From Piezodorus guildinii (Eukaryota; Arthropoda; Insecta; Hemiptera; Pentatomidae): a stretch of DNA of 64,000 bases. Below are positions 1 to 64,000 of this stretch, piece by piece. The position numbers and the translations under genes were made by a program. Location: NCBI GenBank assembly GCA_023052935.1, contig CM041294.1, forward strand, positions 82,384,974-82,448,973. The letters are read 5' to 3'. Position 1 is the stretch's first letter. The number at the start of each line of letters is the position of its first letter. The notes under the pieces were generated by a model that saw only the letters and a list, made by a program, of their open reading frames with translations, searched no databases and was not told the DNA's origin.

Positions 1-395
1 AAAATACAGCTCGAAAAACGTAATCATAACCACCCGAAAGCACATTAATTAATCCCTATATCAATAAACACACATAAAAAGTAAATTTTAGTTAAAATAA
101 GCGCGAGCGAAAAAAATACAGCTCGAAAAACCTTATGATAACCACCCGAAATCAAAATAATTAATCCCTATATCAATAAAAAACATTAAAAGTAAATATG
201 AGTTGAAATACGCATGACCGATAAAAGATACAGCTCAAAAAACGTAATCATAACCACCCGAAAGCACATTAATTAATCCCTATATCAATAAAAAACATTA
301 AAATTTAATGCGAGTTAAAATGCACGCGAGCGATAAAAAATACAGCTCGAAAAATTTAATTATAATACTCGAAAACACATTAATTATTCAAAAAA
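1..395. repeat. 112-bp tandem repeat array, about 3.4 units, entering from the left edge
   Basis: The motif TACAGCTC recurs at 5, 117, 229 and 341, an exact 112-bp period. Each unit holds a CATAACCACCCGAAA block, a TTAATCCCTATATCAATAAA block and a GCGAGCG-like block. The last unit decays after about 365. The array probably continues left of the window. No coding signal. Confidence 0.9.
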
Positions 396-640
396 AACTA
401 CCCCTCCCCTCTAAAAAACTCAAAATCAACAACTATCTTAAAACTAAATAGACGATAATTAATTTTTTTTAAATATTAGCTAGTAAAAAACAGAACTTGA
501 TATCAAATATCTAAGAGACCCAAAAAAAATATCAATTATTATATGCCAAAATTATTAAAAAAGTCATAATGTCAATTAAACTAATTATTTTTCAATAAAT
601 AAATAAATAAAACGGAATATTTAAGGCTAGAAGTGAAGAA

Positions 641-808
641 AAAGGTGACATTTGACTTGGAAAAGGTAACATTTGAAATGGAAAAGGTGACATTTGACTT
701 GGAAAAGGTGACATTTGAAATGGAAAGGGTTACATTTGACTTGGAAAAGGTTACATTTGACTTGGAAAAAGTTACATTTGACTTGGAAAAGGTTACAATT
801 GACTTGGA
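641..808. repeat. 21-bp minisatellite, 8 units, open on both strands
   Basis: Eight 21-bp units of the form AAGGTGACATTTGACTTGGAA. Because 21 is divisible by 3, the plus strand reads as a KVTFDLE/KVTFEME heptad within an ATG-started frame at 633-938. The minus strand reads as a FSKSNVT repeat within 581-961. Units alternate DLE and EME. Open frames on both strands are what a frame-preserving minisatellite produces, so I do not call a gene. A small repeat protein cannot be excluded. Confidence 0.85.
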
Positions 809-1443
809 AATGCTATATTTATATCTTGGACATAAATATATATTTAAAAATATTCCCATACAAATTACTTCAGGGAAGCTGGCTGCAAAGCTAGCCTCCG
901 ATGGCTGTTCCGAGCTCTCATATATTTCAACTTTATAGTCTCCACTAACGAATGTTGACAACCAAAAATATAAATATATATCCTTTTTTCATAAATCAAG
1001 ATATGCTATATTTTCAACAGTTTGAATCATTTTTTTTCCATGCCCTAGAAGGATATCTATTCGTTGTAAACTCTAAGACTCTCCTTAAACTAGTTTAGAA
1101 ATAAATCAAAATAAACTGTGTTGTCTTAATTCAATAATTATCTTATATCAATCTATTTGATCAGTAATTCCAAACATGTGGTCCGTACACCACCATCATT
1201 AGGAAAATAATTTTAAATGTACTTGACGTGAAATATTTGTGAAGCCTTGGGTTTTAATAAAAATCACACGCTCTGGTGTATGATGTGATGAAATTGCTAG
1301 TTATTTCTGGCAGGTGACTGTTAGTGTATAGTCACAATCTTAAAACTGGTCATTTTATAACATTTAGATAATATTGAGCTTAAAGGATAGGTGTAACTTC
1401 TTTGTATTTGAAAAAATACCTATCTTGTATAAGTTTTAAATTT
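809..1443. other. Unassigned AT-rich sequence
   Basis: No open frame, repeat or RNA feature recognised. Confidence 0.5.
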
Positions 1444-1454
1444 AAGTTTATTTT

Positions 1455-2009
1455 CACTTGGAACCCTCATACAAGACTGAAACGACAAGAAACTGCACGA
1501 CGTTTTCGACTACTTCAACACTTACTAGACAAACGTTCTAAACTTCTATTAAACTACAAAAGACTCATCTACATGACTATCATAAGGCCGATATGGTCTT
1601 ACAGAGTAGAGCTTTGGGGTCTACTAAACCATCGAATTTTTCCCGTATCCAATCCCTACAATCCAAAATCCTTCGTGAAATCATCAATGCTCCTTACTTT
1701 GTCACGAATAAACTCATCCATAAAGACCTTAATGTTCCGTATGTTGCTGATTCGGCTTGATCTAGATACCATTCCATTCATGAATCTGTTCCCACCTTAA
1801 TCCTCTAGTTTCAATCCTTTCTTCCTCTTCAATTCCTGACAATCCTGCGAGACACAAGGAGATGGCCCCGAGACCTTCTAGTGTAGAATATTTTTAGAGT
1901 GCATCCATTGGGAAGCTTCTCTACATGTGTTTCATGAGCTTTTATATTTCATCCAAATTTACTTGTATTCCATTATACAGTTATAAATTCCAATAAATAA
2001 ATAAATAAA
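1455..2009 (+). mobile_element. 5'-truncated Jockey-type LINE tail (Jky-1 copy)
   Basis: The translated sequence matches the C-terminal RT region of the other Jky-1 copies in the window: an NPHTRLKRQETARR block, a LLDKRSKL block, an IRPIW block and the terminal RWPRDLL, all broken by frameshifts. The 3' end is AATAAATAAATAAA. An 11-bp TSD AAGTTTATTTT flanks it (1444-1454 and 2010-2020), so it inserted by target-primed reverse transcription as a 555-bp fragment. Non-functional. Confidence 0.9.
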
Positions 2010-2020
2010 AAGTTTATTTT

Positions 2021-2589
2021 GGTTTATTATTTTTAATAATAAACCTTTGTAATAGACCAAAAAAAAAAAAAAATTACCCCCTCTCTCTCGAAATTCGAGG
2101 GCATGCGTTTCAAGATACGTAGAACCCGAATAACGATTTAAAAAAAAAAAAGTTTGTCCGATGTCCGCGGCATTTCTCTGAAACTACTGGACCTACTTTT
2201 TTGAAATTCGCCACGAAAATACTAGGGTATGCAACGATGATCCTAACACTTAAGCGTTGAAATCAGCTAGTTATTTTTTTAAATGGTGGCCGATTAAAAG
2301 TTATTTTTATTCAATAACTCAGTTATTTTTGAAGATTGAAAAAAAGTGTTGGGTGTTTTTTTAACCAAAATAACGCAAATGGGCCATTATCAGCAAAACT
2401 TACAATCGGGTGCGTCTTTCTTGAAAATTTCAAAAGTTGAATTTTCGGTCCATTCTTTTCTTTTTTTGTGTCCCTATATATGAAATCTGATCTGATGCAG
2501 CACTCAGCAGAGCTTGATTGGGTGTAATAATAAAAATAATTAATTACATTATTAATTAATTAAAATAATTATTATTCCAGAAATCAGAA
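2021..2589. repeat. MR2-like interspersed repeat and AT-rich sequence
   Basis: 2150-2400 shares a CTACTGGA...TTTGAAATT...CACGAAAATAC block and a GGCCGATTAAAAGT...AACTCAGTT...TTAACCAAAAT block with 61800-61930 and 60385-60480. Family unknown, no coding capacity. Confidence 0.55.
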
Positions 2590-3480
2590 AGTGAGCTAAT
2601 GACGATCTAGTGGTGAGTCAATGATGAGTCGGTGAGCCAATGATTTTCGGAAAGATCACCCGAAGGTTTTTGAACGTCTAAAAGAGCTAAGACAGTCCTC
2701 GCCTCTTCCATTTGTTAAATATTTTAAAAAGTTCGCTTCTATTTGCGATCAGCAACCAATTGAGTACGATAAAGTGAGAACCAGAATATTTCTTAATACC
2801 AGAGCAGTAGGTTCAAAGGAAAAAAAAAAACATCCGTTTCATCATTGGTGCATCTGTGGGCTGCGCTAATGACGGGTACGTCAATGACGCATGAAGGTTT
2901 TCCAAAAGGTTTTCTCTCCAAAAAAAAGTATCAAAATAAAGAAGTACATCAGTCTACTGAGTAAGCTGAACCCTATCACGGAAAAATAGAAAATTAGTCA
3001 ATTAAAAATAACTAGCAGAGGTAGAATGGGTGCGACAATGACGGACAATAAAAATACTCTCACTCACTAGCGTACGTCTTCCCTCCCTGCCACCGTGAAA
3101 GACACAGAAGGCGGTTATAAATCTCTTGGTCGGCTTGCCGAAAGTGTAACGGCTTTTGCGAGCCTTTTCCCGCCTCTTTATGGCTTGAAGGGAGATCACG
3201 GCGCCAAAAACCGTTTGGGGTGCGCCAATGACGCAAAATCCCTTGGACATTTCAATTTTATTTATTTGAAACGGATATAACCGTTTTCTGAACCTGTAAT
3301 TCTGTATTCTGAAACTATAGAGTGTATGTATGAACGCAATGGACCAATCCAGTAAATTCTTTCCAGCACCTTGACTGGGTACCACGTTGAAGTTGGCAAA
3401 CTCTGATTTGGACAGGGTGAGCCAATGATTTTTCGGACATTTATTCAAAATTTTCATAGAGGATTGATTCATTTATTTGA
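2590..3480. other. Block with a recurring GTGMGCCAATGAYG motif
   Basis: Variants of GTGAGCCAATGACG occur near 2591, 2613, 2632, 2862, 2878, 3031, 3221 and 3417, and once inverted near 2840. A 156-codon minus frame (3002-3472) and a 61-codon plus frame overlap here, but neither shows a family I recognise. The block is slightly more GC-rich than its surroundings. Possibly a decayed transposon or minisatellite. Confidence 0.4.
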
Positions 3481-3599
3481 GCTTATGAATGTGCGACAAG
3501 TTGAGCAGAAAAATGTCTAACAGAAAAGAAAACAAAACTTGGAAAACAACCAGTTTCATTACGAGGGAAATCATTTGGACAGCGTTTGTACGTTTCGTT

Positions 3600-3696
3600 G
3601 AGAATGACCCAAATAATAATAAAAAAAAGTGATAAAAAAGAAAAGAATTTTTTTTTTAATTTTACCAATAAATACGCCCATAACCCAGTTATTTTT
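3600..3696. repeat. MR2 repeat, left part, interrupted by a Jockey insertion
   Basis: Contains AATTTTACCAATAAATACGCCCATAACCCAGTTATTTTT. The matching right part resumes at 4761 after the insertion. Confidence 0.6.
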
Positions 3697-4760
3697 TTTT
3701 AATTTATTTTTTTTTTTTAAATTTATTTATAGTAATTTACAACTGTACTAAAGAATACAATAAGTAAATATGTAGAATGAACATAAAAAGTCATGAAAAT
3801 GTCTTGAGAAAGAACCACCCAGTGGTAGCACTTCACTAACTATTTTAATACAGTAGGTCCCGAGGCCACCTTCTTTTCAGTCGCCTTGGAGGGTTATCAG
3901 GGATATCTGAGGAAGATAAATTACGGAAAAGTGGGTTTGTATGTGCAGGGAGTTTAGAATGGAAAGAGGAGTATCTATCACGGGCTATGTCTGCAACAAA
4001 TGGGATGATTAGGTCATTATGGAGGATTTGATTTATGACAAAATAAGGAGCATTCAGGATTTTGCAAAGGATTTTGGATTGTAAGGACTGGATGCGGGAG
4101 GAATTAGATGGTTTCGTAGAGCCCCAAAGCTCGATTCCATATGTCCAAATAGGTCTGATAATTGTGATGTAGATGAGTCTTTTGTAATGTACTGGAAGTT
4201 TTGAGCGTTTGTCTAGTAAGTGTTGTAGTAATCGATATCTTCGAGCAGTTTCTTGTCGTTTCAGTCTTGTGTGAGGATTCCAAGTAAAGCGCTTGTTAAG
4301 ATGGAGACCTGGGTATCGGATTTGTTCTACAGAAGTAAGGGAAATGTTATTAAAGGATACTGGGGGGCAGGAAGTCATCGGTTTGCGACGAAGGGTAAAG
4401 GTGATTTGGTGGGATTTGTTGGGATTTATTTTAATCCTCCAATTTTGACACCATTCTTCAATGGCTTTGATGTGGGACTGAAGGGTTTGGGATGCAGTAG
4501 TTGGATCATTATGGACTGATAAGACACACGTGTCATCAGCATAAGTATTGAGGACAGTGCGAGGATGGAGTGGAATGTCAGCTGTATAAAGGGAGTAGAG
4601 GATAGGACCTAAGATACTACCTTGAGGCACTCCAGCAGATAGGGAAAATGTGGATGAGTAGGAAAAGTTGTGGTTTACCTTAAAGGTTCTGTCAGTAAGG
4701 TAGGAACGCATTAATAGGAAATATGTAGGGGCGAGGAATTGACGGAGTTTGTAAAGCAGT
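3697..4760 (-). mobile_element. 5'-truncated Jockey LINE (Jky-1), 1064 bp, with 13-bp TSD
   Basis: The minus strand carries a 288-codon open frame (3845-4711) covering the distal RT domain. It shows SAGVPQGSILGP (RT motif with PQGS), NTYADDTCVLS (catalytic YADD), the thumb-like NPHTRLKRQETARRYRLLQ block and the terminal RRLKRRWPRDLLY. Endonuclease, ORF1 and the first half of RT are missing. The 3' UTR ends in A/T tail sequence at 3697-3725. The TSD CCCAGTTATTTTT is at 3684-3696 and 4761-4773. Close identity to the 39-kb copy indicates a recently active family. It cannot move on its own. Confidence 0.93.
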
Positions 4761-5077
4761 CCCAGTTATTTTTAGATAGAGAAAAATATGTATATACTTT
4801 TAGGATCGCTAAATGGCGGTAAACAAAACAAACAAAAACAAAAAAGGAAAAACAAAGGAAATTGAAATCTTGCCTTTATATACACTTGTAAACCTGTTAT
4901 TTTTAATTATACAAAATAATTAGTGTTTTTTAACCAAAAAGAAAATAGCGAATAATTATAAAAAAAGAAAAAAGCAAAGACATAAAAATTGAACTTTCAC
5001 CTATAAATACCTTCATAAGTCTGTTATTATCGAAGATAGAGAAACATTTTATCAGAGTTTTAGAATCAATAGAGCGC

Positions 5078-5110
<33 letters not shown>
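4761..5110. repeat. MR2 repeat, right part
   Basis: Tandem-like AT-rich repeat built from CCTGTTATTTTT..AGATAGAGAAAAATATG..TTTTAGAATC..AATAATTATAAAAAAAGAAAA, also present at 60385-60830 and 63690-63920. Ends in a poly(A) run near 5083-5109. Confidence 0.55.
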
Positions 5111-5112
<2 letters not shown>

Positions 5113-5604
5113 GATCCATATGTTTCTACTAAATGAAAAAAAGAATCATAATAAAAATAGGATAATTATAAGAATACAATTTGATAATAAATAATTAGTT
5201 GGTTGATGTTAATGTGTAGAGTATATACGTCACTTTATATGAAGTCCATTATTATAAACAACCAAATAGATTTTTTTTTTTTTTTCGTTAAGTTACTACT
5301 GACTCTGCCGTACCTAACTGCAACGAAAGAACAAAGCTACCTTGGCAACTTACTAGGAGAGGTTTATTCAAATACGCAATTCGTATACCAGAGAAGCTCT
5401 CATGGTGTACCAGGCGACGTGAGAAACCTTCTGTTCTTAACCAAAGCATTCGAAATCGTCTAATATTATTCATCTGACTTTATTAAAACGACTTCTAAAT
5501 AATACTAACCATAAAGTGGTTAAAAAAATCTCTACTTACCCTTACTGAAACTTTAATTGTATCAACACGACTGTAAATTTCATTAAATTAATAAAAATAA
5601 AAGA
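5111..5604. other. Unassigned; one GC-richer block at 5280-5460
   Basis: The 180-bp block is open on both strands (5203-5463 plus, 5288-5473 minus). I recognise no domain and see no splice signals that make it an exon. Confidence 0.35.
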
Positions 5605-5690
5605 AAACTGATGCGCACAACACGCCACTTTAACATATAATTTAAGAACTTTTAAATAAAGATAGAGTTAAAAAAAATTAAAGAAATACA
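5605..5690 (-). repeat. MR1 repeat, terminal fragment
   Basis: CTGATGCGCACAACACGCCACTTT matches the reversed MR1 terminus (CTGGTGCGGACAACACACGACTTTCACTT) seen near 43896. Confidence 0.5.
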
Positions 5691-5939
5691 TTCAGTTTCG
5701 TTGGAAAGTTATGTTTTGAATAAAATAATATTAATGATCGAATCACACGATAGACAATTACACAGGCATTCCAAAAGTAATCATATTATATTCACCACAA
5801 ATATAACACATTTCATTTATCGACCCATCACCATCCAAATCAACTCGTTTCTTCCCTTTCTTCCTCCCTGTTGTCAGGGCGACCGCAAAGAAGACATAAA
5901 ATAATAGAGCCACCTGCGGGTTTGAACTCGGTGAAATTA

Positions 5940-6270
5940 TTATGTACAAGATCTATAAGTTTTTGTACTATTTGTCACTTAGACAACTTCGTATATAATA
6001 TATATCTTTAAATCTTTAGCTTTCCAACAGTATTTTATAGTGACTCTTCTGATTCATCGATTTTGTTGAAACGGTTTCAGTAATTTGTGAGGTATATACG
6101 ATTCTAAATTATAAAAAAAATAAGTTTTCGAACTTGACTGACCACACACTTTATGAAGGACTTGGTCATTTGGATTTAGAGGAGCCTAAAACGGGCATTT
6201 CTGGGGAAAACTTGCGATTCGAAAATTATTACGATCGCATTACTTTCCCTTACATATATACGTAAATGAA
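5940..6270 (-). repeat. MR1 repeat fragment
   Basis: Shares AAAACGGGCATTT, GGACTTGGTCATTTGGA, TTCGAAAATT..ACGATCGCA..ACTTTCCCTTA with other MR1 copies, in reverse orientation. Confidence 0.7.
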
Positions 6271-8580
6271 ATAAATAAATAAATCCTTTCCCTAAAAATT
6301 GAGGCTCCAAGTTTGTGCTGCAAGAACTTAAAAAGATCCGCAGTCCGTTCATTGTAGCTGATTACTCAAGGAAAAATAAATCCTCGAAATCTAGCCCAGT
6401 ATTAGTATAGATATAAAATATTAATTTTTTAAAAATTTAAAGTATGCTAAATCAATACTTCATAAATAAAATAGCTTATATGAGTTTAAAAAAATCCTTA
6501 TCAGGCGATAAAATATTATGTTATGCTCTAATCCGAAGTGATAAGGAAAGTTGTTTGAATGATTCACACATCATTAAATAGAACTATCTAGACGTAATAA
6601 GCCATTGGATATTAATTTATAGGATTTTTTTTTATCTATCATCTAAAACTCTGGGCTGTATATTTTTTATGTTCTTTTTATTTATAATTTTAAAGGTTTA
6701 GTGAGCATAAATGATTTGAACAGGCAACATTTTCCGGCCACCAGCTTCCAGACGGGAAGCATCTTTATTTAACTCCATTACGTAATGGTATATAAGATAT
6801 TTTTGGTATTAATTTATTCGTAAGGTAGAAAAAGTATAACTATACAATATTGTTGTTGTTTTTTTGTTTTATCGTCGCGGTTTACTGATTCTAAAGCTCA
6901 GTACAATTTTTCATAGAAAGTAATGCTTTTGTCTACATTACGCTGTTTGGCAGATACCATCACAAATATTATCGAATGAGATGAAAAAAACAAAACAAGA
7001 TGATCAAATTTATGTTACAAGAACATAAGTTAAATTTTATCAGCAGCTTATAGATTTCAGAACAAATAGCAGTAACAAATTTGGTATTCATAAATTCGTA
7101 AGACGGACAGACGAATTTATTTTTACTGGTTATTCTGGTTCTACATATCGTAAGGCTGATATTTTGAAAGGATTAGTTTTTTAATATTTTTGTTTATTAT
7201 TTATTGAAAAAAAAAACAGATGCATTTACACTATGTTTTTTTTTTCATTTTTAACTATGGTGTTTTCTGAAAATTCCTGTTTCCAGAACACATTAAAATA
7301 TTTCTCCATCTTCAAACGGAAGACGGCGGAGATACGGATATTTTTATTAGTCATTCTGGGTCTACGTAACTTGAAATGTAAGGTCTCCAATGTTAAGAAA
7401 ATTTTTGGTCGATTACAAAGGTTCATTATTGGAAATAAAATACCAAAGGTTAAAAGAAGATAGCGCTGTAGTAAAGTCAATGACTACAAGTTGCCAGGCA
7501 TGACATAGACATACCTTATAAACATTCAACAAGTAAAGAAGTGTCAAAAAGTAGGCCGTATTAAATGATTGATCAAGTTTTTGTGGTTTTATTTTCTCTT
7601 AACAGATTTCATATATTACTTGATATTACTTATTACTTAGGTTTCATTGCGTAGCAAAGTATGTAGTTACACCGATCGTGAAAGTATTGGCCAATCTTTG
7701 GATCTATAGGTTAAATAATTTCGACATGACATTCCATCAAAATGACAAGTATCAATCAATATGGCAGTGGCGAAGGTGACTCAATCTATTGTAGCCTTTG
7801 ATGGCTTCATATCCTTTGTAACGGTTAGTATGCGAGAAGTATCTATTGTATAATATTTGATATACGGTGTGAGGGAAAGTTAAATACATTATAAAATATA
7901 AATATGCATCATTATTCAGTTAGGTCTATCGTTTAAGAGTGTATTAATAGCTTAATTAGAATATAAAATAAATAAACGGGAATCGCATGGGGAATGCATC
8001 CAGCGGCATAGGAGTCACCTTTCGTGTAGTGGCTAGACCTTTCGTGCCCAAAGCATAGAATTGTTTGTTTTGTTTTATTTATTTAACGCCTTTAATATAT
8101 CCCAACTAGTAACTATTTAAATCTAAAAAGACATGAAAATGAAATATTTGTATAAATTAATTTAAAACATCCTGGCCTTAAACTTTAAGCTTTTTAAAAC
8201 AACCAATACTAGAAACGACTTCATTCACAGAATAATTTTTTTTTTAATAATAATATTTATTTATTAAGATATATTACATTTGTTTCTATATGAACATTAG
8301 TAACAGTGATATGAGATCACATACAGAATAATTTAAAAATAAATAAATAAATATATTAAAAAAAAAGAAAAGTGATTGAGACAATGATTTCCAATATTTA
8401 CTGCATTACTTTTAAGAAATTTGAAAAGAATCTCAAAATTCTCTTCTTAATTCTTTACTAATCCAATTTGCTTGATTATTTTTGCATTGATATTTTTTTT
8501 TAAATTTCTTTATTTCCAGATCGGCTGCTTGAGCCATACATGGTTTTTTTTTTTTAACATAAATGAATTGGATTGATAGA
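6271..8580. other. Unassigned AT-rich sequence
   Basis: No convincing gene. The 76- and 84-codon frames at 7226-7480 lie on opposite strands of the same DNA and resemble nothing known to me. A diverged direct duplication of about 50 bp (7110-7160 and 7340-7390, TTATTCTGGTTCTACATA-like) is present. Confidence 0.45.
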
Positions 8581-8640
8581 AATAATCAGGAGTAAGTCGT
8601 GTTTAAATTGTCCGACGTTTCAGCTTCGATTTTATGAGTA
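8581..8640 (-). repeat. Short fragment sharing CCGACGTTTC with the foldback element
   Basis: CAGGAGTAAGTCGTGTTTAAATTGTCCGACGTTTC resembles 48476-48533 and the left arm of the foldback element at 15853. The reversed GAAACGTCGG is typical of hammerhead-bearing Penelope-like element ends. Confidence 0.4.
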
Positions 8641-8679
8641 TTTGAAGAAATACCTATCTTGTATTATTTTTTAATTTTA

Positions 8680-8968
8680 GTTTGTTTGTTTGCTTGACGT
8701 CACTTCATGCTACGTTGGCTAATTGGATGATGCTACAGTTAATTAAAAAATTCTAAATTTTTCCTATCCAGATTTTATTAGGAAAGGGATATTTAATGAG
8801 CACCTGACATCGCACAGGCTCAGGACCACCTTTTAACGTCCCCTCCGAAGGATGGCATAACTAAGAATTTTTTACTCCCATTAAAAAATCCTAGGCCATC
8901 TGCGGGTTTGAACCGGTGACCTTGGGCGTAGGAGGCTGTTATGCTAACCACCCAGCTACAGATAACCC
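8680..8968 (-). mobile_element. SINE-A, near full length
   Basis: In reverse complement: a tRNA-like head with B box, then body blocks CCTAGGATTTTTTAATGGGAG, ACGTTAAAAGGTGGTC, CTGTGCGATGTCAGGT, GATCCCTATCCTAATTAAA, and an AAACAAACAAAC tail. Non-coding; the presumed transcript is Pol III-derived. Confidence 0.9.
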
Positions 8969-8977
8969 AACAACTTA

Positions 8978-9422
8978 AGGCAGCGCGACACGGTGAAAAA
9001 ACAGGTATGTGTAGGTGAGGTGAAAGGTTTGTGAGAGTTTAGGAAAGTAGCAGGAGGCTTATTTTAAAAAATAAATTAGGATAATGACATCAAATATTGC
9101 TTTTTGAATAATTCTATAATATCGTTGAATATATTTTTTTTTTTTTTTTAACTGAATGCTAAAGTTATATCAAAACAATCAAGTGTAATATACACATCAT
9201 AAAAACATTTTTTTCTTTTTTTAATGTAGAAACTAGACATTATTCATAATAAAAGTAAATAAAAATAAATGATAAAAGTAATATAGAAATTCGGTAATTG
9301 AATATTTATTATAATATGTTGAAAGTATGTGAGAGTATATGATAATTCACTCTCGCCAAATATCACGAATTTTACCTCACCTACACCTACCTGCATTCTC
9401 ACTGTGTAGCTCTGCCTTTAGA
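8978..9422. mobile_element. MITE-like element with about 60-bp terminal inverted repeats
   Basis: The left end AAGGCAGCGCGACACGGTGA is mirrored at the right end by the complement of AAGGCAGAGCTACACAGTGA. The inversion continues through CAGGTATGTGTAGGTGAGGT / CAGGTAGGTGTAGGTGAGGT. The interior is AT-rich and non-coding. Superfamily not determined; flanks TAA/TTA are too weak to call a TSD. Confidence 0.7.
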
Positions 9423-9645
9423 GTTAGAACACGGCAAATGGCCCTAGGATTTTTTAAAGGGAGTAAAAAATTAATTGTTATGCCGTCGCTCAGAGGGGAC
9501 GTTAAAAGGTGGCCTGTGCGATGTCAGGTACTCGTTAAAGATCCCTATCTAAATAAAACTTAGGCAAAATTTAGAACTCCCACTGTACCATAGCTACACG
9601 GGCCAAAGTACTATTGACTGACGCTAAATGAATTAGCAAACAATC
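9423..9645 (+). mobile_element. SINE-A, head truncated
   Basis: Starts within the decayed B-box region and continues through the body to the 3' CACTGTACCATAGCTAC...GACGCTAAATGAATTAGCAAAC end. Confidence 0.8.
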
Positions 9646-10065
9646 TAACGGGATATTATACATCTATCTTAATATTCTTCATTGCATAAATCAAATTAAA
9701 CTGGGACAAATATTGCTTTTTTTTTTTTCCTTCATATAGTATTGCATTCATATTTACCCAAGTTTTGCAATTATAATCTTAAAATATAATGAAACTTGGG
9801 AAGACAACCTGCATGAAAATAAAATCCTAACTTGACATGAATACTATGAGTTTAAACAAAACTATTGAAGCCGATTTGAAAAAAAAATTGTAAAAAGATG
9901 CTAAATGTATGACACCAAGTGCCGTTTCTAGTGAGTAAATTTTGATGAAAACGTTGCATTACCATCTGAAGCATATCCCTATCTTAAATATGCAATTTAA
10001 TTTCAATATGATTTTTCGCTTTTGTCCTAGACTTATTACAATCTCGCATTTAATAGTTACATTGC
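9646..10065. other. Unassigned AT-rich sequence
   Basis: No feature recognised. Confidence 0.5.
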
Positions 10066-10309
10066 TAATCGACTAATGCTAGGATGGGAGTTCTGAATTG
10101 TACCAATCCAAATTTAATCAGGATTGGTATCTTTAACGAGTACCTCACATCGTACAGGCATAGGAACACCATGTTATGCCATCTACTAAGGACGGCATAA
10201 TCAAGGATTGCTTACTCCGTTTAAAAAATCCTAGAGCAACTGCCAGGTTCGAACCCGCGACCATGGGCCTAGAAGGCTGTTATACAAGCATCAACACCAC
10301 AAGTGACCC
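10066..10309 (-). mobile_element. SINE-A, diverged
   Basis: Antisense copy retaining the B box (GGTTCGAACCC as read on plus), the AAAAAATCCTAG block and the GGATTGGTATCTTTAACGAGTACCT block. Its 3' tail is lost. Confidence 0.85.
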
Positions 10310-10329
10310 CTCCAGGACTCACCTCATTA

Positions 10330-10440
10330 GGTCATTAGGAAACCTCAAATTCGAAAATTTAATTGATCGCAATGCTTTCCTTTATTATATATTTCATAAA
10401 TAGGTAACTGAAAGTAAAATAACTTTAAAAAAAATTAATA
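10330..10440 (-). repeat. MR1 repeat, terminal fragment
   Basis: AAATTCGAAAATTTAATTGATCGCAATGCTTTCC...GTAACTGAAAGTAAAAT matches the MR1 end in reverse. Confidence 0.65.
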
Positions 10441-10671
10441 AATGGGATATTAAACCCCCATTACTCGATTATTTAAATATCCAAAATTTGATCACCGACA
10501 GATTTCAAGGTACATAATAATACGTTAAACATTATATAAATGATGTCCTTTCGTAGATAGATGGATTTTTAATGACAGGAAATTGACCAAAGCGAAATCC
10601 GATATTGAGCCTTAATAGCTAAGACATGCTACCCTAGCAGGTATCTTAACGACATAAGACCTAAATGTTTT

Positions 10672-10674
<3 letters not shown>

Positions 10675-10727
<53 letters not shown>
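10675..10727. repeat. (TA)n microsatellite
   Basis: Uninterrupted TA dinucleotides. Confidence 0.98.
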
Positions 10728-10734
<7 letters not shown>

Positions 10735-11128
10735 GGGCATTATATAAAGACAACAAGAATTGAAATAAAACTTCAATTTGTGTTTTGACAGCAATAGTGA
10801 TTGTAACATAAATACAGTAAGGGTTAATAAATTGTCGTTCAATTCTTTTACGAATTTATTTTATTTTAAAGGCCTATTAAATAACTTATCGTTAGTCTTG
10901 AAAAAACGTCAAAGAACTAAATTCGATTTCCATGGGAAAGATATGTTTTAGATTGAATGATATAAAAATATAATATTGTTATCTCATAAGTTTATGCCCT
11001 ATTTGTCACTTTTCATTACCTTCCACAACTTTTTATAGAAGATACAATTTTATTATAGAATCCTCAACTAGATAACGTTATATTATATATAACATATAAT
11101 CTTATGTAAAAAAAAAATAAATAAATAA
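10728..11128. other. Unassigned AT-rich sequence
   Basis: No feature recognised. It ends in an AAAAAATAAATAAATAAA stretch that abuts the next LINE. Confidence 0.5.
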
Positions 11129-12216
11129 ACTGGCACCCCGAACTCCTTTATAAACTCCGTCAATTCCTTCCCGCTACATACTTCCTGATAATCCGTTCCT
11201 ACCTTACTGATAGAACCTTCAAAGTAAATCATAATCTTTCCTATTCTTCCACATTTTCTCAGTCTGCAGGTGTACCTCAGGGTAGTATCCTAGGTCCCAT
11301 CCTTTATACGGTATATACAGCTGATATTCCACTCCATCCTAGCTCTGTCCTCACAACTTACGCGGATGACACTTGTGTGTTATCCGTCCATAATGATCCA
11401 ACCGCTGCATCCCAAACCCTTCAGTCCCACATCACAGCCATTGAGAAATGGTGTCAGAACTGGAGGATTAAAATAAATCCTAATAAATCCCACCAAATTA
11501 CCTTTACCCTTCGTCGCAAACCGATGACCTCCTGCCCCACAGTATCCTTTAACGATACCCCACTCATTCCTGTTGAACAAATCCGATACCTAGGACTCCA
11601 TCTTGATAAACGTCTTACATGGAATCCTTACACGAGACTAAAACGACAGGAGACTGCCCGTAGATACCGATTACTACAACACTTACTCGACAAACGTTCA
11701 AAACTTCCAATTCATTACAAAAAGCTCATTTATATTACCGTCATCAGACCCATCTGGACATATGGAATCGAGCTTTGGGCCTCTACGAAGCCATCTTATT
11801 CCTCCCGTATCCAATCCTTACAATCCAAAATCCTTCGAAAAATCCTAAATGCTCCTTATTTCGTCACAAATAAAATAATCCATAACGACATTAATATCCC
11901 ATTTGTTACAGACCTTTCTCGTACCAGATATACCACTTTTAATTCCAAACTCCCAGCCCATATAAACCCTCTTGTCCGCAACCTATCAACCTCACATATT
12001 CCTGACAACCCTCCTAGGCGATTGAAAAGAAGATGGCCTCGGGATCTACTTACTTAAATAAACATCGAATTTCTACCACTGGGTAGTTTCTTCACAAGCC
12101 TTTCACGCCCTTTATTCTAATTCAACAGTTTTACTTATTGTATTTATGTTAATACAGTTGTAAAATTCAATAAAATATGAATAAAAAAAAAATAAATAAA
12201 TAAAAAAAAAAAAAAA
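11129..12216 (+). mobile_element. 5'-truncated Jockey LINE (Jky-1), about 1.09 kb
   Basis: Begins at CTGGCACC, inside the RT segment that reads VWHQGLLYKL in the 39-kb copy. It continues through QGSILGP, TTYADDTCVLS (catalytic YADD) and a 226-codon open frame (11377-12057) to RRLKRRWPRDLLT. A 3' UTR with ACCACTGGGTAGTTTCTTCAC and CAATAAAA is followed by an A-rich tail at 12178-12216. The region upstream of 11377 is frame-broken. Dead copy. Confidence 0.92.
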
Positions 12217-12289
12217 GAAACAGATTTTTGCTCTTTTCTCCTTTAGTTGTTTATTAAATTCCTTTATCTTGAATAATGAGTTGTTTTTT

Positions 12290-12762
12290 ATCAATGCTTA
12301 TAGGCTGATATGGTTAAATTTAAAGTCATTTTAGCCGACCAAAATAAAACCTGCATGATTTAAAAGCCCATCGATTACAACCACATGTCCCCCATTACAT
12401 CGATCAATTTGACCACAAGTGCAGTTTTTGAAATAATCGTAAAAATGTGCTCAATGCATAATATAAAGTGGCTCTTCTGGTTGGTTGATGTTGATGAAAA
12501 GGTTGCTGTAACTTCTCAATAAGCATATACGCCCCTAAAATAGGAAATATCAGTTTTATACACCTTATCGTTTTTGAAATAGGCTTACCACACACAGGCC
12601 TTTTTGCTGGACTTGTTTCAGGGAACCTTAAAACGTGAATTTTCGGTGAAAACTAGAATTTTTACAGTAGTTAAGTTTTTAGAAATTTATAATTCTTTTT
12701 AGATCGCATTAATTTTCCTCTACATATATTTCATATGTATGTAAGTGAAAGTAATTAGGACG
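12290..12762 (-). repeat. MR1 repeat copy
   Basis: Reverse copy with CATAATATAAAGTGGCTCTTCTGG, CCCCTAAAATAGGAAAT, TTACCACACACAGG and the end GTATGTAAGTGAAAGTA. Confidence 0.8.
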
Positions 12763-13075
12763 GTGATGAGAATAATATTGTAATTTTTGTTTCATATTCC
12801 TCTTAAGTAGCGAGAAAATTGTTAAGAACCCATAATTTGGTGTTTGCGAGCGGTTTATTTGGGTTTTAGTCTAGTCTGAAGGTTTCTGATCTATGTTAAA
12901 GGTATCGATTCTTCTAGAAGTTGCTGCCCCGGTATAGATATAATAAACTAGTCTGCCCTAAAACGTTACCTCTATAAATCTCCCTCCTAATACTTTTTGC
13001 CAAATATCAGCTAAAAAATAGCATGATGGTTGAATGGCGAAACCCAGCAATTTGTTCGGGAACACGAATACCATT
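12763..13075. other. Unassigned sequence
   Basis: No feature recognised. Confidence 0.45.
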
Positions 13076-13205
13076 AGAGCGAGCCGCCTGGAGGTGGGTC
13101 TTAAATCAGGATCCCTCCTTAGACCTTCATTATCACCTCCGAACTAAGGCTTCCTAGTCATCCGGTCGTTACCGGATCTGCCAGGAAGCCATCCGAGGAG
13201 GGGTA
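13076..13205. other. Two adjacent strong nested hairpins
   Basis: Hairpin 1: GGAGGTG (from about 13091) pairs with CACCTCC (about 13134-13140), with nested GGTCT/AGACC. Hairpin 2: GGCTTCCT (13148-13155) pairs with AGGAAGCC (13183-13190), with nested ATCCGGT (13160-13166)/ACCGGAT (13171-13177) around a CGTT loop. GC-rich island just beyond the 3' side of the CR1-like minus fragment, so perhaps a LINE 3' UTR structure. Confidence 0.65.
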
Positions 13206-13369
13206 AATTCTTTATTATCCTGGGACAAGTCCTTTTAGGAGAAAATTTACAAATATATAAATGGACTTGAGAGTCTTAGAGTAATATAAACAAGCTAACT
13301 AAAATTAAGAGAAAATAGACTTAGGAATATAAAATGAAATAGAGCCTTATTTACAATTCTATAGTGACT

Positions 13370-13790
13370 GGTTGGTTCGAAGATAAATAAATAAGCGGGA
13401 TTTGAAGGTAGGAAGAGAGTTGGAGTAACAGATAGAAAGAGGAATAGAATTCCATAAGGTTGAGGATCGGATAAGAAACGATCTGTCGAATTGTGCAGAA
13501 CGGTGGGCCGTAGTGTATAAATCTGAAGGCCTAGTGCGTGTATAACGGGAATAGGCAGAGGATTTGAATTGTAGGAGATCGAAAATATACGATGGACGGC
13601 GGGAATGGATAACTTGTTAAAGGATTGATGCCAGGAAATAATTTCGGCGATTGGAAGGGTAAAGCCATCCAGCGCAAAGCACTGTTGGATACTGGATTAT
13701 TTTCGAGTTTAGTAAAAAGGATACTATGGTCAACCGTGTCAATCGCCTTTGAGAAATCGAGGAGGATAAGAATTGTTATTTGTGTATAAG
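13370..13790 (-). pseudogene. CR1-like LINE fragment with internal deletion
   Basis: Minus-strand reading of 13700-13790 gives LLDFSKAIDTVDHSIL, the RT motif of CR1/Jockey-type LINEs. 13370-13690 reads as an RT C-terminal region with a TLWNSIPLS motif and a closing SLPTFKSRLF. The two are adjacent although a full RT has several hundred residues between them, so the middle is deleted. The C-terminal part recurs at 48534-48690. Dead copy. Confidence 0.75.
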
Positions 13791-13979
13791 GAATTTTATA
13801 ATGGACGTCCTAATCGTTAATTTCGTCCTAACCATGTTCTATTTGGGGAATTCGAAATATATATTTATATATAGATAATGAGAATAATTATTGATAGATA
13901 TAATTATATATTACACAAAGTTCACTTACTGTTCGAAACCTGATCACTTTTTCAGATTATAAATATTTATTTTTTAAAA

Positions 13980-14605
13980 GATATATTTATAACTGTATTA
14001 TAAAGTATATCTGGTAAATCTGATACAATTTTAGAATAAGTCATGATACCCATTAGTAGCTCTCCAAAAACTCTGCTAAACCAGAAGGTCCCGGGGCCAC
14101 CTTCTTTTTAGATCCTCGGAGGATCATCAGGGATTGTAGAGGAGGAAAGGATTGATTCTAGTGGGTTAATGAGGGAATGGAGTAAGTCATGAAAGGAGTG
14201 GTACCTGGTTTGGGCTAACTACGCTACATAGGGAACATTAAGTTCACTATGGATGAGTTTATTCGCGACAGAATAAGGAGTATAAAGGTTTTGTGAAATG
14301 ATTTTGGAATGTAATGATCGGATACGAGAATGTGGTCCATATCGGCCTTATGTTAGCCATGTGGATAAGTATTTTGACGTTGAGTGGAATATTTGAGCGT
14401 TTTCCCAGTAAGTGTTGAAGTAGTCAGTCGAAAACGTCGGGCAGTTTCTTGTCGTTACAGTCTGTATGGGGATTCCAAGTAAAACGTTTGTCGAGGTAAA
14501 GTCCTAGATATTGGATCTGTTCCACAGCGTTATGAGGATGCTGTAGGGCAAGAAATCATAGGTTTACGACGAAAGGTGAAGTTTATAATAGGAGTTACGA
14601 CGAAT
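13980..14605 (-). mobile_element. Diverged Jockey-type LINE tail
   Basis: Antisense of the Jky-1 3' region: AACCAGAAGGTCCCGGGGCCACCTTC (RWPRD region), AAGTGTTGAAGTAGTC, TTTCTTGTCGTTACAGTCTGTATGGGGATTCCAAG. Many indels; older than the 4-kb and 39-kb copies. Confidence 0.82.
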
Positions 14606-14649
14606 CTAAATATTTAAAATACTTTTTAAACGTTCACGTTTAATTTGTT

Positions 14650-14885
14650 TCATTTAGAGCTACTTTATGCTGATGTGGCTTATCAGACAATCCTACAGAG
14701 GGAACCATAAAATTTGTCTATCTTGGTTGTTTGTTTTTTTGGATTGAGATCTTTAACAAGTATCTACTAGACATCGGACAGTCTCGGGACTACTATTTTA
14801 ACCAAGAAATGTTGACTACCTTTAAAACATCCCCGGGCCTTCGGTCGGGTTAGGCATAGGTGGCTGTTATGCTAGGCAATACACA
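14650..14885 (-). mobile_element. SINE-A, heavily diverged
   Basis: Order of blocks preserved (ACTTTATGCTGATGTGGCTTATC, GATCTTTAACAAGTATCT, CATCGGACAGTCTCGGGAC, GGCTGTTATGCTAG), with insertions and substitutions. Confidence 0.7.
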
Positions 14886-15059
14886 AAATGAACTCCCTTT
14901 AATAATAAGATTTACGTCCGATTATAATCGCAAAGTTTTAATTTTAGTGAAGTAAGGATAATTCCACTCATTCCTAAAGAATTGTGTCGGAATATTTGAA
15001 GCTTTTTACACTTAGTTTTACAAATGTAGCTGAATACTGGGCATGTATATGTAAGAATC

Positions 15060-15180
15060 TTCCGAAGGACACCGTAGTAACCGATAAGTTTTACTCCTAT
15101 TAAAAAATCCTACTGCCATCTGTCAGGTTTGCACCCTTAACCTTAGATTGTTATGCTAGCCACTACACCACAGATTATCC
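15060..15180 (-). mobile_element. SINE-A, head half only
   Basis: CTTCCGAAGGAC...ATTAAAAAATCCTA...GTTATGCTAGCCACTACACCACAG corresponds to the tRNA-like head plus the adjacent body. Confidence 0.75.
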
Positions 15181-15257
15181 ATGTTCATGTTCAGTTTCTT
15201 TTATAAAAGTAATACATATTTATACAATTATTATACCTAAGAATACATATTTAGGTT

Positions 15258-15344
15258 CAGATGGGACGTAAAAAGTGGTTCCAAGCCTGTGCGATGTCAG
15301 GCACTCGTTAAAGATCCCTATCCTAATTAAACCTTGATAGTCAA
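15258..15344 (+). mobile_element. SINE-A 3' half, left part of an interrupted copy
   Basis: GTGCGATGTCAGGCACTCGTTAAAGATCCC up to the target site. The copy resumes at 15574. Confidence 0.85.
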
Positions 15345-15573
15345 TTTTTTTTATTAATTTATTTATTGATATTTACAACTGTATTGATTAATACATCTAG
15401 TAAATTGGCTGTTATATAAAACCAATGAAGAGAAATTGCCCATTGGCAGCACTCCAATAGGTAATCTAAACTAGAAGGTCTCGAGGCTATCTTCTTTTCA
15501 GACGCCCAGGTGGATTGTCAGGAATGGAAGAGGAACCTAGGATTGAAACTAGAGGGTTAGAGTGGGAGTGGAG
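15345..15573 (-). mobile_element. Short Jockey tail inserted into a SINE-A, 7-bp TSD
   Basis: 229 bp of Jockey 3' end (TACAACTGTATTGATTAATACA, TTGGCAGCACTCC, AGAAGGTCTCGAGGCTATCTTC) with its A-tail read as plus-strand T run at 15345-15352. TAGTCAA is duplicated at 15338-15344 and 15574-15580, within the SINE-A sequence. Confidence 0.9.
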
Positions 15574-15650
15574 TAGTCAAAATTCAGAACTTCCTTTGTG
15601 GCATCGTCCGATAAGCCACAGTGACGTAAATAACATAAACAACAAACATA
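15574..15650 (+). mobile_element. SINE-A 3' end, right part of the interrupted copy
   Basis: CAAAATTCAGAAC...GCATCGTCCGATAAGCCACAGTGACGTAAATAAC is the SINE-A terminus. Confidence 0.85.
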
Positions 15651-15852
15651 TTTAGGAAATGATCTAGAGTTAAAAATAACTTACATAAGGTCCTAAACGA
15701 TCACCTATAAAACAATTAATATACTAATTGACTCACTATCTTTACAATATAAGATAAATCTTAATTTAATGTTATATTGATATGCTCAAAACCTAATAAA
15801 ATCAGATTAATCCATATATATTATCATGAAGTAAGAATGATTGACTGTGTGA

Positions 15853-16376
15853 ATATATAGGAGAAGTTGGTTCGGGCCGCTGTCAATAGAACACACAATT
15901 AAGCACAAACTTAATCCGACGTTTCGGCCAATTTTTTAGGGCTATAATAAAAGAAACAAAAAACAAAGACAACGAGTAGTAGAATACAATGTATAAAGAT
16001 GATAAGAAATAATAATTGAAAATAAAAGGGAAGAAAGGAAATTTTAATAAAAGGTGAATAATTAGATATTAGAAAATTTAAATTTAAAATTTCCAATTTT
16101 AATTACTCCCCTCTTGTTTTTAATTATTATTATATTTGTCTATTGTCATAACTACTATTTCACTTTGTTTGTAATTATCAGTATAATTTATTTTTCTTAT
16201 AGTCTTTCTATTTTTATTCTTCTACTCGTTGTTATATTTGGTTTTTGTTTCTTTTTTTTATAGCCCTGAAGAAGGCCTATAATTTAGTCCAAATCGTCGG
16301 CACCATTAAATTATGATTATGCTTAATTGTGTGTTCTATTGACTGCATCCTGAACCAACTTTTCCCACATATATAT
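15853..16376. mobile_element. Foldback (long imperfect palindrome) element with hammerhead-like arms
   Basis: The left arm AGAAGTTGGTTCGGG...GTCAATAGAACACACAATTAAGC is mirrored by the right arm GCTTAATTGTGTGTTCTATTGAC...GAACCAACTT. Complementarity continues inward (ACAACGAGTAGTAGAATA / TATTCTTCTACTCGTTGT). No coding capacity. Each arm holds half-preserved hammerhead-like boxes (see the ncRNA entry), which suggests the remnant of a Penelope-like element terminus or a derived foldback. Confidence 0.7.
16264..16300 (+). ncRNA. Degenerate hammerhead-ribozyme-like motif
   Basis: CCCTGAAGA fits the CUGANGA box and AGGCC...GTCC a weak stem II. AAAT stands where GAAA is expected, followed by CGTCGG. 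The mirror copy on the minus strand at 15915-15941 instead keeps a perfect GAAACGTCGG but has lost CUGANGA and most of stem II. Neither copy should be active as read. Penelope-like elements are known to carry hammerheads in their terminal repeats. Confidence 0.4.
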
Positions 16377-16446
16377 TACCACAGTAGAAATCCTATCGAA
16401 TCAATGTATAAAACGTAAGAGCGCTGACTTTACAGAAACCCCTTAC

Positions 16447-16566
16447 CTCTAAGACTCCTCTGAACTCGTTTTCGTAGACCATCCATCATCATCCGGCCAT
16501 TAAGGATCTGATCCACATCTCGCGGAGCCATCTGTAATGCTCTGACGTTGAGGAATCGACGACAGG
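16447..16566 (-). CDS. Candidate host-gene exon, 120 bp, phase 1-1
   Basis: The minus strand has an acceptor-like pyrimidine tract (T-rich run then TTCCGAAG), 120 bp of markedly GC-richer sequence, then AGAG followed by the donor GTAAGG. Read in the phase that leaves 2 nt before and 1 nt after, it encodes 39 residues with no stop: CRRFLNVRALQMAPRDVDQ followed by ILNGRMMMDGLRKRVQRSLR. The product looks like a charged amphipathic helical stretch. Equal phases at both ends make it a symmetric exon. I do not recognise the protein. No neighbouring exon is evident, so flanking exons would lie beyond large repeat-filled introns. Alternatives: an exonised transposon piece or chance. Confidence 0.5.
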
Positions 16567-17029
16567 CTTCGGAACAAAAAAGAAAAAAAAGTTGTATTAA
16601 TTAAAAAGCAAGCCATTAATTACCTTTGAGGTGAGATAAAGGCAGTCGATAAGAATAGCCGATATCGATACTTTAAATTAAAATCGAGCTGAAGGCTTTA
16701 AGGAAAAGAGGGACTTCTCTAACGTAGCTACTTTTTGGGGAGGTGAAGTTTTGTAATTAGTTGGCATAAGATCGGATGGTAATTGTTCACCGGCCGCTGA
16801 CTTGTGAACTCTCTTCAACAAACCAAGGGATTTTCTCTTCTCTACTTTAATATATTTAACAGGTAAAGATTAATTTAAAAACTTAGAAACGTCTGTTTAG
16901 ACCCCGGAACGATGGTCGGTTTTTGAAGTAGTATCGCTAGAATACATTTTATCCGACTCAGAGCTGTTGAGATTAATTTTACTAACTTTACATGTTTATA
17001 CATTTTATTTCATATTTAAATTTTATCTT
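16567..17029. other. Unassigned, intron-like
   Basis: AT-rich; no feature recognised beyond the pyrimidine tract next to the exon candidate. Confidence 0.4.
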
Positions 17030-17360
17030 TTCTTCCCTCTATATATAAAATGGTAACACGATTCTTGGTTTACGCCAACTCCTTCGAAACCACTGACGGA
17101 TTTTGATATAGTTTTTACTATAATGTAGGATATTCTTTCCTGAAGGTTTATAAGTAAAGTAATGGCATTTTTTTTTTTTTTTTTTTTTTTTTTTTGGGCA
17201 GAGAAAATTAAGTTTTCTATGTTCAAGTCTTTAAAAAATTATTTCTGAATAATGAGTAGTAATATAGACGTATAATATACCGTTGGAAAGCGTGAGATTT
17301 TAGAAAAGTTCATATGCAATCAAATAAGTCGTAATAGTAAATAGCAAGTTGTTGTAAGTG
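17030..17360. repeat. MR3 interspersed repeat
   Basis: Shares GATTTTGATATAGTTTT, TTCTTTCCTGAAGGTTTATAAGTAAA and TATACCGTTGGAAAGCG...GATTTTAGAAAA with 58010-58440. It contains a T run at 17168-17195. MR1 carries the same TACCGTTGGAAAGC block, so MR1 and MR3 are related. Confidence 0.7.
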
Positions 17361-17756
17361 CATAAATAATGAACATTTTTGTAATAATTTGACTAGGGAG
17401 GCTATGGCGATTCAGTGTAGCCACTGTACAGTATCGTACAGGTTTCATTCTTCCATAGAGTACTAAATATTTTTATTAACAGACTACGTACGTAAATGGA
17501 AAGTTATAAATGCACAAACTAAATGTTTTAATAATTATTTCTATTGGGTTGTGTCACATGAAATGTCCGTTTTCAAGGTAAAGAATTTTTATTAAAAATA
17601 CGATATGAAAACAAGATAATTTTATTAGAAGTATTTACCTTCTTTTTCTACACATTTTCCCCAACGTGGCACCAACTTTTTTATCCCCGAACTGAAAAAC
17701 TCTGAGCTTTGAAGTGAACCAAAATCTGAAAACGCACTTTTCACTTGATCATCATT
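17361..17756. other. Unassigned AT-rich sequence
   Basis: No feature recognised. Confidence 0.45.
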
Positions 17757-17882
17757 TCTTAGGATGGCATAACTAAGGATTTTTTTACTCCCATTAAACA
17801 TCCTAGGACCACCTGCGGGTTTGAAACTGTGACCTTTAGCATAGAAAGCTGTTATGCTAGCCAAACTGCTACAGGTGATCCC
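17757..17882 (-). mobile_element. SINE-A, head half only
   Basis: tRNA-like head (AGCTGTTATGCTAGCCAAACTGCTACAGGTGATCCC as read on plus) plus the first body blocks; the 3' half is missing. Confidence 0.85.
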
Positions 17883-17909
17883 CTAAAAAACTTTTAAAAC
17901 TGAACAAGA

Positions 17910-18335
17910 AATAAATTTAAAAATTCGGCATTTAAGGCCTGTTAGAATATTACAATCAGAATGACATCTACATGATATTATAGCTCGTTAAATTTTACCT
18001 GGATTTAACGATTTTAATCAAAATCGTTAAAGCCGTTTTTGAGAAAATTCTAAAATGGTGCAAAAGGCATAGTATAAAGTATCTTTTATGTTTAGCTGAT
18101 TTTTATAAAATTGCTTTAACATCTTGGGCGTATAGTTATCTTAAATAAGAAATTTCAGTTTCATGAGACTTTTCTATTACACTTTTCATGAGATTTTTCA
18201 CACAGAGATTTTTTTGCGGGACTTAGTCATTTGGATCAGAGGGAACTAAAACGCGTATTTACAGTGCAAACTTGAATTAGAAAATTTTCACGATTGCAAT
18301 TCTTTCCCTAACTACATATTTAATATATAGTGAAA
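17910..18335 (-). repeat. MR1 repeat copy
   Basis: Reverse copy: GGCATTTAAGGCCTGTT, ATCGTTAAAGCCGTTTTTGAGAAAATT, GGACTTAGTCATTTGGA, AAAATTTTCACGATTGCAATTCTTTCC. Confidence 0.8.
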
Positions 18336-18479
18336 GTAAAATATTTGCGTCACACTAACTTGATATTTTTATTTCAATACCGTTGTAAGTCTCAAAATGT
18401 ATTTAAAAATATCAAAGGAAGAGAATATTCTTTAAATGTGTATAATAATATCGTTTTATATTAGGCAAAGATTTACGAG

Positions 18480-18530
18480 ATGCATTTATTTTAATACAGT
18501 TGTAAATTTCAATAAATTTTTTTTTTTAAT
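18480..18530 (+). mobile_element. Residual Jockey 3' tail
   Basis: TTTTAATACAGTTGTAAATTTCAATAAA followed by a T-rich stretch matches the last 30 bp of Jky-1 copies. Confidence 0.6.
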
Positions 18531-18589
18531 TACCGAAGTCGTTGTTAAACTTTCTTGTCTCAAAAATAACTTTCATTAATAGCTCAATT

Positions 18590-18962
18590 GCGCCCTAGCT
18601 CGGCCTCCACTGGCTCACACCAGTGACGCGGCTGAGGGCGAGACGCTGGGATCTCTTGGACTCCGCTTTTCCCTCTACAAGTGGTGGAAAAGGCCCAGTC
18701 TGGGGTTCCTTTAGCAAATTGTAAATATTGTATATAGTTATGATTGTGTGTATGATGTTGATGTATTTCTTACTTCTTTATTTTATTTAATTGTATTTAT
18801 CTCAATTATATTGTTTTTTTTATATATATTATATTTTATGTAATATGACTTTATCTTTGTTTTCTGTATATATTGTGTGAATTTGGTCTCATATCACTAT
18901 TATTAATGTTCAATAAGAAACAAATTGTAATAATTCTCAATAAATAAATATTATTAGTAAAA
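18590..18962 (+). mobile_element. 3' UTR of a second Jockey subfamily (Jky-2)
   Basis: Homologous to the minus strand of 31640-31860: CCTCCACTGGCT..ACCAGTGACGCGG, ACGCTGGGATCT, then GTAAATATTGTA, and an AATAAATAAATATT end. No coding part remains. Contains the hairpins CACTGG/CCAGTG and CTTTTCC/GGAAAAG. Confidence 0.75.
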
Positions 18963-19409
18963 AAAAAAGCTCAAATTGAGATAAAAAGGTTCCTAATTAA
19001 TGAAACAATAAAAAATATGGGTTTGACAAAATTTCGTAAAGCACCTAAGATCCACAAGAAGAAATGGTTATAAACGCTCAAGGTCAAGTTAACACTTGTC
19101 GTGGTGTTGTGAATTCTCCTCAAGAAATTCTAAAAGACGATCTTAAACATTAAAGCACGTAGAGGCAGTAAATAACTTAGCGGTGAGATAGGAAACGGCA
19201 ATTCCAAGGGGACGGATACATTCTTCGTCTGGATTAGGATTAGGAATGATGATTAGGCGTTTTTAACTGCGCGGTTTTTTACGCCATATACTAATTGTTT
19301 GGTAAATTAGGTGGTGTGAATTTTATTTTAACAATCAAAATATGTTTTCCCTTTATAAAATTGAAGTTATATAGCTTGCATACAGATTAACTAAAAATAT
19401 ACATATACA
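18963..19409. other. Unassigned sequence
   Basis: No feature recognised. Confidence 0.45.
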
Positions 19410-19471
19410 TATATACACACAAACACACACACACATACAAACACACACACATACATATCCATACACACACA

Positions 19472-19509
<38 letters not shown>

Positions 19510-19581
19510 TTTATATTATTTTTTATTTATTTATTTATTTTATATTTTATATATATATATATTTTTTTTTATTTATTTATT

Positions 19582-19585
<4 letters not shown>
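19410..19585. repeat. CA-rich microsatellite and T-rich tracts
   Basis: CACACACATACA-type repeat at about 19418-19472, poly(T) at about 19474-19507, then TTTATTTATTT and TATATATATA. Probably the distal part of the LINE tail fused with older simple sequence. Confidence 0.7.

Positions 19586-19645
<60 letters not shown>
19586..19645 (-). other. 3' poly(A) tail of the I-clade LINE
   Basis: T run on plus starting about 68 bp beyond the ORF2 stop; the tail of reverse transcription. Confidence 0.85.
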
Positions 19646-19650
<5 letters not shown>

Positions 19651-19713
19651 ACGTTACTTGTAAGTACTACAATTGTAAAACAGAACAATGTTAGCCATTA
19701 AGCCACCTAGAGG

Positions 19714-22700
19714 CTAGAGCGCTTTAATTAATTTGGTTTCTTTTAGGAATCTGATCAGTCTGGTTATGACATCTTCGCAGTCCAAAAGTGACTCTTTGAG
19801 AGCTCGGCCAAGCTTGTACTCCTGCATAAGACTTTCGTAATCCGGGCATTCCTCTATGATATGTTTGACGGTTATGGTTGTCTGACATCTATTGCATATT
19901 GGTTGTGGGTCTTTCGTGATGAGATGAATATGAGTGAGTCTTGAGTGGCCTATTCTTAATCTTGTTAGAGCAGTTTCTTCTCTCCGTGTTGCTCTCACTG
20001 AAGTCTTCCATCGGTGTGTATCTGGTTTTATCTCCTTTAGCTTGTTATTATCTACGGTGTCCCACATCCTTTGCCAATCAGCTTTAGTATCCGAGCGTAA
20101 CCATATTTTAATGTCGGCTTTAATGGCAACTGGAACGATATCTTGTTTACTAAGTGCGGCTTCTTTTGCTGATTTGTCAGCTATCTCGTTGTATTTAATC
20201 CCCACGTGGGAAGGGGTCCAGAGGAATCCGACATCTTTTTTGAGTGTTTTGAGGATATTAAGATATTCGTGGATTTTGGTGACCAATGGGTGATCGCTGT
20301 ATAGTTCCAGTAGGCTTTGTAGTGCTGGGAGAGAGTCACTGCAAACTATATATTTGTCTCCCTCTTTTGACATTATATGGTGAAGTGCATATGATAGAGC
20401 AGAAAGTTCAGCTGTGAAGATGCTGCAATGAGGTGGTAGTTTGTATTTAAAAGTTTGTTCAGATGTAACAACTGCCGAGCCAATATTGTCGTTCATTTTG
20501 GAGCCATCCGTATAGAGAAAAGTTGCGTTTCTATTCTTATTTATTATATCTTGGAATTTCTCATGTAGTATATATGGTGGTGTGGTTTTCTTCCTGAATC
20601 GGAGTAGCGTCATATTGATTCGTGGTACTGCATAGATCCATGGTGGGGTTAGGGTTTCTGGGTTTCGTATATATATTTGATCTATTTCTTCTATGATTCG
20701 TCTATATCTCATTGATAAGGGTGCTGGTTTTGATGGGTTGTTGCTGTAAAGTTGTTGATATTTCGGTCTAAATGCGTATTGGAAAGCTGGGTTTGTTGGT
20801 TGTGTTGCAAGGTTTGTTAAGTAGTTTATGGCTAGTTGATGCCTTCGAAATGTAAGGGGTGGTATACCGGATTCAGCGCATAAGCTAAGGATCGGACTCG
20901 TTCTAAAGGCTCCTGTTGCTATCCTTATTCCGTTGTGGTGTACTGTATCGAGCTGTGTGAGGAGACTAAATCTTGCAGAGGCATATATGTGACTTGCGTA
21001 ATCCAGCTTTGATCGTATTATAGATTGGTATATTTCGAGTAATCTCGATCTGTCCGCTCCCCAGCTAGTGCCAGCTAGTACTTTCATTACATTTAATCGT
21101 TGTGAGCAGCTATCCTTCAGTTTCATGATATGCTTTTTCCATGTGAGTTTCGAATCGACTGCTAATCCTAAGAAGGTACAGTGGTCATGGAAATTTAATG
21201 CTTTATTGTATAAAGTAATTGTTGGAGGAGTACTAGGTTGTTTTTTCCGGGAGAAGAGTACGCATTTTGTCTTTTCTGTTGAAAAAGTGAGACCATTATC
21301 TTGTGACCAGGTTTGTAATTTGTTCAAAATAGACTGGATTATGGCCTTGGTTCGAGGAGTATCCGTATATTGTATGAGTATGGCGAGGTCATCTACAAAA
21401 AGGCATGATTTGAGTGATCGATGGGTGAGTGCATCTTGTACTGAGTTGATGGCAATGAGAAAAAGTGTTCCGCTAAGGACGCTTCCTTGTGGGATTCCAT
21501 TTTCTAAGATTGTTTTCCTGGAAAGTTGGTCTGCTATGCGTACTTGTATGGACCTTTTCTTAAGAAAATTCTGGATGAAGCGAGGTAGAGCTCCTCTGAA
21601 TCCCCAGTCATATAACTGTTTTAATATGGATGGTCGCCAAACGGTGTCAAATGCTTTGTCCACATCAAAGAAAATACCTAAGCATTCACGTTTCCTAATG
21701 AAGGTATTTAATATTTCGGCTTCAAGTGCAGTGAGATGATCAACAGTTGACCTTCCTTTTCTTTGCCCGCATTGAATGTCTGCCAGGAGGTTGTTCTTTT
21801 CGATGTACCATAGAAGACGCTTATTTATAATTTTTTCCATGAGTTTGCAAAGGCAGCATGTTAGAGATACAGGTCGGTAATTTTTTAGTTCTAATTTGTT
21901 CTTTCCTGGCTTCAGGATAGGTATGACTATGGATTCTTGCCATTTTTCTGGTAGTTCACCTTCTAGCCATATCCTGTTAAAAAATCTGAGTAAGTATTTC
22001 TTTTGATTTGCCGGGATATTTTTGATCATGGAATTGTGGATATAGTCTGGTCCCATAGCGGACATTTTTAAGGAAGATATAGCCGTATCCAGTTCCCATT
22101 CGGTGATTGGTAAGTTGTACGTTTCATTATTATAGGCTCTGTTAATGTCAAATTGTATTGGTTGTTGCTGGTTAATTTTTTGTCGAAACTGTAGGTTATA
22201 GTTCATTGAGGACGATATTTCTTCGTAGTGTTCTGCGAATCTCTCAGCTAATATTGTAGGGTCATATATAATATTTCCTTCTATTTCGAGTGTCGGCTGT
22301 TCATTAGAATATTTTCCTCTGATAGCATTAATTTTTCTCCATACTGTGCGAATGGGTGTGTTTGCATTTATGTTAGTAACAAAGTTGTTCCAGGATTCTT
22401 TTTTCTTGTTTCTAATTAGGTTCCGAGATTGGGCTCTCCATTTTTTAAAGTTGATAAGGTTTTCTGTCGATGGGCATTTTCGGAATTTATTGATGGCTTG
22501 GTTTCGTTTTTTGATTACCTTTTTGCAGTCATTGTCAAACCAAGGTGGTTTCGGAATGGATAATGATGGGTTTGATTTTGGAATTGAGGCTTCTGCTGCT
22601 TCTAATATTTGCTGAGTGATATAGCTATTGTTCTTATCTATATTTTCTTCTTCACGTTCCAGATTAATTTTCTTTTGAAAAATATCCCAGTTAGCTTTAT

Positions 22701-23400
22701 TGACAGCCCACTGCCAAGATCGTCTTCCATCACAATTTCTGCCAAACATTTTCATTAAGATAGGGAAATGGTCAGAATTGTGAGGGTCGTGTAGTACTTT
22801 CCATTCGAAAAGATTGTAAAGGTTTGGGGAACAAAGGGTTAAATCTATAGCGGTAAGCGTCCCAGTTCTAGGACATAGATGTGTCATTGTTCCTGTGTTA
22901 AGCAGCAACAAATCAAAATTATCCTGTATGCGTTTTATTACGTTTCCTCGTGAGTTATTGTTTCTGTTTCCCCAGCTGGTGTGAGATGCATTTACATCTC
23001 CGAGGATAATGAAAGGTTGAGGAAGTTTATTGATAAGTCGTGTTAATTCATATTCATTAATAGGTTCAGTAGGTGGCAGATAAATGTTGCAAATATGTAT
23101 TTTTATTGTTGTATGAACTATTGTGGTAGTTGCTTGAATGGGAGTGTCTATATTTATCTTCTTTGCTATCAATCGGTTGTGTATTGCCGTTAAAACTCCC
23201 CCACAGGCCCGGTTATCAGTTACTTTGTCCGTTCGGAATATTTGATAGTTTTTAATATTAAATACACGGCTCGGTTTTAGATGTGTTTCCTGGAGGCATA
23301 TTATTTCAGGTTGGTGTTCAGATATGAGAAGCTTTAATTCTTCATGTTGAGAGGTCGTGCCGTTAAGGTTCCATTGCATAATGTTCATATATTTATCCAT
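19714..23400 (-). CDS. ORF2: endonuclease, reverse transcriptase, RNase H, CCHC
   Basis: A 1228-residue polyprotein that nicks target DNA and copies its own RNA. APE-type endonuclease at about 1-230: NLNG (11-14), QETH (E38), GDVNASH (D135), SDH (209-211). Reverse transcriptase at about 480-760: FDVDKAFD (578-585), PQGS (637-640), catalytic FVDD (668-671). RNase H at about 960-1080 with all four acidic positions: YTDGS (D965), AELS (E998), SDS (D1022), IADKS (D1075). A C-terminal zinc knuckle CX2CX7HX4C is at 1169-1185. The start ATG at 23400 lies inside the intermediate ORF: ATGGATAA carries both its first codons and the previous stop, so expression is probably by termination-reinitiation. 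All key residues are present. Insect I elements have the same domain order. Confidence 0.95.
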   Translation of the reverse strand: MDKYMNIMQWNLNGTTSQHEELKLLISEHQPEIICLQETHLKPSRVFNIKNYQIFRTDKVTDNRACGGVLTAIHNRLIAKKINIDTPIQATTTIVHTTIKIHICNIYLPPTEPINEYELTRLINKLPQPFIILGDVNASHTSWGNRNNNSRGNVIKRIQDNFDLLLLNTGTMTHLCPRTGTLTAIDLTLCSPNLYNLFEWKVLHDPHNSDHFPILMKMFGRNCDGRRSWQWAVNKANWDIFQKKINLEREEENIDKNNSYITQQILEAAEASIPKSNPSLSIPKPPWFDNDCKKVIKKRNQAINKFRKCPSTENLINFKKWRAQSRNLIRNKKKESWNNFVTNINANTPIRTVWRKINAIRGKYSNEQPTLEIEGNIIYDPTILAERFAEHYEEISSSMNYNLQFRQKINQQQPIQFDINRAYNNETYNLPITEWELDTAISSLKMSAMGPDYIHNSMIKNIPANQKKYLLRFFNRIWLEGELPEKWQESIVIPILKPGKNKLELKNYRPVSLTCCLCKLMEKIINKRLLWYIEKNNLLADIQCGQRKGRSTVDHLTALEAEILNTFIRKRECLGIFFDVDKAFDTVWRPSILKQLYDWGFRGALPRFIQNFLKKRSIQVRIADQLSRKTILENGIPQGSVLSGTLFLIAINSVQDALTHRSLKSCLFVDDLAILIQYTDTPRTKAIIQSILNKLQTWSQDNGLTFSTEKTKCVLFSRKKQPSTPPTITLYNKALNFHDHCTFLGLAVDSKLTWKKHIMKLKDSCSQRLNVMKVLAGTSWGADRSRLLEIYQSIIRSKLDYASHIYASARFSLLTQLDTVHHNGIRIATGAFRTSPILSLCAESGIPPLTFRRHQLAINYLTNLATQPTNPAFQYAFRPKYQQLYSNNPSKPAPLSMRYRRIIEEIDQIYIRNPETLTPPWIYAVPRINMTLLRFRKKTTPPYILHEKFQDIINKNRNATFLYTDGSKMNDNIGSAVVTSEQTFKYKLPPHCSIFTAELSALSYALHHIMSKEGDKYIVCSDSLPALQSLLELYSDHPLVTKIHEYLNILKTLKKDVGFLWTPSHVGIKYNEIADKSAKEAALSKQDIVPVAIKADIKIWLRSDTKADWQRMWDTVDNNKLKEIKPDTHRWKTSVRATRREETALTRLRIGHSRLTHIHLITKDPQPICNRCQTTITVKHIIEECPDYESLMQEYKLGRALKESLLDCEDVITRLIRFLKETKLIKAL

Positions 23401-24379
23401 ATTTGTGATCTTTGGAGTAATTATATGTGAGCAAAAATACTAACATTAGGACAGTAAAAAGTATTTCTTCCCCCCTCCTCATTTCAATTAATTTAAATGT
23501 TTTTATATAGATTGTAGTATTTGCAAAATTTTCTGAAATAATGTAAATTTTTGATAGTGAAAACGCAATAAATACGTAAGTCCTTGATTCTCTATTGATA
23601 TATAAATAGTAATGTATTGCTTGATAATAATAATCCCCCATAAGTAGACTATAAAATAATATGTTTATACAACAATAAAATGACTCTATATAACAACATT
23701 CTATAAAATAATAAAATATGATATAATAAGAAGATGCTATGAAATAACAAAAAGCCATAAAATAACATAATATAAAATCACGACATGCATAAAATAAGAA
23801 GACGTACAAGGTGATAAAAGATATATTCTCATAAGCATTTACACTCATATACGTACTTATAGATGTATTATTATAAGCACAAATACGCACGTATACAGAC
23901 ATATAAGTAATCATTCTAGACATGTACAGCTTTGCATTCAAAAGTACATAGATCTTCGCGTTTGCGTTCAAATACTCATGTCCGCAAAATTTAGAAATTA
24001 TTAAAAATATTAATAGAACAAGGGAAACATATTTTTCCAGAGTTAATGTAAAATATTGTTTATTTTGCTTATAATTGATTAAAGGTAGGTTGTGGTGTTT
24101 GTTGTCTACAGTAGTATTGAATGAAGCGTTATTGTTTATTGTTATGTCTGATAAGAATGAATAGATACCTTGGTAGCTGTAAATATTGTTGTTATTGTTA
24201 TTGTTAGTGGTGTATTGGTTAGTTTCCTTTAATTTATGTCTATTAGTATTTATGCGAAAATATTTGAAGTAACAAAAATATATGTCTATTGTAGGGTAGT
24301 GGATAGTGGTATAATATTTTATTTTAAAGTGTTTTTTATATGCGTGAATCCTAATTAATTCTATATTGTTATTAGTCAT
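23393..24379 (-). CDS. Intermediate ORF: predicted membrane protein, unknown
   Basis: A 328-residue open frame fills the whole gap between ORF1 and ORF2. Its ATG overlaps the ORF1 stop as TAATG (24381-24377). Its stop lies 8 nt inside ORF2 (ATGGATAA, 23400-23393). Residues about 30-110 are Asn/Tyr-rich with a 7-Asn run. A hydrophobic segment is near 115-132 (YVSLVLLIFLII). A long aromatic/Cys-rich hydrophobic tract is near 190-255 (FILCYFMAFCYFIA, YYIIFYYFIECCYIE). A last hydrophobic helix is near 305-320 (LFTVLMLVFLLTYNY). At this base composition an accidental 328-codon frame is improbable, but the 190-255 tract comes from a degenerate TATTTTAT-type internal repeat, so part of the openness may be compositional. 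I recognise no family. Alternative: an unusually open spacer used only for coupling. Confidence 0.5.
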   Translation of the reverse strand: MTNNNIELIRIHAYKKHFKIKYYTTIHYPTIDIYFCYFKYFRINTNRHKLKETNQYTTNNNNNNNIYSYQGIYSFLSDITINNNASFNTTVDNKHHNLPLINYKQNKQYFTLTLEKYVSLVLLIFLIISKFCGHEYLNANAKIYVLLNAKLYMSRMITYMSVYVRICAYNNTSISTYMSVNAYENISFITLYVFLFYACRDFILCYFMAFCYFIASSYYIIFYYFIECCYIESFYCCINILFYSLLMGDYYYQAIHYYLYINRESRTYVFIAFSLSKIYIISENFANTTIYIKTFKLIEMRRGEEILFTVLMLVFLLTYNYSKDHKYG

Positions 24380-25617
24380 TAAGTTTTTTTAGTTTTCCGG
24401 TTTCCCTGTTTTTTGTTATTAACGACAGTAAATTCTCTCTCAGTGCTCTCGTCTACAGTCATCGATGTACCTTCGGCCTTATCAGATGGTGGAAGTGGAG
24501 GGGGGCCGTCGCTCCTATACTTGGAACTACTAGGTGTAGGCTCGGCCGGTAGGTTCGCTAGCGGCGCGTCCGCTGGGAGAGTGGGGAGGAGGGGAGGAGG
24601 ATTAGGAGGGAGGGGGAGGAGGGAGGGAGTGGGATTAGGGGGGAGGTGAGTTTCGGGATTTGCTAAAGTATTTTGGTTTTCAATGTTGTTTTCTCCAATG
24701 ATATCTAATGAAACGGTTTGAATGCCGATATCTTTTTTTTCCGTGTTGTAAGATTTTGTTTTCGCAATTTCAGAAAATGATTTTTTAAATGTTGATGGAT
24801 TTTGTTCTTTGTATATTTTTTTTGCTTCATTTAGGGATATTTTATTAACAGATTGAATCGATTTGATTTCTTTTTCCATAATGAAAATAGGACACGTACG
24901 GTCTAGCGCATGGTGCTCTCCGTAACAGTTGGCACACCTGGGCGGCCGCGTGCACTTAACATCTCCGTGTTTGTTTTCCCCGCATTGTATACATTTAGGC
25001 GTTTGCTTGCAATCCCTAGTAGGATGATTGAAACCTAAACAATTGAAACATCTGTATGGTGGGGGATTATAATGGAGTACTTTGACCGTATAATAGCCTA
25101 TTTTTAATTCTTCTGGGATTCTCGGTGATGGGAATGTTATGATGTAAGAGTTGGTTAATATTTCATTTCCATTCTTTTTAATTTTTATTCTTGTTATATC
25201 CGTTATTTCAGTAGATAATTCGTTTTTAATTTCTTCAATTTCAAGAAATTGAAGGTCATGACATCTAATCACTCCTTTGCTAAAATTCAAAGTATTATGG
25301 GGGGTTACCTGTATGGGGAACTGGCCCCCGAAGTTTTTACATTTCAATAACTCTTCCGATTGTTTCCCACTTTTTGTTTCAATAAGTAGTGTCCCATTTT
25401 TTAGTTTTTTAATCATTTTTAAGTCACCTACCAAATTTGATAGAAATTTATTAATAAAGAACGGGGATACTTTTTGAAAATTTTGTTCATCCTCACTTTC
25501 TAAAATTAGAAAGGAGGGACAAATTTGAGAATTCGCATTCTCGGGTATTAATTTAATTCTCCCTCGCGGTCTTTTTCGTTTAGCCTTTGGGCTATTAAGA
25601 TCTATGGGGTCACCCAT
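24379..25617 (-). CDS. ORF1: nucleocapsid-like protein with three zinc knuckles
   Basis: A 412-residue RNA-binding protein expected to package the LINE RNA. A basic N-terminus (KAKRKRPRGR, 11-20) precedes a folded region at about 45-185, probably RRM-like. Three CCHC knuckles follow: CX2CX4HX4C at 190-203 (CFNC), CX2CX4HX4C at 209-222 (CIQC), and a third at 228-242 (CANC) with the longer CX2CX3HX6C spacing. A proline-rich low-complexity stretch covers about 320-370, and the C-terminus is basic. Three knuckles of this kind are the usual ORF1 signature of the I and Jockey groups. The ATG at 25617 follows the 5' UTR with no upstream in-frame extension needed. Intact. Confidence 0.92.
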   Translation of the reverse strand: MGDPIDLNSPKAKRKRPRGRIKLIPENANSQICPSFLILESEDEQNFQKVSPFFINKFLSNLVGDLKMIKKLKNGTLLIETKSGKQSEELLKCKNFGGQFPIQVTPHNTLNFSKGVIRCHDLQFLEIEEIKNELSTEITDITRIKIKKNGNEILTNSYIITFPSPRIPEELKIGYYTVKVLHYNPPPYRCFNCLGFNHPTRDCKQTPKCIQCGENKHGDVKCTRPPRCANCYGEHHALDRTCPIFIMEKEIKSIQSVNKISLNEAKKIYKEQNPSTFKKSFSEIAKTKSYNTEKKDIGIQTVSLDIIGENNIENQNTLANPETHLPPNPTPSLLPLPPNPPPLLPTLPADAPLANLPAEPTPSSSKYRSDGPPPLPPSDKAEGTSMTVDESTEREFTVVNNKKQGNRKTKKT

Positions 25618-25880
25618 AGAAAAAGTAAGTAATATGTAATTGAAAACTAAAAGAAACTATCACTCACACAAAAATAAAATAAAATAAAATAATAATAGTA
25701 AAAGAGAAATGAAGAATAGAGAAAAGAAATATATAATTATCCTTATAATTCGTAAAAAGAAAATCTAATTTAAAGAAAACATAGAAATAGAAGAAAAGAA
25801 GAAAGAAAGTTTTAGTCTTATCTGAAACTCGAGCTCCACGTCTTCTCTCTTCGAATGCTGAAACCAGACATTTCTTCGTC
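25618..25880 (-). promoter_or_regulatory. Probable 5' UTR with internal promoter elements
   Basis: A-rich leader. AGACGTG (25843-25837) is an exact match to the downstream promoter element used by internal Pol II promoters of Drosophila LINEs. TCAGC near 25860 is the nearest initiator-like sequence, but the spacing to AGACGTG is only about 17 nt rather than the usual 28, so the start site is unresolved. CAGAC...GTCTG could form a small hairpin at the presumed 5' end. Confidence 0.45.
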
Positions 25881-26127
25881 TGTTATTGCATTTTGAAAAC
25901 GAACAAAACAAATACTATGCAATGCAGAAAATCCTGAAAGACAGTAGGAAAATTTTAATGATAAACATTATATAATACACCATAAAGCTACTAGCAGACG
26001 ATTTAATTCCATAGTTTTAATAAATCTTGTAGCAAATGAAATATTAAAAGTTTTCATAAACATTCCATTTATTTTCCATAAGAACATCGGAAATATTTTA
26101 AAGTTAGGAATTTTTTTTTTTTTAATT

Positions 26128-26346
26128 TCACTTACCTATATATTAAATAAAGGAAAGTATTGCTAATATGAATATTTTTAATTAAAATTTTCACCGGAAT
26201 TACACGTTTTAGTGTCCCCTGAGTCCAAGTCCAAGCTAAAGGCTTTAGAACAAATATTATCTTATACAGAAGCTTGTAAAAGTTAATAGAGAGTGATGAA
26301 AAACCGGTAAACCTAACTGATTATTATTACAGATAATAATATAATT
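26128..26346 (+). repeat. MR1 repeat copy with internal deletion
   Basis: Starts CACTTACCTATATATT, passes GTCCCCTGAGTCCAAGT, then jumps to the distal block TTATCTTATACAGAAGCTTG...CAGATAATAATATA. It ends where the next MR1 copy begins. Confidence 0.75.
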
Positions 26347-26903
26347 ACTTTCACTTACTATATATAGTAAGGGAAAGTATTGCGATTGTGAAAATTTTCG
26401 AATTCCAGTTTTCAACGGAAACACGCGTTTTAGGGTCCCCTGAGTCCAAATAACCAAGTCAAAAAGGTGTGTGTGTGTGAGTGTCCGTGTGTGGTAACTC
26501 CCGGACGGAAACGAAAAGTCCTATGAAACTGAAATTTTATATTTAAGACAACTATACGCACGAGACGTTACAAAACCTTTTTCATCTAAATGAGCTTACC
26601 AGAAGTGCCACTTTATACCATGCATTTTGCACCTTTTTATGATTTTCTCAAAAATGGTTCCGACGATTTTGATTAAACTCGCTATATCGATGTAAAATTC
26701 AATAGGCTTTAATATCATGTAGCTTTCTATTCTGATTAAAATGGTCGAACAGGGCTTAAATGCCGATATTTTACATTTTTTAATAAAACACATGTTTTTG
26801 TAGAAATTCAATTAAATTAATTCTTTATTAGTTTACTGAAATTTATCTGTAATTGTATATGAAAATTCTTTAATTTATTTTTAAAATGGATGTAAGTGAA
26901 AGT
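26347..26903 (+). repeat. MR1 repeat copy, 557 bp between 12-bp inverted ends
   Basis: ACTTTCACTTAC (26347-26358) and its perfect complement GTAAGTGAAAGT (26892-26903) bound the copy. The interior holds GTCCCCTGAGTCCAAATAACCAAGTC, GCATTTTGCACC and AATAAAACACATG blocks. It lacks the central block seen in the 37-kb and 28-kb copies. No ORF. Confidence 0.8.
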
Positions 26904-27483
26904 CGTGTGTTGTCTGAACCAAATTTTTTACATCTCTAACTGTATTTAGAAATTATTAAATTGATTTCAACAACGGAGGTAAAAACCATATGACCTTTTT
27001 GTACAATTTATTTCATTGTAATAATATTCTAAACAGCTAATAAATGAAATAATTGTAGTCTAAATATTTTTTTTATGGCCAAGTTTTCAATTAAAATAAT
27101 TATTTAATCACTTCGCAGAAAGAAAAAAATTGCGTAGGAAGTGATGAAGCCTAGATTATACAGAGATGGTTCCAAAATTAGATACTAAAAGGTTGAGGTA
27201 TAATTAGTCGAAGAATAATCAACTTAATTCCGAGTCATTCGCCATTATGGAAATCAAACCATACTTTTCTTCTACTGGGGGATTAATAATTTATTTTAAA
27301 TTATAACGAAATTATACAATCAAGTTAATATTTATTTATTTCATAGTAGTTAGGAAGCTCATTTGAGATTAAATTACATATTGAATTAATATCCAGATAC
27401 TTTTTTTTTATATAATCGTAAATGAAAATTCAGTGCACGAATAACATAGTTTTCGCCTTTTTTGCGGGTTAGAATAAATTATA
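26904..27483. other. Unassigned AT-rich sequence
   Basis: The first 30 bp (CGTGTGTTGTCTGAACCAAATTTTT) extend the MR1 family consensus; the rest is unassigned. Confidence 0.45.
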
Positions 27484-28495
27484 ATAAATACCTTTAACAC
27501 TTTCATTTATCATATATGAAATATAAACGGATTTCACTTCGATTACAGAAAATAATTGGAATCGTCTTAAAAGAAGATGGCCCCGAGACCTTCTGATGTA
27601 GAATATTTTTTATTGTGTCGCCAAGGGTTATTTTCTCTTCAATGTGTATCATGAAAATTTTCGAATTTTAACTGAAATACAAGTTTTAGTGACCCCTGAG
27701 TCCAAATAACCAAATCACGCAAAAAGTTGTATGTGTTTTTAGTTCGTCTGACCCTGTGTTTTTGAGTGATAAGTCTATCACGAAATGAAAAGTCATACAA
27801 TACTGAAATTTCATATTTATACGCCCGAGATTTCACACTAACTTTTTCATTCAAAATCAGCTAACCAAAAGAGCCACTTTATACCATGCATTTTGCACTT
27901 TTTTGCGATTTTCTTAAAAAACGGCTCTATTACATTCGCAATATCGATTTAAAATGTAATGGGTTTTAACGTAAAATTGGTTTTATTTTTTTTTAAATAG
28001 TCTGACAGGGCTTAAATGTAGATTTTTAAATTTTCTTCTTCTATAGTACCTTTAATTTTGTATATTCTATAAAAATAGCCATATTATCTTGTTACCATTG
28101 ATGAAAAACAGGTAAATATATAAGTTGAACGGATTCGATATCCAAATAAAGGAGAAAACTGAAAAAATGTATTTTTTTAATGTAATTTTTTGTTTTTGAA
28201 CATAAGAACAGTAATATACATGTGTAATATACTGTTGGAATGCTAAAAAATTTATCAAAAATATTATCCAATTCACAAGCTTGGAAACGTTAATAAAACA
28301 TGATGAAAAGCCGATAAAACTAACTGTTTATTATTACAGATAATAATATATTTTTTTAATAAAACACATGTTTTTGTAGAAATTCAATTTAATTAATTCT
28401 TTAATGGTTTCACTCATTTTTATTTCTAACAGTATTTGAAAATTCTTTAATCCATTTTAAAAACGGAGGTAAATGGATGTCGTGTGTTGCTCGCA
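27484..28495 (+). repeat. MR1 repeat copy interrupted by a Jockey fragment
   Basis: MR1 start (ACTTTCATTTATCATATATGAAATATAA) is cut at about 27564 and resumes at about 27649 (TCATGAAAATTTTCGAATTT). It continues to the end AACGGAGGTAAATGG...TCGTGTGTTGCTCGCACCAGATTTTT. One of the longer MR1 copies. Confidence 0.75.
27564..27648 (+). mobile_element. Very short Jockey 3' fragment
   Basis: GTCTTAAAAGAAGATGGCCCCGAGACCTTC corresponds to the RLKRRWPRDLL end, followed by the CCAAGGGTTATTTTCTCTTC 3' UTR block. Confidence 0.8.
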
Positions 28496-28727
28496 CCAGA
28501 TTTTTAATAACTTGCAAGTTGATAACTTCGAGAAATTTACTGCTACAGGACAGTTTGGTGATACATCCTCTTCCAACACCGACTTTACATCACTGACAAC
28601 GACTACACGACCGCACCAGGCTTTTACCAAGCCATTAGCTTATCCTTGCAAAAAACAAGTTCCACAGCAGGCACGGCGTATGGAGGTGTGGAATTCAGAA
28701 ACCAGCCAAGTCCATTTTCAATTTTTT
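28473..28727 (+). other. Coding-like block of unknown origin
   Basis: An open frame of about 85 codons with more balanced base composition than its surroundings and an STLT-rich segment (FGDTSSSNTDFTSLTTTTRP). I recognise no domain; clear splice sites are absent and the frame starts in the MR1 end. Could be a decayed transposon or host fragment. Confidence 0.3.
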
Positions 28728-28742
28728 TTTTTTTTTAATTAA

Positions 28743-29230
28743 AATATTGTTGTTAGGTGAAAGGGTTTATTCCAAAAGCAGTGATACAACTTGTGATTTT
28801 GGAAGAAATACTTTCACCTTATGATAATCTGGTATACAAAAAACGAAAAAAAAACTTTCAAATATAAGAAATTATTTCAATGGTTTTGGATTTCTACTTC
28901 GAAAATATTTTTTTATATTTATCTTTGTTCGGCTTGGTATTGTCATAATAGTAATGAAATTCTTTATAATGTTCCAAATATACAAATGCCATATACAATA
29001 ACGAATTGTAAATGTTTTTACAAAGAAAAAATAATACGAGCTTTTAATAGTAATACATGTATTAAGATACTTAGCGACCCAATACTCGATTATAACAGTA
29101 TGATCTTTGTGTATAAGTGCACCAGTTGAAATTCTACTCAAAAAGGGAAAGTCATAAAAAAACTTTAAAAAAACTATTCTAAAGAAGAAATTTTATATTG
29201 AAGTAATATATGTTTAGTTCTTTTACGAGT
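28743..29230. other. Unassigned AT-rich sequence
   Basis: Opposed 102- and 89-codon frames overlap on the two strands; neither is convincing. Confidence 0.4.
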
Positions 29231-29493
29231 TGTTTATTTATTTAACGTCACTAATCGGATGATGCTACAGTGGGGGTCCTAAAATTTGCCTATGCGGGTT
29301 TAATTAGGATGAAATGATTATAGGGATCGTTAACGAGTACCTGACATCGCACAGGTTCGGGACCACCAGTTTTACGTACCCTCCGAAGGACGGCATAAGT
29401 AAGGATTTTTTACTCCCCTTAAAAAATCCTAGGACCACCTGCGGGTTTGAACCCGTGACCTTTGTCTACTTCAACCCTGCTACAGGTGATCCC
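29231..29493 (-). mobile_element. SINE-A, near full length, inverted partner of the next copy
   Basis: Complete block order including B box GGTTTGAACCC and the TTTATTTATTTAACGTCAC tail; a short deletion removes part of the anticodon region. Confidence 0.9.
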
Positions 29494-29610
29494 AGTTATT
29501 TTATGAACATTCAACCTAGTACTATTTTTGTTTTGTTTCCTATAATTGTTTTGTTTTTTTTTCATTTACATAAAAGTTGCTTGGTGATATATTCTTTAAC
29601 AATAGGTTTT

Positions 29611-29898
29611 GGGATCACTTGTAGCTGGGTGGCTAGCATAACAGCGTCCAATGTCAAAGGTCACGGTTTCAAACCCGCAGGTGGTCCTAGGATTTTTTAA
29701 TGGGAGTAAAAAATCCTTAGTTATGTCGTCCTTCGGAGGGAAAATTAAAAGATGGTCCTTCCTGAGCCTTTGCGATGTCAGGTACTCGTTAACGATCCCT
29801 ATCCTAATAAAACTATAGTAGGACTCCCACTGTAGCATCGTCCGATTAGTCTTAGTAGTATAAAGTGACGTTAAATAAATAAACAACTAAATAAACAA
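29611..29898 (+). mobile_element. SINE-A, near full length
   Basis: Begins GGGATCACTTGTAGC, with A box TAGCTGGGTGG and B box GGTTTCAAACCC, body, then GTGACGTTAAATAAATAAAC. With the copy at 29231 it makes a head-to-head inverted pair with a 117-bp spacer. Confidence 0.92.
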
Positions 29899-30171
29899 TT
29901 CCACATTACAGTCAAAGTAAATCATATGTTTTTATCAATTGATAACAATTAAAAAAATATTTCGTTCTGAGGAAGGTAAAATTGGTTCGCCAATGCGCCT
30001 AAAATAAATTTATCATTAATAAAATAATAGTAAGAAAAATAATGAATAATTAAACTGAAAACACTAATATAAAGTTTGTAGAAATTAAATTTTTATAAAA
30101 ATCAATGCTGCATTAAATTGGCAAACCAACATTACTTAACCTCTTTTGCGTCATGTGACACCGCTGCTGCA

Positions 30172-30280
30172 ACGGCATAAACAATATTTTTTTTACTTCC
30201 TTTAAAACATCCTCGTGGCATCTGCCGGGTTGGGGATTGGAGGCTGTTATGCTAGCCTATACACTAGAGTTGATCTGTGA
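30172..30280 (-). mobile_element. SINE-A head fragment, diverged
   Basis: CGGCATAAACAATATTTTTTTTACT...CATCTGCCGGGTTGGG...GGAGGCTGTTATGCTAGCC. Confidence 0.65.
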
Positions 30281-30862
30281 CAATTAGAGATAGGCCTCTA
30301 TTTTGCTGGCAAATTTTTAATTTAATTGAAACATGGACAATTTCCATTCTTTCTTAAAGATTTATTTTGGAATATTTGCAGGTGAATATAGTTTGATTTA
30401 CACATAGAACTGTATATTGGCCACGCATAAGTAAGAATTAGTCGAAGACAATTTTTATATAATAATAATTTATTTATTTTAAAATAGCTATTTAAACAAG
30501 AATACATAAAACACAGAGCAGAGCTCTGTTATCTTTGATATTTTGGTGCTGTAAAAACTGTCTGTTATCTATTACAAGTTCCAGTTGTTAGAAATTAAAA
30601 TCACACAATCGTGTATGTCTGCGATGTTACAGCAAGATTTTTACCAATCTTAATTCGACTTATCAATCACTCGAAGTGACACATCAGTGAACAGATTTTA
30701 TGCCATTTTTGAAAATTGCTCCAAAGATTTTAATTATTCTCGTAGAATCAACGAATGATAGACATGATCGAATATATATGAAAGGGGAATGTAAACATAT
30801 AAAATCTATTTTCTCTAATAACCCTGTCATATTACATTTATTTGAAAATTCACATCATCATT
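30281..30862. other. Unassigned AT-rich sequence
   Basis: No feature recognised. Confidence 0.45.
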
Positions 30863-31068
30863 GTGGTCACTTGTGTAGAAGCTTTCTATACCCAAGATCG
30901 CAGGTTCGATCACGGGAATAGGCAATAGGATTTTTTAAAGAAAGCAAAAAATTCATTGTTTATTCCATCCTTGAGGTGACGTGAAATGGTGGTGTCGAGC
31001 AAGTATGGGTACTCGTTACAGATCCATGTCCTAGTTAAAAATGGATTGGCAACATTTAGAACTCCCAT
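30863..31068 (+). mobile_element. SINE-A, diverged, 3' end missing
   Basis: GTGGTCACTTGTGTAGAAGC start, B box GCAGGTTCGATCACG, AGGATTTTTTAAAG and GTACTCGTTACAGATCC blocks. Confidence 0.75.
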
Positions 31069-31639
31069 AACATGATTATTTATTTATTTCTTCTTGTTTA
31101 ACAACATAAATACATATGAATATCTCATCGGTTTCCTTGAAATATGACCCAGGAAGTCTTACATAATGTATACAGACAATGTCAAATTAAAAGAATTACA
31201 CAACAGATATTCCAAACTTTCTTTTAAAAAAAACCGGAGTTAAACGGACGGCCTCGAGACAGGTAAAAGGCCTGTGAGAGTCCCCTCAAGGATTCTACAA
31301 TAATTGTTAGTTTCGTATAAAAATCTTGTTTTTTCGAAATAGCCAAACTTGGTGCCAAGGATGAGGGGGGGCTAACTGTGGATTTTGATGTCACGACTAG
31401 ATTTGCGTTACCAAAACGTAATATAAAAGTTTTTTTTTTTAATTATAGAAATACAGCGTTAGCAAAAATATATTTAAAATTATACGTTATTATGTGCCTA
31501 CACTTGGAGGTTTCTTAACCCACGCGTACACAAGAATCCTCCGAAAGGATCAATTAATTAAGGATTAATAAAGATCAAACAAAGAAAAATATATATACAC
31601 AAAATTAAATAAGTAATATAAAGAAAATAATAATAACAA
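31069..31639. other. Unassigned sequence
   Basis: A GC-richer patch near 31230-31300 is not recognisable. Confidence 0.45.
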
Positions 31640-32329
31640 TCTTGTTCACATTCATACCTATTTACAATATTTACAAACTGCCCCTGGGATCACCGAATCA
31701 AACCTCGAGATCCACTAGTGGATGTCGAGGCACAATGCCAGAAGATCCCAGCGCCTCTCATTCAACCGCGTGACTGGTCTTGACAGCCAGTGGAGGCTGA
31801 GCGAGGGGCGCTAGAGCCACATACACTCAGTGCATGAGTGGAGAAGCCAGCCATTGCCAGCACTCCAATGACATATTTACAAGAGATCTCTGGGCCACTG
31901 CCGCTTCAACTTACGAGGAGGGTTATATGGATGTTTGGAACTGGATAGGGAGTGTGCCAAGGGATTAGGAAGGTGAGTAAGCTTCTGATGGAAGATTGAG
32001 AATTTGGATGGGATTAGATCAAGGACAAATGGGATATTCAGGTCATGGTGTAAGGTTTTGTTGGTGACATAATATGGGGTGACATCGACTATTGTTCTAA
32101 GGACTTTAGACTGGAAGAATTGGATACGTTTGATATTCGATAATTTTTCTGTTCCCCACAGTTCAAGTCCGTAGGTCCAAATGGATTTAAGAAAAGTCTT
32201 GTAAATGAGTAGTTTGTTGTGCGTTGAGAGATGTGATTTCCTATTTAGAAGTCTATATAGCTGGCCATATCGTCGATTGAGTTCTTGTCGTTTGAGTCTA
32301 GTATGTGGGTGTATTGTATTGTAGAACAC
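31640..32329 (-). mobile_element. 5'-truncated Jockey LINE, diverged subfamily (Jky-2)
   Basis: An open frame of 150 codons (31877-32329) encodes HPHTRLKRQELNRRYGQLYRL, WTYGLELWG, YYVTNKTLHHDLNIPFV and RKLKRQWPRDLL. It is clearly homologous to Jky-1 but far more divergent than the Jky-1 copies are from each other. The 3' UTR (31640-31876) has GC-rich hairpins, including CTCGACATCCAC paired with a GTGGAT..CTCGAG arm, and matches 18590-18962. The copy starts downstream of the RT active site. Confidence 0.85.
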
Positions 32330-32560
32330 ATCTATTAAACAGGCTAAAAGAAAATATACATGAACTAGATATGTAGAGAATCTACCGTCGGTAGCACTCT
32401 AAAAGTATTCTAAACTAGAAGGTCTTGAGGTCATCTTCTTTTCAGACGCCTGGGATGATTATCAGGAATTGAAGTGGAAACTTAGAACGTGTCTGTCTAG
32501 TAACTATTGGAGTAGCCGAAAACGTCGTGCAGTTTTTTGTCGTTTCAGTCTATTTTTGCA
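32330..32560 (-). mobile_element. Jockey fragment with internal deletion
   Basis: 3' UTR and tail (CTAGAAGGTCTTGAGGTCATCTTC) joined directly to the KRQETARR region (GTCGTGCAGTTTTTTGTCGTTTCAGTC), skipping about 300 bp. Confidence 0.8.
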
Positions 32561-32619
32561 TATTTAAATAAGCATTTTCTAGTTCCATAAAACTTTTCTA
32601 ATCTATGTTAACATTATTA

Positions 32620-32819
32620 CATATCCTTTTTTTCTTCCATGTTTCGGGGTTTTGTCCCAATATTTAAGATATTTTAAAAAATATGGAGAATAGCATTAAC
32701 CATATGAAGGATAATTCTTCATATCTAAAAGAAATAGTAAATGAACTTTTGGCTCAACATAAAATATCTTGAAAATTGGGGCAAATCCCCCAAAACGAAG
32801 AAAAAAAGGAGATGTAAAA
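32620..32819. mobile_element. Small MITE-like palindrome, about 200 bp
   Basis: Inverted arms of about 55 bp: TTACATATCCTTTTTTTCTTCC..TTTCGGGGTTTTGTCCCAA..AAGATATTTTA against TAAAATATCTTGAAAATTGGGGCAAATCCCCCAAAACG..GGAGATGTAA. Non-coding. Confidence 0.65.
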
Positions 32820-33393
32820 AATGTGTATTTAAGTTTTATTCTAAACAGCTTCAATGAATGTACGTCATTTTGGAGAGATGGATCTAAATGTAGGTGAATA
32901 ATGTAAATTTAGTTAATAATGTTTTCCTGCTACAGCGCGGCACATGTATCAAGTAAGAACAAGTAAGGGGGCAAAACTTGCAGTTAAGTGTGACCTCAAC
33001 CTAATCACCTCCTTGCACGACCGTTAACCTTGAAACAGTACGAATACCTGTATTGTATATATACAGGTTTTTCATTAATTAATTAGCAATTTGATATATT
33101 AATTACATTATTGGAACGTCGCAGGAAGAACACATCCTAACGCCTCGCCATTAGACAGCAATGCCGGCCCCACTTGCGCTGAGACTCCATTAGGAGTAAG
33201 TTATCGCTGGCTGCGCGGCTCTTGCGCAGTTGTATTTAAAGTCGGGTCTTTAATTAGTTCCACTTTGGTAGCATGTTTACGGTCCGAGGTTCCAAGGGAC
33301 AGCTATAACAGTCCTATAATACAAGGCACACCAAGTTCGCTAATGACTCTTTTAAAGTTTATTATCAAAGGTATCCTTATATACATATGTATA

Positions 33394-33397
<4 letters not shown>
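32820..33397. other. Unassigned; GC-rich patch at 33105-33260
   Basis: The patch contains GGCTGCGCGGCTCTTGCGCAG. No ORF or family recognised. Confidence 0.4.

Positions 33398-33428
<31 letters not shown>
33398..33428. repeat. (GT)n microsatellite
   Basis: About 15 GT repeats. Confidence 0.95.
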
Positions 33429-33429
<1 letters not shown>

Positions 33430-33484
33430 GCTACATCTCAGATATAGAGGCTCCTAAAATATATAATTTAAGTTTTATGCAACA

Positions 33485-34020
33485 TCCCATTTGTTCTTTT
33501 ACGCACGAAAAGGACTAATTTAACTATTTCGAAGGATACGCTCTATTTTCATGTTTTAAGGACAGTTTTAATTTTTTATTTTTTTATTTTAAGTCAAGGT
33601 CGCCATTCTTGTTGATAGGATCCTTAACAATTGACATATATTTTAACTAGGATTCTTCTAAAAGGATAAGAATCAAAATAAGTCACTGGTAACTAGGATT
33701 ACCACACTAAAAAGGACACTTTTTAATATAGAAACTCTCTTCCCGATGCAAGAATCGGTCCGAGATAGATCAAGTCTAACAGTCTATATTAGGGAAGGAG
33801 GCTTTCTACAGCATGAAAGTGCATGTGAAATGTTAGAAGTGCATGCAGCGCACCTAGAAACATTCCTTAGAATACCTTCGGCTAATAGGAAAAATATCCT
33901 GTGATATATGTACATATCGTATTTAAAATAAAAAAGGGGGGTTACTCACGAAAAGGACTAATGTTACTTTTTCGAAGGATATGTCCGAATTTTATATTTT
34001 AAGGACTGTTTTAATTAGTG
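33485..34020. repeat. Pair of about 85-bp direct repeats around 370 bp of unassigned DNA
   Basis: CACGAAAAGGACTAAT...TTTCGAAGGATA...TTTTAAGGAC.GTTTTAATT occurs at about 33503-33572 and 33947-34018. Could be short terminal repeats of a decayed element; no coding capacity between. Confidence 0.5.
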
Positions 34021-34200
34021 ATAGATACACCTTTTCATTCTAAACTCCCTGCCTACACAAATCCATTTGTCCGTAATATATCTTCTTTAGATATTCCTGA
34101 TAACCCTCCGAGGCGATTAAAACGAAGGAAGCCACGAGACCTACTACCTTAAAATAGATAGTGAAGAGCCACAACTGGATAGTTCTTCCTCAAGAAAGTG
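34021..34200 (+). mobile_element. Short Jockey (Jky-1) 3' fragment
   Basis: TTTCATTCTAAACTCCCTGCC...GATATTCCTGATAACCCTCCG...CCACGAGACCTACTACC encodes the last about 45 residues of RT before the 3' UTR block. Confidence 0.85.
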
Positions 34201-34214
34201 TTATACTACAAATC

Positions 34215-34330
34215 ACAACTTAATTTTGACACGTAAAATTACAACTTATAACACTAACAGACAGGTGAAAACTCGAATTCAAAAATTTTCACTATCTCAA
34301 TACTTCACCTTACTATCTATTTCATACTAG
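34215..34330 (-). repeat. MR1 repeat, terminal fragment
   Basis: GGTGAAAACTCGAATTCAAAAATTTTCAC...CAATACTTCACCTTACTA. Confidence 0.6.
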
Positions 34331-34346
34331 TAGACGTGTCAGCTTC

Positions 34347-34559
34347 GGGATCAATTGGTAGCAGGGAGGCTAGCAGAACAGCCTCCTATGCCAAAGGTCA
34401 CGAGTTCAAACCCGATGGTGGTCCTAGGATTTTTTAATGAGAGTAAAAAATTGTTAGTTATGCTGTCCTTCGTAGGGGACGTTAAAAGGTGGTCCCGAGC
34501 CTGTGCGATGTCAGGTAGTCGCTGAAACTAAAGATCCCTATCCTAATTAAACCTGGATA
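34347..34559 (+). mobile_element. SINE-A, left part of an interrupted full-length copy
   Basis: GGGATCAATTGGTAGCAGGGAGGC head, B box GAGTTCAAACCC, body to CCTAATTAAACCTGGATA. It resumes at 35062. Confidence 0.93.
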
Positions 34560-34655
34560 CACACAACAACACAACTAGTTCAACCAGGATTTTCTCACTC
34601 GAAAGTGTTTTGTCCATTCGGTTGATGTGCGATCTTTTAAGGACTGGGGCATAAC

Positions 34656-34940
34656 CTACGCACTGGCTTCCTCCTCCGAAGAGGAATCCAACCCCGACCC
34701 ACACGTCTTGTGACCGGGCAGTGCAAGCACTCCCGGCCACCACCCAATGATGGTCCTGGCTAGGGACCATCCCCGTGGTACCATTTTGAAATTATGATAT
34801 CTTAAGGCCCGAATGGTCACGTGCCTCGAGACTGCAAATTTCTCGCAGCCTCTACGGTTTACCAGGATACAAATTGACGGGAGGATGCCCGCCAGTTTGT
34901 ATACTGGAGGGTGCTCCGTACCAAACAAATAAGCCTCCAT
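34656..34940 (-). CDS. Small ORF of the ribozyme-headed element
   Basis: 94 codons starting at the ATG that lies in the P2 3' strand of the ribozyme fold (34940-34938), ending in TAG at 34658-34656. An upstream non-ATG extension begins at 34952. N-terminus MEAYLFGTEHPPVYKLAG; a tryptophan-rich centre (PRGWSLARTIIGWWPG) and an acidic C-terminus (DSSSEEEASA). No catalytic motif. It may be the N-terminus of an ORF1-like protein of the parent LINE, cut by the internal deletion. I do not recognise the family; it may not be translated. Confidence 0.4.
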   Translation of the reverse strand: MEAYLFGTEHPPVYKLAGILPSICILVNRRGCEKFAVSRHVTIRALRYHNFKMVPRGWSLARTIIGWWPGVLALPGHKTCGSGLDSSSEEEASA

Positions 34941-35061
34941 CGTTAGCCGCACAATGTTCGTTACCAGCTCTCACGGCGGGGACGTGATGGTAGGCACTTG
35001 GGTATCACAAGGTATCCCCCTCCACATAATGGAGTTGGTTCTTGTGAGCCCTTTGAGAGCC
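34933..35061 (-). ncRNA. HDV-like self-cleaving ribozyme (predicted)
   Basis: Minus-strand pairing: P1 GGCTCTC (35061-35055) with GAGAGCT (34972-34966), 7 bp with the conserved G-U wobble at the cleavage site. P2 GCCTACCATC (34995-34986, one A bulge) with GATGGAGGC (34941-34933). P3 ACG (34985-34983) with CGT (34975-34973). L3 TCCCCGC (34982-34976), nearly identical to HDV L3 (UCCUCGC). P1.1 GG (34965-34964) with L3 CC. J4/2 CTAA with candidate catalytic C at 34946. J1/2 holds its own extended stem TCACAAG/CTTGTGA enclosing CTCCA/TGGAG, as in R2-type ribozymes. P4 is short or poorly formed. The predicted cleavage point coincides with the element's first base. Confidence 0.8.
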
Positions 35062-35157
35062 ATTAAACCTGGATAGGCAAAATTTAGGACTCTCTCTGAA
35101 GCATCGTCCGATTAGCCTCAGTAGCATAAAGTGACGTTAAATAAATAAACAAACAAA
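35062..35157 (+). mobile_element. SINE-A 3' end, right part of the interrupted copy
   Basis: Resumes with the duplicated ATTAAACCTGGATA, then GGCAAAATTTAGGACTC...GCATCGTCCGATTAGCC...GTGACGTTAAATAAATAAACAAAC. Confidence 0.93.
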
Positions 35158-35459
35158 CGCGCCAGCTTCACTCGGGTATAATTTGAACGTGATGTCATTC
35201 ATGTTTAAAAATGATCTATTTGACCGATTTAGAGTTCATCGCAGAAACCAATAATCGCGAGATGATTTGATGTACAGATAGAAAAGAGTAAAAAGTAACT
35301 TAAGAGAAGGAATATTCAATACTAACTTTCATGGATAAGCATATATTTAAAATAATATCAGAAAAATGTCTTCTTAAACCAGCAAGGTTAAGCTGTTAAT
35401 AAAAAACTATTTAAAATATAAATAAAAACTTAAATTCGTAACTCAAAAAAAAAAAAAAA
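35158..35459. other. Unassigned sequence
   Basis: No feature recognised. Confidence 0.45.
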
Positions 35460-35815
35460 ACTCATTACGACAGCTCCTTGGTACGTTAACAAAAAACCCT
35501 TCATACGGACTTACAACAAGCAACAGTTGGCCATCATATAATAACACTCTATTATCGTTTTCACAGTCAACTTAACGGACACGACAATTTACTGATTAAC
35601 AACATATCAATAACTAAAATGTCAGTCAGAAGAAGGCTAAAGAGAAGCTGGATGAGGGACCTCCTCTGGTAAATTAAAGCCTAGGGAGGGGTGCTGATGG
35701 GCACTTTCCTTCCCCATGCCCACCATGTCTGATCTCACATTTGTACAGCACATTCTGATTGTCAGATAGCTTCTGACAGGTGTGAAAAAAGGTATGAAGA
35801 GAAAAAAAAAATAGT
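35460..35815 (+). mobile_element. Decayed Jockey-related tail, third subfamily
   Basis: 35623-35671 reads RRRLKRSWMRDLLW then stop, aligning with RRLKRRWPRDLLY of Jky-1. It is followed by a GC-richer 3' UTR (AGGGAGGGGTGCTGATGGGC). Upstream is too decayed to translate. Confidence 0.6.
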
Positions 35816-36272
35816 TTCAATGAAATTCCTATTTAGTCTAAAGTGAAACATCAGTTACCATAAAATAATCTTTAAAGTAGAAATAATTAATAAGAATGTC
35901 AGTTTATGGATTTATAACAACATTCCATTTATTTTAACAATTTACTTAGGATTTGTGTTGTTTCTTGAATATTGCTGTATTGTACTGTATAGAAGAATAA
36001 TAAGAATAAGAATAAGAACCTGTTCAGTGGTAACAATGAATCCTATACCATCCCCTATTAGAAACATTACAAATAACATATGTTCATTAGCGAGTAGCGC
36101 TCAAAAATAATAGAGACAAAAGTCAACAGCTGGTGAGAGATTGCATTGGGTTTCACACTGACAAATAAAAAAATGTTTTATGCAGTAATAATATACATTA
36201 AATAAAATAAGAAATTAAAACAGCTTCAAATAAATATAAAAATTAAAAAAATAAAATAAACATAACGTATAT
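35816..36272. other. Unassigned AT-rich sequence
   Basis: Contains a short AATAAG repeat near 35995-36020; nothing else recognised. Confidence 0.45.
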
Positions 36273-36557
36273 GGGGTCAAATTTAGCATAGTGACTAGCA
36301 TAACAGCCTTCTATACCAAAGGTCTAAGGTTCAAATCCGCAGGGGGCCCTAGGATTTTTTAATAGGAGTAAAACCTTAGTTATCCGTCCCTCGGAGAGAA
36401 CGTTATAAGATGGTCCCCAGCCTGTGCGATTTCAAGTACTCGTTAAAGATCCCTATCATAATTAAACCTGGTAAGACCAAATTTAGGACTCCAGCTGTAG
36501 GATTGCTCGATTAGCGATAGTAGTATAAAGTGACGTTAAAAAAATAAACAAACAAAA
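36273..36557 (+). mobile_element. SINE-A, near full length
   Basis: Head GGGGTCAAATTTAGCATAGTGACTAGC (A box), B box GGTTCAAATCC, all body blocks and the AAATAAACAAACAAAAC tail. Confidence 0.92.
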
Positions 36558-37084
36558 CGACATAACTTCTTTGAACCAGCTTTTTCTTCTTAACTTCACT
36601 TCATCACACAAACCAGGTCCGACACACCTTATCACAGAAAATTTACATGTCCCATCTTAAGAAATACTTTATTGCAATGTATTTTACTTATAAATTTTTA
36701 GGAAAGAATAGGAAAGCCCAAAATTACAATACTACCAAAATCCGTGTCTAGGTCAGAAGATCATTATATATATATAGGGAGATGAGAAGATACATGGTAA
36801 GTTGAAGTAAAAAAAAAAGCAAAAAAATAAAGAAATCGAAATGAGAGCATTAAATATTCAAAAGCTATTATCTGGTCGTTAGGCGGGGGGGGACCTTTCG
36901 GGATTTCTTTACAATTGCACCCTCTGTATTCTCTTTGAATATTTATCAGTCTCAGGGAAAGTAGCGAGGGGAGGAGTCGTTCAATGTTCCTTTACAATCA
37001 GTCCATGTCAATGAGTGTTATTATTATATTTCTGCTCAACGTGGTGTTATAATCAGGTTTGTAAAGGTATTTGGTTGTTGAATA
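36558..37084. other. Unassigned sequence
   Basis: No feature recognised. Confidence 0.45.
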
Positions 37085-37886
37085 AGTCCTTTCGGTTTTT
37101 TACTTATACCTACCTATATATGGAACATATAGTAAAGGAAAGTATTGCGAACGTGAAAATTTTCTAATTCAATTTTCAACGGAAATACACGTTTTAGGGG
37201 CCCCTGAGTCCAAATCACCAAGTCCTGCAAAAAGGTCTGTGTCTGTGTGTGGTAACTCCAGCGCGAAAACGAAAAATCCTATAAAACTGAAATTTCATAT
37301 TTAACAACTATACGCCCGAGATGTTACAAAAAATGTTTTCATAAAAATCAACTGACCAGAAGACCCACTTTATACCATGCATTTTTCACTTGTTGACGAT
37401 TTTCTCATAAACGGCTCTAACGAATTTCATTAAACTCAGTTTATTGATGTAAAATATAATTGGCTTTAATATCTATAGGTTTCATTCTGATTGAAATAAT
37501 ATTGTAGGGCTTAAATGCCGATATATTCTTCATATAAAGTACATTTAATTTTGCAGATTTGAAAACGATATCGTCATAGTTCTGATGAAAAACGTTATTC
37601 AACTATAGAGGAAATGATCAACATAAGAACAGTAATACATATGTATAATATATCGTTCGAAGCTGAAGATTTTAGAAAAAAAAAAATTATCTTATACCTA
37701 CACACAAAGTTTTAAAGGTAAAGGAGGTTGCAGATAAAACTGATTTTTGTAGAGGTTAGTATTATCGATTATTTAATAAAACACATGTTTCCATCGAAAC
37801 AATGGAATTCTTAAACCTTTCTTCATCTTTAACTGTATTTTTAAAACTTTTAATTGATTTTAACAACAGAGGTACGTGAAAGTTGT
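37085..37886 (+). repeat. MR1 repeat, longest near-complete copy (about 0.8 kb)
   Basis: TACTTATACCTACCTATATATGG start, AGTAAAGGAAAGTATTGCGA, GTCCAAATCACCAAGTCCTGC, ACTATACGCCCGAGATG, GGGCTTAAATGCCGATA, AATAAAACACATG and the end AGAGGTACGTGAAAGTTGTGTG. No ORF. Confidence 0.8.
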
Positions 37887-38153
37887 GTGACCAGTATGAT
37901 TTTTTTCTGTAATATTTAGCAAAAAAAGGAAAAAAAAAAATTCATTTCCTCAGTCACATTCTTATTTTTCATCTTCACAAAAAGAATCTAGCAATTTTTT
38001 TCACCAGGATAAAGGTTAATTTACATAACAATTCTGCCTCAAATCCGCTAAATATGTGGGTCACTTGTTAATCCATCTAAAAGTCAGCAAGTTAAGTCCT
38101 CCGAGACTCAGAGGCTCATTTAATTTTTTTTCAGAGTGATAGAAAATGACCGT

Positions 38154-38162
<9 letters not shown>

Positions 38163-38232
<70 letters not shown>
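38163..38232. repeat. (TA)n microsatellite
   Basis: About 35 TA repeats. Confidence 0.98.
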
Positions 38233-38235
<3 letters not shown>

Positions 38236-38558
38236 TAATACATACATATATGATTCTTGATTCCATTGTTTCGATTAGAGCATGTGTTATACTAAATAAT
38301 CTATTATATTAACCTCTATAACAATCAGTTTTATTTGCAGTTTATCAACCTCCTTTACCTTTAACAACTTAGTGTATAAGATAATATTTTTTTTCTAAAA
38401 TCTTTAGCTTTGCAACGATATATTTTACATATATATCACAGTACTAATGTTGCTCTTTTCCCTATATTTGAATACTGTATTTTACCAGTGCTGACATGAA
38501 GATATGGTTAATTTTTTCGAATTACCAAAATTAAAGGTACTTTAGAGGAAGAGAATTT
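38233..38558 (-). repeat. MR1 repeat, left part, interrupted by Jockey
   Basis: Reverse MR1 blocks AAAATCTTTAGCTTTGCAACGATATA and AAATTAAAGGTACTTTAGAGGAAGA up to the insertion. Confidence 0.75.
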
Positions 38559-39644
38559 TTTTTAAATTTATTTATTTATTTATAGTAATTTACAACTGTA
38601 CTAAAGAATACAATTAGTAAATATGTAGAATGAATATAAAAAGTCATGAAAATGTCTTGAGAAAGAACCACCCAGTGGTAGTACTTCACTAACTATTTTA
38701 ATACAGGAGGTCCCGAGGCCACCTTCTTTTCAGTCGCCTTGGAGGGTTATCAGGGATATCTGAGGAAGATAAATTACGGACAAGTGGGTTTGTATGGGCA
38801 GGGAGTTTAGAATGGAAAGAGGAGTATCTATCACGGGCTATGTCTGCAACAAATGGGATGTTTAGGTCATTATGAAGGAGTTGATTTGTGACAAAATAAG
38901 GTGCATTCAGGATTTTGCGAAGGATTTTGGATTGTAAGGACTGGATGCGGGAGGAATTAGATGGTTTCGTAGAGCCCCAAAGCTCGATTCCATATGTCCA
39001 AATAGGTCTGATAATTGTGATGTAGATGAGTCTTTTGTAATGTACTGGAAGTTTTGAACGTTTGTCTAGTAAGTTTGTTGTAGTAATCGATATCTTCGAG
39101 CAGTTTCTTGTCGTTTCAGTCTTGTATGAGGATTCCAAGTAAGGCGCTTGTCAAGATGGAGACCTAGGTATCGGATTTGTTCTACAGAAGTAAGGGTAAT
39201 GTTATTAAAGGATACTGGGGGGGGGGGGGGCAGGAAGTCATCGGTTTGCGACGAAGGGTAAAGGTGATTTGGTGGGATTTGTTGAGATTTATTTTAATCC
39301 TCCAATTTTGACACCATTCCTCAATGGCTTTGATGTGGGACTGAAGGGTTTGGGATGCAGTAGTTGGATCATTATGGACGGATAAGACACACGTGACATC
39401 AGCATAAGTATTGAGGACAGTGTGAGGATGGAGTGGAATGTCAGCTGTATAAAGGGAGTAGAGGATAGGACCTAAGATACTACCTTGAGGCACTCCAGCA
39501 GATAGTGAAAATGTGGATGAGTTAGAAAAGTTGTGGTTTACTATAAAGGTTCTGCCAGTAAGGTAGGAACGTATTAACAGAAAATATGTAGGGGTGAGGA
39601 ACTGACGGAGTTTGTAAAGCAGTCCCTGGTGCCAGACTGGAAGG
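38559..39644 (-). mobile_element. 5'-truncated Jockey LINE (Jky-1), about 1.09 kb
   Basis: Two minus frames (39182-39670 and 38698-39138) cover the distal RT. The copy begins at VWHQGLLYKLRQFL, then SAGVPQGSILGP. The active site reads YADV instead of YADD, so the catalytic Asp is lost. A run of G at 39219-39228 and an indel break the frame, and an extra base near 39075 separates the last segment ending in RRWPRDLLY. Nearly identical to the 4-kb copy. Short TSD GAATTT (38553-38558, 39645-39650) within MR1. Confidence 0.92.
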
Positions 39645-39915
39645 GAATTTAAAATATTTATTCCCTGCAATAATATTTCAATCAGAATGAAACATGTGTG
39701 ATGTTAGAGCCGTTGTTGAGAAAATTGTAAAAAATTGCAAAATGCATGGTATAAAGTAGTTCTTTCGGTCTGCCGATTTTTATGAAAAAGTATCTGTAAC
39801 ATCTCGGTCATATTTTTGTCTTAAAAATCAAATTTTAGTTTCATAAGACTATTCGTTTTTGCGCTAAACTTACTACACACACACAAACACACCTTTTCGT
39901 GGGTATGTGTAAAAT
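39645..39915 (-). repeat. MR1 repeat, right part
   Basis: Resumes with GAATTTAAAATATTTATTCCCTG...CAATCAGAATGAAAC...AAAATGCATGGTATAAAGTAG...ACACACCTTTTCGTGGG. Confidence 0.8.
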
Positions 39916-40009
39916 AATTAACTGATTCCACAATTCAAGGTTTATCTATTTTTTTTTTTTCGATATTTCTCTATAATACTCATGTAACAATTTTATATAA
40001 TAGTCATCA

Positions 40010-40100
40010 ATTTATTTTTGACCATGAAAATGATCGAATTCCGGTTTATAATGGAAATATATGTTTTAAGGTTCTCTGAGCCCAAGCATATTTCGAAATC
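40010..40100 (+). repeat. MR1 repeat fragment
   Basis: GAAAATGATCGAATTCCGGTTTATAATGGAAATATATGTTTTAAGG. Confidence 0.6.
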
Positions 40101-41249
40101 TTCATAGGTAGTATGTTTGTACGTAGTGTATGGAGATAGGTATGGTGTATTCTATGCGGTGTAAAGCATCTAAATACATATAGTGGCACTTTATATAATC
40201 GATTTTCCTACATTGTAGTTTCCATTAAACTACATTCCATACACAAAGAATTAGCAAATAGTCTTTAATAATGTATAGGTTTTAACCATGTTGGAATGGC
40301 ATAACTTAGTGGTATATTCGGGCGTTGATGACCTAGCTGTTGTACGCCCTAAAACCAAACAAAACAAACAAACTTTGTGGTATATAATAATTCCTACTGT
40401 TATTTTTCGATGAAGTTTCATGTAAACTCAATTTGAGTTTTGAAAATTTATTTTTAGTAGGAAGATAAATACTGGGGTTAGGACATAAGGTAAATGTGCA
40501 TCAGATGTTTTTGTCAGAAAAATCAAGCATTTTATTAATTTTATGGGTTTTTTTTTCAATCCTCAACTGTTTAAAGAAGTGAGAAATATTTCTGAAGTGA
40601 AATAAATGGTTGACATTTTGATATAGTAGAGCTCATTGGCTGAGAGGCATTAATCAAACGTTCAGCGATCCTATTGGACAGCCAGCTCCATCATTCTGTC
40701 CAATAATAGCTCTTAAATGCCTGATATCTATATCAATGACGCCAATAGAAAACAATGCTTTTAAAAAATAATAAAAAAGATAGATTTGTTCATGGTATAG
40801 AATTATGTTATAGTTTTGATAGTTTTTTTTTCAAATATATAGTAGGTGAAAGAATTGCGATATTTAGAAACTTAAACCTCAATTTCAAACGGAAATATTC
40901 TTTTTGTACAATTTTAGGATTCAATTAAAATTAGGAATTGAATTATCTTTAATTTTGATTAAAGATAATTCAAATATGATTATATAAAATAATTGTTGAA
41001 CTAAATAACTAAAGGAAAAAGAAAAATATTTCTTTGTAAATAATATCACTTTTCCGCCAAATAAGCTTTAAATTATAAATATATAACATATGGTGGGAAT
41101 ATATAATTGAAAATTTATATAAAACCTTAGAAGTAATTAAAGAGTAAAAAATCCACTACTCTACTTTATTTATTGTAATTTATAGTTTCCACTTTTCGAT
41201 TATTTTATAAAACAGATTTTTCCACAATAATTATATAACACAAATCCTG
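40101..41249. other. Unassigned AT-rich sequence
   Basis: A small MR1-like piece at about 40838-40905 (GTAGGTGAAAGAATTGCGA); otherwise nothing recognised. Confidence 0.45.
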
Positions 41250-41358
41250 AAAGTCACATGTTCAAACCCGTCAGATGACCCTGGTTAGATCTGAGCGATG
41301 CCAGGTACTCGTTAAAGATTCTTATCCTAATCAAATCTAGGTAGGGAAAATTTGGGAC
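41250..41358 (+). mobile_element. SINE-A with internal deletion, interrupted by another SINE-A
   Basis: B box GTTCAAACCCG joined early to GATCTGAGCGATGCCAGGTACTCG; continues to AAAATTTGGGAC, where the younger SINE-A inserted. Confidence 0.85.
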
Positions 41359-41650
41359 GGGATTGCCTGTAGCATGGTAGTTAGCATAACAGCCTCCTAT
41401 GCCTAAGTTCCTGGGTTGAGACCCGCGGGTGGCTCTTGGGTTTTTTAATGGGAGTGAAAAATCCTTACTTATGTCGAATTTCCAAGGGGACGTGGTCCCG
41501 GTGGTTGGTCCCGATCCCATGCGATGTCAGGTACTCGTCAAAGATCCCTCTCCTAATTAAATATGGATAGAAAAATTTAGGACTCCCACTGTAGCATCGT
41601 CCGATTAGCCACAGCAGCATAAAAGGACGTTAAATAAATAAACAAACAAC
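41359..41650 (+). mobile_element. Full-length SINE-A, 292 bp, nested, 9-bp TSD
   Basis: The best-delimited copy. TSD ATTTGGGAC at 41350-41358 and 41651-41659. The tRNA-like head starts GGGATTGCCTGTAGCATGG (A box TAGCATGGTAG) with B box region GGGTTGAGACCC. Head and 3' acceptor-like sequence can pair (GGGATCACC/GGTGGTCC in better copies). The unique body is about 190 bp and the tail AAATAAATAAACAAACAAC. Pol III transcription with LINE-driven insertion is the standard model. Confidence 0.95.
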
Positions 41651-41659
41651 ATTTGGGAC

Positions 41660-42046
41660 TCCAATAATTGAACGGTTAATCTTCGATCACATATCCCTGA
41701 TAATTACTAAGTTAATTACTTCATTTATATCCAGTATATTATAATTAGCATTAATTATACTATTTATAATCGTGAAGCCATCTATCAATGAGAATATGAA
41801 CGCTCTGTACAGAAGCAGATTTAATAGCAATTATATGAATAATATTTAATACCAGTGGATAGTGCATCGTACTACTGATCTTGAGCTCACGCATCGCAGC
41901 CTTTATAAAGTGGGTACCCAAAAGAATTTTAGATTGAAATTTGACAAAATGTTTTTGGTAATCTTTCGGAATAGAACCAATTATATTATATATTATAAAT
42001 ATAGTGTATCTCTCTCTAATTAACTATAAATACATTTATTGTATTT
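41660..42046. other. Unassigned AT-rich sequence
   Basis: Starts with a few bases of the older SINE-A; the rest is not recognised. Confidence 0.45.
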
Positions 42047-42059
42047 ACATAAATGAATT

Positions 42060-42777
42060 CCGCCAATTCCTCTCTCCAGCGTACTTCCTATTAATTCGTT
42101 CTATCTTTCTGATAGAACCTTCAAAGTTAACCATAACCTTTCTTACTCATCCGTATTCACTCAGTCAACCGGTGTATCGAAATGTAGTATCCTGGGTTCG
42201 TTCCTTAACACGGTGTATACAACTGATATTCCCTTCCATCCAAGCACTATCTTTACTTCCTACGACGATGACACATGTGTGCTATCTGTGAATAATGATT
42301 CTGTTACTGCATCACAAATCCTACAGAACCATCTATCAGCCATTGCAGAATAGTGTCAAAACTGGAGAATTAAAATAAATCCTAACAAATCCCATCAAAT
42401 CACCTTCACTCTACGTCGTAAACCTATGATTTTCTGTCCCACCGTATCCTTTAACAATATCCTACTTACTCCTGTTGAACAGATTCGGTACTTAGGACTC
42501 CACCTCGACAAACACCTCACATGGAATCCTCATACTAGACTCCCTGTCCACTCTAACCCCCTTATACGTGACCTCTCCTCCATATCTATTCCAGACAACC
42601 CACCGAGGCGCCTTAAAAGAAGATGGCCAAGAGAATTCCTAACATAAATTAGACATTAGAGTGCTACCAATGGGTAGTTTCTTCACAGGACTACCATGTG
42701 TTCTAATCATATATCAAGTCTATTTACGTGTTGTATAGATTTAATACAATTGTAAATTTCTTTAAATAAATAAAAAA
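42060..42777 (+). mobile_element. 5'-truncated Jockey LINE (Jky-1) with about 320-bp internal deletion
   Basis: Distal RT up to NPHTRL, then directly PVHSNPLIRDLSS...RRLKRRWPREFLT. The deletion junction is GAC/TCCC with short microhomology. Several stops and indels precede it. TSD-like ACATAAATGAATT (42047-42059) and ACATTAATGAATT (42778-42790), 12 of 13 matching. Confidence 0.9.
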
Positions 42778-42790
42778 CATTAATGAATTA

Positions 42791-43648
42791 AACAAATATT
42801 CGGTTTAGTTTATTTTTTTCATTCGGTTTTTGATTTTATTATAAATAATTGATTGATTGATTAACCAGTTTATATTTGTCTAAAAATATATTTATATTAA
42901 ATATTTAATTAACGGTAATCTAATAAAATTGGATCACGTAAAGTATGATCACAAAAGTTACTATAGTTGAGTAGTGCCAAGACCAAAACAGACTTGTTAA
43001 ATAGCTACTGCTTACAATAATATTCCTCCGAATTTTGAGTTATTCTCACACAAATCCTACAATCAAATTGAAGTATTACTAAAATGTTTAAACATGGACG
43101 AAATCTCTCAGTGAGCAAAAAATTGCTGAATTATTAAATTCAAATTACTTAGCTAATTAATTAAATTAATTAATTAGCAAAAGATATATCGTCTTATTTA
43201 TTCTTGATCTTTATATTATTATTGTTCCAAAAATCTGAACCTATCCGATTAACGAACAATTGTTATCATTTTTTTACGCTTAGTAAATAATCTCATTATT
43301 TCTTAATAAGATTTTTAATTTGTTAATTGTTAATATTCTTAATTGTTTATATTATATACTTTCTTTGACCTTACTGGAGAATATTTAAGATCAGAGAGAT
43401 GTTAAAACAGCATAAAAAAAACAAACAAACCACCAGAGACCCCTCGACACTGAACAGAAACGATGCTATGTATACAAAACTTAGACCTCTGGCGTTATTC
43501 AAGTTTGGATTCCACTTTAATCTGAAGTAATACAAATAACTTCTATTTAATTCTATTGAATGAAATACGCTCATTAAAATTTGGAATGTCATTTTTTTAA
43601 TAAAATGCACGTTTTAGGGTTTTTTAAGTCGGAATAATCCAGTTTTGA
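42791..43648. other. Unassigned AT-rich sequence
   Basis: No feature recognised. Confidence 0.45.
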
Positions 43649-43722
43649 TTTGTTTTTTTAAATCATTTAATGTCACTTTATGCTACTGTAGCTAATCGGA
43701 CGATGGAGGTTACAAGTTCTGT
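43649..43722 (-). mobile_element. SINE-A 3' end fragment
   Basis: TTTAATGTCACTTTATGCTACTGTAGCTAATCGGACGATGG. Confidence 0.75.
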
Positions 43723-43889
43723 GAGATCAACTCCTCACTGTATCTCCAACAATTTTCATCAGAATTACAATATATCTTTATATGAAAAAAAATACTATGT
43801 CTTCCACAAATTATATACAAATAACTTTCATGCAAAGTGTTAATAATGATGTGAGTCTAGATATTTTACTCAAAACAATAAAAAGAACA

Positions 43890-43985
43890 AGCAAAATCTG
43901 GTGCGGACAACACACGACTTTCACTTAACCCGGCAGTTTAAATCAATTAAAGAATTTAAAGATTAAAACAGTATTAAATTAATTT
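43890..43985 (-). repeat. MR1 repeat, terminal fragment
   Basis: AAAATCTGGTGCGGACAACACACGACTTTCACTTAAC shows that the MR1 family extends past the 12-bp inverted ends. Confidence 0.65.
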
Positions 43986-43989
43986 AAAT

Positions 43990-44135
43990 AAAAACCCCCA
44001 TAGCTGAATGCCACAAGTCCAAATAGGTATGATAATCGTTGTTTAAATAAGTTGTTATAGTAAAGAGAGAGTTATGATCCTTTGTCAAGTGTTTTAGTAT
44101 TCGATATCTACGAGCAGTTTCTTGTATGAGGATTA
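43990..44135 (-). mobile_element. Decayed Jockey fragment
   Basis: CCCATAGCTGAATGCCACAAGTCCAAATAGGTATGATAATCG and GATATCTACGAGCAGTTTCTTG match the antisense WTYGIELWG and ETARRY regions. Confidence 0.75.
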
Positions 44136-44702
44136 AATTTAAATATTACAAAACAAATCAAATTAAAAAAATACAAAACAATATAACACTAATAACCAAT
44201 AATTAAAATAGCGAACGCACTTATTCGATATGTCAAGGACCACACAGTGAAAGTTAAGCAATTTTAAAACGAGTTTATTATTACTATTTACTCTGAACTT
44301 CCGACAAGAGAATAGATTGATGTGGATTCCATCCTTCTCAAGGACCCTATTACCGAAGACGCTGCCTCAGGAGCTATCCTCATTGAACTAGACCTCAAAG
44401 TATACATTTCGATTCCGTAACATCAAACGGGGTCCTGTATAATAAATGTAAATTAAAGGGTTTTGCGGTATAATTTGGAGATTGTATGAGAAGAGCGTGT
44501 ACAGTAAGCCGAGCTTAAAGACCTTGAACATAATAGTGAGCGGTAGGATCAGCTGGTAAGTGGCTACCTTCACCCGCCAAAGGTTACCATGCTATCCTCT
44601 TCGTAGCATCTGCTGCGTCTCTTCTTAATGCGGTAGTTAGCGTTTGATAGCATAATAACAGTTATAGCTATTAAATGGTGTCTAAATGTTTACGCAAGAT
44701 TT
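44136..44702. other. Unassigned sequence; possible tRNA-like patch
   Basis: GGATCAGCTGGTAAGTGGCTACC...GCCAAAGGTTACC (44549-44590) loosely resembles an A-box region but lacks a clear B box. Confidence 0.3.
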
Positions 44703-45395
44703 AATATTATTGTTATTTATTAAAACTGCGTACAAACATAGAAACATACAAAATGGACATGATAGGCATGAGAAAAATCTACCCAGTGGTAGCACTTCAA
44801 AGATTATTCAGATAAGTAGGTCTCGAGGCCATCGTCTTTTCAGCCATCTCAGAGGATGATCAGGAATCAGATTGCGGACAAGTGGGTTTGGGTAGGCTGG
44901 TAATTTGGAGTGAAAGGATGTATATCTAATCCGGGCTAAGCCTGCAACTAATGGGATATGCAGGTCTTCATGGATTATTTATTGGTGACTATGTAAGGGG
45001 CATTTAGGATCTTTCGGAATATTTTGGATTGCAAGGATTGAATGCGAGAGGAATTTGATGGCTTGTTGGATCCCCATAGTTCAATTCTATATGTCCAAAT
45101 AGGCCTAAGTATGGTAATATAAATTAGTTTTTTTGTAGTAGGTGGGAAGTTTTGAACGTTTGTAAAAAAAATGTGTAATAAACTGCGAGCTGTTTCTTTT
45201 CGTTTCAGTCTAGTGTGAGGATTCCAAGTAAGTCGTCTGTCAAGATGCAGTCCAAGGTACCGGATCTGTTCAACTGAGGTGCGTGGAATATTGCCAAAGG
45301 ATAGACAGGCATATACAGGTTTGCGGCGAAGGGCGGAGGTAATTTGGTGTGATTTAGTAGGGATTGATTTTGATCCATCACTTATGACACAAATT
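44703..45395 (-). mobile_element. Jockey LINE tail (Jky-1), diverged
   Basis: Minus frame with SHQITSALRRKP, EQIRYLGLHLDRRLTWNPHTRLKRKETARS, RPIWTYRIELWGSNKPSNSSRIQSLQSK and APYIVTNK. Starts downstream of YADD. Frameshifts toward the 3' UTR. Confidence 0.88.
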
Positions 45396-46370
45396 GACTC
45401 AGCCACGGGCTCCCCTACTATAGATTTTAGATTCATTAAATTGAAATGAGGCGCTGTTTTTTGGTCAACAGCTCAGTAAGGAGGTGATTAAGGTAAACTA
45501 AAAGCCTCAGCTTTGATCAAAGTATAACGGCAGTACAAAAATAATAATAATAATTATAATAAGAAAATAAATAAATAAAACTGCTCAGACCGTGAGTAAA
45601 TCAAAGCGAAAAAAAAAGAAAGAAAAAATTAAAACAATTTCCTTAAAGAGAAACAAACAAAAGTAAAGCAGAGTGTGTGAAAGTGAAAGAGAGTGACCAT
45701 AATAGAAGGTGAAATTAGCACGCACCGAGAGGTCCTTTGTAGCCTTCCCGAGAAAGGACACAGATCCAGGGCTATTATATCCTCCAGGACCTCTTTCAGT
45801 TCTCTCCTTCTACGGCCAAAGAAAACTCACCCAAAAGTAGAACTTTCCTTACCACAAACCAGAATTCCTGGTCTATGAAATTCTAAACATGGTACTCCAA
45901 TGAAACCTCACTTAGAGGACTGTCACCGTTACGATCGATTTGTCCGTTAAAGATGGGTGTCCTCAGATAAGAGGGGAACAACTGCTCATTACATATTTCG
46001 TTACTAAATTATTACATATTACATAAAACTTATTACATACATGTATAGGTTAAACAAAGTCGGTTGTTAAACAAAATTATTAAATAGATGCATGTGTTAA
46101 AACGAAACTACTCCGTTTTGCCCCCAATGTTTTAGTACCCACTTTATAAAGGCTAGGTGTGCCCCAGGAGGGTCTCCATTCTCCAAGATCGCTCCAAGGC
46201 TGAAATAACAGAATAAATAATTCAGAAATTCAGTTCATAAAGGTAATATATCCATTCTAGGAAATTTTATAGGAAGCGCAAAAATCTCTCATTACTATAT
46301 TATTAAGCCAACTTATTTGATTCTTTCTGCATTAAAATCTAGAATGATTTTATTTATTTATTTATTTTTT
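45396..46370. other. Unassigned; GC-richer patch at 45690-45960
   Basis: A 61-codon plus frame (45693-45878) crosses the patch; I recognise no domain and cannot call an exon. Confidence 0.35.
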
Positions 46371-47045
46371 TTACTTTCATCTACCTATATATGATATATA
46401 CAGTAAAGTATAAAGTATTGCGATCGTGAAATTTTCGAATTCTAGTTTTCAACGGAAATACACGTTTTTACTGTCTTCTGACTCCAAGAGAACAAGTCTG
46501 TGTTATAAGTATAGCACATATTAGTATAGGTTAAGTCGTACAAAACTGAAATTTTATATTTGAGACATCTGTACGCCTGAGAAGTTATAGCACCTTTTTT
46601 CATTACAATTTGCGAACTAGAAGATCCACTCTATACACCTTTTTATGATTTACTTAAAAACGGCTATAACGATTTTGTTTAGAGTTCCTTTATTGGTGTG
46701 AAATTTAATGGAGTTTAATATTATGTATGTTTCGTTCTGATTGAAATAGTTCGACAGGGCTTAAATGACGATTTTTGAAATTTTCTTTTTATTAACTAAC
46801 TTTAATTTTGAAGATTCGAAAAAAACATATAAACTTATAATAAATGATAATAAACGAGTAATTATATAAGTTAGGCGAATTCGACATCCATAGAAAGGAG
46901 AAAAGATATTTTTTTTTTCTTATTTGTACATAAGAACAGTAATATAGGTGTAGATGTATAATATACCGTTGGAAAGCTAATTTAGAAAAAATATTATCGT
47001 ATGTACAATGCTGCAAAATGTAACGCAAAATGAAGAAAAGGGTTT
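46371..47045 (+). repeat. MR1 repeat copy, 3' part missing
   Basis: ACTTTCATCTACCTATATATGATATATACAGTAAAG start, GGGCTTAAATGACGA, TTCGACATCCATAGAAAGGAGAAAAG, TATACCGTTGGAAAGCTAA. Confidence 0.78.
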
Positions 47046-47159
47046 ACACTTAGGTGATTATTGGAGATCATTTCTAGATGAAGAAATATGAAAAAAATTC
47101 TGTGTATGTGTGTGGCAAATCAGGCTCAAAAACGAGTCATTGAAGTCATTATGGATCAA

Positions 47160-47680
47160 AATTAATCCTGGAGTGACCATATCTATATGCTACAGGTCTC
47201 TTCTCTCATTTTCCTCCAGTTTGACTACTGTTGCCTCGTGTATGATGGGCTGTCTGATATAATAAAGTTAGATATGAGACTTTAAAGACTACTGAATTGT
47301 TTCATTAGATTCACATGTGGAATTCCTAGACGCTCCAATGTTTCTAGTAGGTGTACCATGTTGAACTGTCTCTATCCCTCTTTCCGTTGAAATACCTCCT
47401 TGGTGTCTATCTTTTCCGATTTTTCAACACAAAAAACCTCCTTATATTATCGATATGCTTGCCACATGTTCCTCTGTCCATTCAGTAAACACTGATCCCA
47501 ACCCATAAACTTGTATATACCTTCCCACAGATCCGCCTCCTTCAAAATATTCCTAGTCATTCGTGCTACCCTATTTTGAAATTTCTTGCCTATATACATT
47601 CGTAAAATCTTATCATTATCCACTTTTAAACGTCAGCTATTTATCCTTAACTCTCAATCTTCTCAACATATGTAATATCT
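47160..47680 (+). pseudogene. CR1-like LINE RT C-terminal fragment
   Basis: Reads QFDYCCLVYDGLSDII, NCFIRFTCGIPRRSNVS and related pieces, corresponding to the FDYCS..Y..L and CIRF..G.....HV regions of non-LTR RT thumb domains. It is broken by several stops. Distinct from the 13- and 56-kb fragments. Confidence 0.65.
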
Positions 47681-47917
47681 CAAGCTATAAATGATGACAC
47701 AAGCTATGAATGACATTTGTAATGTACTTTTTTGTTAGTCTTAGGGCACTACTCGTCCTAGAATAAAATATATTTTCATTCTTTAATTCATAAGAGTGTT
47801 AAATAATTAATAAATCTTACCGTATGGTATATTTGTTTATAGAGTTACTTCCGATGTTATTTATAAACTAAGAAAAGCCAGAATGAAGAATGGATGTGAG
47901 ATGACGGCTGCCGTTAC
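47681..47917. other. Unassigned sequence
   Basis: No feature recognised. Confidence 0.4.
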
Positions 47918-47980
47918 ACCGGTTACGTAAGGTCGTTATTTCGTAACCGGTTCCATCTATGACAGTTACAAATGGAACTA
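47918..47980. other. Two adjacent perfect hairpins
   Basis: ACCGGTTACG (47918-47927) with CGTAACCGGT (47942-47951), 10 bp; then GTTCCAT with ATGGAAC, 7 bp. Function unknown. Confidence 0.6.
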
Positions 47981-48475
47981 CAAATAACACTTTAGTTCCT
48001 CGGTGCTTTATCAGTCTCACTAACGGCCACTATCCCAGCTAATACAGACTCTCTTCACAAGTTCCCGGTATTTATTAGCTATAAGATCCTTTCGATGTTA
48101 TATTTATCGATATTGAGTATCGATCAATAAAGTACGTTGAGCTTAAAGGTCATCTTTTAGATGTAATCCATCATTTCCTTGCAAATTATAATATAATGAA
48201 CGTAAGTTGGTTATTTATTTGAAATAATTCCATATTTTTAAGACCTGACAGTAGGAATAAGATGTAGGAAGGCAAGGTGTTAACAGATATGGCGAACAAT
48301 CCTGATGATGTCACTGGTCCTTAGGTTCTTTGTTTTGTTTTATGTGGATTATAGTAAATGTTTATAATATATTGTACACAATAATTAATATAAACTATGC
48401 ATTTTTCGAATTATTTAAACAATGTAATAAAATTATGAATGAAAAAATAAAGATAGGATTATAATGGGTGGAGTA
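47981..48475. other. Unassigned sequence
   Basis: No feature recognised. Confidence 0.4.
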
Positions 48476-48533
48476 ATCAGGAGTCAGTCTTTTTCGTAAT
48501 ATTTTTAATTTTGCCGACGTTTCGGATGGACAG
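48476..48533 (-). repeat. Fragment sharing CCGACGTTTCGG with the foldback element
   Basis: CAGGAGTCAGTC...TTTTGCCGACGTTTCGG; compare 8581-8640 and 15915-15926. Confidence 0.45.
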
Positions 48534-48690
48534 AGGATTTGAATTGTAGGAGGTCAAAAATGTATGATGGACGGCGGAATTGGATAACTTGGTAAAGGAA
48601 TGACGCAAGGAAATACATGCGACGATTGGAAGAGTAAAGCCACTTCAACTCGCCATAAAATTGGGATACGGAGGTGTACCTAGGGACCCC
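48534..48690 (-). pseudogene. CR1-like LINE fragment, same family as 13370-13690
   Basis: GACAGAGGATTTGAATTGTAGGAGGTC...GATGGACGGCGGAATTGGATAAC...GATTGGAAGAGTAAAGCCA matches 13553-13680 closely. Confidence 0.75.
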
Positions 48691-48722
48691 GAAGATGAAT
48701 CGGACAAAGCAATTAATTAAGC

Positions 48723-48726
<4 letters not shown>

Positions 48727-48793
<67 letters not shown>
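48727..48793. repeat. (TA)n microsatellite
   Basis: About 33 TA repeats. Confidence 0.98.
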
Positions 48794-48797
<4 letters not shown>

Positions 48798-49451
48798 CTC
48801 ATTTAGTAGTACTGAACAGTAGTCGAGTAGTCTGAACAGATAATTTATTTTTATCAATAAGCCATTTTTTCATCTCCACCAAGGTTTATAAATATAAAGT
48901 CCAGTCATTCTGATCTGCAAACCCGCTTAACTTATTACGTCAATGTCATTGGTCCTTTTTATGTTAATTAGATAGATGTGTCAGGAGTCTTTCGTGATGA
49001 AAAATAAATAAATTAATAAAAATTAGTCACTTTTTTGGGACAAAATAGAAAATTAATAGAAAAAAAAAGGACTGGGTTTATCAAAATGCACGATGTAAAC
49101 AAGAACTGTTTATTTGGACTGAAGAAAAATATATAACAAATGTATTGTACAAATAAATAATTAATTATTTAATTTAAATACACATCAATAATACATCGTT
49201 AATAGTTGATTATGTAATGGGTATTCTATAAGTCTCTTCCTTGATTTTTCAAAATCAATTGATAATTTTTGCTGTTTGAAGTTGATTACCTTTACTATAA
49301 ACTATCAATTCAATAAACTTCATCTATCCATTAGGAAGCCTCGTTATGCACCCTTTCCAAAAATGTTGAGACTAATTTCCAAGATATTCAATCAGGACAA
49401 ATTTCAAATAATTTGTTTTAATAAGTTTAAATAATTCCAATAAGTTTAAGT

Positions 49452-49455
<4 letters not shown>
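48794..49455. other. Unassigned AT-rich sequence
   Basis: No feature recognised. Confidence 0.45.
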
Positions 49456-49497
<42 letters not shown>

Positions 49498-49544
49498 TAT
49501 ATATAAATAGTATAATATATATAGATATAATATATATATATAAA

Positions 49545-49608
<64 letters not shown>
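49456..49608. repeat. (TA)n array, target of the Gypsy insertion
   Basis: Interrupted TA array starting AGTAATAATATATA and running to the LTR. A second (AT)n array begins with the same AGTAATAAT on the far side of the element. Confidence 0.95.
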
Positions 49609-49610
<2 letters not shown>

Positions 49611-49801
49611 TTATGAAGACTCGGATAATTTAAATTAAAAAAATAAAAATAAATGAGAGAAAGGGATGCGTAAATAACTCACACGGCAACTGTGTTAAGA
49701 CTGACTTTATTCTATATAAATCCTCTATTTATACATTGTCTCTTTGTTTACATGATAAGAGTTGGTATTAAGCTGATACCGACTCGCCTCGGTCCATAAC
49801 T
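49609..49801 (-). repeat. 3' LTR, complete, 193 bp
   Basis: On plus it begins AGTTATG and ends CATAACT, a 7-bp terminal inverted repeat, the AGT...ACT style of Gypsy LTRs. TATA box TATAAATA (minus, 49733-49726), initiator TCAGTC (49704-49699) 31 nt downstream, and AATAAA (49711-49706) just before it. Confidence 0.93.
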
Positions 49802-49813
49802 CCCCCCCGCCAG
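49802..49813 (-). promoter_or_regulatory. Polypurine tract
   Basis: On the minus strand TGGCGGGGGGG directly abuts the 3' LTR start AGTTATGG, the expected position of the plus-strand primer. Confidence 0.8.
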
Positions 49814-50308
49814 TTTACGAACATCCCTCGTAAACTTACAGATCAAAGCGGGGAGCCGGTGCGATCGGTCAGCCGACAAAACATAATGTAAAGAAAGAAA
49901 AATACATAACTAAACTCTGAAAAGAACATAATAGACAATAGTAAAATAGGAATCAAAATAATATACAATAAGAAGAAACTCTGTAAAGAACATACTATAC
50001 AATAGCACAATAAGAATCAACATAATATACAATAATACAATAAGAAGAAACTCTGTAAAGAACATACTATACAATAGCACAATAAGAATCAACATAATAT
50101 ACAATAATATAACCGGAATAAACTCCGAAAAGAACATAAATACAATAAAAAAGGAAAAGAAAATCTCTCTAACAATTAGCAAGAAACAAAATTTATAACA
50201 CATATGTCAAACTCGGAAAAGAAAGGAAGCACAGCACAAACCAAAAATAAATAAGAAATAAAGAAAGAAACACTGATTAACGTCGAGCCGACGGGGCAAA
50301 CCTGGTCC
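49814..50308 (-). repeat. 3' non-coding region with 72-bp tandem repeats
   Basis: Units at 49969-50040 and 50041-50112 are near identical, with degenerate flanking half units. Since 72 is divisible by 3, a 97-codon minus frame (49910-50203) reads as a repeated hydrophobic LLYIMLILIVLLYSMFF motif. Probably incidental rather than an env remnant. Confidence 0.8.
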
Positions 50309-52945
50309 CTAGGGATGCGGTGAACCAGAAGGTGGAAGTTTTAACTGTTCCAGGTGCACGTTTCTACGCTTCCTAGGGTCTTTTAGACTCTCAATGGTCA
50401 CCACATTGTGTTCGCGAATAGCGACCACGCGGAACGGACCTTCGTACCGCTCTAACTCCTTTCCCCGGTTCGAACCCCTCCGACGGTACACAACCAGCCC
50501 GATTTTAATTGCCCCCGCAATATCCCTTACACCCAGGTTATGCTTAGCAACCCGTCGCCGTTTCTCGGCCGCGATCCTCTCTCTGACCTTGTCCCAACGC
50601 TTCACCAGCGACACGCGGTTAGCAACTGCCCGATCCAAAGGTTCCGCGCCCGCAACGGTCCCCGACCAGTCCCTCTGGCGATCCCGCAACCCGAACAGAA
50701 TTTCAAACGGCGTGAAGCCCGTAACCGTATGCACGGAGTGATTGTACGCCGCGACCGACTTCGCCATCGCTACATCTGGGTCTAATCCGTTGGCCACCTG
50801 ATACACCCGCAAGTGGTCACTCAATGTACTGTGCAGCCGTTCAATCTCTCCCCTGCTCTTCGGGTGCCCCGGTGTATTGAGGTGCCACGTAAAATCCAAG
50901 GCCTTAGCTTCCGCCCGCACACGCGCGTTGTCAAACTCCATGCCACTGTCAGACGCTATCCGTTCGGGGACTCCGTAGAATTGGAACCACGTCCGCAAGG
51001 CTTCCAACACTGCTTCCGCCGACCGTTGCTGGACCAAGAACGCCATCGCAACTTTACTAAAGGTATCCAGAACCGTCACCCACTTGTACCCCCGCCAGGT
51101 AAACGTGTCGATCTGTAGATCCCGCAAAGGGGCCTCCGCGGTAAGTGTCTCCTCTTGTAAGGCCTGGGGGGGATGACGATCATACTTCGTAGCTAGGCAG
51201 ACGTCGCAGTTCTCGATGACCTCGTGAATCGTCTTCCGCATGCCCCACCAGAAATACCTCCGCTTCAGAGCTTGTAGGGTCTCGGTGACTCCGCGATGAT
51301 TCGTCTTACCCTGGTGGTATGCCAACGTCACTTCCCGTTGACGCTCCGCGTCTCTGATTGATTCCACCATCAGCGTGCACCGAACGAATGACCTATCCAC
51401 CCCAATTTTCTCGTCACGCCAGAGACGCTTGATCTTGTCCCACACGGTATTATTCCCGACGTACAGATAATGCGTTCGTCCCGGCTTAGAGGCGTCCTTA
51501 AGCGCACGGCAGATCCCCTCCTCGCTAATACCCGGTTGCGACCAAATGGTTGTAATTTTGGTTTTACCGAACTGGCTATAGTCCAGCTTGAGCAACCCCA
51601 CCGTCCTCGTCTTCCAAATGATCTGCCTGGACTTATCGTTGATAATTTCTTCCAGCTCTTCCATATGCGCGACTCGCTCGTCCGCCGAACTCTCGATTTC
51701 GGTATCCTCTGCCTCTGCAGGGGCTCGCTCGCCTTCCCCGTCCGGCGTCCAATCCCTGATAAAACGCTGGAGTTCCCCAGACGGTTCGCCCACTTCCTGT
51801 TCTACCGCGTTAACTACAAGGGCCCGGGACAACCAGTCCGCTACCACGTTCTCTTTACCCGGCTTATACACAATGTCAAAATTGTATTGGCTAAGAAATT
51901 CTTTCCACCGGGTGACCCGCGCCGAAGATTCTTTCAGAGTGCCCACCCATTGTAAGGGACGATGGTCCGTGTGAACCTTGAACTTCCTTCCGAAAATGTA
52001 AGGCCGAAAGTGTTCGATGGCCCAGACGATTCCCAACAATTCGCGTTCCAGGGCGCTGTACCGCGTTTCCGCATCCGTGAGGCGCCGGCTAGCGTACGCG
52101 ATAGGGCGGTCCCCCTCGACCTGCTCCTGAGATAGTACGGCACCCAACGCATATTCGCTGGCATCGGTCGTGATGTTAAAGCATTGCGAGAAGTCAGGGA
52201 ACGCCAGCACGGGCTCTTCCTGCAGCCTTGCCATACAACGTCTGATGTTGTCTTCCATCTCGGGCGTCACCACCACCTTTTTCCCCTTTTTTAGCAGGTT
52301 ATTAAGGGGTACCAAGTGCGCGGCCATTTCTGGAATGAACCGCCGATAATAGTTCAAAGTCCCCAGCAACCGCCGTATGCCTTTGACATCACGCGGCACC
52401 GCCATCCGTTGAATTGCCACAACCTTCGTCTTATCGGGGCTCACCCCTTGCCTGGAAATTGTGTGGCCTAAAAAATTAATTTGCTCCTGGCCCAACAAAG
52501 ACTTGTCCGGGGACAGCTTGAGACCAAACTGCTTCACCCTATCAAATAAACTCCGCAGGTGGACGATATGCTGGTCTTCTGTTTTACTAAAAACGACTAA
52601 ATCGTCCATGTATACTTGACAGACCGATTCGTCTATCCCCCTCAAAAACTCGTCCATTAATCTTTGGAACGTGATCGGCGCGTTTTTCAAGCCAAACGGC
52701 ATCCTCCGGAATTCATAATGTCCGCGTTCGAACGTAAAAGCCGTCTTGTGGCAATCCTTGGGGTGCATCTTGATATGGTGGTAACCCGCCTTAAGGTCGA
52801 GCGTACTAAATATAGTAGCTCCACTTAGCCTGTCGAGGATGTCATCAAATCTGGGAATGGGATACTTTTCATCCACCGTATTTTCATTTAATTTTCTAAA
52901 ATCGACCACCAATCGATATATTCTCCTTATTCTCTCCCGGTGCAC
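50309..52945 (-). CDS. pol: pol, part 2: reverse transcriptase, RNase H, integrase
   Basis: 878 codons from the first ATG of this frame; the real coding frame enters from upstream, where RT is broken by a one-base shift near 52915-52945. RT: FSTLDLKAGYH (D50), FGLKNAP, catalytic YMDD (112-115), FLGH. RNase H: TTDAS (D261), YSALERELL, HTDH (D327), VADWLSR (D370). Integrase: zinc H543, H550, C580, C583; catalytic D613 (QIDTF), D666 (SDSG), E700 (GEIERLH). C-terminal YEGPFRV module near 834. Copies the RNA genome and inserts the cDNA. All catalytic residues are present. Confidence 0.95.
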   Translation of the reverse strand: MHRERIRRIYRLVVDFRKLNENTVDEKYPIPRFDDILDRLSGATIFSTLDLKAGYHHIKMHPKDCHKTAFTFERGHYEFRRMPFGLKNAPITFQRLMDEFLRGIDESVCQVYMDDLVVFSKTEDQHIVHLRSLFDRVKQFGLKLSPDKSLLGQEQINFLGHTISRQGVSPDKTKVVAIQRMAVPRDVKGIRRLLGTLNYYRRFIPEMAAHLVPLNNLLKKGKKVVVTPEMEDNIRRCMARLQEEPVLAFPDFSQCFNITTDASEYALGAVLSQEQVEGDRPIAYASRRLTDAETRYSALERELLGIVWAIEHFRPYIFGRKFKVHTDHRPLQWVGTLKESSARVTRWKEFLSQYNFDIVYKPGKENVVADWLSRALVVNAVEQEVGEPSGELQRFIRDWTPDGEGERAPAEAEDTEIESSADERVAHMEELEEIINDKSRQIIWKTRTVGLLKLDYSQFGKTKITTIWSQPGISEEGICRALKDASKPGRTHYLYVGNNTVWDKIKRLWRDEKIGVDRSFVRCTLMVESIRDAERQREVTLAYHQGKTNHRGVTETLQALKRRYFWWGMRKTIHEVIENCDVCLATKYDRHPPQALQEETLTAEAPLRDLQIDTFTWRGYKWVTVLDTFSKVAMAFLVQQRSAEAVLEALRTWFQFYGVPERIASDSGMEFDNARVRAEAKALDFTWHLNTPGHPKSRGEIERLHSTLSDHLRVYQVANGLDPDVAMAKSVAAYNHSVHTVTGFTPFEILFGLRDRQRDWSGTVAGAEPLDRAVANRVSLVKRWDKVRERIAAEKRRRVAKHNLGVRDIAGAIKIGLVVYRRRGSNRGKELERYEGPFRVVAIREHNVVTIESLKDPRKRRNVHLEQLKLPPSGSPHP

Positions 52946-53669
52946 TCTTCTTTTTTACTATCCACAGGGGACTATTAAACGGGGACGTGCTATCTACAAT
53001 TATACCCTGATTCTTCAGATCCCGGATTTCTTCCCTGATGTGTTCCCGGAGTGCTTGAGGGTACCGCCTTTCCTTCACATAGGTTATCCTATCCTGTTTC
53101 AAGGGAATCTCGTGCACGGTTTTTCCGGTCGCTCCCAGGATTTCGTGTTCGTTGAAGAAGATGTCGCGATACTCCTCCCTCAATTCTGTCCTCCAGTCCC
53201 TTACTCTATTTACCGCTCCTATCCTCCCGTCTCTAACGAGATCCCTGCACCGGTAGGTTTTCTTTCCAATCTTTATACTCCAACGCCCCCCTTTACTCCT
53301 AATTCTGGCCCCTACCCTCCCTAACAAATCACATCCTATGATCCCTCCATATTCGCGGGGCATGCTTCCGACCGTATGAACTATAATGTCGCCTTCCCCC
53401 GTCGCCCACCGTTCTAAACCCAGACGTATTTCCCCCTCTACGTCGCACGGCCCACCCAGGGTGATCAATTTACATCTACATACCTGTGGCTGGATTGCCC
53501 CGCCGTCACGACACATCACCTCCGCTGCTCGCATACTCATGATGGTGCTGGAGCTCCCCGTATCCACCAGGCATCTCACACCTTTCTCGACTCTAATGAT
53601 AGGCAGACCGCCGCACTCGCTTCTGATGTGGTTTACTATCGTGCGGTCGCCCCTCCACCGACACGCTCC
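52896..53669 (-). CDS. pol: pol, part 1: protease and start of RT
   Basis: Open in the same frame as gag immediately after the TGA at 53672-53670. The aspartic protease active site CLVDTGSSS starts about 33 codons in, followed by a GCDLLGR flap/C-terminal motif. The RT N-terminus follows with GIIVDSTSPFNSPLWIVKKK. The frame then ends at 52896 because of the RT shift and the next segment continues in another frame. The ATG at 53579 is internal to the protease and is not a likely natural start; read-through of the TGA is. Confidence 0.85.
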   Translation of the reverse strand, partial: GACRWRGDRTIVNHIRSECGGLPIIRVEKGVRCLVDTGSSSTIMSMRAAEVMCRDGGAIQPQVCRCKLITLGGPCDVEGEIRLGLERWATGEGDIIVHTVGSMPREYGGIIGCDLLGRVGARIRSKGGRWSIKIGKKTYRCRDLVRDGRIGAVNRVRDWRTELREEYRDIFFNEHEILGATGKTVHEIPLKQDRITYVKERRYPQALREHIREEIRDLKNQGIIVDSTSPFNSPLWIVKKKSAPGENKENISIGGRF

Positions 53670-54893
53670 TCAGGCCTCTGCTTGTACTCTCCTCTCCGCT
53701 GCTGCCACCAGTCTTTCGCCACGCCGACCTCCGTTGCGTCTTTCTCTACTGCTGCATCCTGGTTCGTCGTCGTCCGTCCCGGATGTTCCAGTACTGTCCG
53801 TGGAATCTGTTGTCTCTCTGCTCCTCTTCCACATTCTTTGGGCGTTTACCTCCATTGGTTCTCCTCTGGGTGTATCCCGTTGGCGGAAGATGTACGGACA
53901 CTGCCTAGCGATGTGTCCTTCCGTACCACATTCAAAGCATTTTGTCCTCGGACATTGTGCCACTAAATGTCCCGTCTTCCCACATCCGTGGCACCGTCTT
54001 TCCTCACGCCTTCCAGTGGGTCTGGTCTTCCGCTGAGATTGCCTTCTGCCGTCATTAGGAACTCTCTCTCGTCTCTCATACTCAGGCTCCTTCCTCCTCC
54101 ATGGCCCAGGGTTGGGCCTGGCTCTCCTGTACGCTACACGGCTCCACCCGTTTTCTTCCGTTTCCATCCGTGTTTCCTCATCTCGTGCGCTAGCGTCCAT
54201 TAACTCTTGGGCGCACTCTACGAAGGAACGACCTTTAGGGAAGCCGTCCTTTCTTCCCGTTTCCCTGGCCAGCTGTTGGAATTGGTGACAGGAAGTCCAT
54301 TCTAGCTGTCACCTCTACTGCACTCATGATCTCCCGTAACTTCTCCGTTATTTTGTGGAACCGCACGAGCAACTCTCCTGCGTACTGTCCGCTGGACTGA
54401 CGGGGTGTTTCACCTCCCTGAACATCTGGAAGATGTCTTCCTCGGGACTCCATCTGCCGCCCCCGTAAGCTTTCTTGAGCCGTTCCTTCACTACAGCCCA
54501 TGGGGTCTCCTCGTCCGCTTGTATAAAGTTGAGGACGCTTCGCTTTACGCGGCACACCAGATCGGCTTTCAGCGACTCCGCATCTCCTTCTCCTAGTATC
54601 CCATCCGCTACTTTAATCTCGATGCGGGACATAATGCGGTCACAGTTTTTTAGGAAATGATTTAGTTCTCCCGTTTGCCCAGTAAATTTTTCTACATCTG
54701 AAATCGCCAACCTCAAGTCCTGTGCATTTGCAGCTTTCACTTTTAGCCAGGCTAAAGTGTTTGCGTGGGCCTCTGCTATAGTCTCCCATGGTAACGGAGG
54801 CATTTCCACTGGATGGACTGGGATCTCCACTGGCATCTCCACTGGTACTCCTGGTACTTGGAGGGTTGCTGGTCTTAAAACGTTTTCTGCCAT
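53670..54893 (-). pseudogene. gag: gag, frame-broken twice
   Basis: Starts MAENVLRPATLQVPG at 54893. Capsid-like helices follow (ANTLAWLKVKAANAQDLRLA; LNHFLKNCDRIMSRIE). Near 54397, in a run of four C on the minus strand, the frame shifts by one. A stretch ending AVEVTARM continues in the second frame to about 54300, then the original frame resumes and runs to the stop. Two nucleocapsid knuckles CHGCGKTGHLVAQC and CFECGTEGHIARQC lie near 54010-53935, then a Ser/Thr/acidic tail. The two shifts compensate, so only about 100 bp is out of frame. This looks like two small indels or consensus errors. Confidence 0.85.
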
Positions 54894-54973
54894 TTCAGTC
54901 GTTGACTCAAAAAAAAAAACGCACGTAAAAGAAGAAGCTTATAAAAAAAAACTTTAAGCACTACAAACTGAGT

Positions 54974-54991
54974 TCCCGGGTTTCGGCACCA
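54974..54991 (-). promoter_or_regulatory. Primer binding site, tRNA-Phe
   Basis: On minus TGGTGCCGAAACCCGGGA, an 18-nt perfect complement of the eukaryotic tRNA-Phe 3' end including CCA. Its first T is the last base of the 5' LTR. Confidence 0.9.
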
Positions 54992-55168
54992 GTTATGAAG
55001 ACTCGGATAATTTAAATTAAAAAAATATAAATAAATGAGAGAAAGGGATGCGTAAATAACTCACACGGCAACTGTGTTAAGACTGACTTTATTCTATATA
55101 AATCCTCTATTTATACATTGTCTCTTTGTTTACATGATAAGAGTTGGTATTAAGCTGATACCGACTCG
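54991..55168 (-). repeat. 5' LTR, lacking its outer 15 bp
   Basis: 178 bp identical to the 3' LTR except one base (T versus A near position 38). The outer CCTCGGTCCATAACT, including the terminal inverted repeat, is missing; the sequence runs directly into TAGTAATAAT(AT)n. TATA (55115-55108) and TCAGTC initiator (55086-55081) are retained, so transcription could still start. Confidence 0.9.
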
Positions 55169-55172
55169 TAGT

Positions 55173-55177
<5 letters not shown>

Positions 55178-55237
<60 letters not shown>
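55178..55237. repeat. (AT)n microsatellite
   Basis: Bounded on both sides by TAGTAATAAT. Confidence 0.95.
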
Positions 55238-55240
<3 letters not shown>

Positions 55241-55299
55241 ATAATAAGATCAAAAGGAGAAGGAGAAACAAGATTAGAGATAAAAGAATAATTATTTTT

Positions 55300-55369
55300 C
55301 CAACCCAGATTCGAACCCGGGAATTGGAAATCAGTAGTATAGTACCCTACCACCGAGCCACTCCCTTTT
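55300..55369 (-). tRNA. tRNA-like sequence, Gly(TCC)-like; probable SINE head or pseudogene
   Basis: Minus strand: A box TGGCTCGGTGG, TTTCCAA where an anticodon loop (TCC) would sit, B box GGTTCGAATCT. The T stem has one mismatch and the anticodon and acceptor stems do not pair well. It is therefore not a functional tRNA gene. It is unrelated to SINE-A and may head a second SINE family. Confidence 0.55.
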
Positions 55370-55379
55370 GAATGAACAA

Positions 55380-56280
55380 AGCCGCATTTCAAAATTGTTA
55401 GACTCATCTTCCTTTGAAATAAACCTCAAGATAATTTCACAATCCCCGATTGTTCACAACTTGCTAAGTCCCTTTTCATCCGCAGATCTTTACAAGGCGG
55501 TTTCCTTTGTAAATGCTAAAAGAGGCTCTGTTGATAAGGTTCTATCCTCCGTTGTTCTTAAATTGTACTCAGGGGAACTCAATATTGTTCTATAACTTAT
55601 TAAGCAACTCGTTTTATTCTTAAAGTGATAAATTTTAAACTTCGAAATCGGTACTAGGAAATAATATCTTAGATCCGATTTAAAGCTTGGAGTTGAGAAA
55701 TGATAAGGAAATATACAAGAACATACCAATTAAGTTATTATTACAAAAATAATTGTATTGAATAATCATTAGTTGTCTGTAATATAAAAAAATATTTATT
55801 AATTATTATTATTACGAAAAATAAAACTATTACTTCATATATAAGCAAAACCAAAATATAATAATATTCAGTAACGGAATAAATAAAAATTTAGCAATTA
55901 CTTCATACATGAACAAAAGAAAATATATCAAAACTCAGTTACTGAATGAAGAAAAATAAATCCAATCCAGTTTCTCGCTGACAGTATTTCCCGGGATTAT
56001 TCCTATTCCGCACTTTTAATACCCAAAGTCCATCCTACATTCTTGACCTACTCATCCCTTGTTCATCGGTACATTCGTTTAACACAAGAACCCAATCCAC
56101 TAACCTCTATTTTCCTTCCCATCGAACATCATCCTTTAAAAAATCCTTTAGTTTGCGTGCCACCTCACTTTGGAATTCCTTACCTACTTCTATATGCGAA
56201 GCATCTTTCCTAACCTCATTTAAAAACAAATTATTCCATCACCTCCTCAGTAATCAATCTTCCGAATAATTGTATACAAA
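55380..56280 (+). pseudogene. CR1-like LINE remnant in two blocks
   Basis: Block 1 (55380-55595) reads SPFSSADLYKAVSFVNAKRG then VLSSVVLKLYSGEL, like the pre-RT region that ends before palm motif 1. Block 2 (about 55985-56270) reads an RT C-terminus with FNTRTQSTNLYFP and ATSLWNSLPTS, closing with FKNKLFHHLL. The 390 bp between is AT-rich and non-coding. Dead, internally deleted copy. Confidence 0.65.
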
Positions 56281-56384
56281 ATTAAGAATATTAGTCATAT
56301 TCAAGTTAACAAAATCTTTTCTTTCTATGATAGGCTGGGTATGTCCCAGGAAGGTTTCCATACTCAAACTCGACGAAACAGAAG

Positions 56385-56480
56385 AGCAACTTTTTACCAT
56401 TCATTTGAAACTTCAAAAACTAATCTAACCATTTTCACTGAACTCACTCTGTCGATGTAAACATAAATGGGCTTATAAAT
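56385..56480 (+). repeat. MR1 repeat fragment
   Basis: CACTGAACTCACTCTGTCGATGTAAACATAAATGGGCTTATAAATCATGCAAGG. Confidence 0.55.
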
Positions 56481-56498
56481 CATGCAAGGTTTATATTG

Positions 56499-56785
56499 TT
56501 GTTTGTTTATTCATTTTTTCGTTTTATGCCGCTGTGTCAGATCGGACGATGCTACAGTGGAAGTCTTAATGTTTTTCCTTCCAGGTTTAATAGGGATAGG
56601 GATCTTTAACGAGTACCTGGCATCGTACAGAGGCTCGGGACCACCATTTTCGTTCCCTCCTAGTAACGGGATAACTAAGGATTTTTCACTCTCATTAAAA
56701 AATCCTAGAGCCACTTGTAGGTTTGAATTCGCGACTTTTGGAGTATAGAAAGCTGTTATGCTAACCACTACGCTACAGGGGACAA
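56499..56785 (-). mobile_element. SINE-A, near full length
   Basis: Antisense copy with GTTTGTTTATTCATT tail complement, all body blocks and a head ending GCTAACCACTACGCTACAGG (A box complement). Confidence 0.92.
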
Positions 56786-57535
56786 ATTAATTTCAAGAAG
56801 GACTTTATAATGTTAGTTTCGTTATAATTAATTTATTTTAAGTGTGGAACGATTGCATTGTGATATGTGATTGTTCCATTAAACCTTTTTTGGCTATGAT
56901 AAGAAATGTGATATTTTTTTTTCTCTATTTACATGATTCTGTTTAGTTCGGAATTGCTATCGATAAGTTATTCACCAGTGTTTGAGAGACTTAAGACTTT
57001 TTATAGCATTCTTTTGCTGATATCCTCTTAGTTCCCGTTCCATTATAGTATACCTATTTCAATTATTCTCTTCAATTATCAGTAATGAACTGGTTCCTTT
57101 AGCATTCCTGTTTTGCTGTGACGAATAAGAGACCTTGCTGGAGGAGAAAGTGGTTACTATCACATTGCAAGGCTCATCAGTAGTCCTGCCGCGGACTCGG
57201 AGAATCGCCTATAATAGCAAGTCCCATTTCCAGGCTTTGTTCTTTTCAGTTTCCTAAAAAGATAACAATTAACGTTCTTTTACTTTTTTTTTTTTTTTTT
57301 TTTTTAGTTCCTTTTACATCTAAGTAAAGATATAAACTGCACCACCGATGACGTTTTACGTGGCATGCCCGGAAAAGAAGATTTGGAGGACTTCTGAACT
57401 AAGCGTAGGTTCAACTAAAAATATCTGAGGTGACATTCATTGTTTTCAGTATCGCTAGTCTACTTCGGCCATACTCCTTTTAAGAAAATAATTTAGCTAT
57501 TTTCTCAAATTTACAAAATTATAGTCACTTTATAG
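56786..57535. other. Unassigned; GC-richer patch at 57120-57240
   Basis: No domain or repeat recognised. Poly(T) at about 57284-57305. Confidence 0.4.
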
Positions 57536-58010
57536 GAAATACGAATATTTTAATCAGGATGAAACCTAAATAATATTAAAGCCCATTAAAGTTTTCATCG
57601 TTATAGCGAGTATAATCAAATATCAGCTAACAAATAGCTAGGAAAGGTAGAAAATAGTGAAAGAGTGGGAGTGACAGTCTGACTTTTAGGACAAAATAGT
57701 CCCTGTTTTGTGAGAAAATTGTGAAAGTGTGAAAAAATCATGTTATAAAGTGACTCTTCTGGTTCGCCGATTTTTCAAAAAAATTGCTGTTATATTTCAC
57801 GCATTAAGGCTTCTGAAATATAAAATTTCAGTTTTATATCAATTATCGTTTTTGAGCTAGACTTACCACATACACAGCTACAAACAAATACAGATCTTTT
57901 TGCGTGACTTGATAATTTGAAGTCAGGAGACAATAAAATTTTTATTATCAATGAAAACTCGAACACAAAAGTTTTCACGATCACCATACTATATCTGAAT
58001 ATATATACTG
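57536..58010 (-). repeat. MR1 repeat copy
   Basis: ATTTTAATCAGGATGAAACCTAAATAATATTAAAGCCCATT, TGTTATAAAGTGACTCTTCTGGTTCGCCGATTTTT, GCGTGACTTGATAATTTGAAGTC, AAAAGTTTTCACGATC, with a short unrelated insert. Confidence 0.75.
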
Positions 58011-58440
58011 CGATTCTTGATTTCTGCGAACTCATTCTAAACCACAAGATGGATTTTGATATAGTTTTGGATGTCATTTAGGGCATTCTTTCCTGAAGGT
58101 TTATAAGTAAAATACTTAGTAATTTAGCTTTTATTTGAACGGAAAAAATAAATTTTTTGTAACCAAGTCATCAAAAAATTATTCTTGAAAGATAAGTACT
58201 AATACAGACGTATATTATACCGTTGGAAAGCGCAAGATTTTAGAAAAAGTAATATGCAATGAGAGAAATTGTACAAGGTTATATACAGTTTTTGTAAACC
58301 CATAAAGTTATGAACATAGTTAAATGTTGCAACAGTCGTGTGGGATCGTGCAAATATTTTTCGATGTAGTACGCAAGATTTTAGAAACAATATTACGTGC
58401 CGAATCGTAACTAACTAGTTAACATAAATGGTAAGTTGTC
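58011..58440. repeat. MR3 interspersed repeat
   Basis: Second copy of the 17030-17360 family. Confidence 0.7.
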
Positions 58441-60384
58441 GTAAATCTATAAACTAACATTGTTATTAATTGTTTCAAATTTAATACTATTTAATGAAAA
58501 CGGCTATTACACTGTAAACTAAACGGGATTCCTGTGGAAACTTAATTCAACTTTTAAAATGTAACTTAAATAGCTCATTTTAAATATAAAATAGTAATAA
58601 ATCGAATAAAATAGGAAACGTTGTTATTTCTTTAGTTTTTGAATACACACATAGCAATTATATGGGAAAACTAAATTTTCCGTTACCTGTGCTCCATTTT
58701 AAAATAACAAACAAATAAACTTTAATATTTTCGATTTATGTTTTTCATGTTTGCCGATGATTAAATATAATAATGAACAAAAGTTATAAAATGAACATTT
58801 TTTTTTTTTCTAATCGCAGTTTTAGTTACGATAAACTAAATCATCCAAAGCGATAAACTCTAAATCGGTCAGACAGAGATCTTATAAACATTAAAGACCC
58901 CTCATTCAAATAGCATCTGTGGTAAGCAGGGGCGGGTCCTGTAGTATTTTATATGTAGTTAAGTGAAAGTAATAATAGTTTATTCAATCAATATCATAGA
59001 CCAATGTCATTGTTTAAAAAATTAATTATTACAACAACGTTTATTTTATTTTTTATTTTATAGTTTGTATTTAGGAGCGGAAAACTAAATTGTGTATTAT
59101 TTTTTTAATACTTTTTCAAACTGTTTATTGATCAACTTCGGTTGCAGAGAAAAATTCCCTTTAGATTTAAATATATTAAATTATTAAAAATTAAACTTGT
59201 ACCATACTTTAAGCTTTCTTCGAACTTTTTAAGGCTTATGAACGATTTTCAGCAGATTTAGCAAAACAAATATTATTTCCTGTTGAAAGCTATAAGAGCT
59301 TTATGGACCAGTTGAATCCCAACACTCTTCCACAAAGCTGTTACATACGAGCGAATCGCGATTAATCGGCTTAAAGGTGAAATCCCACCTATAATTCCTC
59401 AAAAATATAAAGGGCCAAATATTTCTTTTTTTATGATAGCCTTATTGATTGACTTACTTGCTTCTGGGTTGTGATGTAGCCGTACTAAATTTTGAAATTT
59501 TTTGAGTCGCGTTTGGATGGTTTCGATGGAGATGTCTGATTTACAATACATACTCTTCTTTTACAGATCATTTACTTTTAAGCGAAATTCGCATAATGGT
59601 TTAATTAAGAACTAGAAGAAAAAGGTCGTGGTAACTTTCTGAAAAATGTTTGGTATGTTTAGCTAATTGCGTATAATTACTCAGACAAATTTAAAAAAAA
59701 GTAAAAAAATAGCATGGTACTTACATCTCATAAGTTTAATGTAGGACAGAGTAATGCATAAAATTAAAATAAATTTTACTGATTACAATTACGTGACTAG
59801 ACATTTATGATAAATGCGAATTTTCCTGATGTTGGGAAATGATAACAAAGTCATTCATATTGAAGATGTAATTCAATTAAAATAGTAAATAACTTCTTAT
59901 TTTATTAATTTCCCTCTCCCACATCATTTTTACAACATAGATATACTTACATATAAGTGAGAATTATAATGCCTTGACTCGCTCGAAGGTATCACAAAGT
60001 CGAAAATAATATATAAAAAGCGCGCTTTTTTCTTACACAAAATTGTATTAGTTTTATTATCATGAGTGTTTCATACCTTCTTAATATAGCTACGTTTCTA
60101 TACCATACAATTTTAATAGTTTTTATGGTTTTAGCCAAAAAACAAAAGCGGAAAAATTCTAATAATACATAATATAATTAAATCAAGACATCCGGAATAG
60201 TTATTGCCATAAAAATTGTTACCATTGTCATAAAAATTCACTAATTGGACAAGCTATTATGTGACTTTCGCTTGAACGCTGACGATTTATGTATATTCTT
60301 TCGGTTCAATTTTTTTGTAGGAATTACTGAAATAAATAGCATACACTCTATTGAAATCAATATGAAGAAAGTAGTGATTTAATT
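58441..60384. other. Unassigned AT-rich sequence
   Basis: Nearly 2 kb with no ORF, SINE or LINE signal that I can support. Confidence 0.45.
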
Positions 60385-60830
60385 CGGCCGATTAAAAGTG
60401 ATTTTGTTCAAAACTCAGTTAGTTTTTGAAGAAATAGAGAAAATGTATTAGTGTGTTTAACCAAAATACCGTTATTAATAATATAAAAAAAGAAAGAAAA
60501 AATTAAAATTTTACACATAAATACATCCCTTAATTGTTTTTTGAATATGCAGAAAACTATGTATAGAGTTTTAAAATAAGTAAAGATAAAGCAATAAAAA
60601 AATTAAATCTTGGCTAGCGCTTGTGATTTCGTTATTTTCGAAGAGATAGAAAAAATTATTGTTTGTTTTTGTTTTTTTTTAACCAAATCATTATTAGAAA
60701 AAAATAAAAGAAAATATTTAAATTTTACCATAAATATGCCAATAAAAATAAAATTATTTTTGGAGATAGAGAAAAATATGTATAGAGTTTTAGAATCACA
60801 AATGCACGATAAAAAAATATAAAATAATAA
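60385..60830. repeat. MR2 repeat, tandem-like units
   Basis: Units of about 150 bp containing TTTTGAAGA.ATAGA.AAAAT, GTATAGAGTTTTA, TTAACCAAA and AAATTTTACC.ATAAATA repeat two to three times. Confidence 0.6.
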
Positions 60831-61025
60831 TTATAACTTGATATTTACATTCCTACGATAAAATTGGTTTTGAACTAACAGATAAATAACATTTTGAAAT
60901 TACAGCAGTGATATTCCATTTTAATTTGTATTATTTATTGTTTTTCATACTAGTTAATTGCCTTTAAAAAGCTATATTAACAGTTATACCCTTATATAGT
61001 TATTTGAAAATAATAAACCATTGTG

Positions 61026-61260
61026 AGGGATCACTTGTAGCAGGGACTCTAGGATTTTTTAATGGGAGTAAAAAATCCTTTGTTATGCCGTCCTTCGGAG
61101 AGGACGTTAAAAGGTGGTCCCGAGCCTGTGCGATGTCAGACTATTAAAGATCCTATCCTAATTAAACCTGGATAGGCGAAATTTCGGACTCCCACTGTAG
61201 CATCATCAGATTAGCCACATTAGCATAAAGTGACGTTAAATAAACAAACCAACAAACAAC
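61026..61260 (+). mobile_element. SINE-A with most of the tRNA-like head deleted, 13-bp TSD
   Basis: GGGATCACTTGTAGCAGGG is joined directly to ACTCTAGGATTTTTTAATGG, removing the B box; the body and tail are intact. TSD ATAAACCATTGTG at 61013-61025 and 61261-61273. Since the copy inserted with TSDs, the deletion may predate insertion. Confidence 0.93.
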
Positions 61261-61273
61261 ATAAACCATTGTG

Positions 61274-61799
61274 TTGTAATATTTACATCATTTTTTATGG
61301 TTTTATTAGTTAATTATTACACTTTATTATTGGCCTTTGGATATGCTAAGATGCAAACTACCCTTCCCTTTCGTCCTTGCCTGATTGACACCGGCGTGAC
61401 CTTAAGGTGGGATACCTTCCTGCATCTTGCGACATTATGTAAGGCATTGTTAACTGCACCGCGTGCAATCCATCTTATGTAATGGCTTCTTCTAGATCGT
61501 CTACGGCTAGCTTTAGCTACGGTGTAATTTATTCATGTTTTTATTTGTTGGTGTGTTTTTGTCAAATAGTCAAACCTTGAAATATAATTTATATATACTT
61601 GATTTTATCTATGAGCAGAAACATTATCCCTGTCGAATTGATTTAGGTTTGTTTTCTTATTTATTATTAAGGAAATTGTTCTAATTTATTATTTTAATAT
61701 TGAACCTTCGTACCTTGTAGCCTTAATATTAACCAAAATAAAATAAATATTAATTATTCTTCTTGAAATTGGAGGACTTTACTAAATAACGTATAAAAA
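61274..61799. other. Unassigned; GC-richer patch at 61350-61540
   Basis: A 61-codon frame (61297-61482) crosses it; no domain recognised. Confidence 0.35.
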
Positions 61800-61930
61800 A
61801 TCCGCTTGTTTGCAGCACACCATCCCCGGCTTATCCCAAATTTACTGGATGGAATATTTTCAAAATTTGGCACAAAAATACCAGCCTAATTTTTTCGCCT
61901 AAAGCACGTTAATGTTTTTTATTCCAGAAA
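61800..61930. repeat. MR2-like repeat fragment
   Basis: TTTACTGGATGGAATATTTTCAAAATTTGGCACAAAAATACCAG matches 2185-2225. Confidence 0.5.
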
Positions 61931-62019
61931 ATTAAACTGATCATCTGAGAGAAGATAATGTTTAAGAAACTGCTAATTATACAATTTGAAGGAATCCTTA
62001 GTTATCGGATTGTTTTTGT

Positions 62020-62235
62020 AATTTATTTATTCATTGATATTTACAACTGTATTGTACAACACATTTAGTAAATAGGCTAAAAGAAAATAGTCATGAAAAA
62101 AAAAAAACATGAAGAGAATCTTCCCAACGAAAGCACTCTAAAAATATTCTAAACTAATCTATTAAGACGCTCGAAGGATTATCAGGAATTGGAGTGGAAG
62201 AAAAGATTGAACTGAAGATTAGATTGGGAATGGAG
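62020..62235 (-). mobile_element. Jockey 3' tail fragment
   Basis: TTCATTGATATTTACAACTGTATTGTACAACACATTTAGTAAATAGGC, then GGATTATCAGGAATTGGAGTGG (antisense IPDNP region). Confidence 0.8.
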
Positions 62236-62952
62236 TTTGTCATGAAAGGAAATGGTATCTGGTTCGGCTGTATGCTCACGTGCTGTATGCTTGAGAATTG
62301 TATATAGGTATAAGTGACTTTTGTATATATTCTTATTGATTTGTTTTGTTTTGTATATTGTATTATTATTTTATAAATTTGTAGTTTTGTATATATTGTG
62401 TGAATGTTGTGCTTTATACTTTTGAAAATGTCCCAAATTGGACTATGATTACTAATAAAGAATTGTTTCTCAATAGTAATAATAGTTCTGAGGAATATAG
62501 CTTTTGTTTTTATAAAAAATGTTAACAAGTTCTGGCAGCGATTCGCACAGCTCCCTCAATCTAGTAGCCACTGTCTAACTAACTATGTAGACACTAGAGA
62601 AAAACCTGTTGGATCGTCACGTGAGCTGAGCTCACCTAGCAGGTAGGTCGTGATGCAGCTCTGATCCCATGCCCTCTTTCGAAATATCGGCTCTCCCAGG
62701 ATGTCTGCCGTCTCCGAGGGTATCGGTTGATTATTTGAAGGGAATCTATAATGCGGTCGTGTAGCTGTCGTTTCGCTGCTTATTGATTGAATAATATTAA
62801 TGACATCTGTCTTCGGGCGGACTGATGGCTACTTCCAATTGGATTATGTTTTCGAAAGGTTGGGTTAACGTAATTTTCGAGTTATTGGAAATAATAAATC
62901 ATAAGAAGAATGAGATGTTATGGACTTCTTGATGGAGACAATTATGATGTTT

Positions 62953-62957
<5 letters not shown>
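62236..62957. other. Unassigned; GC-rich patch at 62560-62710
   Basis: The patch contains CACGTGAGCTGAGCTCACC, a near palindrome. No family recognised. Confidence 0.4.

Positions 62958-62988
<31 letters not shown>
62958..62988. repeat. (AT)n microsatellite
   Basis: About 15 AT repeats. Confidence 0.95.
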
Positions 62989-62991
<3 letters not shown>

Positions 62992-63037
62992 ATACATTTA
63001 TATTTTTATTATTTATTTTTTGTTTAGTGTTTTCAAC

Positions 63038-63560
63038 CTGTTAAACAGATCCTATACCTAGGACTTCATCTGAAAAACGACTTACTTTAGAATCCTCGTA
63101 CAAGACTGAAAACGAAAGAAACTTCTCGACGTTTTCGGCTTGTTTCAACACTTACTAAACAAACGTTTTATCTTCCATTAAACTACAAACAGCTTATTAG
63201 ATGACTATTTTAAGGCTAATCTGGACGCACGTAGTTGAGCTTTGGGGCTCTACTAAACCATCGAATTTCTTTCAAATCCAATCCTTACAATCCTAAATCT
63301 TTACAAAATAAAAACCAAGTAAATTTCCTCAACACTCCCTACTTTGTCACGAACGAACTCATCCATAATGACCATAATGTTCCCTATGTTACAGATTTGG
63401 CCCGAACCAGATACCTCTCCTTCCATGACAAACTCCATTCCCACTCTAACCCTCTAGTTTTAATTCTTTCTTTTTCTTCAATACCTGATAATCCTTTGAG
63501 GCGTCTGAAACGAAGATGGCCTGAAAAAAAAATTCAGAATTAGCAAGAGAAAGAGAAGAA
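63038..63560 (+). mobile_element. Jockey LINE tail (Jky-1-related), frame-broken
   Basis: AACAGATCCTATACCTAGGACTTCATC (EQIRYLGLHL region), then TRLK, LLNKRF, the ELWG region, TPYFVTNELIHNDHNVPYVTD and IPDNPLRRLKRRWP. It starts downstream of the RT active site. Confidence 0.87.
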
Positions 63561-63689
63561 TAGTTTAAACAAGCCTTCAATAATAAATTAAGAAATCATA
63601 TTTAAAAAATATTTATATTTTTCGTTAAATATCACAACGCACTAAAAAGGCTATTTTATTATTTTAAAGGTTGTTTTAATGGTTATTAT

Positions 63690-63960
63690 TGTTTTTCTTT
63701 ATAAGCTTAATCCACAACTTACATGAGATGTAATTCCCCCGAAACTCGGTTTTTCAAAAGATAGAAAAAAAAAAAGTGTTTTAGGATCAGGAATTGTTCC
63801 TAAAATTATTTCCAAGAAATTAAATAAAAGAAAGGGGAATAGTAAAGAAGTCTGGTATAGATGATTTTAGTATATTATTTACAATAATGAACCTTCGTAA
63901 TCGAAAAAAAAACTCATCAATGTTTTATTTTTGTCAAGATAGAAGGAACTTCTAGTTTAA
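63690..63960. repeat. MR2-like repeat fragment
   Basis: AAACTCGGTTTTTCAAAAGATAGAAAAA, AAAGTGTTTTAGGATC and AATAATGAACCTTCGTAATCGAAAAAAA resemble MR2 units and the sequence after 2020. Confidence 0.5.
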
Positions 63961-64000
63961 AATATTTTTAGAGTGTTTATTGTCGATAAAATAAAAAAAA

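Follow-up and report, generated by a model that had tools for sequence, protein, structure and literature searches.

A short dispersed element of Piezodorus guildinii that joins a predicted HDV-like ribozyme to an R1-type 3' UTR

Here, we provide evidence that a short element in a stretch of 64,000 nucleotides from Piezodorus guildinii (the window) is very probably a SIDE (Short Internally Deleted Element) mobilised by R1, in which a predicted HDV-like ribozyme is joined to an R1-type 3' UTR and which would be copied by the R1 protein into R1-like sites. This reading builds on what can be read in the DNA itself, namely the fusion, the exact 5' ends of most 5'-intact copies, the target site duplications (TSDs), the ribozyme layouts of R1 LINEs and the R1-like targets. 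What is new is the predicted ribozyme layout on R1 at the 28S site, together with a SIDE that would use it and is dispersed outside rDNA.

The whole element is 502 bp long (34560..35061, minus strand) and is bounded by the exact 14-bp TSD TATCCAGGTTTAAT, with its 5' copy at 35062..35075 and its 3' copy at 34546..34559 (minus strand), in agreement with the TSD-flanked insertion from 35061 to 34560 that a preliminary description of this DNA had proposed. Positions within the element are given as 35062 minus the window coordinate. At the 3' end of the element lies a GTTGTGTTGTTGTGTG tail (34560..34575, minus strand); LINE tails with (GTT)n occur in three loci of the genome (L081, L077 and L091). 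The empty site is preserved elsewhere on the window's contig, where the host repeat is uninterrupted (L076), and when the two window flanks are joined with a single TSD, they align to this repeat across the junction with 168 of 202 columns identical.

Three similarity searches of the genome (G000; 1.2 Gb in 434 contigs, seven large ones of which hold most of the sequence) together yielded at least 48 whole or partial copies, a lower bound, two of the searches having scored the best 40 of 80 and the best 40 of 47 candidates. The expectation that genomic copies begin at the base corresponding to 35061 held for most of the 30 best among 41 matches, with 24 starting at base 1, two at base 2 and four being 5'-truncated. 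A TSD of at least 11 bp ends at the 5' junction in 20 of the 26 copies with an intact 5' end, a clean junction TSD being absent from the other six, and an exact flanking repeat of at least 11 bp was present in 34 of the 39 copies inspected. Such TSDs and 5'-truncated copies are what target-primed reverse transcription leaves. One copy (L009) has 16 extra bases between TSD and G1 and another (L011) has five, and these may be read as resembling what untemplated or template-jump additions leave. An older subfamily, represented by L062 (C5:9590737) and L063 (C1:69776230), has ribozymes at 85% and 91% and a diverged body, which suggests a long-lived family. No Pfam domain was found in the element's 98-aa open reading frame (the other one listed has 75 aa), and this searched frame does not provide the EN-RT coding of an R1. 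The claim that the element is a non-autonomous LINE derivative whose HDV-like ribozyme defines its 5' end finds support in copies, TSDs and LINE relatives alike.

The first 131 nt of the element take up an HDV-like layout with a predicted cut at the insertion boundary. From P1 to the end of P2 the predicted ribozyme covers 34933..35061 (minus strand, as for all coordinates of this paragraph), with the cut predicted between 35062 and 35061, and it is recognised by its structure, a covariance-model match and R1 LINE homologues. P1 comprises 7 bp between GGCTCTC (35055..35061) and GAGAGCT (34966..34972, with compensatory changes relative to R1 LINEs) and has G.U as its first pair, at the predicted cut. 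P2 is formed by GCCT(A)CCATC (34986..34995, bulged A at 34991) and GATGGAGGC (34933..34941), and P3 (ACG/CGT) together with L3 TCCCCGC occupies 34973..34985. The GG proposed for P1.1 follows directly 3' of the P1 3' strand (34964..34965). P4 (CGAAC ATT GTGCG, 34948..34960) has one A.G mismatch here, where the consensus is CGCAC/GTGCG, and apart from this mismatch the window copy offers the complete HDV-like double-pseudoknot layout of P1, P2, P3, P1.1 and P4 with the cut 5' of P1. J4/2 reads GCTAAC (34942..34947, predicted catalytic C at 34946), a hexamer that is also found in the R1-type LINEs L081, L085 and L086. The consensus of HDV ribozymes has an L3 that begins with TCC and a C in J4/2; TCCCCGC and GCTAAC are present in most copies, and TCC and CTAAC in the R1 relatives. 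Finally, J1/2 contains a peripheral domain (35000..35051), apparent from structure and copy comparison, with a 10-bp P1.2 helix (GGG/CCC and TCACAAG/CTTGTGA) and an inner 6-bp hairpin. The preliminary description had named P1, a bulged P2, a 3-bp P3, L3 TCCCCGC, GG, CTAA in J4/2 and a further paired extension in J1/2, and each of these parts is in place.

In large HDV-like ribozymes with P1.2 and an extended P2, this domain has an activating effect (PMC4908430), and the J1/2 of the element fits this pattern; its P1.2 helix might act as the 'pinch' domain of such ribozymes. The mosquito Agam-2 type likewise combines a long J1/2 with a P1.2 helix and an extended P2, but differs in sequence and host, and its activity was measured, whereas the ribozyme of the element is predicted (PMC4908430).

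It is very improbable, in our judgement, that the HDV-like layout is a chance match and that the sharp 5' end stems from something else, even if the lack of an Rfam match, the sparse covariation among copies and the background of descriptor matches speak for it. Rfam HDV models, the check that the preliminary description had suggested for the minus strand, did not detect the window copy up to E 10, plausibly because of its long J1/2, and the diverged copy L063 yielded a sub-threshold HDV-F-prausnitzii match (21.2 bits at a cutoff of 44, E 2.5). A covariance model of the element copies matches the window at 34931-35061 (minus strand) and, having been built from these copies, is not independent of them. 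The minimum-energy nested fold, from a method that cannot draw pseudoknots, lacks P1 and has no unusual stability (z -1.24). There is little covariation among the short copies, with one double-change pair and a score of 0.046 versus 0.041 in shuffles in a shallow alignment (29 aligned of 35 ribozyme matches), as expected at the mean column identity of 92% among these 29 copies. A descriptor without P4, which was written after the element had been seen, gave 10 matches in 60 simulated windows (0.17 per window). In the window itself, however, the only match of this descriptor on either strand falls exactly at 35061 on the minus strand, at the TSD boundary where the cut had been predicted. A stricter descriptor with P4 matched 16 of the 30 copies, each time at the 5' end, without any further match in these loci (in element orientation), and in 60 simulated windows it matched once; the window copy escapes it because of the A.G mismatch in P4. 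Genome-wide, a ribozyme-core pattern had 36 matches, 34 in the element family (several copies twice) and two of chance-like appearance. Moreover, R1-type LINEs begin with the same layout, bearing compensatory changes, and in one of them it sits at the exact 28S junction, which also speaks against chance.

At this junction (L086), 28S rRNA ends in TGTCCCTACCTACT and is followed at once by GGCCCGTAAAGG with P1, P3, a GCCT(A) P2 and GCTAAC. The same 14 bases recur 6.3 kb downstream on the same strand (L090), where 28S resumes, with an RT frame in between, and L086 to L090 is likely one full R1. Homologous HDV-like 5' ends are present in L081 and, among seven additional stretches retrieved in search of R1 5' ends, in L084, L085 and L086; no ribozyme match was found in the other four of the seven (L083, L087, L088 and L089). 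P1, the GCCT(A) P2, the ACG/CGT P3 and CTAAC are common to L081, L084, L085 and L086. The R1 ribozymes have an extra hairpin in L3, which the short element lacks. As the R1 helices were placed by hand so as to pair, part of the pairing within each sequence is built in, and swapping strands between R1 and SIDE serves as the control. P1 pairs at 7 of 7 positions in the five sequences compared versus 3-6 of 7 after swapping, P1.2 (three sequences) at 6 of 6 versus 2-4 of 6; the P1 of L063 has only 6 of 7 pairs. P2b has all 5 pairs in four of the five sequences and 3 of 5 in L086 (inner P2), and two of twelve swaps also reach 5 of 5, while P4 swaps are non-discriminating (4, 4, 2 and 5 of 5). The covariation expected in P1, P2 and P3 is nearly absent among the short copies and appears in the comparison of SIDE and R1-type ribozymes, with these hand-placed helices, as compensatory changes in P1 and P1.2 and partly in P2.

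In similarity searches, the SIDE ribozyme matched L086 with E 2.7e-5 and 7e-5 and L081 with E 5e-4. These values bear on the hypothesis of an R2/R1 hybrid SIDE as in Drosophila, in which R2 supplied the ribozyme and R1 no more than the 3' end. Such an architecture with 14-bp TSDs has been published (PMC3414825), and the rDNA studied here is interrupted at or close to the R2 site (L092-L094), but the SIDE ribozyme had nothing significant in the approximately 350 nt after these three R2-site sequences, presumed to be R2 (best E 0.55), and the R1-type LINEs here carry the HDV-like layout themselves; we regard an R2 origin as unlikely. Under the preferred reading of an R1-derived SIDE, the two ends might still have separate histories. 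Because the ribozyme looks nearer to L086 and the 3' UTR nearer to L081 and L077, and because L090, the probable 3' end of the L086 LINE, is only 69% identical to the 3' UTR of the element over 101 nt, the element may be an R1/R1 hybrid with ends from different R1 lineages.

The R1-type 3' UTR makes up element bases 137-499 (34563..34925, minus strand). It is 81% identical to a LINE 3' UTR in L081 (298 of 367 columns) and 78% identical to that in L077; the LINE 3' UTRs were reached by a search with the older subfamily copy L062. In L081, the end of ORF2 with its Cys-His motif is followed after about 36 bases by the shared 3' UTR and then by the (GTT)n tail. The element accordingly has both ends of a LINE, a 3' end of R1 type and a 5' ribozyme like those of R1-type LINEs, and is devoid of the coding region; the exact parent, or a LINE 3' UTR more than 81% identical to the element, was not found among those compared. 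A partner of RTE type had been suggested, but it is R1-type LINEs of the 28S cluster that have the shared 3' UTR and the homologous ribozymes; a 3' end common to R1-type LINEs likewise does not mark an RTE-derived SINE. A classical pol III SINE with an RTE-like tail, the ribozyme-like fold being mere decoration, would also be short, dispersed and TSD-flanked, and a B-box-like GGTTGGATTCC is discernible by eye at element bases 369-379. This stretch, however, lies inside the R1-type 3' UTR and has the counterpart GGTTGCATCCC in the LINE, ARAGORN found no tRNA in the window, and the head of the element has the ribozyme layout, all of which speaks against a tRNA-derived SINE; we regard the pol III SINE as highly improbable. 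R1-type 3' UTR copies without a matching ribozyme were also seen outside the rDNA cluster (L076, L078 and L079), one of them (L076) flanked, by eye, by TAGAGGGTCTCC.

The partner LINEs were assigned to R1 by their 28S site and by RT similarity, and this assignment should be read as sequence-based. An RT query from a related LINE (L080, continuing in L077) gave 19 matches of at least 45% identity among the best 125 of 39951 candidates, and 17 of these are located at C2:188.42-188.66 Mb, at the contig end. This stretch contains 28S rDNA: eight of 11 matches to a 28S query of 78 nt ending at the R1 site lie at C2:188.54-188.66 Mb, and the Rfam LSU rRNA model RF02543 matches L086 with E 4.9e-14. 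The tail of a related LINE (L091) runs straight into TGTCCCTACCTACTATCTAGCGAAACC, the downstream side of 28S. LINE copies in L081 are arranged in tandem with TGTCCCTACCTTCT between them. A 2.4-kb run of N in this locus leaves the rDNA only partly readable. In Drosophila, R1 inserts 60 bp downstream of the R2 site with 14-bp TSDs, and tandem R1s are parted by the 14-bp target (PMC3414825); the tandem order in L081 corresponds to that of these Drosophila copies. A 14-bp TSD at the R1 site of 28S is seen on the 5' side in L086 and on the 3' side in L090, presumably one insertion, and at the 3' junction in L091. In a protein search (7994 candidates scored), the closest of 781 matches was 43% identical over the RT, and the name R1 was absent among the 120 matches listed.

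The insertion sites of the short element resemble the 28S R1 site without coinciding with it. The 14-mers beside G1 in 20 clean copies (19 distinct) match the R1 target TGTCCCTACCTACT, which is present in the 28S sequence here, at 120 of 266 positions. Shuffled sites reached 70.5 +/- 6.8 matches, with none of 20000 shuffles as high, and shuffled targets were as high in 9 of 20000. For all 26 copies (25 distinct sites) the count was 150 of 350 against 92.8 +/- 7.7, again with 0 of 20000 site shuffles and with 10 of 20000 target shuffles as high; the six copies without a clean TSD matched at 10, 2, 3, 7, 4 and 4 of 14 positions. Since microhomology with the tail might supply matches at the first positions, these were dropped, and the signal of the clean set persisted when three or four of them were left out (0 of 5000 in either case) and also with five removed (4 of 5000). 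In three cases the same flanking site occurs in separate copies, i.e., TGTACCGATGAACA (L010 and L026), TGTCCACTCTATCA (L016 and L029) and TGTCCATTCAGTAAA (L067 and L073).

An alternative hypothesis places the helper outside rDNA, in a dispersed R1-group lineage that has its own relaxed TGTCC preference, instead of among the 28S R1 elements, the mechanism being otherwise the same. None of the at least 48 copies listed lies in C2:188.4-188.66 Mb (in an assembly that may lack part of the rDNA), RT relatives occur outside rDNA, e.g., at C4:168453871 (62%) and C3:168331152 (46%), and no rDNA LINE 3' UTR compared exceeds 81% identity to the element. On the other hand, the element inserts at sequences similar to the R1 site of 28S, and the closest 3' UTRs and ribozymes found sit in the rDNA cluster. 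We consider a dispersed helper a possible but doubtful source of the machinery.

It is tempting to propose, and in our view somewhat probable, that the R1s here excise themselves from 28S transcripts by their own ribozyme and have spawned a promoterless mini-element outside rDNA, which R1 pastes into degenerate targets. A 2012 Drosophila study mentions a suggestion that R1 has a promoter of its own (PMC3414825). For the short element we infer a read-through transcript that cuts itself at G1 and whose 3' UTR is recognised by the R1 protein, followed by target-primed reverse transcription. Briefly, the element would be transcribed from an outside promoter, and the predicted ribozyme would then cut the transcript so that its 5' end is base 1. 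The 3' UTR could be recognised by the R1 protein in trans, and reverse transcription might be primed at degenerate look-alike sites outside rDNA that an R1-type endonuclease has cut. If the R1s indeed spawned this element, its insertion sites would be a natural record of R1 endonuclease specificity. Should cleavage be confirmed, a LINE parasite could spread without any promoter of its own, and the insertions would be an in vivo readout of how loosely the R1 endonuclease picks its targets.

HDV-like ribozymes on LINEs are known. Work by Ruminski in 2011 reportedly placed them on R6 and SART, LINEs of the R1 group. HDV-like ribozymes are also described at the 5' ends of R4, Dong, baggins, L1Tc and RTE (PMC3774820). 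All of these LINEs have the ribozyme at the 5' end and a cut at the 5' junction, as predicted here, but they are autonomous, and R1 at the 28S site is named in neither list; a published ribozyme on R1 itself was not found in the open-licence literature searched. The view that compact ribozyme-bearing SINE-like elements are less known than LINE ribozymes can be upheld only in part, as precedents exist in the R2 and R2/R1 SIDEs of Drosophila and in NARTc/RIME of trypanosomatids (PMC3414825, PMC4035085). The nearest precedent is the R2/R1 hybrid SIDEs of Drosophila, which have an R2 ribozyme with demonstrated self-cleavage and insertions at the 28S R1 site (PMC3414825). They share with the element an HDV-like ribozyme combined with an R1 3' end, 14-bp TSDs and the supposed use of the R1 machinery, whereas the element has a ribozyme resembling those on R1-type LINEs, and its copies, as far as found, are scattered over R1-like sites outside rDNA. 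The R2 SIDE of Drosophila willistoni also combines the 5' ribozyme and 3' end of one LINE around an internal deletion, but derives from R2 instead of R1 and resides in rDNA (PMC3414825). NARTc and RIME of trypanosomes differ in LINE clade and host, and their Pr77 is also a promoter (PMC4035085). The Lepidoptera pair of the Persaeus SIDE and the Zenon CR1 is comparable as an internally deleted, dispersed LINE derivative; its partner, however, is a CR1, and the word ribozyme is absent from the main text of that source (PMC6740152). In the sources cited, ribozyme-headed SIDEs were thus described inside rDNA (R2 and R2/R1 hybrids) and in trypanosomes, and the short R1 derivative presented here was found outside rDNA.

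Several further insertions were seen in and around the rDNA. In L084 (C2:188533350-188534150), by eye, an R1-type 5' end with ribozyme follows a part of 28S other than the R1 site, possibly another rDNA target. In L083 (C2:188558650-188559400), 28S extends to a variant R1 site and is followed by a different insertion without evident ribozyme (5' TATGAATAG). L092, L093 and L094 leave 28S at or just past the R2 site and are presumed to be R2 5' ends.

Two sets of candidate LINE partners were rejected. The eight 3'-only loci L067-L074 appear to be 5'-truncated, with a flanking repeat of at least 11 bp in seven of the eight and of 9 bp in L070; L029, whose flanks were read, is also 3'-only. In the window, positions 34345-34470 look by eye like a tRNA-derived SINE with box-like motifs; the ARAGORN search of the window without a tRNA covers them as well. 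L061 (C3:11520118-11523236) was initially taken for an autonomous LINE sharing both element ends and proved to be a copy of the element that is interrupted at about element bases 150-166 by a 5'-truncated fragment of another two-ORF LINE. Two longer copies of the nested LINE (L065 and L066) had no match to the element. In the larger stretch fetched for this locus (C3:11519000-11524500), the nested EN-RT LINE occupies positions 1289-3886 and duplicates approximately those same element bases.
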